A stretch of 33,425 nucleotides of DNA from Ruminiclostridium sp. (GTDB taxonomy: Bacteria > Bacillota > Clostridia > Oscillospirales > Ruminococcaceae): NCBI GenBank assembly GCA_017625405.1, contig JAGALB010000039.1, positions 1 to 33,425 of the forward strand, in the 5' to 3' direction. Below the pieces are notes generated by a model. The model was not told the origin of the DNA. It was given only the letters and a program-made list of their open reading frames with translations, and did no database searches. Positions 1 through 33,425 of this stretch are shown one piece after another (position 1 is the first letter of the stretch; every line of letters starts with the position of its first letter). A program made the position numbers and the translations under genes.

Positions 1-81
1 TACTGTGCAGGTGTGTTTTTAAAGGAACGTACCGAATTTAAGACTTTGGATAAAGTCTTTGTACAACTGGATAATATATAA
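1..81 (+). CDS. C-terminal end of an unidentified protein (partial)
   Basis: Frame 1 is open from the window edge to a TAA at 79-81 and encodes 26 residues ending in LDKVFVQLDNI. A strong hairpin starts six bases after the stop, which supports a real gene end here. The fragment is too short to assign a family. The remainder of the gene lies upstream of the window. Confidence 0.5.
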   Translation, partial: YCAGVFLKERTEFKTLDKVFVQLDNI

Positions 82-86
82 AAAGT

Positions 87-135
87 CACCGTGCAAACCA
101 TGTGATACTGTTCACATGGCTGCACGGTGTTTTTG
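87..135. terminator. Bidirectional Rho-independent terminator
   Basis: Two stacked perfect stems are visible: 9 bp (87-95 with 121-129) enclosing 8 bp (98-105 with 112-119). A T-run follows on the + strand and A-rich sequence precedes it. It sits between the stops of the clipped + gene and the leftward gene ending at 136, so it probably serves both. Confidence 0.85.
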
Positions 136-1188
136 TTATTCATCATCACTCAGATCGGGAATATCAATTACAATATCATTTCCGAAATAGTTTACCAGCG
201 GCATTAGCTCGGTTGCGGTGAAATCCGACTGATACAGCCAGTTTATTTCCATACGGTAGCTGTTTATTTCATCGTCGGCTATAAAGTTTATTGTGCCGAA
301 ATTGTAGGGCATTGTCCTGATTCCGTCCATGACGATGCGGCAGTTTGAAGCAAATTCATACATGCTTACCTGAGCGTCGATATAGGTTATTTCAAGGTTT
401 ATAATATCGCCCGATTCAAGGTCGCTTATATTTTCGTACGCATAAGGGTCGCTGCCGTGAAGCTGAAGCTCAATTGCAACATTTCTGATTATATCTGAGG
501 GAACAGCCTCGCTGATTTCACGGCTGAGCATGTTTTCGATGCGCTGTGCGGCATAGTAACGTTCACCGCCTGTTACGGAGTTAGTGACAGATATGACAGA
601 CATAATGCAGGTTACACCTATCAGCAGAACTGTAACAATAAGGCTCTTTATGTTGTATCTGAGTCTTGCGCTTCTGTTGGCGATAACAGCCAGAAGAATT
701 TCAATTCCCAGAAAAACAAGCATTACGGGGGCAAGCTTGAAGGCACCGAGAATTCCTACGGGTGAGAAAAGAGAAAAGGTCATTGCAATTCCCATAAAAA
801 TCAGGGAAGCGGCAGCGGAGAATGTGCCTATGTAGAAATATTTTCTTTTTGTGACAGGTCTTTGATTTCTGCTGTTTCTTACCTCGGCGAATTTTATGTC
901 CAGCTGTTCATTTTCCTGTTTGATTTCATTTTTAAGGCGTTCTACTTCTACGGTGCTTTTTTTAAGCTCCTTTACCGTTATATCTTCTTCGTCATCAGCG
1001 TTTATCTCGATTTCTGTATATGAAATTTCTGTGGCGGAGGCAACTGTCTTTTCGGTGATTTCTTCATCTGCCGTTTCAGTGTATTCTTCCGCTTCTTCAT
1101 GAACGTCATCATCAGGAATCATATCTTCCTCTGTATGGATATCCTCAGTTTCATCATCGCTCATTATCGCTTTTTCCAGCTCGGTCAT
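136..1188 (-). CDS. Acidic membrane protein of unknown function
   Basis: The product has 350 residues. The first ~75 are extremely rich in Glu and Asp, and residues ~75-105 look like a charged coiled coil. Three hydrophobic segments follow (about 120-142, 150-170 and 182-202), with a basic stretch between the last two. The C-terminal ~140 residues are soluble and probably outside the cell. The start is supported by AGAGGTGAT just upstream, and a promoter lies at 1211-1239. I recognise no family. The design (acidic cytosolic tail, membrane segments, external domain) suggests an envelope or stress-sensing role, but this is only inference. Confidence 0.75.
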   Translation of the reverse strand: MTELEKAIMSDDETEDIHTEEDMIPDDDVHEEAEEYTETADEEITEKTVASATEISYTEIEINADDEEDITVKELKKSTVEVERLKNEIKQENEQLDIKFAEVRNSRNQRPVTKRKYFYIGTFSAAASLIFMGIAMTFSLFSPVGILGAFKLAPVMLVFLGIEILLAVIANRSARLRYNIKSLIVTVLLIGVTCIMSVISVTNSVTGGERYYAAQRIENMLSREISEAVPSDIIRNVAIELQLHGSDPYAYENISDLESGDIINLEITYIDAQVSMYEFASNCRIVMDGIRTMPYNFGTINFIADDEINSYRMEINWLYQSDFTATELMPLVNYFGNDIVIDIPDLSDDE

Positions 1189-1210
1189 AAAATCACCTCT
1201 CTTTTTCTAT

Positions 1211-1239
1211 ATTCTACCATATAATGTAAAAAAATGCAA
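1211..1239 (-). promoter_or_regulatory. SigA-type promoter for the acidic membrane protein
   Basis: Read leftward, TTGCAT (1234-1239), a 17-base spacer and TAGAAT (1211-1216) precede the gene by a short leader. The promoter abuts the terminator of the upstream peptidase gene, so the two genes are probably separate transcripts. Confidence 0.6.
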
Positions 1240-1273
1240 CAAAAATCGCTCCCTTACGGTGAAGGAAGCGATT
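1236..1273 (-). terminator. Terminator of the M23 peptidase gene
   Basis: A 7-bp stem (1244-1250 with 1267-1273) continues for four more pairs after one mismatch. Read leftward, it runs into a T-rich tract. It lies six bases after the peptidase stop codon. Confidence 0.7.
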
Positions 1274-1279
1274 CTGCAA

Positions 1280-3034
1280 TTAATAGTATACATTTTCCAG
1301 ATATTCAATAGGATTGAGCTTTGTAAGACCCTTGCGGACTTCAAAGTGGAGGTGTGTACCTGTTACGATACCAGTTTCACCCATTGCGGCAATAAATTCG
1401 CCCTGAGTAACTTCCTGACCTACTGTTACATAAATCTGGCTGTTATGTGCGTACAGAGTGGAATAACCATTTCCGTGGTCGATGATTACGCACTGACCAT
1501 AACCGGAGTTCCAGCCCGAGAAGGTTACCGTACCGCTTGCGCCTGCAAATATCGGTGCACCGTAGTATGCTACGATATCAATACCTACGTGACCTGCATA
1601 ACCGCCGTCCCAGTGAGTAAGCTCACTGATGTGACCGCCATCGGTAGGCCAGATATATTTGCCGTAGCCTGCGTCTTCGGGAGAGTAGATGCTTTCGGGA
1701 GTGGGCTTTGTACCCTGAGCAATACGCTCTGTTACAGGCAGCGATACAACTCTTGAGGAGAGAATCTGTCTGTCGGTTTCAAAGCTGTTTACGTATGTAA
1801 CCTTTGCGTTGACGTTGTTTACACCGTCAACACCCTGGGTTGTGACACGTGTTACGCCTGTGTATAATGAGTTGTCGTTGTAGTATTCGGTGTTGTAACC
1901 TACAAATGTATCATAGTTTTCGGTTACGGTTACATTTACCGAAAGGAAAGGTACTTCCTCACGGCTCTTGATACGGTCGCCTGCACGCAGAGGCATATCC
2001 TTGAAGCCGGGGTTCATAAGCTCCAGCTGAGCATTTGTAAGCGCCAGCTTACCGCTTATGGTTTCGTGGGTATCTCCCTCTTCAACTATGTAGTAGCCTG
2101 CACCCTTCTTGATACTTGTAAGCTGAGAGATAAGCCAGTCGGTATCAATGATACTTTCCGAAAGGTAAAGACCTGCCGTTTCGCACTCGATACGGTCGGC
2201 GAAGCTGATTTCCGCTTCGGGATAAATTGCCTGATATTTGCTGATAATGCCGTCAAGGGTAGCCTTTACTTCGGTATTATCAAACATGGCACCCATAAAC
2301 ACGCCGTTGAGGTAGAAGCCGTAGGCGTAGTCAACGCTCAGGTCGGAGTATTCAAGCATTTTATCCGCAACCTGATACTTTGTCAGGGTGTTCTTGTTTT
2401 CGATAAGTTCAATTGAATATTCGGGTTCAACAAGAATATCCTTGTTGCTTCCCAGATAGTTTATACGGTCTTTAAGAATGTCTTCTGCGTCGTAGTAAAC
2501 CTGTTCGTTTTCGATATAACCGAGGAATCGTCCGTTTACGGTGAGCTTTACAGCGTAGTTCAGCGAGTTTGCATATGCAACGATATTGAAGAAGAACATT
2601 ACGCAGATAACAGGCGCCGCTACATTGAATAGTGTAACAGCAAGTCCCGATTTACCGAAAATAAAATCGCCCAGATGGCTTGCTGCGATTTTGATACCGT
2701 TCCAGAGTCCCTTTTCCTGCTTTCCTGTGACAATATCGTCCTTTGCACGTACAAGCGCATGCCAGATTTTCAGGAAAGGCGAAGCGATAATTACAAGCAG
2801 GTATTTGAGCTTGGTGAGGACATCATTTCTGAGTGTTACGGTCTTATTCCACACAAAGCGGAAAAGCTTCATTATATGTCTGCCCAGATGAATGAACAGC
2901 ATAATGATTACCGAACAGATATAACGTCCGAAATTTGAAAGATATAATGAAATGAAGTCGGCAAACCTCTTGCTGAGTTTTTCTTTTCCGGGCTTGCTGG
3001 TTATTTCAGTTGTTTCCTTATTTTCAGTTTCCAA
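1280..3034 (-). CDS. Membrane-anchored M23 peptidase with LysM and G5 domains
   Basis: The product has 584 residues and probably cuts or remodels peptidoglycan cross-links at the cell surface. The N-terminal ~130 residues carry amphipathic hydrophobic stretches, followed by a clear membrane segment at ~130-154. A LysM domain (about 314-356, containing EEGDT and NPGF) and a G5 domain (about 367-443) come next. The C-terminal LytM/M23 domain keeps its zinc and catalytic residues: H482 and D486 in GHVGID, H530 in YAH, and H561/H563 in HLHFEV. The layout resembles DipM/SpoIIQ-like envelope peptidases and clostridial LysM-G5-M23 proteins. All catalytic positions are intact, so an active enzyme is likely. 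It is transcribed alone from the promoter at 3070-3098. Confidence 0.92.
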   Translation of the reverse strand: METENKETTEITSKPGKEKLSKRFADFISLYLSNFGRYICSVIIMLFIHLGRHIMKLFRFVWNKTVTLRNDVLTKLKYLLVIIASPFLKIWHALVRAKDDIVTGKQEKGLWNGIKIAASHLGDFIFGKSGLAVTLFNVAAPVICVMFFFNIVAYANSLNYAVKLTVNGRFLGYIENEQVYYDAEDILKDRINYLGSNKDILVEPEYSIELIENKNTLTKYQVADKMLEYSDLSVDYAYGFYLNGVFMGAMFDNTEVKATLDGIISKYQAIYPEAEISFADRIECETAGLYLSESIIDTDWLISQLTSIKKGAGYYIVEEGDTHETISGKLALTNAQLELMNPGFKDMPLRAGDRIKSREEVPFLSVNVTVTENYDTFVGYNTEYYNDNSLYTGVTRVTTQGVDGVNNVNAKVTYVNSFETDRQILSSRVVSLPVTERIAQGTKPTPESIYSPEDAGYGKYIWPTDGGHISELTHWDGGYAGHVGIDIVAYYGAPIFAGASGTVTFSGWNSGYGQCVIIDHGNGYSTLYAHNSQIYVTVGQEVTQGEFIAAMGETGIVTGTHLHFEVRKGLTKLNPIEYLENVYY

Positions 3035-3063
3035 GGTCTGCCTCCTTTCCGATTTTTATTAGC

Positions 3064-3098
3064 TATGGTATTATACCATATTTCAGTTGATTTTGCAA
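3064..3098 (-). promoter_or_regulatory. Promoter of the M23 peptidase with a palindrome over the -10 box
   Basis: Read leftward, TTGCAA (3093-3098), 17 bases and TATAAT (3070-3075) form a good SigA promoter. The -10 box lies inside a perfect inverted repeat with 8-base arms at 3064-3071 and 3073-3080. A protein bound there would block RNA polymerase, so an operator is plausible. Confidence 0.65.
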
Positions 3099-3139
3099 GT
3101 TTTTAACTATCTTTCACCGTTTTGCATTAAATTGAAGCC

Positions 3140-3177
3140 TGAAAAAATAAATCCGCCGTGCATTTGCACAGCGGATT
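3140..3177 (-). terminator. Terminator of the GH-A glycosidase gene
   Basis: AATCCGC (3150-3156) pairs with 3171-3177, and a further GTGCA/TGCAC stem follows after one C-A mismatch. Leftward, the stem is followed by TTATTTTTTC. The stop of the glycosidase gene is ten bases away. Confidence 0.75.
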
Positions 3178-3186
3178 ATACATTTA

Positions 3187-4629
3187 TCAGTCTTTTGAAG
3201 GGATAGGGGGAGCAAATCTTATGCGGATATCAGGCATCTTATTGATAGTAGCATAATAGTTTGTCTGCCAGTCTTCGCCCTGGGAAGGATCGTTTTCACC
3301 TGTTGCGGGAGGCGCGAAAATCTTCAGTGTAAGATCAGCTTCGCCCTTGAGAGGCTTTTCGTAGAATGCGCTCATAAGGTCGATAGTCTTTGCCTTGGGG
3401 GACTTATAGAACCACTTGCCGTTGATTTCCATCATGAGGTTTACATCTTCATCAAAGTTTACTTCACAGAATACAGGATTCTTTTCAAAGTGAAGAGGAA
3501 TTGCAATACCCTCGGCGTCTTCAGAGCCGCCCCAGCGGAGCTTTGCGGGGAACTGCGCTTCACCTGTTTCCTGCATGGAGGGATAGAAGAATTCGTCGTG
3601 AATAATATTCTTGTAGGTCTGCATTTCAGGCTGCTCGATACCTACATCGGGATTGTTGGGGTCTTCAATTTCAAGACCGAGACGTCCTCTGTCACGGAAC
3701 TGATAGAAAGTGAAACCGTTTAACCATAAATCCTTGTCGGCTTTAAGCTGGTCGCAGAAAAGCTGTACCATATCAGCCTGTTCATAAGGACCTGTAACGT
3801 CGCCGTCGGCATTGAATTCACTCATAACCATGGGCTTTTCCTTGCCGCCGCAGATTTCCTTGAAGCGTAAATAGCTGCGCTTTGTCTTTTCGTAGATTTC
3901 GCTTACTGCAGAACGTCCGAATGATGTGCCGCCTTCTTCAGCAACGTCATAGGGCCATCCCCAGTGAAGAGCCATATACTTATCAACAGACCAGATATCT
4001 GTTGCCTTTACGGCTTCGGAGAATTCCTTTTCCATTTCGATTTCAGTCTTGTTAAGGTCTTCGATACCGCCGATACAAAGGATTGTGCTTACGTTGGGAG
4101 CGTACTTCTTGATAATGTTGTGGAAACGCACGTAGAAGTCAGCAACACCCTGATATGTTGTACGCTTTGTAAAGGAGAACCAGTTGCCTGTTGCTTCGTG
4201 GTTGATTCTCATCTGCATACGGCCGAAAGGTCTTAATTCTTCGGCAATCTTTATAAGATGTTCATCGGATACATTGGGGTCGATTGTGAGTGTAAGGATT
4301 ACATCCTGACCGTGTCTTCTGATATCACGCATGAAGTTGAAGGGCTCGCCCTCGGTGTTACCGCCGATACCGCCGCCGTAAGGGAAGTAGTCGTCGTAAG
4401 GGTAATCCCACTGGAATGAAACCTCCTTGTCCTTGAGTACTTCGGAGATTCTGCCGGGCCATTCCTTATCAAGAGGGTAATAGCAGTACATAAGGTTGAT
4501 GGCTCTGTGGGGTCTGCCCAGCTTGTGGAGAATGTAGTCCTGGTTTACATATTCTCCTCTTTCGCTGCCGTCGCCTAAGTCAACAGCACACTTTGCAGGG
4601 CCCATAAGAATTTTCTTCATATTTTCCAT
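3187..4629 (-). CDS. Cytoplasmic clan GH-A glycoside hydrolase, GH26-like
   Basis: The product has 480 residues and no signal peptide, so it should act on imported oligosaccharides. Its (beta/alpha)8-type region contains RINHEATGNWF, the acid/base segment typical of GH26 mannanase-like enzymes (E145), and MSEFNADG (E271), a plausible nucleophile. Trp-rich segments such as ALHWGWPYD and the end-strand FTFYQFRDRG fit a sugar-binding cleft. A beta-rich C-terminal region of ~130 residues follows the barrel. The precise GH family and substrate are uncertain; beta-mannan or a related glycan is a guess. The promoter at 4685-4713 carries a near-perfect CcpA cre site, which supports carbon-catabolite control and thus a sugar-use role. 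Confidence 0.75.
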   Translation of the reverse strand: MENMKKILMGPAKCAVDLGDGSERGEYVNQDYILHKLGRPHRAINLMYCYYPLDKEWPGRISEVLKDKEVSFQWDYPYDDYFPYGGGIGGNTEGEPFNFMRDIRRHGQDVILTLTIDPNVSDEHLIKIAEELRPFGRMQMRINHEATGNWFSFTKRTTYQGVADFYVRFHNIIKKYAPNVSTILCIGGIEDLNKTEIEMEKEFSEAVKATDIWSVDKYMALHWGWPYDVAEEGGTSFGRSAVSEIYEKTKRSYLRFKEICGGKEKPMVMSEFNADGDVTGPYEQADMVQLFCDQLKADKDLWLNGFTFYQFRDRGRLGLEIEDPNNPDVGIEQPEMQTYKNIIHDEFFYPSMQETGEAQFPAKLRWGGSEDAEGIAIPLHFEKNPVFCEVNFDEDVNLMMEINGKWFYKSPKAKTIDLMSAFYEKPLKGEADLTLKIFAPPATGENDPSQGEDWQTNYYATINKMPDIRIRFAPPIPSKD

Positions 4630-4684
4630 AATTATGTAGTCCTTTTCTATAAAATTTCCCGTCGGGATTGAATTTCATATGCTT

Positions 4685-4713
4685 AGTATATCATATTATG
4701 AAAACGATTTCAA
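4685..4713 (-). promoter_or_regulatory. Promoter of the GH26-like gene overlapped by a cre site
   Basis: Read leftward, TTGAAA (4708-4713), a 17-base spacer and TATACT (4685-4690) form the promoter. The + strand 14-mer TGAAAACGATTTCA (4699-4712) matches the CcpA cre consensus and overlaps the -35 box and spacer. Repression by CcpA on preferred sugars is the expected outcome (inference from known cre behaviour). Confidence 0.7.
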
Positions 4714-4768
4714 GTGTTTTAAGAAATGTTTTTGATTGAAAAGCAGAATTTATATTAAATATTGTACT

Positions 4769-5107
4769 TTAAATCTGCTGACCGAAATATCGCAGCGCTT
4801 TTTTCATAAGCTCATAGTCTGCTTTGTAAAAAGGAGTGGAGGAAACAGCCCTGTCGCCTGCGAAATATTCCATAACAAGGTAAACAGTGTTGTAGCCCTC
4901 ATCGTAAAAGAAGGTACACTGAAGGAAGGTATCCTTTGAGGCATAGTAATTTACAGGCTCAAGACGCAGTATAGCGTCAAGACTTGAGTTCAGTCTTTCG
5001 GTGATGTCATTTATATCTTCAGCGCAGTACTGCACCTTTTTGGTGCGGGGAAGAGCTTCAGCTTCCTTCTGTTCGGCTGATTTGAAAATCTTTTTTCTGA
5101 AAAACAT
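4769..5107 (-). CDS. Small soluble protein of unknown function
   Basis: The product has 112 residues, with a basic N-terminus (MFFRKKIFK) and then a mixed alpha/beta region rich in Tyr and Phe. There is no membrane segment or known motif. A GAAAGGAAA ribosome site precedes the start. The gene is separated from the upstream DUF4234 gene by a terminator hairpin and from the downstream glycosidase gene by that gene's own promoter, so it may be expressed by read-through or from a weak promoter. I do not recognise the family. Confidence 0.65.
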   Translation of the reverse strand: MFFRKKIFKSAEQKEAEALPRTKKVQYCAEDINDITERLNSSLDAILRLEPVNYYASKDTFLQCTFFYDEGYNTVYLVMEYFAGDRAVSSTPFYKADYELMKKALRYFGQQI

Positions 5108-5132
5108 ATAATTTCCTTTCGGTTATATACAG

Positions 5133-5157
5133 AAAAAGCTGTTCCCGCAGGAACAGC
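5133..5157 (-). terminator. Terminator of the DUF4234 gene
   Basis: An 8-bp perfect stem (5138-5145 with 5150-5157) with a CGCA loop is followed leftward by TTTTTC. It lies 20 bases after the DUF4234 stop. Confidence 0.85.
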
Positions 5158-5177
5158 CTTACTGTACATAAATAAAA

Positions 5178-5507
5178 TTATGCGAGTTCGTTGATATCGT
5201 TCTGAACAAGAGCTACAAGAGCGATGGGGAATACGATACCAAGAATAAGGAAAAGAATCTTGTTATCCTTAGCTGCAAGACCTCTCTGTTCTCTGATAGA
5301 GTTAAGGTTAGCATCTGCGCAGAGTGCGAATACGATGAAACCTATGTAGAAGAAGAGAAGGATGAACTGTACGATAGGGGGAACAAGGCTCTTCTGACCC
5401 TGTGCGTCAAGTGCGTTCATTGTCTGCCAGCACCAGATAAGGCTGTAAATACCGCATGTAACGATACTTAAAATGATAACGGTTACTACGTTTTTGTTCT
5501 GAAGCAT
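5178..5507 (-). CDS. DUF4234-type small membrane protein
   Basis: The product has 109 residues with three hydrophobic segments (about 7-27, 43-65 and 82-100). The opening (VTVIILSIVTCGIYSLIWCWQTMNAL) is the hallmark of the DUF4234 family, whose function is not established. A consensus promoter and a strong AAGGAGGG ribosome site suggest high expression. It is transcribed as a single gene, divergent from glgA. Confidence 0.8.
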   Translation of the reverse strand: MLQNKNVVTVIILSIVTCGIYSLIWCWQTMNALDAQGQKSLVPPIVQFILLFFYIGFIVFALCADANLNSIREQRGLAAKDNKILFLILGIVFPIALVALVQNDINELA

Positions 5508-5538
5508 AGTAATACCCTCCTTAAAATATTATATAACA

Positions 5539-5567
5539 ATTATATCACAGTTGTTTAAATATGTCAA
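5539..5567 (-). promoter_or_regulatory. Consensus SigA promoter of the DUF4234 gene
   Basis: Read leftward, TTGACA (5562-5567), exactly 17 bases and TATAAT (5539-5544) match the SigA consensus perfectly. A short leader leads to an AAGGAGGG ribosome site. Confidence 0.8.
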
Positions 5568-5662
5568 TATATATGTAAAAATGCGTTAACAACAAAAATC
5601 ACCTTCATTTGTGCAAAAATAACAATTATTGTTACACCAAGGTTAAATATTTATAAAAGGTA

Positions 5663-5690
5663 TTGCATTTTTCTGAAAATATGTTAAAAT
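5663..5690 (+). promoter_or_regulatory. glgA promoter
   Basis: TTGCAT (5663-5668), 16 bases and TAAAAT (5685-5690) preceded by TGT (an extended -10) lie ~80 bases before the glgA start. The block AAAGGTATTGCAT that includes the -35 box recurs in the promoter at 17443-17471. Confidence 0.65.
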
Positions 5691-5731
5691 TAAGATAGCA
5701 GAAGTATACCCTGTAAGTTTTTCTGCAAAAA

Positions 5732-5747
5732 GAGAGCATATGCTCTC
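5732..5747 (+). promoter_or_regulatory. 16-base perfect palindrome in the glgA leader
   Basis: GAGAGCATATGCTCTC reads identically on both strands. It lies in the transcribed leader just before the ribosome site and contains an ATG (5740) that is in frame with glgA but lacks a ribosome site. It could be an operator or a short leader hairpin. Confidence 0.45.
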
Positions 5748-5772
5748 GCAAGACGGAAAGGATATGATTGAT

Positions 5773-7209
5773 ATGAAGATTTTATATGCAGCCAGCGAGG
5801 CACAGCCTTTTGCAGCTTCCGGCGGTCTTGCCGATGTAGCAGGTTCTCTTCCCAGAGCACTTGTTGAAGAAGGTCATGAATGTATGGTAGTCATGCCCTA
5901 TTATATCAACACAATCAAGCAGGAAGTACGTGACACATTTGAGTACGTAACAAACTTCTATGTACCTGTCGGCTGGCGTTCCCAGTACTGCGGTATTTTC
6001 AGGACAGAGCTCAATGGTGTTACATACTACTTCATTGACAACGAATACTACTTCAAGCGTGATTACGGCCTTTACGGCTATTATGATGATGCTGAAAGAT
6101 ATGCGTTCTTCTCCAGAGCTATTCTTGAAATGCTTGAACATCTTGACATCAAGCCTGACATCATCAATTCAAACGACTGGCAGACAGCGCTTGTTCCCGT
6201 ATACTACAATATCTACTACAAGTATCACCATAATATGTGGGGTATCAGAAACGTATTCACCATTCACAATATCGGTTATCAGGGTCAGTACGGCCTTGAA
6301 CTGGGTGAAGAAATTTTCTCCATCCCCCGCCACCTTACTTCCATTATCGAATATGACGGCGACGCAAACCTTATGAAGGGTGCGCTTGAAATGGCAGACA
6401 AGATTACTACCGTTTCTCCCACATACGCTACTGAAATTCTCAATCCCTGGTTCTCCCACGGACTTGACCGCTGCCTGAACTCCAAGCAGTACAAGACCTG
6501 CGGTTTCCTCAACGGCCTTGATACAGAAATGTATAATGCGGCTACCGATAAGACTATCGCAGCAAACTTCACACCCTCCAAAATGGCAGGCAAGAAGAAG
6601 TGCCGTGAAGAATTACTCAAGGAAGCAGGACTTCCTCAGTGCGATGTACCTGTAATGGGTATTATCTCCCGTCTTGTTGAACACAAGGGCTTTGACCTTA
6701 TCAAGTGCGTGCTTGATGATATCGTACAGGCAGGCATCAAGGTAGTTGTTTTAGGCTCAGGCGAACAGCAGTATGAAGACTTTTTTGCATATATGCAGGG
6801 CAAGTATCCTGAAGCAGTAAGCTTCAAGTGCGGATACATTCCTTCCTACGCAAAGAAGATCTATGCAGGTGCCGATATGTTCCTCATGCCCAGTAAGAGC
6901 GAACCCTGCGGTCTTGCACAGATGATTGCTCTGCGTTACGGTACAGTTCCGATTGTACGTGCAACAGGCGGTCTCAAGGACTCTATCCTTGACTATGGTG
7001 ATGAAAGCGGCGAAGGCCTCGGCTTTACCTTCCAGTCCTACAATGCTCTTGATATGCTTGGCGCAATCAACAGAGCAAAGGATGTATTCTATGACAAGAA
7101 GGAATGGGATAAGCTTGTAAAGCGCGGCTTAAAGGCTGACTTCAGCTGGAAGCAGTCCGCTAAGCTCTATATTGGTCTTTACGAAGAGCTTTGCAGCTGG
7201 GATAAATAA
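5773..7209 (+). CDS. glgA: Glycogen synthase (GT5, ADP-glucose type)
   Basis: The product transfers glucose from ADP-glucose to the growing alpha-1,4-glucan in the cytosol. The start chosen here is MKILYAASEAQPF, 11 bases after GGAAAGG, giving 478 residues, the usual family length. In-frame ATGs at 5740 and 5764 have no well-placed ribosome site. Family signatures include the N-terminal GGLADV loop, the central YNIYYKYHHN and FTIHNIGYQGQ segments, and the C-terminal SKSEPCGLAQMIALRYGTVP motif. The loop reads AASGGLADV, so the Lys of the classical KTGGL motif is Ala here. No other glg gene is nearby. A 12-bp hairpin separates it from the HD-domain gene. Confidence 0.95.
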   Translation: MKILYAASEAQPFAASGGLADVAGSLPRALVEEGHECMVVMPYYINTIKQEVRDTFEYVTNFYVPVGWRSQYCGIFRTELNGVTYYFIDNEYYFKRDYGLYGYYDDAERYAFFSRAILEMLEHLDIKPDIINSNDWQTALVPVYYNIYYKYHHNMWGIRNVFTIHNIGYQGQYGLELGEEIFSIPRHLTSIIEYDGDANLMKGALEMADKITTVSPTYATEILNPWFSHGLDRCLNSKQYKTCGFLNGLDTEMYNAATDKTIAANFTPSKMAGKKKCREELLKEAGLPQCDVPVMGIISRLVEHKGFDLIKCVLDDIVQAGIKVVVLGSGEQQYEDFFAYMQGKYPEAVSFKCGYIPSYAKKIYAGADMFLMPSKSEPCGLAQMIALRYGTVPIVRATGGLKDSILDYGDESGEGLGFTFQSYNALDMLGAINRAKDVFYDKKEWDKLVKRGLKADFSWKQSAKLYIGLYEELCSWDK

Positions 7210-7220
7210 TTGAACAACAG

Positions 7221-7250
7221 GTGCCTGAGCCGTGAAAGCGGTTCAGGCAC
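7221..7250 (+). terminator. Hairpin between glgA and the HD gene, possibly a weak terminator
   Basis: A 12-bp stem (7221-7232 with 7239-7250, one G-T pair) has a 6-base loop. No T-tract follows, and the next ribosome site begins only a few bases later. It may protect the glgA mRNA end or attenuate read-through instead of terminating fully. Confidence 0.5.
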
Positions 7251-7268
7251 ATTATATGAGGACATACA

Positions 7269-7925
7269 ATGACCTACGAAGAAATCAAAAACAATGAAGC
7301 TATAAACACATATATCCGTCATGCCGACGCTTCGCTTTCGGCGCTGGGATATACCGAGCACAGCTTTGCCCATGTTACTACTGTTGCTGAAACAGCAGGT
7401 TATATTCTCGAAACTCTCGGTTACAGCCAGCATGACGTTGAGCTTGCGAAAATTGCAGGCTATATGCACGATCTGGGTAATCTCGTAAACCGTGTGGAGC
7501 ATTCGCAAAGCGGTGCGGTAATGGCTTTCCGCATTCTGGATAAGCTGAATATGCCGCCTGATGATATAGCAACAATAGTCACCGCAATCGGTAACCACGA
7601 CGAAGGAACGGGTGTTGCAGTCAATGCGGTTTCGGCGGCGCTGATCCTTGCGGATAAATCAGATGTAAGGCGTTCACGTGTCCGTAATGCGGAAGACGCA
7701 AAAACGGATATACACGACCGTGTTAATTATTCCGTTATAAAGTCGAAGCTTAAAATAAACGAGGAAAAAACACTGATAAAGCTGAAGCTTTCGGTTGATA
7801 CACGAATGGGCTCGGTTATGGATTATTTTGAAATTTTCCTCGGACGCATGATAATGTGCAGAAAAGCGGCTGAAAAGCTTGGTCTTGATTTCAAGCTCAT
7901 TATCAACGAGCAGCAACTTATTTAA
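7269..7925 (+). CDS. HD-domain phosphohydrolase of unknown substrate
   Basis: The product has 218 residues and is a single-domain HD-superfamily metal-dependent phosphohydrolase. Visible metal ligands are H35 (SFAHV), H67-D68 (YMHDLGN), H78 (EHSQ), H110-D111 (GNHDEG) and D129 (LADKSDV). The C-terminal third is variable. The natural substrate cannot be deduced; nucleotides or a sugar phosphate are possible. A GAGGAC ribosome site lies before the ATG. It sits 16 bases before gpsA and likely shares its transcript with glgA and gpsA. Confidence 0.8.
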   Translation: MTYEEIKNNEAINTYIRHADASLSALGYTEHSFAHVTTVAETAGYILETLGYSQHDVELAKIAGYMHDLGNLVNRVEHSQSGAVMAFRILDKLNMPPDDIATIVTAIGNHDEGTGVAVNAVSAALILADKSDVRRSRVRNAEDAKTDIHDRVNYSVIKSKLKINEEKTLIKLKLSVDTRMGSVMDYFEIFLGRMIMCRKAAEKLGLDFKLIINEQQLI

Positions 7926-7941
7926 GAAAGGCATACTCAAT

Positions 7942-8940
7942 ATGAAGATCACAATTCTCGGTTGCGGTTTCGGAACAGCTCTTTCCGTTCTCTGGAACAA
8001 GGCAGGTCACGAAATAACAGCCTGGACAAAATACGAAGAAGAAATAAATGATATCCGCCGTTACGGCGAACACAAGCGTCTGCTTCCCGGTGTTGCGGTA
8101 TCCAACAGAATAGCTTTCACAACCGATATTTCCTGCGTAAAGGACGCAGATATTGTTGTTTTTGCAATTCCGTCAAAGTTTGTACGTGAGGTCGCTGAAA
8201 AGGTAAAGCCTCATATCCGCCCCGAAACAATCGTGCTTAATGTAGGCAAGGGCTTCGAGGAGGAAACCAACAAGCGTCTTTCCCAGGTAATCGGCGAAAC
8301 CCTGCCTGACAATAAAATTGCCGTAATGGCAGGTCCCTGCCACGCAGAAGAAGTAGGCAGAGGCATACCCACAACGGTTGTTATGGCAAGCGAGGACAAG
8401 GAATGCGCTTTCTTCGTACAGGAACAGCTTCAGACTGACACGTTCAGAGTTTATGTGAATGATGATGTTGCGGGTTGTGAAATTGCAGCGGCACTCAAGA
8501 ATCCTATTGCGTTATGCTGTGGAATTATTGAGGGAATGAAGCTTGGCGACAACACCACAGCGGCACTTATGACAAGAGGCCTTGCTGAAATCACAAGACT
8601 GGGTGTTGCTATGGGCGCAAAATGGGAAACATTTGCAGGACTTGCAGGCGTAGGCGATCTTATTGTAACCTGCACCTCGGTACACTCGAGAAATCACCGT
8701 GCAGGCATACTTATCGGTGAGGGAATGACGGCGGCGGAAGCTGTTGAAAGAGTAGGTACGGTAGAGGGCTACGGCTGTGGAAAAATAGCTTACGGTATCG
8801 CAAAATCCCTTGGCGTACGCACTCCTATTATTGACCAGCTGTATCAGGTATGTTTTGAAAACAAGCTGCCTATGGAGAGCCTGACAGCACTTATGGAACG
8901 TCCCCAGACCCACGAGAAGGAACGCTACTGGAATCCGTAA
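7942..8940 (+). CDS. gpsA: Glycerol-3-phosphate dehydrogenase [NAD(P)+]
   Basis: The product reduces dihydroxyacetone phosphate to sn-glycerol-3-phosphate for phospholipid synthesis. The start MKITILGCGFGTALS follows AAGAAAGG by ten bases; an upstream in-frame start would overlap the HD gene. Typical GpsA segments are present: NVGKGFE, MAGPCHAEE, the catalytic-lysine region ALKNPIALCCG, LGDNTTAALMTRGL and GLAGVGDLIVTC with SRN. The length (332 residues) is standard. The dinucleotide loop reads GCGFG, one residue shorter than the usual GxGxxG of GpsA, while the rest of the Rossmann strand is normal. Confidence 0.95.
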   Translation: MKITILGCGFGTALSVLWNKAGHEITAWTKYEEEINDIRRYGEHKRLLPGVAVSNRIAFTTDISCVKDADIVVFAIPSKFVREVAEKVKPHIRPETIVLNVGKGFEEETNKRLSQVIGETLPDNKIAVMAGPCHAEEVGRGIPTTVVMASEDKECAFFVQEQLQTDTFRVYVNDDVAGCEIAAALKNPIALCCGIIEGMKLGDNTTAALMTRGLAEITRLGVAMGAKWETFAGLAGVGDLIVTCTSVHSRNHRAGILIGEGMTAAEAVERVGTVEGYGCGKIAYGIAKSLGVRTPIIDQLYQVCFENKLPMESLTALMERPQTHEKERYWNP

Positions 8941-9058
8941 TCCGTGCATATCAGCAGTTTGATAGGAACGATAAATTTCTGCTTTTTGTCTAAAATTGCC
9001 CTATAAACGTATGTTATAATTCTATTTTAGGCAATATTGAAAAATTTTTAAAAACCTA

Positions 9059-9087
9059 TTGACATTTACTATGTTTTTTGTTAAAAT
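9059..9087 (+). promoter_or_regulatory. rpmB promoter
   Basis: TTGACA (9059-9064), 17 bases and TAAAAT (9082-9087) form a strong SigA promoter. A second candidate, TGTTATAAT (an extended -10, with TATAAT at 9015-9020), lies upstream without a good -35. Transcription from the main site would begin near 9094, just before the leader hairpin. Confidence 0.75.
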
Positions 9088-9100
9088 ATTAAGGTATTCG

Positions 9101-9154
9101 GAGAAGCGCTGATTAAATCCAGATACATGCTGTCGGATTTAATCAGTGTTTCTC
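9101..9154 (+). promoter_or_regulatory. Long hairpin in the rpmB leader RNA
   Basis: The arms 9101-9120 and 9135-9154 pair over 20 consecutive positions, with only two G-T pairs, around a 14-base loop. No T-tract follows, so it is not a simple terminator. Seven bases of its right arm (TTAATCA) can instead pair with TGATTAA at about 9163-9169 nearer the ribosome site, so two alternative folds exist. Confidence 0.6.
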
Positions 9155-9193
9155 AAAGCTTTGATTAATGATTTTATAAGGAGGTGCTGACCC

Positions 9194-9382
9194 ATGGCAA
9201 AATGCGAAATCTGCGGCAAGGGTGTCACTTTCGGTATTAAGGTTTCTCACTCACACAGACGTACAAACAGAACCTTTAAGGCCAATGTTCAGAAGGTAAA
9301 GGCTATCGTAAACGGAACTCCTTGCAGAGTTCACGTATGCACAAGATGCTTACGTTCCGGTAAGGTACAGCGTGCAGTATAA
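9194..9382 (+). CDS. rpmB: 50S ribosomal protein L28
   Basis: The product has 62 residues, the standard L28 length, and binds 23S rRNA in the large subunit. It begins MAKCEICGKG and retains the C4/C7 and C49/C52 zinc-ribbon pairs of the Zn-containing (C+) L28 form. AAGGAGGTG precedes the ATG. The gene is monocistronic: its own promoter and leader lie upstream, and a strong terminator follows at 9412-9443. Confidence 0.97.
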   Translation: MAKCEICGKGVTFGIKVSHSHRRTNRTFKANVQKVKAIVNGTPCRVHVCTRCLRSGKVQRAV

Positions 9383-9411
9383 GGCTCTTTTCTGATCCGA
9401 AGACACACAAG

Positions 9412-9443
9412 TTAACCCCTGTAAAAACAGGGGTTAATTTTTT
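9412..9443 (+). terminator. rpmB terminator
   Basis: A perfect 10-bp stem (9412-9421 with 9428-9437) with a TAAAAA loop is followed by six T residues. It separates rpmB from the GTPase-nuclease gene. Confidence 0.92.
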
Positions 9444-9475
9444 ATCCTTCAGCTGTTATGAAAAGGACGGTTTCT

Positions 9476-12010
9476 ATGAAGAAAATTTCTCTCGGAATAC
9501 TCGCTCATGTTGACGCAGGAAAGACAACTCTTTCCGAAAGTATGCTCTATACAAGCGGTGCAACACGTAAACTGGGCAGAGTTGACCACAAGGATGCATT
9601 TCTTGATACCCATACTCTTGAGAAAAGCCGTGGAATAACTATTTTTTCCAAGCAGGCCGTATTCACATCAGGAGATACACAGTTCACGCTTCTAGACACT
9701 CCAGGCCATGTGGATTTCTCCGCCGAGGCGGAGCGTGTATTGCAGGTGCTGGATTATGCGGTGCTGCTTATAAGCGGAACCGATGGTGTCCAGAGCCATA
9801 CAGAAACATTATGGTATCTTCTGAAAAGCTATCACGTACCTGTGTTTGTCTTTGTGAATAAAATGGACCTTTCCCAGTCCGGCAAGGAGCTTATCATGGC
9901 TGAGCTGCAGCGCCGTCTTGACGGAGCCTGTGTGGATTTCAGCAATGCTGACGGCGGAGATTTCGACAGCGAAGCCGCAGCTTTGTGCGATGAGGAAATG
10001 ATGCAGGAATATCTTGAAAACGGCGTTATTTCCGTGGAAAAGATAAAGGCTGCCATAAAAAAGCGCAGACTTTTTCCTTGCTTTTTTGGCTCGGCGCTTA
10101 AAATCAAGGGTGTCGATGAATTTTTAAGGTGTCTTTCTGCATATACGGTCCAACCGGATTATAATGAAGAATTTTCCGCAAGCGTCTTTAAAATTACCGA
10201 GGATGAACAGGGCAACCGCCTTACACATCTCAAGGTTACAGGCGGTTCACTGAAGGTAAGAAGCCTTATCGGCGATGAAAAGATAAATTCCATACGTATT
10301 TACTCAGGCACAAAATTTACAACCACTGACGAAGCTCAGGCAGGAACAGTATGTGCCGTTCTCGGTCTGTCTTCAGCTTATACCGGACAAGGCCTCGGTG
10401 CTGCGGCTGATTCGCCGTTACCGCTGCTTGAACCTCTTTTCTCGTATAAAATAATCCTGCCGTCTCATATTGACGTATATGTAGGTCTTGCTGCGCTCAG
10501 GAAGCTGGAGGAGGAGGACCCCCAGCTGAGAATTGTCTGGAATGAACGTATGCGTGAAATATATCTTCAGCTTATGGGTGAAATCCAGCTTGAAATCCTG
10601 AAAAGCGTTATTTCCTCACGTTTTGGTTTTGATGTTGAATTCGGCGAGGGAAGTATTTCCTATCGTGAAACCATAGCTGCGCCTGTTGAGGGCATCGGCC
10701 ACTATGAGCCTTTACGCCACTATGCAGAGGTACACCTGCTTTTAGAGCCTCTCGAACAGGGAAGCGGTCTGAGGTTTGTAACCGAATGCCGTGAAGATAA
10801 GCTGGACAGAAACTGGCAACGTCTTATCCTGACTCATCTTGCTGAAAAGAAGCATCTGGGCGTTCTGACAGGCTCGCCTATAACCGATATGAAGATAACT
10901 CTCGTTGCAGGCAGAGCGCACCTGAAGCATACCGAAGGCGGCGATTTCCGACAGGCTACCTATCGTGCTGTAAGACAGGGGCTTATGTGCGCTGAAAGCG
11001 TGATTCTTGAGCCATGGTACAGGTTTCAGCTTAAAGTCCCCGTTGATTGTACAGGCAGAGCAATGACCGATCTGCAGCGCATGGATGCGGAATTTTCATC
11101 ACCTGAGCAGAATATGAATGAAACTGTTATTGAGGGCAGTATTCCTGCTGCTACGGTGAGAGGTTATCAGAGCGAAGTAACCGCATATACAAAGGGAAAA
11201 GGCAGAATGACCTGTATTCCTGACGGTTACCGTCCTTGCCGCAATCCTGAAGAGGTTATAGAAAAATGCGGCTATAATGCAGAGGGCGATATGGATAATC
11301 CGCCTGATTCGGTTTTCTGTTCGCATGGTGCAGGCTTCAATGTGAAGTGGTACGATGTACCTGAGTACGCCCATATAAACACAGGTCTTTCGGGTGAGCC
11401 GAAAGAACCCGAAACTGTTCAGGAAAAGCCTTTGAACGAGTTCAGATCGCAGAAGGCTACCGACAAGGAGCTTATGGCGATATTTGAGCGCACTTACGGT
11501 AAAATAAAACGTGATGAACGCAGTGCAATGCGTACTGAGCATAAAAAAGAGCCCAAGCCTTATAAGGGTACGCCTGTTCCCGCGGGACCCGAATATATTC
11601 TTGTTGACGGTTATAATATTATTTTTGCATGGGACAGGCTGAAAAAGCTGGCTGAAGAAAGTCTTGACCTGGCAAGAACGGAGCTTATCAGTATTCTTTG
11701 TAATTTTCAGGGCTTCCGCCGTTGTGAACTCATAGTTGTGTTTGACGCCTACAAGGTCAAGGGCAACAGAGGCGAGGTTGAACAGGTAGGCGGTATAAGC
11801 GTGGTATATACCAAGGAGGCAGAAACCGCCGATATGTATATCGAGAAAGCCACACGCAGACTGGGCGGCAAGCACAAGGTGAGAGTTGCCACATCGGACA
11901 GGCTTGAGCAACTTATTATTCTCGGCAGCGGTGCAATCCGTGTAAGTGCAACCGAGTTTTTAAGAGAGGTTGAAGAAACTGAAAAGACAATCCGTTCATA
12001 TATCGAATAA
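9476..12010 (+). CDS. TetM-like ribosomal GTPase fused to a C-terminal NYN (Rae1/YacP-like) nuclease domain
   Basis: The product has 844 residues from the ATG at 9476, which follows AAGGACGG by five bases; the in-frame ATG at 9458 has no ribosome site. Residues 1 to ~640 form an EF-G-like translational GTPase of the tetracycline ribosomal-protection group: AHVDAGKTT (10-18), RGITI (52-56), DTPGH (74-78) and NKMD (128-131), then EF-G-type domains. A charged linker (~640-703) follows. Residues ~704-838 form a NYN/PIN-like domain with acidic positions in VDGYNII, VVFDAY, AETADMY and ATSDRLE, resembling Rae1/YacP, a ribosome-dependent A-site mRNase in Bacillus. A role in ribosome rescue or quality control is likely (inference). 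Composition matches the neighbours, and no mobile element is adjacent. Confidence 0.9.
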   Translation: MKKISLGILAHVDAGKTTLSESMLYTSGATRKLGRVDHKDAFLDTHTLEKSRGITIFSKQAVFTSGDTQFTLLDTPGHVDFSAEAERVLQVLDYAVLLISGTDGVQSHTETLWYLLKSYHVPVFVFVNKMDLSQSGKELIMAELQRRLDGACVDFSNADGGDFDSEAAALCDEEMMQEYLENGVISVEKIKAAIKKRRLFPCFFGSALKIKGVDEFLRCLSAYTVQPDYNEEFSASVFKITEDEQGNRLTHLKVTGGSLKVRSLIGDEKINSIRIYSGTKFTTTDEAQAGTVCAVLGLSSAYTGQGLGAAADSPLPLLEPLFSYKIILPSHIDVYVGLAALRKLEEEDPQLRIVWNERMREIYLQLMGEIQLEILKSVISSRFGFDVEFGEGSISYRETIAAPVEGIGHYEPLRHYAEVHLLLEPLEQGSGLRFVTECREDKLDRNWQRLILTHLAEKKHLGVLTGSPITDMKITLVAGRAHLKHTEGGDFRQATYRAVRQGLMCAESVILEPWYRFQLKVPVDCTGRAMTDLQRMDAEFSSPEQNMNETVIEGSIPAATVRGYQSEVTAYTKGKGRMTCIPDGYRPCRNPEEVIEKCGYNAEGDMDNPPDSVFCSHGAGFNVKWYDVPEYAHINTGLSGEPKEPETVQEKPLNEFRSQKATDKELMAIFERTYGKIKRDERSAMRTEHKKEPKPYKGTPVPAGPEYILVDGYNIIFAWDRLKKLAEESLDLARTELISILCNFQGFRRCELIVVFDAYKVKGNRGEVEQVGGISVVYTKEAETADMYIEKATRRLGGKHKVRVATSDRLEQLIILGSGAIRVSATEFLREVEETEKTIRSYIE

Positions 12011-12022
12011 AATATGAAACTT

Positions 12023-12076
12023 TGCACAGTATATTTTCTGAAAGGGAATGGTAAGATATGAATCTTATACTGTGCA
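12023..12076 (+). repeat. 11-bp inverted repeat bracketing a small gene's ribosome site and start
   Basis: TGCACAGTATA (12023-12033) is perfectly complementary to 12066-12076. The intervening 32 bases hold the AAAGGG ribosome site and the ATG at 12058. The right arm is codons 4-7 of the small gene. In mRNA this would place the start region in a closed loop. Confidence 0.6.
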
Positions 12077-12192
12077 GTCGTAATTGCGTTTATCAGAAAG
12101 ACGGTTACTGCTGTCTTGACGGAGAGGCTGTAATAACGGAAGCAATAGCGTCAACTTGTTGTTATTTTGTTGAATCAAGAGCAAGAAAATGA
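12058..12192 (+). CDS. 44-residue Cys-rich small protein
   Basis: This ORF starts at ATG 12058 nine bases after AAAGGG and ends at TGA 12192. It contains six Cys residues: C6, C10, C18, C19, C34 and C35. The spacing (CSRNCVYQKDGYCCL, then TCCYF near the end) looks like the small clostridial Cys-rich proteins with paired cysteines that probably bind a metal ion. It may be cotranscribed with the GTPase-nuclease gene, whose stop is 47 bases upstream. A terminator begins seven bases after its stop, supporting a real gene. Its function is unknown. Confidence 0.65.
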   Translation: MNLILCSRNCVYQKDGYCCLDGEAVITEAIASTCCYFVESRARK

Positions 12193-12198
12193 CATTTA

Positions 12199-12240
12199 TC
12201 CGACAATTCCTGATGTGAGGGATTGTTGGATTTGTTCTTG
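12199..12240 (+). terminator. Terminator after the Cys-rich small gene
   Basis: A 12-bp stem (12199-12210 with 12219-12230, two G-T pairs) with an 8-base loop is followed by TTTGTTCTTG. It closes the GTPase-nuclease/small-protein transcript. Confidence 0.75.
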
Positions 12241-12289
12241 ATTTAACAATATATGAACAGATTCTTATACTGTTATTGATACAAACAAA

Positions 12290-12517
12290 AATTCCCGTAA
12301 GGCGGCACGCCTTAGTGTGGATACCATGTAAAAACTTTTAACCCCGCCGTTTTGCAACTGCGGGGTTAGCTGTTTCTTATAAAAGGAAGGAATTGCCAAA
12401 GGCGGATCGCCTTAGTGTGGGTACGGTACAGCAGTATTGTGTATCCCTGCCGTTTTTCTTGTTCTGATAAAGCAGAATATTTTAAAAGACAGGAATTGCC
12501 AAAGGCGGCTCGCCTTA
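12290..12517. repeat. Tandem copies of a ~102-bp hairpin repeat in a convergent intergenic region
   Basis: Three heads of the form AATTgCC-n-AAGGCG-nnn-CGCCTTA begin at 12290, 12391 and 12494, i.e. with periods of 101 and 103 bases. Copies 1 and 2 continue with AGTGTGG.TAC and a body that includes a CCCCGC- or CCCTGC-type segment. Copy 3 is cut short, and its TTA supplies the stop codon of the GH127 gene (12515-12517). The first body contains a CCCCGC hairpin at 12340-12367. The head and body recur in the opposite orientation at 31567-31665. Otherwise the gene-free stretch 12193-12514 holds only the terminator at 12199 and AT-rich sequence. Confidence 0.8.
12340..12367. terminator. Repeat-borne CCCCGC/GCGGGG hairpin
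   Basis: AACCCCGC (12340-12347) pairs with GCGGGGTT (12360-12367), with a 12-base loop. T-rich sequence lies on both sides when read outward, so it can act as a terminator in both directions between the convergent transcripts. Confidence 0.55.
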
Positions 12518-14416
12518 TGCTTTTGTCATCCATACTCTCATCTGGTTTTCGCCTCTGTTGCCCCATGTGTAGTAGGGGATAGCCGTTGCTTTGCATTTTT
12601 CTGTTACAGGAGGTTTTGTGGTGTACAGACAGTCATCCGATACGGATTTCCTTACCGCATCAGCCTTTATGGTTACTGCATCAAGAGTGCTGTCGGTTTT
12701 CTCCACGGCAAGCTCTGTATCTGTGCATAATTCCAGCGAAAGAATATCGTTTTCGTTATCAACCCCCTCGAAGCAGTAGACGAGAGGCCCTCTTGTTACA
12801 GCCACACAACCTGTAAGTTCAGGAATCTTTACGGAGGGGTAGTTGAAATACGGTGCGTCATCGAGAGTGAGCACAATAACATCGTTGTCGTCAGTCTTGA
12901 TTGTGATATATCCTTTTTCTGGAGCATTGTTCACAGCTTTTCCGTTTATAGTAAGCTTATAGCTTCTGCTCCATGCAGGTATTCTTATTGCTATATTTCC
13001 GCCTTTTCTGATTTTGTAGGTTACGGTAAAGCCGTAAGGGTATCCGGTTTCGCAGGTAAATGCCATTCCGTTTTCAAAAGAAACTTCGCCTGCTGCATAA
13101 AGATGGCAGAATGCAGTATCCTTATTTTCGCCGTATGCGTATTTTCCGAAGGAGGAAATGAGTCTTGCGGCGTTGGGCGGACAGCATGCACAGGCGTACC
13201 AGCCGGGGCGCTGTGTGAGTGTGTGTCTGTGTGTAGAGGCAGCTGCGGAGATTCCCGGTATAATTTCAAGGGGATTTACATAGAAGAAGCGCTTTCCGTC
13301 AAGCTGCATACCTGCGAGAACTGTATTATAGAATGCTCTTTCCATTACATCGGCATATTCACCGTTCAGTTCATTTTCCAGCATACGTGAAGCAAAGAAC
13401 ATAAGACCGATAGAAGCGCAGGTTTCCGCATATGCGGTATCATTGGGCAGGTCATAATCTACGGTGAACGCTTCTCCGTCTACAGTTGAGCCGATACCGC
13501 CTGTGATGTACATCCTGCGTTTTGTAATGTTGTCCCAGAGGGTGCGGCAGGCCTCAAAAAGCTCCTTGTCATCTGTTTCTGCGGCAAGATCGGCCATACC
13601 CGTATAAAGATATACAGCACGTACCGAGTGACCTGTTGCCTTTTTCTGCTGTCTTACAGGTGCACCGCTCTGCTGATAATCGTTATCTTCAGCATTGTTG
13701 CCCCATACTGTCCAGTTACGGGCAGCTTTTTCTTTTTTGTAGAATTCTGTATCACAGCCACGGGTGTTTATAAAGAATTCCGCAAGCTCAAGACATTTTC
13801 TGTTACCTGTGCAGCGGTACATTTTCATGAGTGCAAGTTCGATTTCGGGATGACCGGGGAAGCCTTCATGCTTTTCGGTTATAAAGTGGTTGTATATATG
13901 TTCTGCATTCTTTTCCATAACTGAAAGAAGCTGACGCTTTCCCGTGGCTTCATAGTAAGCGCAGGCCGCCTCCATCATATGCCCCGAGCAGTAAAGCTCG
14001 TGTCCTTCGAGCAGGTTTGTCCAGCGCTTTTCCTTATCCTTTACAGTAAAATATGTATTGAGATATCCGTCCTTGTCCTGTGCATCCGCAATTATGCCGA
14101 TAAGCTTGTCGGCAGTTGCTTCAAGCTCCTTGTCGGGCATGAGTGAAAGGGAATAAGCCACAGCCTCCAGCCATTTTGCGGCATCGCTGTCCTGGAATAC
14201 CATCCCGTAGAATCCATCACCTGTGTCTTCGCCTCTTATTGCCTTGCCTGCGTTAATGAAATTCTGTATTACATGGCTTTTTTCAGTGTCGGGCGCCTCG
14301 TCGCAGAGTACACTATACTGATAGGGAATAACTGTTTCACGGACTAGCTTCTGATATTTTTCGATGAAGCCTGCCGATTTGTATGCACGGATTGATGTCT
14401 GATTATGATTTTTCAT
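12515..14416 (-). CDS. GH127 beta-L-arabinofuranosidase-type glycosidase
   Basis: The product has 633 residues from the ATG at 14416, which lies next to GGAGG; the longer frame upstream overlaps the divergent AraC gene and is rejected. GH127 enzymes such as bifidobacterial HypBA1 release beta-L-arabinofuranose using a zinc-bound cysteine nucleophile. The key residues are recognisable: acid E315 (DGEAF), zinc ligands E331 and C333 (AETCAS), and C411/C412 in the CACCPPN motif. An all-alpha barrel (about 1-430) is followed by beta domains. No signal peptide is present, so it is cytoplasmic. It is divergent from an AraC regulator that probably activates it; no good -35 element is visible for this gene, which fits activator dependence. 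Confidence 0.92.
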   Translation of the reverse strand: MKNHNQTSIRAYKSAGFIEKYQKLVRETVIPYQYSVLCDEAPDTEKSHVIQNFINAGKAIRGEDTGDGFYGMVFQDSDAAKWLEAVAYSLSLMPDKELEATADKLIGIIADAQDKDGYLNTYFTVKDKEKRWTNLLEGHELYCSGHMMEAACAYYEATGKRQLLSVMEKNAEHIYNHFITEKHEGFPGHPEIELALMKMYRCTGNRKCLELAEFFINTRGCDTEFYKKEKAARNWTVWGNNAEDNDYQQSGAPVRQQKKATGHSVRAVYLYTGMADLAAETDDKELFEACRTLWDNITKRRMYITGGIGSTVDGEAFTVDYDLPNDTAYAETCASIGLMFFASRMLENELNGEYADVMERAFYNTVLAGMQLDGKRFFYVNPLEIIPGISAAASTHRHTLTQRPGWYACACCPPNAARLISSFGKYAYGENKDTAFCHLYAAGEVSFENGMAFTCETGYPYGFTVTYKIRKGGNIAIRIPAWSRSYKLTINGKAVNNAPEKGYITIKTDDNDVIVLTLDDAPYFNYPSVKIPELTGCVAVTRGPLVYCFEGVDNENDILSLELCTDTELAVEKTDSTLDAVTIKADAVRKSVSDDCLYTTKPPVTEKCKATAIPYYTWGNRGENQMRVWMTKA

Positions 14417-14432
14417 ATATAGCCTCCGTATG

Positions 14433-14461
14433 TTGACAAAATCTTTTATATGTATTATAAT
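14433..14461 (+). promoter_or_regulatory. Perfect consensus promoter of the AraC-type regulator gene
   Basis: TTGACA (14433-14438), exactly 17 bases and TATAAT (14456-14461) match the SigA consensus fully. The ribosome site of the divergent GH127 gene is immediately to the left, so regulator and enzyme signals share ~100 bases. Confidence 0.85.
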
Positions 14462-14515
14462 CTGTTTAAGTTTAAAAATAAATGGATTATATGCGTATAA
14501 ATATGGAGAATTATC

Positions 14516-15355
14516 GTGAACGAAATATTTTTTAACAATAGTTCCATGCCTGTGCTCTGTGGATGTGACCTGCTTACTGCTGCAGAGAGCTTTTATCATG
14601 CAGACAGAATTGTAGATTTCAATATTCTTATTTATGTTATTTCGGGTGTAATATATGTGACTGAAGATGAACAGGATTATCAGATATCAGAGGGCGAACT
14701 GCTTTTTCTGAAAAACGGAATTCACCATTACGGAAAGGTTGAAATTGCGAAAGGAACCCGATGGTATTTCGTGCATTTCTGCTTTGATGAAATATCAGGA
14801 GTTCCCGTTTTCGGTAAAGGTGATTCAGTTATGCGTCAGTATGAGCCTGTGCGCTTCGGTGCAGTGCTTCCCAAGAAGCTGACAGGTCTTCAGGGAAGCG
14901 TAGTTGAAATGAAAATAAAGGATTTTATAGATTATTTTCATTCATCCGATGATATGAAGGTATGGTATATAAATTCAAAACTTTCAGAGCTTCTTTCTGA
15001 AATATGCTTTTACGGCGAAGGACAATCAGCAGGTCTTTCGGACAGGATATGTGATTTTCTTGGCAGGCACATGACTGAGCCTTTCTGTGCCGAAAAACTG
15101 GAAAAGCATTTTTTTCTCAGTTATAAACATATGGCAGCAGTATTCAGACGTGAAAAGAATATTACAATGCAGCAGTATCATAACCGTATCAGAATGAATG
15201 CTGCACAGTCATATCTCAGGTCAACGCTTATGCCTGTGGGAGAAATAAGCAGTCTGCTGGGCTTTAATGATATGCTTTATTTCAGCAGATGCTTCAAGAA
15301 TTTCACGGGAGTGAGTCCCACAGAATACAGAAAAAAGGCTTCTCAGGTATATTGA
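14516..15355 (+). CDS. AraC-family transcriptional regulator
   Basis: The product has 279 residues from a GTG start (14516) seven bases after GGAGA. The N-terminal ~150 residues form a cupin-like sugar-sensing domain (YQISEGELLFLKNGIHHYG). The C-terminal ~100 residues carry two helix-turn-helix motifs, ending with the family signature region GFNDMLYFSRCFKNFTGVSPTEYRKK. Its divergent position next to the GH127 gene suggests that it activates arabinoside use. The GTG start and consensus promoter suggest steady, moderate expression. A terminator follows directly. Confidence 0.92.
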   Translation: MNEIFFNNSSMPVLCGCDLLTAAESFYHADRIVDFNILIYVISGVIYVTEDEQDYQISEGELLFLKNGIHHYGKVEIAKGTRWYFVHFCFDEISGVPVFGKGDSVMRQYEPVRFGAVLPKKLTGLQGSVVEMKIKDFIDYFHSSDDMKVWYINSKLSELLSEICFYGEGQSAGLSDRICDFLGRHMTEPFCAEKLEKHFFLSYKHMAAVFRREKNITMQQYHNRIRMNAAQSYLRSTLMPVGEISSLLGFNDMLYFSRCFKNFTGVSPTEYRKKASQVY

Positions 15356-15361
15356 TTCCGT

Positions 15362-15394
15362 AACTGCAGACAGTAGCACTGTCTGCAGTTTTTT
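15362..15394 (+). terminator. Terminator of the araC-type gene
   Basis: A perfect 12-bp stem (15362-15373 with 15379-15390) with a 5-base loop runs into TTTTTT. Confidence 0.92.
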
Positions 15395-15461
15395 ATTAAC
15401 CAAAAAAGCGTTTCACGAATAGAATATAAAAGGAGAAATTCTTTTTACGAGAGGAAAATAT

Positions 15462-16217
15462 ATGAACGAAATACTTCAGTCAACGCTGATACCTTTTGCA
15501 GGAACAGCCCTCGGCTCTGCCTGCGTATTTTTTACAAAGGGTGTTTTCAGCGAAAAGATAAAAAACGGTTTATCGGCATTTGCGGCGGGTGTAATGACCG
15601 CCGCTTCGGTGTGGAGCCTGATTATTCCTGCTCTTGAGCAGTCAGCCGGTTTTGGCAGATTTGCTTTTCTGCCTTGTGTTGCGGGGCTTCTGGCAGGGAT
15701 GATTTTTTTTATAGTTCTGGACAGAATTATTCTGCATATAAAAAGCTGCGGCGGAAGCAGAAAAACCTCAATGCTTATGCTTGCGGTTGTTATTCATAAT
15801 ATTCCCGAGGGAATGGCGGCAGGTGCGGTATATGCGGCGCTGCTGTCGGGGAATACGGAGATTTCCCACGCCGCTGCCCTTGCACTGGTGACGGGAATAG
15901 CTATACAGAATTTTCCTGAAGGTGCAATAATTTCCTTGCCGCTTAATTCTGAGGGTATGTCTAAATACAGGGCCTTTCTTTACGGGATAATATCCGCAGT
16001 GGCGGAAGCTATGGGCGCTGTTCTGACTCTTGCGGTATCAGAGCTTATAGTTCCGTTTCTTCCTGTTATGCTTTGTTTTGCGGCAGGTGCAATGCTTTAT
16101 GTGGTAATCAGGGAGCTTGTTCCCGAATTTTCCGAAGGCACATTCAGCGAAATATGCATTGTGGTTTTTGCGCTGGGTTTTTCGGTCATGATGGCGCTTG
16201 ATACGGCACTTGGCTGA
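15462..16217 (+). CDS. ZIP-family divalent metal transporter, GufA-like
   Basis: The product has 251 residues with about eight membrane helices and should import zinc or another divalent cation. The metal-binding helices read VVIHNIPEGMAAG and IAIQNFPEGAIISLP; Gln in place of His in the second motif is typical of the GufA branch. GAGAGG precedes the ATG. A promoter was not clearly seen in the 67 bases after the preceding terminator. The nearby genes offer no functional link. Confidence 0.88.
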   Translation: MNEILQSTLIPFAGTALGSACVFFTKGVFSEKIKNGLSAFAAGVMTAASVWSLIIPALEQSAGFGRFAFLPCVAGLLAGMIFFIVLDRIILHIKSCGGSRKTSMLMLAVVIHNIPEGMAAGAVYAALLSGNTEISHAAALALVTGIAIQNFPEGAIISLPLNSEGMSKYRAFLYGIISAVAEAMGAVLTLAVSELIVPFLPVMLCFAAGAMLYVVIRELVPEFSEGTFSEICIVVFALGFSVMMALDTALG

Positions 16218-16310
16218 TAATGTCCCTGTTTGTCATACGTATGGCGTTGAATGTCCATAGTTTACGTGATATTCTCTGATCATACGGGAGTCATAAAAAG
16301 AAAGGAAATT

Positions 16311-16613
16311 ATGAAAATGGAAATTTTAATCATTTGTCTTATTCTGCTGCTTTTCGCATTGCTTGTGTTTTTTGCGGTACGCAGCGAAAAAAGCCTTATC
16401 CGCAGCTGGCTTCTGCTTGCGGTAACCGAAGCCGAAAGACAACTGGGTTCAGGCACAGGCAAGGCGAAGCTGAGAAAGGTTTATCTGTGGTTCAATGAAC
16501 GCTTTCCCGTCGTTTCGTTCTTTGTGGCATTTGAAACCTTTTCAAAATGGGTGGATGCCGCCCTTGAAGTGATGGAACAGATACTGGCAAGCAGGGAGGG
16601 AAACGATGGATAA
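16311..16613 (+). CDS. Phage-type holin (LL-H-like)
   Basis: The product has 100 residues from the ATG at 16311 after GAAAGGAAA; an in-frame ATG at 16251 lacks a ribosome site. It has one strong N-terminal membrane segment (about 3-25). A basic/acidic amphipathic region follows with AVTEAERQLGSGTGKAKLRKVY, the signature of LL-H-type phage holins. Such holins make pores that let an endolysin reach the wall. The last 8 bases overlap the lysozyme gene, a typical lysis-cassette arrangement. No other phage genes are near. Confidence 0.75.
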   Translation: MKMEILIICLILLLFALLVFFAVRSEKSLIRSWLLLAVTEAERQLGSGTGKAKLRKVYLWFNERFPVVSFFVAFETFSKWVDAALEVMEQILASREGNDG

Positions 16614-17352
16614 GGTAAGGGTAATTGATATATCGTACGCACAGCAGAATGTGGATTTTCAAGCTGTAAAAGCGTCAGGCGTAAAGGCGGTAATAATCAG
16701 GACGGGTTATTTAGGGAAAACCGATACCAGATTCAGTGCACATATGGAGGGCGCAATTGCCGCAGGGCTTGATATAGGCGTTTACACCTACATAATGGCG
16801 GATAATACCGCACAGGCGGCTCTTGAAGCCCGGCAGACGATTAACAGGATAGACCGTTACAGAGGTAAAATAACATATCCTGTCTATTGCGATATGGAAA
16901 ACGGAAAATATTACGACGAAAGCAAATATAATGACAGCACCCGTACAGATGTAATTGAGGTTTTCTGCAATACTGTAAAGGCGGCAGGTTATTATCCCGC
17001 TGTATATATCAATCCTTCCTGGCTTGAGCACTGGACAGAGAAGGAGCGTATCCTTAAGAATTATGATATATGGCTTGCCGCATGGACTCAGAGCGCCGAC
17101 ATTCCCACAAGATATAATTACGGACAGAAGATGTGGCAGTGGGGAACAGAAACGATAAAAGGTATAAACGGTCATGTGGACAGCAATTTCTGTTATGTTG
17201 ATTATCCTGCGGTTATCAGAAAAGCAGGCATGAACTATCTTTCCGACAGATATCTTGTCACCGCACGCAAGGAAGTCAGTGCAGGGGAGATTTCAATAAC
17301 TGCCGACAGGCTGAAAAGCCTTGGTTTTGAGGTGAAAACAAAATTGTTATAA
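16606..17352 (+). CDS. GH25 lysozyme / endolysin
   Basis: The product has 248 residues and cleaves the beta-1,4 bond between N-acetylmuramic acid and N-acetylglucosamine. The GH25 barrel motifs are present: VIDISYAQ (D8), YPVYCDMEN (D96 and E98, the catalytic DxE), AAWTQ, WQWG and the end motif DSNFCY. No signal peptide is seen, as expected for an endolysin released by the upstream holin. A short C-terminal tail (about 215-248) might bind the wall. The ATG overlaps the holin gene by 8 bases, so translation is coupled. Confidence 0.9.
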   Translation: MDKVRVIDISYAQQNVDFQAVKASGVKAVIIRTGYLGKTDTRFSAHMEGAIAAGLDIGVYTYIMADNTAQAALEARQTINRIDRYRGKITYPVYCDMENGKYYDESKYNDSTRTDVIEVFCNTVKAAGYYPAVYINPSWLEHWTEKERILKNYDIWLAAWTQSADIPTRYNYGQKMWQWGTETIKGINGHVDSNFCYVDYPAVIRKAGMNYLSDRYLVTARKEVSAGEISITADRLKSLGFEVKTKLL

Positions 17353-17442
17353 TAACCGCAGGCTGTTTATAGTTAAAATGTAATTGTTCGGAGGGCTATA
17401 CTCGTCAGGTTGCATAAAAAAATAAAAATATCGTTAAAGGTA

Positions 17443-17497
17443 TTGCATATTTAACTGAAATGTGGTACAATGTAAACGATTAAGGTGTAATTACACC
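17443..17497 (+). promoter_or_regulatory. Promoter and operator region of the sugar isomerase gene
   Basis: TTGCAT (17443-17448), 17 bases and TACAAT (17466-17471) form the promoter. TGTAAACGATTAAG (17471-17484), over the start point, matches the cre consensus except for the last conserved C. The perfect palindrome GGTGTAATTACACC (17484-17497) follows in the leader. Both are candidate control sites. Confidence 0.6.
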
Positions 17498-17520
17498 CAA
17501 TATAAAGGAGGATTAACCCA

Positions 17521-18996
17521 ATGAACAATTTACCCGTTGTAAAGCTTGGTATTATAGCAGTCAGCCGTGACTGTTTCCCTATCGCATTATCCGAAAAGCG
17601 CCGCAGCGCAATTGTTTCCGCTTACGGCGAAGGCATTTATGAATGCCCCGTAACAGTTGAAAACGAAAAGGATATGCTTGCAGCCGTTGAAGACGTAAAG
17701 AAGGCTGAATGTAATGCATTAGTAGTATTTTTAGGTAACTTCGGTCCTGAAACTCCCGAAACATTAATCGCAAAGAACTTTGACGGTCCCTGCATGTTTG
17801 TTGCAGCTGCTGAAGGCGACGGCGATATGATCAACGGCAGAGGCGACGCTTACTGCGGTATGCTCAACTGCTCCTACAACCTCGGCATGCGCCATTTAAA
17901 GGGCTATATTCCCGAATATCCCGTCGGCACAGCTGATGATATCGCAAAGATGATTGCTGATTTCGTTCCGATTGCACGTGCAATTATCGGCGTGAAGAAT
18001 CTCAAGATCATCACATTCGGACCCCGTCCTCAGGACTTCTTCGCTTGTAACGCTCCCATCAAGGGCTTATACGAATTAGGCGTTGAAATTGAAGAAAACT
18101 CCGAACTTGACTTACTTGTTTCTTTCAAGGAACACGAAAACGACCCCCGTATTGACGAGGTCTGCGCTGATATGGCAAAGGAAATGGGCGAAGGCTGCTA
18201 CTACGCTGACCTTAACAGACGTATGGCACAGTTCGAGCTTACATTACTTGACTGGGCAGAAAACCACAAGGGTGCAAGAAAGTACGTTGCATTCGCAAAC
18301 AAGTGCTGGCCCGCATTCCCCTCTCAGTTCGGCTTTGAACCCTGCTATGTAAACAGCCGCCTTGCAAGCCGTGGTATTCCCGTATCCTGCGAAGTAGACA
18401 TCTACGGCGCACTCAGCGAATACATCGGTGCATGCATCTCCGGCGACGCTGTTACATTACTTGACATCAACAACTCCGTACCTCAGTACATTTACGATGA
18501 GGACATCAAGGGCAAGTATGACTATACTCTTACAGATACATTCATGGGCTTCCACTGCGGTAATACTCCCGAATGCAAGATGTGTGCAAGCCGTGCTGTA
18601 AAGTATCAGCTTATCCAGCACCGCTTACTCGAACCCGCAGGCAGCGAACCCGACTTCACACGTGGTACTCTTGAAGGCGATATCGCGGCAAGCGACATCA
18701 CATTCTACCGTTTACAGTGCGACAGCGACGGAATCCTCCGTTCCTACATAGCTGAAGGCGAAGTTCTTGATGTTCCCACACGTTCTTTCGGCGGTATCGG
18801 TATTTTCGGTATCAAGGAAATGGGACGTTTCTACCGTCACGTTTTAGTTCAGAAGCGTTACCCTCACCACGGTGCGGTAGCATTCGGACACTATGGAAAG
18901 CTTCTCTTTGAAGTATTCAAGTTCCTCGGCGTTGAAGATATTGCTTTCAACCAGCCCAAGGGCATGATGTACAAGACAGAGAATCCTTTCTGCTGA
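17521..18996 (+). CDS. L-fucose/L-arabinose isomerase-family sugar isomerase
   Basis: The product has 491 residues and belongs to the aldose-ketose isomerase family with FucI and AraA. Recognisable features are the alpha/beta N-terminal domains, CEVDIYGAL and LLDINNS (Glu and Asp in positions suited to the Mn ligands), and a His-rich stretch (PHHGAVAFGHYGK) near the C-terminus. The substrate is not certain. The GH127 arabinofuranosidase 3 kb upstream makes an arabinose or related pentose attractive, but no kinase or epimerase gene is adjacent. The AAAGGAGG ribosome site and a good promoter suggest strong expression, possibly under sugar control through the sites at 17471-17497. Confidence 0.8.
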   Translation: MNNLPVVKLGIIAVSRDCFPIALSEKRRSAIVSAYGEGIYECPVTVENEKDMLAAVEDVKKAECNALVVFLGNFGPETPETLIAKNFDGPCMFVAAAEGDGDMINGRGDAYCGMLNCSYNLGMRHLKGYIPEYPVGTADDIAKMIADFVPIARAIIGVKNLKIITFGPRPQDFFACNAPIKGLYELGVEIEENSELDLLVSFKEHENDPRIDEVCADMAKEMGEGCYYADLNRRMAQFELTLLDWAENHKGARKYVAFANKCWPAFPSQFGFEPCYVNSRLASRGIPVSCEVDIYGALSEYIGACISGDAVTLLDINNSVPQYIYDEDIKGKYDYTLTDTFMGFHCGNTPECKMCASRAVKYQLIQHRLLEPAGSEPDFTRGTLEGDIAASDITFYRLQCDSDGILRSYIAEGEVLDVPTRSFGGIGIFGIKEMGRFYRHVLVQKRYPHHGAVAFGHYGKLLFEVFKFLGVEDIAFNQPKGMMYKTENPFC

Positions 18997-19037
18997 TTCA
19001 GATTACATCTTTATCTCGAAAACGACAGAAAATAAAA

Positions 19038-19077
19038 GGTCAGAGGCGCTGCATAGCAGTGCCTCTGATCTTTTTTT
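19038..19077 (+). terminator. Terminator of the isomerase gene
   Basis: A 15-bp stem (19038-19052 with 19056-19070, two G-T pairs) with a 3-base loop is followed by seven T residues. It faces the convergent methyltransferase stop at 19079. Confidence 0.93.
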
Positions 19078-19078
19078 A

Positions 19079-19861
19079 TCAGCTTATTTCATATCCGAAA
19101 ATGCGGTACATATTCTTTCCTGCACCACCCATAAAGCTGAATCTCAGCTTATCGCTTCCTTTAAGCTGCTTTACATATTTTTTCTGTATAATATCGCTGT
19201 TAAGTATACATTTTACATTTTCGTTTTCCAGAATTTCAGGTTTATCCATAGCAAAATCAATTTTTGCGTCCACGTTGTTAATGGGATTCTTGTATTTTGA
19301 CATTCTTGCCGCAAAAGGCGAATAAGCGTCAAAAATAAAGGTAGCTTTACTGAATTTATTTCTGAAATTTTCTATAAGATTCTTCATGTCGTTTTCAGAA
19401 AGGTACATGCTGAGTCCTTCTGCGAGAATCAGCACATTTTCACTACGGCAGGTAATATGCTCAAGCCAGCTGAAATCGGTAACAGATGAAGGAATCATGG
19501 TGTAGAACTCATTTTCTGTGTAGTATTTTTTTCTCAGCTCGATAACATCGGGAAAATCCAGGTCATACCACATAACGTTTTCGTGGTTGACTCTGACCGC
19601 CCTGGAATCCAGCCCGCAGCCCAGTTGAATAATGACAGGACGTGACTTGTGTCTTATAAAATTCCGTGTGATTTCATCGTACTGCTTTGCTCTCATAGCC
19701 ATGTAAATGGCAAGCTTTCGTGAATGGTCCACGTTATCAAAGCTTTCTTTTTCGGAATTTACAATTTCCTCGGCGGTTGTGTCCTTGAAAAAACCTTCTC
19801 TGCTCATAACGGCTTTACCGTAAAGGGGGATAAACAGTGTTTTACTCTCGTTTGTCATCAT
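19079..19861 (-). CDS. LCM-type SAM-dependent methyltransferase
   Basis: The product has 260 residues of the leucine-carboxyl-methyltransferase fold (PF04072 type), which methylates carboxyl or hydroxyl groups of small molecules or proteins. The SAM site is VIIQLGCGLDSRAVRV (~75-90), with the acidic WYDLDFPDVIELRKKYY downstream. ILAEGLSMYLSENDM and the C-terminal half complete the family pattern. It is the last gene of a four-gene leftward operon and overlaps the alpha/beta hydrolase gene by 20 bases, so translation is coupled. The substrate is unknown. Annotation as a polyketide O-methyltransferase (TcmP-like) would be over-precise. Confidence 0.85.
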   Translation of the reverse strand: MMTNESKTLFIPLYGKAVMSREGFFKDTTAEEIVNSEKESFDNVDHSRKLAIYMAMRAKQYDEITRNFIRHKSRPVIIQLGCGLDSRAVRVNHENVMWYDLDFPDVIELRKKYYTENEFYTMIPSSVTDFSWLEHITCRSENVLILAEGLSMYLSENDMKNLIENFRNKFSKATFIFDAYSPFAARMSKYKNPINNVDAKIDFAMDKPEILENENVKCILNSDIIQKKYVKQLKGSDKLRFSFMGGAGKNMYRIFGYEIS

Positions 19862-20618
19862 TTTCCTCCTGCAAGAATTTTTCCACTACTTCAAGCCACT
19901 TAAGCGGTCTGAATATTGCGGCTTCGCAGTGCCCTGATTTTCTGAAGCATATTACTTTAGCTTCGGGATAATTCTTTTTGAGATGAGCGCCGCATCGCAT
20001 CTGAAAAAGTTCTGTGCCTTTAGTGCCGTGTATATACATTATCCTTGTTTCGCCGTGGGGTATTCCTTTGCAAAGCTCACAGGTACATACGGATTTTATC
20101 ATATTCCTGATACTGTTTTCGCTCATATTGTCAGCAATTTTCAGAAAGGCATCAAGGTGTCTTTCAGGCAGAAAATACTTTTTGAAATTCTTCAGTGTTT
20201 TCGGATCACGCTTTCTGGATTTCCTGATAATTGACAGGTAATTGTTTGTCATCACTTTTGCAGGTATGCTTCCCATAGGCATGATGGGTGCGCTGTCCAT
20301 AACCAGGTTCTGTATTTTCACAATTCCGTTTCGCCACATTATGCTGGCTATTGCTCCGCCCATAGAAACTCCGCAGACCGCAAAGACCTCTCCGCCGTAA
20401 TTTTCAAGGCAGTATTTTTCAATTCCTGCCGCCTGCTGTTCGATGGATACAAATTCGCTCTGTTTATCTTCTTCGTGAGCGTCAAGCGCCACAACAGTAA
20501 CGTGATATTTGTTTCTCAGGTGTTTTATCTGTTCGTCCCACATCTGCCAGGGAGTAAGAGTGCCGTGAATAAGAATAACCTTTGGTGCTCCCGATTTGCT
20601 GTAAACGTGAAAATTCAT
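19842..20618 (-). CDS. Alpha/beta hydrolase
   Basis: The product has 258 residues of the alpha/beta hydrolase fold. It has the oxyanion segment LIHGTLTPWQMWDEQ, the nucleophile elbow GVSMGG, and an acid/base region with MYIHGTKGTE and CFRKSGHCEA near the end. This suggests a small-molecule esterase or peptidase; the substrate is not known. It sits 45 bases after the MBL-fold gene and overlaps the methyltransferase gene. AAGGAG precedes the ATG. Linkage to a methyltransferase may mean ester formation and cleavage on the same compound (inference). Confidence 0.87.
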   Translation of the reverse strand: MNFHVYSKSGAPKVILIHGTLTPWQMWDEQIKHLRNKYHVTVVALDAHEEDKQSEFVSIEQQAAGIEKYCLENYGGEVFAVCGVSMGGAIASIMWRNGIVKIQNLVMDSAPIMPMGSIPAKVMTNNYLSIIRKSRKRDPKTLKNFKKYFLPERHLDAFLKIADNMSENSIRNMIKSVCTCELCKGIPHGETRIMYIHGTKGTELFQMRCGAHLKKNYPEAKVICFRKSGHCEAAIFRPLKWLEVVEKFLQEENDDKRE

Positions 20619-20663
20619 ATTGCTCTCCTTAATCTGTAATGTCGCAGCTCAGGTGTCTGACGG

Positions 20664-21470
20664 TCAGTAAAGCGGATCACCGCTGTGCATGGCGGTCAGC
20701 TTGTCGCCCATAATTTTTTTCATCATATTGAATGCAGGGATGCCTGTGCAGTGTCCCGAGAAAAATTTTATTCCTGTCTTTTTCAGTTCTTCTGCGGTAT
20801 CGGTAATAATCCCGATTTCTTCTTCGGTGTAATCGGTCTTTTTCATCATGTGAAATCCCGTGATTACCGTATCGGGCTTTCCATCGAACAATTCGCTGTA
20901 TTTATCGAGAATATTCAGTACGCCGTTGTGTGCACAGCCTGACACAAGGGTCCTTTTTTCATTTTCTGAAATGACAAGGCATTGTTCATGGCTGAAGTTG
21001 TCCTGTATCTCTCCGTTTGCAGTACGCTCGGTCAGTGCGAGATTGCTTTTTGAGAAATATTTCCTGCCTGTTATACCCGAAAACAGGGTGAGCGTATCAT
21101 CAATTTCCAGATATTCATCGGTGAATACTATCTGCGGCAGTTCAAGAATATTCTTGTCAATTCCTATGTATCTTTCATCGTGGTAGAAATCGTTGCCTGC
21201 ATTACGGCGAAGATAAATACTTGCAGAGGGATTGATTTTTGAAAATGTGATAATTCCGCCTGAATGGTCATAATGACCGTGGCTTAAAATTACTGTATCG
21301 ACGGCGGTAAGGTCAATACCCAGCTTTTCCGCATTTTTTGCAAACAGGTCAGATGCGCCTGTATCAAGAAGCAGTCTGTGTTTTTCCGTTTCGATGTAAA
21401 GGCTGAGACCGTGTTCGGCCTCACAGCCGCTTGCTCCTTCGGTGTTTTCGGAAAGGCATATGATTTTCAT
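20664..21470 (-). CDS. MBL-fold metallo-hydrolase
   Basis: The product has 268 residues of the metallo-beta-lactamase fold. Metal-binding motifs are LSHGHYDHSGG (about 62-72), CAHNG and FSGHCTG near the end. The fold subgroup is the one often annotated as dihydropteridine/beta-ribofuranosylaminobenzene phosphate synthase-like hydrolases, but the reaction is not established. The start is one base from the DUF3810 stop and its AAGGAG lies inside the end of that gene, so the two are translationally coupled. Confidence 0.88.
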   Translation of the reverse strand: MKIICLSENTEGASGCEAEHGLSLYIETEKHRLLLDTGASDLFAKNAEKLGIDLTAVDTVILSHGHYDHSGGIITFSKINPSASIYLRRNAGNDFYHDERYIGIDKNILELPQIVFTDEYLEIDDTLTLFSGITGRKYFSKSNLALTERTANGEIQDNFSHEQCLVISENEKRTLVSGCAHNGVLNILDKYSELFDGKPDTVITGFHMMKKTDYTEEEIGIITDTAEELKKTGIKFFSGHCTGIPAFNMMKKIMGDKLTAMHSGDPLY

Positions 21471-21471
21471 T

Positions 21472-22596
21472 TTAATTCTCCTTTATATTCTGAAAATAAT
21501 CTGCGATTACAAGGTCCACCATTCTTCCGTAGCTTTTTGTGCCGTCAGTCTGGTTGTTTATTTTCAGATATGTATCGTTTATTGCGTTGGAAACCTCAGC
21601 CACAGGCGTATCGAACTGCGACCAGTATTCGCTTGCGTATCTGTTATGCTCTGTAACTATGGGGTGGATCATGGAATACACTCTCAGGTATTCTTCAAGC
21701 TCAACCTCAGGATAATAAGCATTGAGCAGATGATGCAAAGCGGCCTGATAACCGCTGAATCTGAGATATGCGCTGTCACTTTCACGGCAGGCGAGGTAAG
21801 CCACAAAGTTTGCTTCATCCTCTCTCATAAAGCCTGTCAGATGGGAAAGCTCGTGGCAGATATTGTGACCGATGGAATCCGTTGTGTCGCAGGTGTTATA
21901 ATTTGCTTCCATTGTAAAGGGAATAAAGATGCCGACAATTTTAGTGTAGCACCATAGTGGAGAAAGAACCGCAACAGGTTTTGCGTGGGGATAATATGCG
22001 TTCATTACAGGGTACTGCTCTGCAAGCTTCTTCATAGCTTCCGTTTCGATGTCAAGATGATTTTCGGGAAGTACACAGATTCCATTTTCGTCAAGCTCAA
22101 GCTGAAGTGCGGCTTCGTTTGTCCTGACTACTATGTATTCCAGCACCTCACAGACCTGTTCCTTGCTGTATTTCCCGATTTCAAGCCCGCTGTATGCCGA
22201 AAAAGGTGAACGGTAGTAGTTTATACCGCAGTTGAATACAAATACGAAAAGCACAAGAGAAGCTATAAGTGAAACTGTTGATGCGGCAGAAAGAAGACGT
22301 GGCTTAAGCGGCTTTTTCTCAGATTTTTTCTTTTTTATTATTCTGAGTATAAGCCTTACTATTCCGATAATTATCAGCACTATCAGTGCTGCCGCAAGCA
22401 GAATAATGCACATTTCAGCTATTGAAAAAGGGAATAGCCCTGATATGAAGGCAAACACTTTCTGTATTACAGGGTAAATGTTGAAGGAGTACCAGTTGGC
22501 GAATTCGGTGCTGTTATATGCGGCAATTATGGCTGCAATAGCGGCAACAGCCGCAGAAGCTGCAGTTATAAAGCGGATTTTTACGGATTTTTTCAT
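21472..22596 (-). CDS. DUF3810 membrane zinc metallopeptidase-like protein
   Basis: The product has 374 residues. Three hydrophobic segments lie at about 7-27, 56-85 and 103-122, with a Lys-rich stretch at ~86-98. The external domain carries ICHELSHLTGF (the HExxH zinc site, 248-252) followed by EDEANF, which supplies likely further ligands. This matches the DUF3810 family of putative integral membrane metallopeptidases. AAGGAG lies before the ATG. It is the first gene of the four-gene operon. Its promoter was not clearly resolved because the rnpB promoter occupies the same 50 bases on the other strand. Confidence 0.85.
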   Translation of the reverse strand: MKKSVKIRFITAASAAVAAIAAIIAAYNSTEFANWYSFNIYPVIQKVFAFISGLFPFSIAEMCIILLAAALIVLIIIGIVRLILRIIKKKKSEKKPLKPRLLSAASTVSLIASLVLFVFVFNCGINYYRSPFSAYSGLEIGKYSKEQVCEVLEYIVVRTNEAALQLELDENGICVLPENHLDIETEAMKKLAEQYPVMNAYYPHAKPVAVLSPLWCYTKIVGIFIPFTMEANYNTCDTTDSIGHNICHELSHLTGFMREDEANFVAYLACRESDSAYLRFSGYQAALHHLLNAYYPEVELEEYLRVYSMIHPIVTEHNRYASEYWSQFDTPVAEVSNAINDTYLKINNQTDGTKSYGRMVDLVIADYFQNIKEN

Positions 22597-22615
22597 TATA
22601 ATGCTCCTTGTTGTG

Positions 22616-22644
22616 TTGACAAAAAGGTTTTGAAGTGCTATAAT
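22616..22644 (+). promoter_or_regulatory. Consensus promoter of rnpB
   Basis: TTGACA (22616-22621), exactly 17 bases and TATAAT (22639-22644) match the SigA consensus perfectly. The expected start is near 22651, in line with the first paired base of P1. Confidence 0.9.
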
Positions 22645-22650
22645 TTCGAT

Positions 22651-23006
22651 GTAAACTAAATCAGGTGGACGCGGGGAGAAATCTCTGAGGAAAGTCCGAG
22701 CATCACAGAGCAGGATAGCTGTTAACGGCAGCCGAGGGCGACCTTAGGGCAAGTGCAACAGAAATATACCGCCTGTTTTTCAGGTAAGGATGGAAAGGCG
22801 AGGTAAGAGCTCACCAGAGCGGCAGAGATGTCGCTGCTATGTAAACCCTATCCGATGCAACGCCGATTGGTTCGGAGAATAATACGTCTGCTCGGCGTAC
22901 TTCGATTAAGGCGGCTACATTGCTTACGCAAGACAAGCTTACCGGCGACGGTAAGATTAGATAGATGTTCACCCAACGACAGAACTCGGCTTATCGATTT
23001 AGTTTT
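22651..23006 (+). ncRNA. rnpB: RNase P RNA
   Basis: This is the catalytic RNA that trims the 5' end of precursor tRNAs. The conserved segments are in the right order: GAGGAAAGTCC (22687-22697), ACAGAAATATACCGCC (22758-22773), GGTAAGAGCTCACC (22802-22815) and ACAGAACTCGGCTTA (from 22979). The terminal stem P1 is formed by AACTAAATC (22654-22662) with GATTTAGTT (22996-23004). The length, about 355 bases, is usual for bacteria. A consensus promoter lies upstream and two terminators follow. Ends are inferred from P1 and the promoter and may be off by a few bases. Confidence 0.97.
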
Positions 23007-23033
23007 CCTTTGATTATTACCGCATTGCGGTTC

Positions 23034-23080
23034 GATATTATGTAAACATGTGCTTTGCACTGTTTAATATCCTAATTTTT
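23034..23080 (+). terminator. First rnpB terminator
   Basis: GATATTA (23034-23040) pairs with TAATATC (23065-23071). The stem continues inward with bulges to GTGC/GCAC, and TAATTTTTGTG follows. Confidence 0.6.
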
Positions 23081-23095
23081 GTGTTTATTTTGTTT

Positions 23096-23127
23096 CGCTC
23101 CCGTTTTACGGGAGCGATTTTCTTTTT
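23096..23127 (+). terminator. Second rnpB terminator
   Basis: A perfect 9-bp GC-rich stem (23096-23104 with 23108-23116) with a TTT loop is followed by ATTTTCTTTTT. It also lies at the end of the convergent Rsm22 gene. Confidence 0.88.
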
Positions 23128-24079
23128 ATAGCTCGTCGCCGCAGTCGGCTTTTCTTGCTTTTTTGAAAAGTGCTCCGTCCTTTTTGGTGACGATTTTTTC
23201 ACTTATTCCGTCAGTATTGCAAAGCTTCAGCGTAATTTTACCGCTTTCGATTTTAGGATGACGGAGTACTCTTGAAGAGCAAGGCGTGCAGTCATCCCTG
23301 ACAGCGGCAATATAGCAGAATTTTTCATCCTCATAGGGTACGTCGCCGCCCTTCAGCTGCTTATGTAATTTTGTTCGTGAAACACGTGCCGTGAAGTGAC
23401 ACCAGTCATCCTCAGGCAAAGGACATTTATCAGAGTGGGGGCAGGGCGCAAGAATCTTCGCACCGCTTTCTGTGAGCTGTTCTCTTATTCTGAGTATATT
23501 TTTAAAGCCCTTCGGAGTGCCCGGTTCAATTACAATCATCAGCTTTGCGGTTGCATTCCACATGGCGGAAATCAGCTTTTCCTGCATTTTTTCAGGCATC
23601 TCGTTCAGAACGTATGATGCGGTCACAAGATCGGCCTTCATATCAAAGCCTGCGGTTATATCACGGCTTATCCACTGGCATTCAAAAGGAAAATCTCCTT
23701 TTTCCATAAGCGTTCTGCCAAAGTCAATCATGCTTTTTTCACGTTCAAGACAGGTGATTTTCTCAATATCGGGGAAAACCTCCGCTGCTGCCCAGCTGCA
23801 GGCACCTGTGCCTGCGCCTATATCGAGCGCGGTGTTTATTTCACCGTCGTATCTGTCAGCGGCATACTGCATGGCACTGCCCGAAGCTCCGATAGTTGCG
23901 GGCATTCTCACAATTGCATATGCCGCTGCTTCGGTATCGTTTGTGATAAGCGGTTTTCCCGATGCGGCTTCGCTTCTGTATCTTTCCGAAATTGCGTTTG
24001 CGGCGGAAATGAGCTTTTTTACAGGTATACCTGCAGCAAGCTCCTCTGTAATATTTCTGAATTCAATCGGCAGCTCCAT
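23126..24079 (-). CDS. Rsm22-family methyltransferase-like protein with a Cys cluster
   Basis: The product has 317 residues of the Rsm22 family, whose mitochondrial members (Rsm22/METTL17) act in small-subunit assembly. The SAM site is DIGAGTGACSWA (86-97), and the later EPGTPKGF (185-192) is characteristic of the family. C213, C219 and C227 in APCPHSDKCPLPEDDWCHF, with C255, C264 and C267 further on, match the positions used to hold an Fe-S cluster in family members. AAGGAAGG lies before the ATG. It sits convergent to rnpB and downstream of the DAHP synthase gene. A role in ribosome assembly is inferred from the family. Confidence 0.87.
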   Translation of the reverse strand: MELPIEFRNITEELAAGIPVKKLISAANAISERYRSEAASGKPLITNDTEAAAYAIVRMPATIGASGSAMQYAADRYDGEINTALDIGAGTGACSWAAAEVFPDIEKITCLEREKSMIDFGRTLMEKGDFPFECQWISRDITAGFDMKADLVTASYVLNEMPEKMQEKLISAMWNATAKLMIVIEPGTPKGFKNILRIREQLTESGAKILAPCPHSDKCPLPEDDWCHFTARVSRTKLHKQLKGGDVPYEDEKFCYIAAVRDDCTPCSSRVLRHPKIESGKITLKLCNTDGISEKIVTKKDGALFKKARKADCGDEL

Positions 24080-24098
24080 AATTTACCTTCCTTAAAGC

Positions 24099-24132
24099 TA
24101 AAGCACGACATCATCTACGGTGTCGTGCTTTA
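24099..24132 (-). terminator. Terminator of the DAHP synthase gene
   Basis: A perfect 12-bp stem (24099-24110 with 24121-24132) encloses a 10-base loop. Leftward, the T-rich part is short, so some read-through into the Rsm22 gene is possible. Confidence 0.7.
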
Positions 24133-24150
24133 ATGTCTGTATATATTTTA

Positions 24151-25179
24151 TTACAAAGCGTCGGCAATGTCAAGGATAAGTTTTTCTGTCTTTTCCCAAC
24201 CGAGGCAGGGATCAGTAATGGACTTGCCGTATACGCCCTCTTCTGCCTTCTGAGTGCCGTCTTCGATGTAGCTTTCGATCATAAGACCCTTGATGAAGCT
24301 GTTCAGATCATCGTTGTGACGCTTGCTGTAAAGAACTTCCTTAGCAATACGGATCTGTTCAAGATAACGCTTGTTGGAGTTGGAGTGGTTGCAGTCGATG
24401 ACAACACTGGGGTTTACGAAGCGTGATTCGTTGTATAATTCGTGAAGATGCTTCAGATCCTCGTAGTGGTAGTTGGGGAGCGCTTCGCCGTGCTTGTTTA
24501 CATAGCCTCTTAAGATAGCGTGAGCATAAGGGTTACCGTCGCTTACAACTTCCCAGCCTCTGAAAAGGAAGGTGTGGGAGCTCTGTGCTGCGGTAATGGA
24601 GTTTAACATAACGGAGATGTCACCGCTGGTAGGATTCTTCATACCGCAGGGGATATCCATACCGCTGGAAACAAGTCTGTGCTGCTGGTTTTCAACGGAA
24701 CGTGCGCCGATAGCAACGTAAGAGAGAAGGTCGGAAATGTAACGGTAGTTTTCAGGGTAAAGCATTTCATCAGCGCATACAAAGCCTGTTTCTTCAATAG
24801 CTCTTGCATGAAGCTTTCTTACAGCGATGATACCCTGGAGCATATCCTCCTTCTTGTTGGGGTCGGGCTGGTGAAGCATACCCTTATAGCCTGCACCTGT
24901 TGTACGGGGCTTACCTGTATAAATTCTGGGGATAATAAATATCTTGTCCTTTACCTGTTCCTGAACTCTTGCAAGTCTGCCGATATAGTCCATAACGGAT
25001 TCTTCATTGTCAGCGGAGCAGGGTCCGATAATAAGGAGAAGACGGTTATCCTTGCCCTCAAATATATCAGCAATTTCCTTATCTTTTGTCTTCTTGATTT
25101 CCGAAATTCTTTCGGTCAGGGGATAAAGCTCCTTGATCTCCTTCGGAATAGGAAGCTTTCTGTTGAATGTCATTCCCAT
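24151..25179 (-). CDS. 3-Deoxy-7-phosphoheptulonate synthase (type I DAHP synthase)
   Basis: The product has 342 residues, and the enzyme joins phosphoenolpyruvate and erythrose-4-phosphate as the first step to aromatic amino acids. Conserved features are GPCSADNEESVMDY, KPRTTGAGYKGM, EMLYPENYRY, GARSVENQQHR, GMKNPTSGD, PYAHAILRGY and the metal-binding IDCNHSNSNK. Its length and motif order match AroF/AroG/AroH-type enzymes, so which regulatory class it belongs to cannot be told here. GAAAGGATG lies seven bases before the ATG. A plausible leftward promoter (TTGTTA, 17 bases, TTATAA) lies between it and the MarR gene. Confidence 0.95.
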   Translation of the reverse strand: MGMTFNRKLPIPKEIKELYPLTERISEIKKTKDKEIADIFEGKDNRLLLIIGPCSADNEESVMDYIGRLARVQEQVKDKIFIIPRIYTGKPRTTGAGYKGMLHQPDPNKKEDMLQGIIAVRKLHARAIEETGFVCADEMLYPENYRYISDLLSYVAIGARSVENQQHRLVSSGMDIPCGMKNPTSGDISVMLNSITAAQSSHTFLFRGWEVVSDGNPYAHAILRGYVNKHGEALPNYHYEDLKHLHELYNESRFVNPSVVIDCNHSNSNKRYLEQIRIAKEVLYSKRHNDDLNSFIKGLMIESYIEDGTQKAEEGVYGKSITDPCLGWEKTEKLILDIADAL

Positions 25180-25280
25180 GATCTTTCATCCTTTCTTTTA
25201 TTACAATATTTATAAAGGGGCAGAATGCCGATTTAACAAGTTAAAGCTTAATAAGTTTAAAGTGGTGAAACGGAAGCCGA

Positions 25281-25310
25281 GATAAAAGCGGATTTACGTC
25301 AAATCCGCTT
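25281..25310 (-). terminator. Terminator of the MarR gene
   Basis: A perfect 10-bp stem (25286-25295 with 25301-25310) with a 5-base loop is followed leftward by TTTTATC. The MarR stop is seven bases away. Confidence 0.8.
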
Positions 25311-25316
25311 GTCGTA

Positions 25317-25799
25317 TTAAAATTCGAAATCTTCAGATTCCTTTTCGCTGAGTCTGCCAGCGTAGAAAACATTGATTTTGTCAAGAGCGGCAGCAAGAAG
25401 CTTTCTTTCATCTTCCTTGAAGCATTCTGCAAGCGCATCTTCGGTCTCCTTACGATAATCACAATAGATTTCGTAAGCTTTTTCTCCTTTTGGAGTAAGC
25501 TTGATACGTACTGAGCGTCCATCGTTTACACAACCGATTTTTTCAACGTATTTTTTTGAAGTGAGCTTGTTCACTGCCACGGTAGTTGACGGACGGGTAA
25601 TATCCAACTTGCTGGCAATTGCGCTGATTGTGGGGCCGTCGTCGCCTTTTGTGCCGTTTTTGATGCATTCCAGAAGATGAAGTTCATTTACTGTAAGATT
25701 CAGATTCCGGTCAATGCATAGCGATTTTTCTTCAAGCTTCGTCATGTTATGATGAATTTTACTCAGAAGCTTGTCGAATTCAAACTTAAATTCGCCCAT
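25317..25799 (-). CDS. MarR-family transcriptional regulator
   Basis: The product has 160 residues and contains a central winged helix-turn-helix (about 54-112: GPTISAIASKLDITRPSTTVAVNKLTSKKYVEK, then the wing DGRSVRIKLTPKGE). Helices at both ends should form the dimer interface. AGGAG lies before the ATG. It is transcribed from a good promoter at 25899-25927 and is divergent from the hydroxyacid dehydrogenase gene, which makes that gene and its own gene likely targets. A short palindrome (GTGGTTATCCAC, 25869-25880) sits just after its predicted start point and is a possible autoregulatory site. The ligand is unknown. Confidence 0.9.
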   Translation of the reverse strand: MGEFKFEFDKLLSKIHHNMTKLEEKSLCIDRNLNLTVNELHLLECIKNGTKGDDGPTISAIASKLDITRPSTTVAVNKLTSKKYVEKIGCVNDGRSVRIKLTPKGEKAYEIYCDYRKETEDALAECFKEDERKLLAAALDKINVFYAGRLSEKESEDFEF

Positions 25800-25898
25800 A
25801 GTTATTCTCCTGTTCCTGCGAAAAAATAAATAAAAGTGCCTGGTGTTGTTATTTCTCTGTATTTATATGTGGTTATCCACTTTATCTGATTTTTACAT

Positions 25899-25927
25899 AT
25901 TATAGCATATTGTTTTATTAAAGTCAA
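25899..25927 (-). promoter_or_regulatory. Promoter of the MarR gene
   Basis: Read leftward, TTGACT (25922-25927), 17 bases and TATAAT (25899-25904) form a strong promoter. The palindrome GTGGTTATCCAC lies ~12-23 bases after the expected start. Confidence 0.75.
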
Positions 25928-25979
25928 TAAAATAACGGCATTTTTTTCAAGTTTTTTTCTCAATTTAAAGTCTGATTAG

Positions 25980-26008
25980 TTGATATTGTTTTATTTTTAT
26001 GGTATACT
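25980..26008 (+). promoter_or_regulatory. Promoter of the hydroxyacid dehydrogenase gene
   Basis: TTGATA (25980-25985), 17 bases and TATACT (26003-26008) precede the gene by ~45 bases. It is divergent from the MarR promoter, ~50 bases away. Confidence 0.72.
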
Positions 26009-26054
26009 ATAAATAAATCCCGGTTTTACTTATATCAGAAAGGTAAAAATTGTT

Positions 26055-27002
26055 ATGAAAATTGTTATTCTTGACAGCGATACAGTATCCACAGGCGACC
26101 TGAGCTTTTCAGGCATTGCCCGTTTCGGCGAGGTAAAAAGATACGGCCTTACAGAGCCTGAAAGAATTGCTGAACGTGTGAGAGATGCTGAAATAATTCT
26201 CTGCAACAAGACTTTTATCACACGTGAGGTTATGGAAAAAGCACCGAAGCTCAGATACATCGGTCTTTTTGCAACAGGCTTCAATAATATTGACCTTGAA
26301 TGTGCAAAGGAAAGAGGAATTGCGGTTGCAAATGTTCCTGCCTATTCCACCGAAGGCGTTGTACAGCTTACATATGCGTTTATTCTGGAGCATTACTGCC
26401 GTCTTTCCGATTACCGCCGACATGTTGACGGCGGTAACTGGAAGAAAAGCGCCACATTCTCCTATTTCCCCTTTCCTATCGGCTCTCTTGCAGGGAAGAC
26501 CATGGGTATTATCGGCTACGGCTCTATCGGCAAGCGTTCTGCGCAGATTGCAAATGCTTTCGGCATGAAGGTTCTTGTGTATACCCGCACTCCCAAGGAA
26601 GATGAAACGGTAGATTTTGTTGATTTTGACACTCTTCTTCGTGAGAGTGATATTGTTTCTGTTCATTGTCCTCTCAATGCACAGTCTGAAAAAATGATGA
26701 ATGCCGAAGCCTTCGGAAAAATGAAGAAGGGTGCATTATTTATCAATACTTCACGTGGTCCTGTTGTTGATGAATATGCTCTGCGTGATGCACTTGTCAG
26801 CGGAAAGCTCATGGGCGCAGGTCTTGATGTGCTCTGTACTGAGCCTATGGCTGAGGATTGCCCTCTTTACGGAATTGAAAACTGCATAATCACACCTCAT
26901 GTAGGCTGGGCGGGAATTGAAACACGCAGACGCCTTATGGAGATTGTGGAAAGCAATATCGGAGCTTTTATTGAAGGCAGAGAGCAGAACAGGGTTGTGT
27001 GA
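26055..27002 (+). CDS. D-2-hydroxyacid dehydrogenase (glycerate dehydrogenase-like)
   Basis: The product has 315 residues and belongs to the NAD-dependent D-isomer 2-hydroxyacid dehydrogenases, which interconvert 2-keto acids and D-2-hydroxyacids. The cofactor loop is GIIGYGSIGKRSAQIA. The catalytic trio is visible: Arg in FINTSRGPVVDE, Glu in LDVLCTEP and His in IITPHVGWA. Sequence style is close to glycerate/hydroxypyruvate reductases (HprA), but the substrate cannot be fixed. AGAAAGG lies before the ATG. It stands alone, divergent from the MarR gene. Confidence 0.9.
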   Translation: MKIVILDSDTVSTGDLSFSGIARFGEVKRYGLTEPERIAERVRDAEIILCNKTFITREVMEKAPKLRYIGLFATGFNNIDLECAKERGIAVANVPAYSTEGVVQLTYAFILEHYCRLSDYRRHVDGGNWKKSATFSYFPFPIGSLAGKTMGIIGYGSIGKRSAQIANAFGMKVLVYTRTPKEDETVDFVDFDTLLRESDIVSVHCPLNAQSEKMMNAEAFGKMKKGALFINTSRGPVVDEYALRDALVSGKLMGAGLDVLCTEPMAEDCPLYGIENCIITPHVGWAGIETRRRLMEIVESNIGAFIEGREQNRVV

Positions 27003-27040
27003 CATTTTCTGAGATAAAGCAACAACTTTGTTTTTTCACA

Positions 27041-27090
27041 GTGATATCACAGTTTTATCGTTTGACAATTTGGAAGATTTGGTATATAAT
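27041..27090 (+). promoter_or_regulatory. Promoter of the lipoprotein operon with an upstream palindrome
   Basis: TTGACA (27062-27067), 17 bases and TATAAT (27085-27090) match the SigA consensus. The palindrome GTGATATCAC (27041-27050) ends 11 bases before the -35 box and is a possible regulator site. Confidence 0.75.
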
Positions 27091-27117
27091 TATCCCTAAT
27101 GATTGGAGGAATACTGT

Positions 27118-29448
27118 TTGAATAGTAAAAAACAAGGACTGATCGCATTGATAACATCGGTTTGTCTGCTGTTTTCATCCTGTGCGGATAATAAGCCTCA
27201 GACAACTGATACATATACCACCACCTCCGTTGTTACAACGGTAACGGTTTGCGAAACGGAAAAAACCACTCTTGCGGCACTTGCCAGTGAGGATGAAAAG
27301 ACCCCCGAAAAGGAAAAGACGCCTCTTGTGGTAGCTTTTTCCGAATACGATAATACCTGTAATCCTTTTTATCAGAACGGGGAGTTTGACAGCTTTATAA
27401 ATGAAATTACAGGCGAAAAGCTTCTTACCAGGGATCGTAACGGCAGAATCGTATATAACGGAATTGACGGCGAGCGCATTATGTACAACGGTACATATTA
27501 TGAATACAGCGGAATTGCTGACGTTGCCGAAAGCTACGATGAAGAGCTTGACGAAACCTCTTACGTGATAAATCTGCGTCGTGACGTAAAGTTCAGCGAC
27601 GGAGAAACAATGGACGCAGATGACCTTATCTTTACACTGTACATGCTTCTTGACCCGTCAATGTCGGCTGTTTCCGATATTCAGGGAATGGGTATAAAGG
27701 GTGAAGTGAACTATCGCCTCAACAGTTCGATTGCGGATACTTTCACTGAAGAGGATATCAGCGAAGCGCTGGCTTCGGATGAGGTAAAGGAAAAAATCAG
27801 GAATACCATAGTTGTTCCTGTGCTTAAAAGTGAATACGAATGGGTAAAGTCTCTTTATGAGGATAATTCCTATGCTGTCTATACCGAAAGCTATCCGGAT
27901 CCCAAGGATCTTATGGCATTCTTCTATTCGGTGAACAGCGAGTATGATTCCACCGCTGTACCAGGTGAACAGAAGGTGCTTTCCGATCTTGCGGATATGT
28001 ACGGCGGAAACTACGAGCTTCTCGGCAGTATGGCGGAGGGTGACGCTGCTTTTTACCGTACAGATGCGGTAATCTGCGCAATAGAATATCTTTCCGGACT
28101 GAACGAGGAGAGTACACCTGTAAATAAAGTTACAGGTATTGAAAAAACAGGAAAATTCGGTGTGAAAATCACCGTGTCAGGTAATAATCCTTCCGTAATC
28201 CATGAGCTTGCGGATATTACGGTCGCACCGCTTCACTATTACGGCGATGCAAACAGCTTTGATGTCCAGTCGGAGAAATTCGGCTTTGAAAAGGGCAAGG
28301 CGCTTGAAATTGTTTCGGCAAAGGAATCCGCACCTCTCGGCGCAGGGCCGTATTACTACGAGCGCAGCGAAAGCGGCGTTATTTTCCTTGCCGCAAACAG
28401 CGGTTATTATAAGGGTGCACCCATAACCGAAAGAATAGAAGTAAAGCAGACACCGGCAGAAACAGTTGTTTCCGCTGTAAGCGACGGCGCCGCTGATATT
28501 ACATATCCTGACGGCTCCCTCAGAACATCCGATGAAATAAATTCAGCCAATGAAGCAATGGAAAAGCTGTACGCAGCTACAATCAGCAAGGACGGCTACG
28601 GTTATATCGGTATAAATGCGGCTAATGTAAACGTCGGCGGTGTTCCTGATTCTGAAGAAAGCATAGCTCTCAGAAAGGCTGTTGCGACAGCGGTTTACCT
28701 TTATCGTGACCTTTCGGTTGAACGTTATTACGGCAGCGTGGGTATAAAGACGGATTATCCTGCGGCGCTCAGCGCATGGATAGGAAATGAATATACAAAG
28801 CCTTATTCCACAGATATTGACGGAAATCCGATTTATATGGACGGCATGAGGGATCAGGAGAAATCTGCTGCGGCAAAGCGTGCCTGTCTTGAATATCTTG
28901 AAGCTGCGGGTTATACGGTTGAAGAGGGCAAGGTAGTTGCAGCCCCAGAGGGCGGTGCGCTCAGCTTCGATGCTGTAATTGCTGCGGACGGTACGGGAAA
29001 TCATCCCTGCTACTACGCACTGGAAGCGGCAAGCGTTCTTCTTGCGGATATCGGAATTACGCTTTCCATTACCGATACGGCGGACGCTTCTCAGATGTGG
29101 ACCGTGCTTAACAGCGGTTCTCATCAGATATGGGCCGCAGTATGGGAAACAGGTGTTCAGCCCCGTCTCGGTACGATGTATTCCGAGGGCAACCTTTACG
29201 GAATAAAGAATGAAGAGCTTGAAGAGTGCATAGGAATTTCCGTAACCTCAAAGGATAATGAAGAGTTAAAGGAAACATATATAAAATGTCTTAATATTAT
29301 TTTCGGAAATGCTATTGAGATTCCTGTATATCAGCGTTCCGACTGCGTGCTTTTCAGCACCCTCAGAATAAACAGCGAATCGCTTCCCGGGGATATGACG
29401 GGTTATTATTCATGGGTAGATGAAGCGCATATGATTGAAAAGAAATAA
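27118..29448 (+). CDS. Family 5 (oligopeptide/nickel-type) solute-binding lipoprotein
   Basis: The product has 776 residues from a TTG start at 27118, eight bases after GGAGG; another in-frame TTG at 27103 overlaps that ribosome site. The N-terminus is a lipoprotein signal (hydrophobic LIALITSVCLLFSSC), so the mature protein is membrane-tethered outside the cell. A Thr/Glu-rich linker (~20-70) precedes the SBP_bac_5 fold, seen in FSDGETMDADDLIFTLYMLLDPS and in late segments such as SHQIWAAVWETGVQPRLG. It is longer than typical DppA/OppA proteins. No permease or ATPase genes adjoin. It is followed after 17 bases by a DtxR-type regulator, so the cargo may be tied to metal supply (inference). 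Confidence 0.87.
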   Translation: MNSKKQGLIALITSVCLLFSSCADNKPQTTDTYTTTSVVTTVTVCETEKTTLAALASEDEKTPEKEKTPLVVAFSEYDNTCNPFYQNGEFDSFINEITGEKLLTRDRNGRIVYNGIDGERIMYNGTYYEYSGIADVAESYDEELDETSYVINLRRDVKFSDGETMDADDLIFTLYMLLDPSMSAVSDIQGMGIKGEVNYRLNSSIADTFTEEDISEALASDEVKEKIRNTIVVPVLKSEYEWVKSLYEDNSYAVYTESYPDPKDLMAFFYSVNSEYDSTAVPGEQKVLSDLADMYGGNYELLGSMAEGDAAFYRTDAVICAIEYLSGLNEESTPVNKVTGIEKTGKFGVKITVSGNNPSVIHELADITVAPLHYYGDANSFDVQSEKFGFEKGKALEIVSAKESAPLGAGPYYYERSESGVIFLAANSGYYKGAPITERIEVKQTPAETVVSAVSDGAADITYPDGSLRTSDEINSANEAMEKLYAATISKDGYGYIGINAANVNVGGVPDSEESIALRKAVATAVYLYRDLSVERYYGSVGIKTDYPAALSAWIGNEYTKPYSTDIDGNPIYMDGMRDQEKSAAAKRACLEYLEAAGYTVEEGKVVAAPEGGALSFDAVIAADGTGNHPCYYALEAASVLLADIGITLSITDTADASQMWTVLNSGSHQIWAAVWETGVQPRLGTMYSEGNLYGIKNEELEECIGISVTSKDNEELKETYIKCLNIIFGNAIEIPVYQRSDCVLFSTLRINSESLPGDMTGYYSWVDEAHMIEKK

Positions 29449-29465
29449 ACGGAAGGAAAAACAGT

Positions 29466-29843
29466 ATGAAAAAAGAAGTATCTGAAGCAGTTGAAAATTA
29501 TCTTGAAACAATTCTTGTGCTTTCAAGAAAAAAGCCTGATCTTCATGCTATTGATATATGTGACGAACTGGGATATTCCAGACCAACCGTTTCGGTTGTT
29601 GTGAAGCAGATGAAGGGAAACGGGCTTATCAATGTGGATGAAAACAATCACATATCCCTTACCGAAAAGGGCAGGAAGATAGCTGAAAGTGTCTACGAGC
29701 GTCATACTGCAATTTCCGAATTTTTCATGACAATCGGTGTAAGTCGCGAAACAGCGCTTGCCGATGCTTGTAAAATCGAGCATGATATAAGTGATGAAAC
29801 TTTTGACTGCATAAAAAAACATATCAGCAGTATGAAAAACTGA
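29466..29843 (+). CDS. DtxR/MntR-family metal-dependent regulator
   Basis: The product has 125 residues. The winged helix-turn-helix (about 9-70) contains IDICDELGYSRPTVSVVVKQM. The metal-binding and dimer half carries H80 and the ACKIEHDIS segment, in which C102, E105 and H106 match the C-x-x-E-H ligand pattern of DtxR/IdeR, not MntR (Glu in place of Cys). The usual C-terminal SH3-like domain is absent. GGAAGGAAA precedes the ATG. It sits 17 bases after the lipoprotein gene and 26 bases before ybaK, an operon of three. Iron or manganese sensing is likely; the metal cannot be fixed. Confidence 0.88.
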   Translation: MKKEVSEAVENYLETILVLSRKKPDLHAIDICDELGYSRPTVSVVVKQMKGNGLINVDENNHISLTEKGRKIAESVYERHTAISEFFMTIGVSRETALADACKIEHDISDETFDCIKKHISSMKN

Positions 29844-29869
29844 TTTTTCCGAAGGAGACAGGTCTTATT

Positions 29870-30346
29870 ATGGCAAAGGAAGTCAAAACCAACGCAATGA
29901 GGTTTCTTGAGCAGAAGAAAATTCCTTATGAAATGAAATCCTATGAATGTGACGAATTCATAGACGGAATAACTGTCGCTGAAAAGCTCGGACAGGATCC
30001 TGCGTATACTTTTAAAACTCTCGTAGCGCACGGAAAAAGCGGCAATTACTATTGTTTTCTGCTTCCTGTTGCTGAGGAGCTTGATTTGAAAAAGGCTGCA
30101 AAAAGTGTAGGAGAGAAATCCGTTGAGCTGCTTCATGTGAAGGATATAAATGCCGTTACAGGCTACGTCAGGGGCGGCTGTACACCTATCGGGATGAAAA
30201 AACAGTTCATGACGGTTATCCATTCTTCGGCGGAGCCTATGGAAAATTTCTTTATCAGCGGCGGCAGAATCGGAACCCAGATAAAGCTTTCGCCCACAGC
30301 TCTTGTAAATGCCATCAGAGGCAAGTTTGATGATATACTTATGTAA
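29870..30346 (+). CDS. ybaK: YbaK-type aminoacyl-tRNA deacylase
   Basis: The product has 158 residues, the full length of the YbaK/EbsC family, which hydrolyses Cys-tRNA(Pro) formed when prolyl-tRNA synthetase mischarges tRNA. Recognisable features are the DPAYTFKTLVAHG block (with the family-conserved Lys), the GYVRGGCTPIGMKK loop and the C-terminal SGGRIGTQIKLSP segment. It is probably transcribed with the preceding two genes, although ybaK is functionally unrelated to metal uptake. A strong terminator follows. Confidence 0.92.
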   Translation: MAKEVKTNAMRFLEQKKIPYEMKSYECDEFIDGITVAEKLGQDPAYTFKTLVAHGKSGNYYCFLLPVAEELDLKKAAKSVGEKSVELLHVKDINAVTGYVRGGCTPIGMKKQFMTVIHSSAEPMENFFISGGRIGTQIKLSPTALVNAIRGKFDDILM

Positions 30347-30347
30347 T

Positions 30348-30379
30348 AAAAGAGTCATTGCAACGCAATGACTCTTTTT
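30348..30379 (+). terminator. Terminator after ybaK
   Basis: A perfect 14-bp stem (30348-30361 with 30365-30378) with an AAC loop runs into a T-rich end. It begins two bases after the stop codon. Confidence 0.93.
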
Positions 30380-30388
30380 CTCTGTTTG

Positions 30389-30405
30389 GTTGAGTTTTTC
30401 TCAAC
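30389..30405 (+). promoter_or_regulatory. Inverted repeat upstream of the XRE regulator gene
   Basis: GTTGAG (30389-30394) and CTCAAC (30400-30405) form a perfect 6-base inverted repeat with a TTTTT spacer. A TATAAT (30442-30447) lies ~40 bases on, without a clear -35 box. It is a candidate site for self-regulation by the downstream XRE protein. Confidence 0.4.
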
Positions 30406-30484
30406 GAATATTATATGGACTTTTTGCTGTTAAAGAGGTATTATAATAACAGAAGCTTCTGAAAAAACAAAAGGAGTTGATAAA

Positions 30485-31561
30485 ATGCTTAAACTCGGAG
30501 AAAATCTCAAAAGGCTCCGCATTGAAAACGGACTTACACAGGAACAGCTTGCAGAAGTGTTCGGAATATCGCCCCAGGCGGTGAGCCGCTGGGAGAATAA
30601 CAGCGCATATCCTGATATTTCGCTGCTTCCTGTTATTGCAAATTATTTTGATATTACTACAGATGAATTACTGGGCGTGGATATTGAAAGAAAGCAGCAG
30701 GAAATCAATAAAATTATAGAGCATAATGCAAGTCTTCGCAGCAAGGGAAAAAGCAAGGAAAGTATTTCTTTTCTTCGTGAAAAAATAATTCTTTATCCCA
30801 AAAGTGCGGATATATCATATCAGCTTGCAGTTTCGCTTTATAGTGATTTATGCGGTAGATGGGAAAAAACAGAGGAAACGCTGAAAGAAATAATCACTCT
30901 TGTCAATAAGGCTACACAACTTGATAAAGGCAAAAGCTATATAACCTTTGCAGGCAAACAGCTGCTTTGCATGGTTTATGAAATGCAGGAAAGAAGGGAT
31001 GAGGCTTATAAAATTGCTGTTGATATGCCAAGTGTGTGGGTAAGCCGTGAGGTTTTGCTTTCTCATGCCTTACAGGGCGATAAGGAGCTGAATCAGCGTC
31101 AGCACAACCTGCTTACATTTATGGATTTATCCATAAATAATCTTCATCATCTGTCCCGTAAAATGGACAGCCCCGAAAAAAGCATAGAATTACTGAAAAA
31201 GGCAGTTCAGCTTGCAGAAATACTTGCAGGTGATGATATGAAATTTTACAGCGAGCGTGTTTTCAAATGCTATATGAAGATTGCAGAAAATAATTGTACT
31301 CTGGAAAAAGCGGATGAAGCTGTTGAAAGTCTTGAACTGGCTTTAAAATATGCGGAAATGTTTGAAAACAGACCCGAAAAATCCGAATATACAGCGTTCT
31401 GGCTTAAAGGCTACTTTGACGACAGAACAAAGGCTACCACAAATACGGAGATAACTCTTTACAGCTATCTGCTTCAGAAAATCAGCGAAGAGCAGTTTTC
31501 ATTCCTGCGTGATAAAAAGGAGTATATAGAGTTTGTAGAAAAGCTTAAAGACATGATATAA
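30485..31561 (+). CDS. XRE-family regulator with a TPR-like helical domain
   Basis: The product has 358 residues. The N-terminal Cro/C1-type helix-turn-helix (about 4-62) reads LGENLKRLRIENGLTQEQLAEVFGISPQAVSRWENNSAYPD. The remainder is all-helical and includes repeats of the TPR kind (for example SISFLREKIILYPKSADISYQLAVSLY), resembling peptide-binding regulators of the RNPP/Rgg type. AAAGGAG lies before the ATG. It is transcribed alone. The 3' end abuts the dispersed repeat at 31567, whose hairpins may end its transcript. Confidence 0.87.
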   Translation: MLKLGENLKRLRIENGLTQEQLAEVFGISPQAVSRWENNSAYPDISLLPVIANYFDITTDELLGVDIERKQQEINKIIEHNASLRSKGKSKESISFLREKIILYPKSADISYQLAVSLYSDLCGRWEKTEETLKEIITLVNKATQLDKGKSYITFAGKQLLCMVYEMQERRDEAYKIAVDMPSVWVSREVLLSHALQGDKELNQRQHNLLTFMDLSINNLHHLSRKMDSPEKSIELLKKAVQLAEILAGDDMKFYSERVFKCYMKIAENNCTLEKADEAVESLELALKYAEMFENRPEKSEYTAFWLKGYFDDRTKATTNTEITLYSYLLQKISEEQFSFLRDKKEYIEFVEKLKDMI

Positions 31562-31566
31562 AAAAG

Positions 31567-31665
31567 CGCACGGAAAGGCGTGCCGCCTTGGGCAGTTCCC
31601 GCCTTTTACAAGAAACAGCTAACCCCGCAGTTGAAAAACGGCGGGGTTTAAAACTTCTGTATGGC
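31567..31665. repeat. Second-locus copy of the 12.3 kb hairpin repeat (minus orientation)
   Basis: Read leftward, this holds the same succession as 12315-12410: a CCCCGC hairpin (31621-31628 with 31641-31648), the sequence AGCTGTTTCTTgTAAAAGG and then GGAAcTGCC and AAGGCG-gca-CGCCTT (31575-31589). Orientation is opposite to the 12.3 kb cluster. It lies between two convergent genes (XRE and AIM24), just as the first locus does. Hairpins at both ends with T-rich flanks could terminate both transcripts. Confidence 0.8.
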
Positions 31666-31674
31666 AGACACATA

Positions 31675-32352
31675 TTATCCCTTGGCAATATAAGGTGAAA
31701 CTGCGCTTGCAACAACATTTCTTGGGAGGGTCTGAAGCCATACTCTGCCGGGACCTGTCACGACGGTGTTGAATAAGCCTTCGCCGCCGAACAATACATT
31801 TCCTACGCCCTTGACGCTCTGGATATTTACATCCACAGTAGCATCCATAGCGGCGAGGTTACCTGTATCTACAATAAGCGACTGACCGGGTGCGAGAGTA
31901 TATTCAATAACGGAGCCGTCAATTTCAAGGAAAACCATGCCGCTTCCTGTGAACTTTTCAAGTACAAAGCCTTCACCGCTGAAAATGCCTGCACCGCCTC
32001 TTTTCTGGATGTGGGCAGACATTGTTACGCCTGCTTCACTTGCCATAAAAGCTGATTTCTGAGCGATAATTGTGTTTTCGGGTGTGATCATAATGGGAAG
32101 AATCTCACCGGGGAAGCTCGAAGAGCATGCCAGCATACCCGGACCACCCATACAGGTGTAAACATTCTGGAACATGGATTCGCCCGAGAACATTCTGCCG
32201 ATAGCCTTTCCTACACCGCCGCCTGCATTGGTGGACATCTGCATATTGGGTGACATCCAGCTCATTGCACCCTTGTCTGTCTTGATGCTTTCTCCCGCTT
32301 CAAGGCTCATTATAACCACGGGGAGGGGAGTGCCTTTGATTTCAAATTTCAT
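31675..32352 (-). CDS. AIM24-family protein (TIGR00266-like)
   Basis: The product has 225 residues from the ATG at 32352, preceded by GGAAAGGAAA; the in-frame upstream extension lacks a ribosome site. The fold is a beta-rich, Gly-rich AIM24 domain, with repeats such as GGVGKAIGRMFSGESMFQNVYT, FSGEGFVLEKFTGSGMVFLEIDGS and GEGLFNTVVTGPGRVWLQTLP. Members are widespread in bacteria, and the function is not established beyond envelope- or stress-linked suggestions. It is transcribed alone from the promoter at 32396-32424. Confidence 0.85.
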   Translation of the reverse strand: MKFEIKGTPLPVVIMSLEAGESIKTDKGAMSWMSPNMQMSTNAGGGVGKAIGRMFSGESMFQNVYTCMGGPGMLACSSSFPGEILPIMITPENTIIAQKSAFMASEAGVTMSAHIQKRGGAGIFSGEGFVLEKFTGSGMVFLEIDGSVIEYTLAPGQSLIVDTGNLAAMDATVDVNIQSVKGVGNVLFGGEGLFNTVVTGPGRVWLQTLPRNVVASAVSPYIAKG

Positions 32353-32395
32353 AGTACTGATTTCCTTTCCTTTTTTGTGATTTAACCACATGTAA

Positions 32396-32424
32396 ATTTT
32401 ATCATATTTCCGTGAGTTTTACAA
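32396..32424 (-). promoter_or_regulatory. Promoter of the AIM24 gene
   Basis: Read leftward, TTGTAA (32419-32424), 17 bases and TAAAAT (32396-32401) form a SigA-like promoter. Confidence 0.62.
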
Positions 32425-32451
32425 CCATGAGAAAAGTATTTTGTTAAATGT

Positions 32452-32471
32452 AACAGAAATAATTTTCTGTT
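32452..32471. promoter_or_regulatory. 8-bp inverted repeat between divergent AIM24 and sleB genes
   Basis: AACAGAAA (32452-32459) pairs with TTTCTGTT (32464-32471) around TAAT. It lies upstream of both divergent genes and may be an operator; no SigA promoter for sleB is evident nearby. Confidence 0.4.
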
Positions 32472-32610
32472 GTATTTAAAATCGCTGAAAAAAGTTACCT
32501 GATTTTTACAGTTTTGGATTTGTTTTTTCTTAGTGAAAAGGGAATATTAAGGACGCAAAAGCAGATAATTGCAATGTAAGCAAAATCCAGTACGAAAGGA
32601 ATATTATCTT

Positions 32611-33270
32611 ATGAATACATTTTACAAGCTTGTCATTGCACTGCTTATAGCGGTATTTTGTATAAAGGCGGTGGATGCGGGTACGGCAGTTCCTGCCTAT
32701 TCCCAGACAGGCTCAAGCGGCACTGAGGTTGAAGAAATCCAGCGTGTCTTAAAGGACAGGGGAATTTTCAAGGGCGAAATAACAGGTTATTACGGGGCGC
32801 AGACTGCACAGGCGGTAAGCGAATTCCAGCGTCAGCAGGGTCTTCCCGAAACAGGTATTGCTGATCAGAAAACCCTTAAGCGCATGGGCATTACAATAGG
32901 TGCTCTTCCTGAAGCAACCGATGCAAACGTAGGTCTGCTCGCACGTATTATTTCAGCTGAGGGCAGAGGAGAATCGTATATAGGTCAGGTGGCAATCGGT
33001 GCGGTTATCTGTAACCGTATTGAGCATCCTTCTTTTCCCGATACACTTGCAGGCGTAATTTATCAGAGCGGCGCATTTACAGCGCTTATCGACGGTCAGT
33101 TCAACGAGGAAATCACCGACAGCGCATACTCCGCCGCACGAGATGCACTTTCTGGCTGGGATCCCAGCGGTGGCGCTATCTATTATTATAACCCCGATAA
33201 GACAGATAATGAATTCATCCATTCAAGACCTGTCATAAAGGTAATCGGAAACCACCGTTTCTGTTCATAA
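32611..33270 (+). CDS. SleB/CwlJ-type spore cortex-lytic enzyme
   Basis: The product has 219 residues from the ATG at 32611 after AAAGGA. It begins with a signal peptide (FYKLVIALLIAVFCIKAVDAG). A peptidoglycan-binding domain (~34-92: TEVEEIQRVLKDRGIFKGEITGYYGAQTAQAVSEFQRQQGL) follows. The C-terminal hydrolase domain starts at LLARIISAEGRGESYIGQVAIGAVICNRI with the expected acidic residue and continues to the end (SGAFTALIDGQF). This is the architecture of SleB, which opens the spore cortex at germination, so spore formation or a domesticated cell-wall role is implied. No sporulation genes flank it. Confidence 0.88.
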   Translation: MNTFYKLVIALLIAVFCIKAVDAGTAVPAYSQTGSSGTEVEEIQRVLKDRGIFKGEITGYYGAQTAQAVSEFQRQQGLPETGIADQKTLKRMGITIGALPEATDANVGLLARIISAEGRGESYIGQVAIGAVICNRIEHPSFPDTLAGVIYQSGAFTALIDGQFNEEITDSAYSAARDALSGWDPSGGAIYYYNPDKTDNEFIHSRPVIKVIGNHRFCS

Positions 33271-33325
33271 TAAAAAGCTCAGGCATAAGAGCGGTACTCA
33301 TATAGAAGCTTTATAAGTATTTATC

Positions 33326-33380
33326 GTGGGACACCTTTCTGTAGAAAGGTTATCCCCCGAACCCCCTTCCAAAGACTTTA
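33326..33380. repeat. Intergenic repeat-like element after sleB
   Basis: The segment has a 7-bp hairpin ACCTTTC-TGTA-GAAAGGT (33333-33350), then CCCCCGAACCCCCTTCC and AAAGACTTTA. The layout recalls an intergenic repeat I remember from gut Oscillospiraceae, but this is memory and was not checked. Only one copy lies in this window. Confidence 0.4.
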
Positions 33381-33388
33381 ATAATGAT

Positions 33389-33425
33389 TTAAGCCTGACA
33401 GGGTAAATTACCCTGTCAGGCTTAA
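33389..33425. terminator. 18-bp palindrome at the window edge, possible bidirectional terminator
   Basis: The arms 33389-33406 and 33408-33425 are perfectly complementary around one base, so the RNA hairpin is very strong. It ends exactly at the window boundary, so the full length is unknown. It may terminate transcripts from sleB and from a gene beyond the edge. Confidence 0.5.

Follow-up and report, generated by a model that had tools for sequence, protein, structure and literature searches.

The window, the whole stretch of 33,425 nucleotides from Ruminiclostridium sp. that was analysed here, carries on its forward strand an open reading frame (9458/9476-12010) free of internal stops, which encodes domains I to V of an EF-G/Tet-type GTPase followed by a C-terminal extension and linker and by a Rae1/YacP-type NYN domain in one polypeptide (Table 1). 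The start codon at 9476 is preceded by AAAAGGACGG, which was judged by eye to resemble a Shine-Dalgarno sequence. With the exception of EF-G_D2, all Pfam domains exceeded their gathering scores, and the GTP-binding motifs together with domains I to V place the protein in the EF-G/EF2 branch of the translational GTPase superfamily; one relative is labelled 'translation factor GTPase family protein' by NCBI. A contig search returned at least 590 relatives, and all 80 loci retained from it span most or all of the query including the NYN part, which excludes a chance fusion. The uninterrupted reading frame, the Pfam domains and these 80 loci thus bear out the joining of a GTPase through a linker to a Rae1-like nuclease, as proposed in a preliminary description of this DNA, and a profile search likewise finds NYN_YacP (residues 708-841) where residues 704-838 had been assigned to this family.

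Table 1. Features of the fusion gene and its upstream region (positions in the window; residues of the encoded protein)
Feature	Position	Strand	Remark
Intrinsic-terminator-like hairpin and T-run	9410..9446	+	Separates rpmB (L28, assigned by eye) from the fusion gene
Whole gene, translational GTPase-Rae1 fusion	9476..12010	+	844 aa plus stop
GTPase (G) domain, residues 4-223, motifs G1-G5 intact	9485..10144	+	Pfam GTP_EFTU, 2.8e-48
Domain II (EF-G_D2), residues 232-300	10169..10375	+	Slightly below gathering score, 26.3 vs 27
Domain III (EFG_III), residues 339-390	10490..10645	+	Pfam
Domain IV (EFG_IV), residues 392-506	10649..10993	+	Pfam
Domain IV loop I, core of G-H-[FY]-E-P-L-[RK]-H-Y-A-E-V, family-specific	10700..10732	+	
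Domain IV tip loop III, H-x-K-H-T-x-G-G-D-F-R (H482-R492)	10919..10951	+	
Domain V (EFG_C), residues 510-590	11003..11245	+	Pfam
C-terminal extension (...S-[VI]-F-C-x-x-G...W...H), residues 598-634, family-specific	11267..11377	+	Common to unfused relatives
Linker segment DKELMxIFERTYGxIKR, residues 663-679, conserved in fused members	11462..11512	+	Alignment, 58 fused rows
NYN_YacP (Rae1-type) nuclease domain, residues 708-841	11597..11998	+	Pfam, 1.4e-48

From the end of the terminator-like hairpin to the start codon of the fusion gene there are about 29 nt. Of 72 loci, 43 have a hairpin of this kind within the 250 nt that precede the gene, near the start codon in only some of them, a count made without a control set, and an attenuator at this position is a lead only. 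No neighbouring gene family recurs widely among 96 loci when frames of at least 60 aa are considered; the commonest neighbour cluster besides the fusion itself, transporters as judged by eye from one example, occurs at 16 of the 96. A small Cys-rich ORF just downstream of the gene was seen at one of the 72 loci examined, that of the window itself.

The GTPase part is strongly conserved within the family. Residues H11, D13, K16, T17, T55, D74, H78, K129 and D131 were invariant in 106 aligned fused rows and N128 was kept in 105 of them, confirming the earlier impression of intact GTPase motifs. Moreover, the loop I motif of domain IV was present in 97 of the 106 fused and in all 15 unfused rows, the S[VI]FC..G extension in 104 fused and again all 15 unfused rows, and the motif of tip loop III in 105 fused rows, while none of the six references (Tet, OtrA, EF-G and EF-G-like proteins) carried any of them; the presence of the tip motif in 15 of 15 unfused rows is by construction, since these rows were retrieved with that motif. 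In nine fused proteins from other classes the tip loop was looser, with K484 changed in L191, L195 and L196 and even a loose pattern failing in L197, and S[VI]FC was not found in three of the nine. The unfused frames, at 624-671 aa, are too short to hold the linker segment.

Comparison with curated models placed the GTPase part well outside both neighbouring groups. It reached 398 bits against a cut-off of 775 for tet_protect, its best curated model, and 291.7 bits against a cut-off of 659.4 for EF-G, and its best solved relative was TetO (258 bits); identity to the listed Tet and OtrA proteins amounted to 27-31%. In the aligned tip it reads H-x-K-H-T-x-G-G-D-F-R versus Y-x-P-V-S-T-P-A-D-F-R in Tet(M), Tet(Q) and Tet(S). 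Two further proteins of the genome contain an EF-G domain IV and are, by score, EF-G and an EF-G-like protein. With domain IV loops of its own, a score that falls far short of the Tet cut-off and unfused relatives as a sister group, the GTPase is not a Tet protein but belongs to a subfamily distinct from both Tet and EF-G. Its former designation as TetM-class therefore stands at the level of the superfamily and fails for Tet proteins in the strict sense, and the removal of tetracycline associated with that designation finds no support in the low Tet score, the differing tip loop or the separate clade.

This separation was recovered in every GTPase tree, a single branch splitting the Tet rows from the fused plus unfused rows with support of 98 and 100 in two quick trees and 100/100 in a careful tree. 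The first quick tree included 40 of the 106 fused rows, and the second quick tree and the careful tree were built with 28 (19 from the class Clostridia and 9 from other classes). Fused and unfused proteins formed two groups in the quick trees (support 90 and 87, and 76 and 74 in the second tree), and in the careful tree, rooted on Tet, the unfused group (83/100) was nested within the fused one with a bootstrap that had not settled. A topology holding the fused rows together was not rejected (p-AU 0.39). All of these trees fit a single change of state of the GTPase part between fused and unfused, the direction of which they do not settle.

The nuclease part is clearly of the Rae1 type, as the preliminary description had suggested. 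It scored 165.4 bits with NYN_YacP (Pfam cut-off 24.6), and the only PDB chains matched by the C-terminal part were the YacP entries 5mq8 and 5mq9 (1.7e-26), which we take to be Rae1/YacP of Bacillus subtilis. Residues D711, D757, D786, E790 and D808, presumably the active site, match residues 7, 53, 81, 85 and 104 in chain 5mq8 by a manual count along the alignment and were, together with N714, invariant in all 110 fused rows, which represent 107 distinct genes, and in all 46 stand-alone Rae1 rows. The acidic residues described earlier as intact thus never vary among the fused homologues, whose loss of catalytic Asp would have spoken against the preliminary description. What has changed is the end of the domain: in the window it aligns to profile positions 1-141 of 166, and the conserved Rae1 tail is absent. 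The basic pair in the LEKxRR columns was found in 42 of the 46 stand-alone rows, the other four lacking it as well, versus 1 of the 110 fused rows, and the NYN profile was matched to at least position 159 of 166 in 101 of 103 stand-alone but in only 50 of 117 fused genomes. The solved Rae1 chain carries ...FEKWRR with the second R at position 166. In B. subtilis, where Rae1 is an endoribonuclease that cuts mRNA in the ribosomal A site, R166P is among the rae1 suppressors of efp and was classed by the authors as loss of function (PMC6613710). The mRNAs of yrzI and bmrCD are given as candidate targets of Rae1 (PMC10632193).

Fused and stand-alone Rae1 replace each other in Clostridia. NYN_YacP was present in 254 of 392 genomes of this class, with a single match in 248, and 224 of the 254 were sorted by open-frame length into fused (117), stand-alone (103) and unclear (4). 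All six genomes with extra NYN matches are fused, and only one (G273) also holds an intact stand-alone gene; the extra matches in G341 and G410 are decayed remnants with frames of 49-81 aa that lie nearer to stand-alone than to fused domains. Extra matches in G129, G179 and G208 were rejected as false, as they fall in a protein of 163-165 aa that by eye resembles an Lrp-type regulator. At least seven families (f29, f30, f33, f34, f53, f72 and f137) include both states with no classified genome that has both. Moreover, G067 and G177, from genera that are otherwise fused, carry a stand-alone Rae1 from another branch of a Rae1 tree (built from all 46 stand-alone and 41 of the 110 fused rows), and a matching GTPase was not found in either at E<=1e-60, nor at that threshold in G086, likewise from an otherwise fused genus; the Rae1 tree covers the former two. 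The mutual exclusion partly reflects shared ancestry, and only a few of the switches were shown to be independent.

The two parts are also found apart. Co-occurrence of an unfused GTPase, recognized by the exact tip motif, with stand-alone Rae1 was not significant (9 of 103 genomes versus 6 of 138 NYN-less genomes, p 0.19), and with no clear tendency of the separate genes to occur together, neither part depends strictly on the other. In addition, both the fused and the stand-alone form are missing from many genomes of the order to which the window belongs, indicating that the function is dispensable.

We favour, with moderate confidence, the interpretation that the protein is a ribosome-associated endoribonuclease of the Rae1 type with a translational GTPase of its own as carrier, a Rae1 substitute in which ribosome docking has passed to the GTPase, which may have taken over the docking role of the lost basic motif. 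In the most likely cycle, the GTPase part in its GTP-bound form would dock at the factor site of a ribosome whose A site is empty and insert the domain IV tip into the decoding centre; once GTP is hydrolysed, domain IV would withdraw, and the nuclease on its linker of about 70 residues would enter and cut the mRNA within or beside the A site. Since the tip and the nuclease would hardly fit into the A site together, these steps should be sequential. Cutting by the fusion would then be A-site-specific, and GTP hydrolysis could time it. The joint action of nuclease and GTPase on a stalled ribosome put forward in the preliminary description is plausible and is indirectly supported by two findings, that the fusion and stand-alone Rae1 replace each other and that fused forms have lost the Rae1 tail. 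As a bolder and more tentative generalization, Rae1 in many Clostridia might be a GTP-driven machine, in which a dedicated GTPase that is neither EF-G nor Tet checks ribosomes whose A site is empty and passes them on to a tethered Rae1 unable to dock alone, GTP hydrolysis both timing and licensing mRNA cutting.

Two other readings appear unlikely. In the first, the GTPase would carry the NYN domain to ribosomes or to their assembly intermediates, and its targets there would be rRNA or tRNA and not mRNA. In line with this, the NYN domain was proposed to act in rRNA and tRNA maturation (PMC4342817), and B. subtilis transcribes rae1 together with the rRNA methylase gene yacO, mutations in either acting in one pathway (PMC6613710). 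However, Rae1, the closest characterised relative, cuts mRNA in the A site (PMC6613710), and the conserved domain IV tip would, by analogy with EF-G and Tet, point to the decoding centre of complete ribosomes. In the second, equally improbable one, two independent enzymes share a chain, so that the fusion links only their expression and the nuclease works like free Rae1. Each part does occur without the other, and in G067 and G177 a stand-alone Rae1 replaces the entire fusion, but the basic tail was lost from the fused nucleases and kept in the stand-alone ones, the linker has a conserved segment of its own and the fusion persists over many families. Quite unlikely, finally, is a ribosomal protection protein whose GTPase dislodges tetracycline or another A-site drug while the NYN domain contributes an RNase step to the resistance, a role suggested for Tet-NYN proteins by Atkinson 2015 (PMC4342817) and favoured by the relationship to TetO and tet_protect, by a loop III as long as that of Tet(M), Tet(Q) and Tet(S) and by the finding that Tet(M) stays active with alanine at S508, P509 and V510 (PMC4750697), but set back as the main role by the curated score, by tip and loop I sequences unlike those of Tet(M), Tet(Q), Tet(S) and an OtrA-like protein, by the separate clade, by a Tet protein above the cut-off in 7 of the 80 fused genomes searched and by the replacement of fused and stand-alone Rae1, which resistance does not explain. 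A common gene of gut bacteria that is related to tet genes need not confer resistance.

A natural fusion of Rae1 with a translational GTPase, together with an unfused sister group and the exchange of fused for free forms, offers a way to test how Rae1 enters the A site and yet spares most mRNAs under translation, in particular whether cutting owes its specificity to GTP binding and domain IV. Should the GTP-driven machine exist, the unfused sister GTPases would form a group of translation factors not yet described, with the same ribosomes as their target.

The Tet(M), Tet(O), Tet(Q) and OtrA proteins have the five-domain GTPase plan in common with the fusion, and Tet(M), Tet(Q) and Tet(S) also share the D-F-R end of the equally long tip loop III, whereas tip, loop I and C-terminal extension differ and the fusion remains below the curated Tet cut-off. 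EF-G likewise has the five-domain plan but unlike loops, and H482 of the fusion falls in the column of a histidine of the genome's own EF-G that presumably equals residue 583 of E. coli EF-G. The nuclease domain is homologous to Rae1/YacP (5mq8, 5mq9) across 134 residues, with the acidic residues kept; Rae1 of B. subtilis, however, is a separate small protein ending in a C-terminal EKWRR motif, which is gone from the GTPase-fused nuclease of the window. A YacP-like NYN domain was reported on Tet proteins of ten clostridial species by Atkinson 2015 (PMC4342817), and these Tet-NYN proteins, compared by architecture (Tet-like GTPase plus YacP-like NYN in Clostridiales), very likely belong to the same family as the window fusion; experimental work on a Tet-NYN fusion was not found in the literature searched. 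The architecture as such is thus already in print, filed there as Tet with an added RNase domain, and what is added here is the setting apart of the GTPase from Tet, the unfused sister group, the replacement of stand-alone Rae1 and the loss of its tail.

The preliminary description had claimed a translational GTPase and a Rae1-like nuclease on one polypeptide, and profile searches bore this out: a single open frame matched the Pfam GTPase domain and EF-G domains III, IV and V, followed by NYN_YacP at residues 708-841 (1.4e-48), and the only PDB chains matched by the nuclease part were the YacP structures 5mq8 and 5mq9 (1.7e-26), placing it in the NYN/Rae1 family. The motifs of both parts, described as intact in the window, were also kept in homologues. 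The catalytic acidic residues D711, D757, D786, E790 and D808, which align to residues 7, 53, 81, 85 and 104 of the PDB YacP (Rae1) chain, showed no variation across the 110 fused rows, which represent 107 distinct genes, or across 46 stand-alone rows, and 10 of the 12 GTPase positions checked never varied in 106 fused rows, N128 being kept in 105 and S206 in 97. The neighbours of the window gene (upstream glycerol-3-phosphate dehydrogenase and rpmB, the latter assigned by eye; downstream a GH127 glycosidase) are ordinary and not widely conserved among relatives, and the downstream Cys-rich frame was found in the window alone among 72 loci. The upstream hairpin leaves little room for a promoter before the fusion, and such a hairpin also lies near the start in loci L002, L005, L007, L008, L058 and a few more. 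In L002 the stretch from about 100 to 15 nt before the gene start has a TTGACA-17-TACAAT, judged by eye to be close to consensus, that runs straight into such a hairpin, an arrangement that is possibly an attenuator.

Features of the window in and around the fusion gene
Feature	Position	Strand	Remark
Terminator-like hairpin	9410-9446	+	ends ~29 nt before fusion start codon
Fusion open reading frame	9476-12010	+	844 residues
Cys-rich small open reading frame	12059-12190		44 aa, directly downstream of fusion
Bacterial RNase P RNA class A	22653-23009		234.7 bits

Fused and stand-alone Rae1 substitute for one another. The NYN_YacP family was present in 254 of 392 Clostridia genomes, each at least 95% complete, and 248 had one match; by open frame, 224 of the 254 were classified as fused (at least 600 aa; 117 genomes), stand-alone (at most 230 aa; 103) or in between (4). 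At least seven families contain both states, and no classified genome in them has both. Genus g45 comprises seven fused genomes and the stand-alone G067, and genus g41 the fused G036 and G063 and the stand-alone G177; the stand-alone copies of G067 and G177 branch outside the fused nuclease group, and both genomes lack the GTPase at E<=1e-60, as does the stand-alone G086 (genus g81), whose nuclease was left out of the tree. Extra matches occurred in six genomes, all fused. G273 has an intact stand-alone gene in addition to the fusion, and G341 (L204) and G410 (L205) contain decayed remnants, in pieces in frames of 49-81 aa, beside an intact fusion; these are closer to stand-alone than to fused domains (57.8 vs 36.2 bits in G341; 40.0 vs 35.0, a small margin, in G410). 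The extra weak matches in G129, G179 and G208 were rejected as NYN domains, their host protein of 163-165 aa being by eye an Lrp-type regulator. The distribution has the pattern expected if two genes did one job, and the remnants would be what redundancy leaves behind.

Stand-alone Rae1 ends in LEKxRR, and 42 of its 46 rows have the basic pair; the solved chain ends in FEKWRR, its second arginine being residue 166, and the available text on a B. subtilis screen lists Rae1 R166P among efp suppressors, classed by its authors as loss of function (PMC6613710). Among the 110 fused rows, 20 have residues at the columns of this pair and one has the basic pair; longer fused copies keep a tail without the arginine pair. 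The profile match reached position 159 or beyond in 50 of 117 fused vs 101 of 103 stand-alone genomes (Fisher p 1.7e-21, which overstates independence because the genomes share kinship). On our reading the GTPase may supply what the tail did, and we infer that the role of the tail is ribosome docking. In the nuclease tree (140 columns, 87 rows, many forks unresolved) the fused domains formed one group (support 99/94), also with three stand-alone copies, L118 (G372), L170 (G224) and L180 (G147). An unfused GTPase is present in G372 and G224 and absent in G147; of the three, L170 and L180 still have the basic tail, and L118 lacks the basic pair. These three may show the partners as they were before fusion.

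The GTPase of the fusion forms a subfamily of its own. The domain IV tip H-x-K-H-T-x-G-G-D-F-R occurs in 105 of 106 fused rows, loop I GH[FY]EPL[RK]HYAEV in 97 and S[VI]FC..G, the motif of the C-terminal extension, in 104. The tip pattern, at the DNA level, was present in 119 of the 392 genomes; 15 of the matches were unfused proteins (open frames of 624-671 aa, ending before the nuclease), all with loop I and the extension, and with the tip by construction, as it was used to find them. Two further unfused GTPases (G343, G186) came from a protein search. The group extends to Bacilli, where an unfused relative lies over two frames near rpsN on Ligilactobacillus salivarius plasmid p1 (L162, 9001-10889; no PLSDB gene listed). 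Because unfused GTPases with the same loop I and extension exist, either the nuclease would have joined an existing GTPase group or part of the group would have lost it; the trees agree with a single change of state, in either direction.

A protein search of species genomes gave at least 590 relatives of the window protein. The best 80 of these were all fusions, with 55-73% identity in the best segment, titled Oscillospiraceae (42), Monoglobaceae (3), Butyricicoccaceae (3), Lachnospiraceae (2) or without a family name (30); a Monoglobus copy is named 'translation factor GTPase family protein' at NCBI. In other classes of the phylum, nine of 104 further genomes with a match carried fusions, and these GTPases nest inside one branch of the fused sequences of Clostridia (support 99), which suggests that they arrived by transfer. 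Their tip is looser, with the tip residue K484 changed in three of the nine and a loose pattern failing in one. Three NYN_YacP frames of 302-349 aa from other classes (L198, L199, L200) are longer than Rae1, match in the NYN part only and have no GTPase match. Two unannotated fecal 'Bacteriophage sp.' records, MT835563.1 (H41; marked UNVERIFIED) and MT835514.1 (H42), each contain a near-full-length fusion, which seems likely to be bacterial DNA filed as phage.

In GTPases of the EF-G/Tet type, domain IV is placed at the ribosomal A site. Rae1 is described, in the text available, as an endoribonuclease of the ribosomal A site that may gain more access to mRNA on ribosome stalling (PMC6613710). 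We propose that the GTPase would check the A site first and that the tethered nuclease would then enter it, in this order because domain IV and the nuclease can hardly sit there together. Each part also exists alone, which argues against strict coupling, and unfused GTPase and stand-alone Rae1 showed no significant co-occurrence (p 0.19). That the GTPase protects from tetracycline is improbable: although Tet(M) remains active with tip residues changed, according to the portion seen of PMC4750697, 7 of the 80 fused genomes searched (of 117) encode a Tet protein above the cut-off in addition to the fusion.

According to the accessible text of Atkinson 2015 (PMC4342817), Tet proteins in ten clostridial species have gained an RNase domain of the YacP-like NYN type, and RNase activity may be part of how they confer resistance; the same text has Tet loops contact and dislodge tetracycline. 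A literature search for NYN with ribosomal protection protein, TetM, or translational GTPase and Clostridia, in a coverage without most subscription journals, found nothing published later about the fusion; PMC12844678 was set aside, as its title and opening lines concern CRISPR strategies. The label 'TetM-class' given earlier to the window GTPase holds only at the level of the superfamily: the protein reached 398 bits against the curated Tet model, where 775 are needed, and 291.7 against the EF-G model, where 659.4 are needed, and tip, loop I and extension motifs were all absent from Tet(M), Tet(Q), Tet(S), an OtrA-like protein and the genome's own EF-G and EF-G-like protein. At the tip column where the fusion has histidine, the genome's own EF-G likewise has histidine, whereas Tet proteins have tyrosine.
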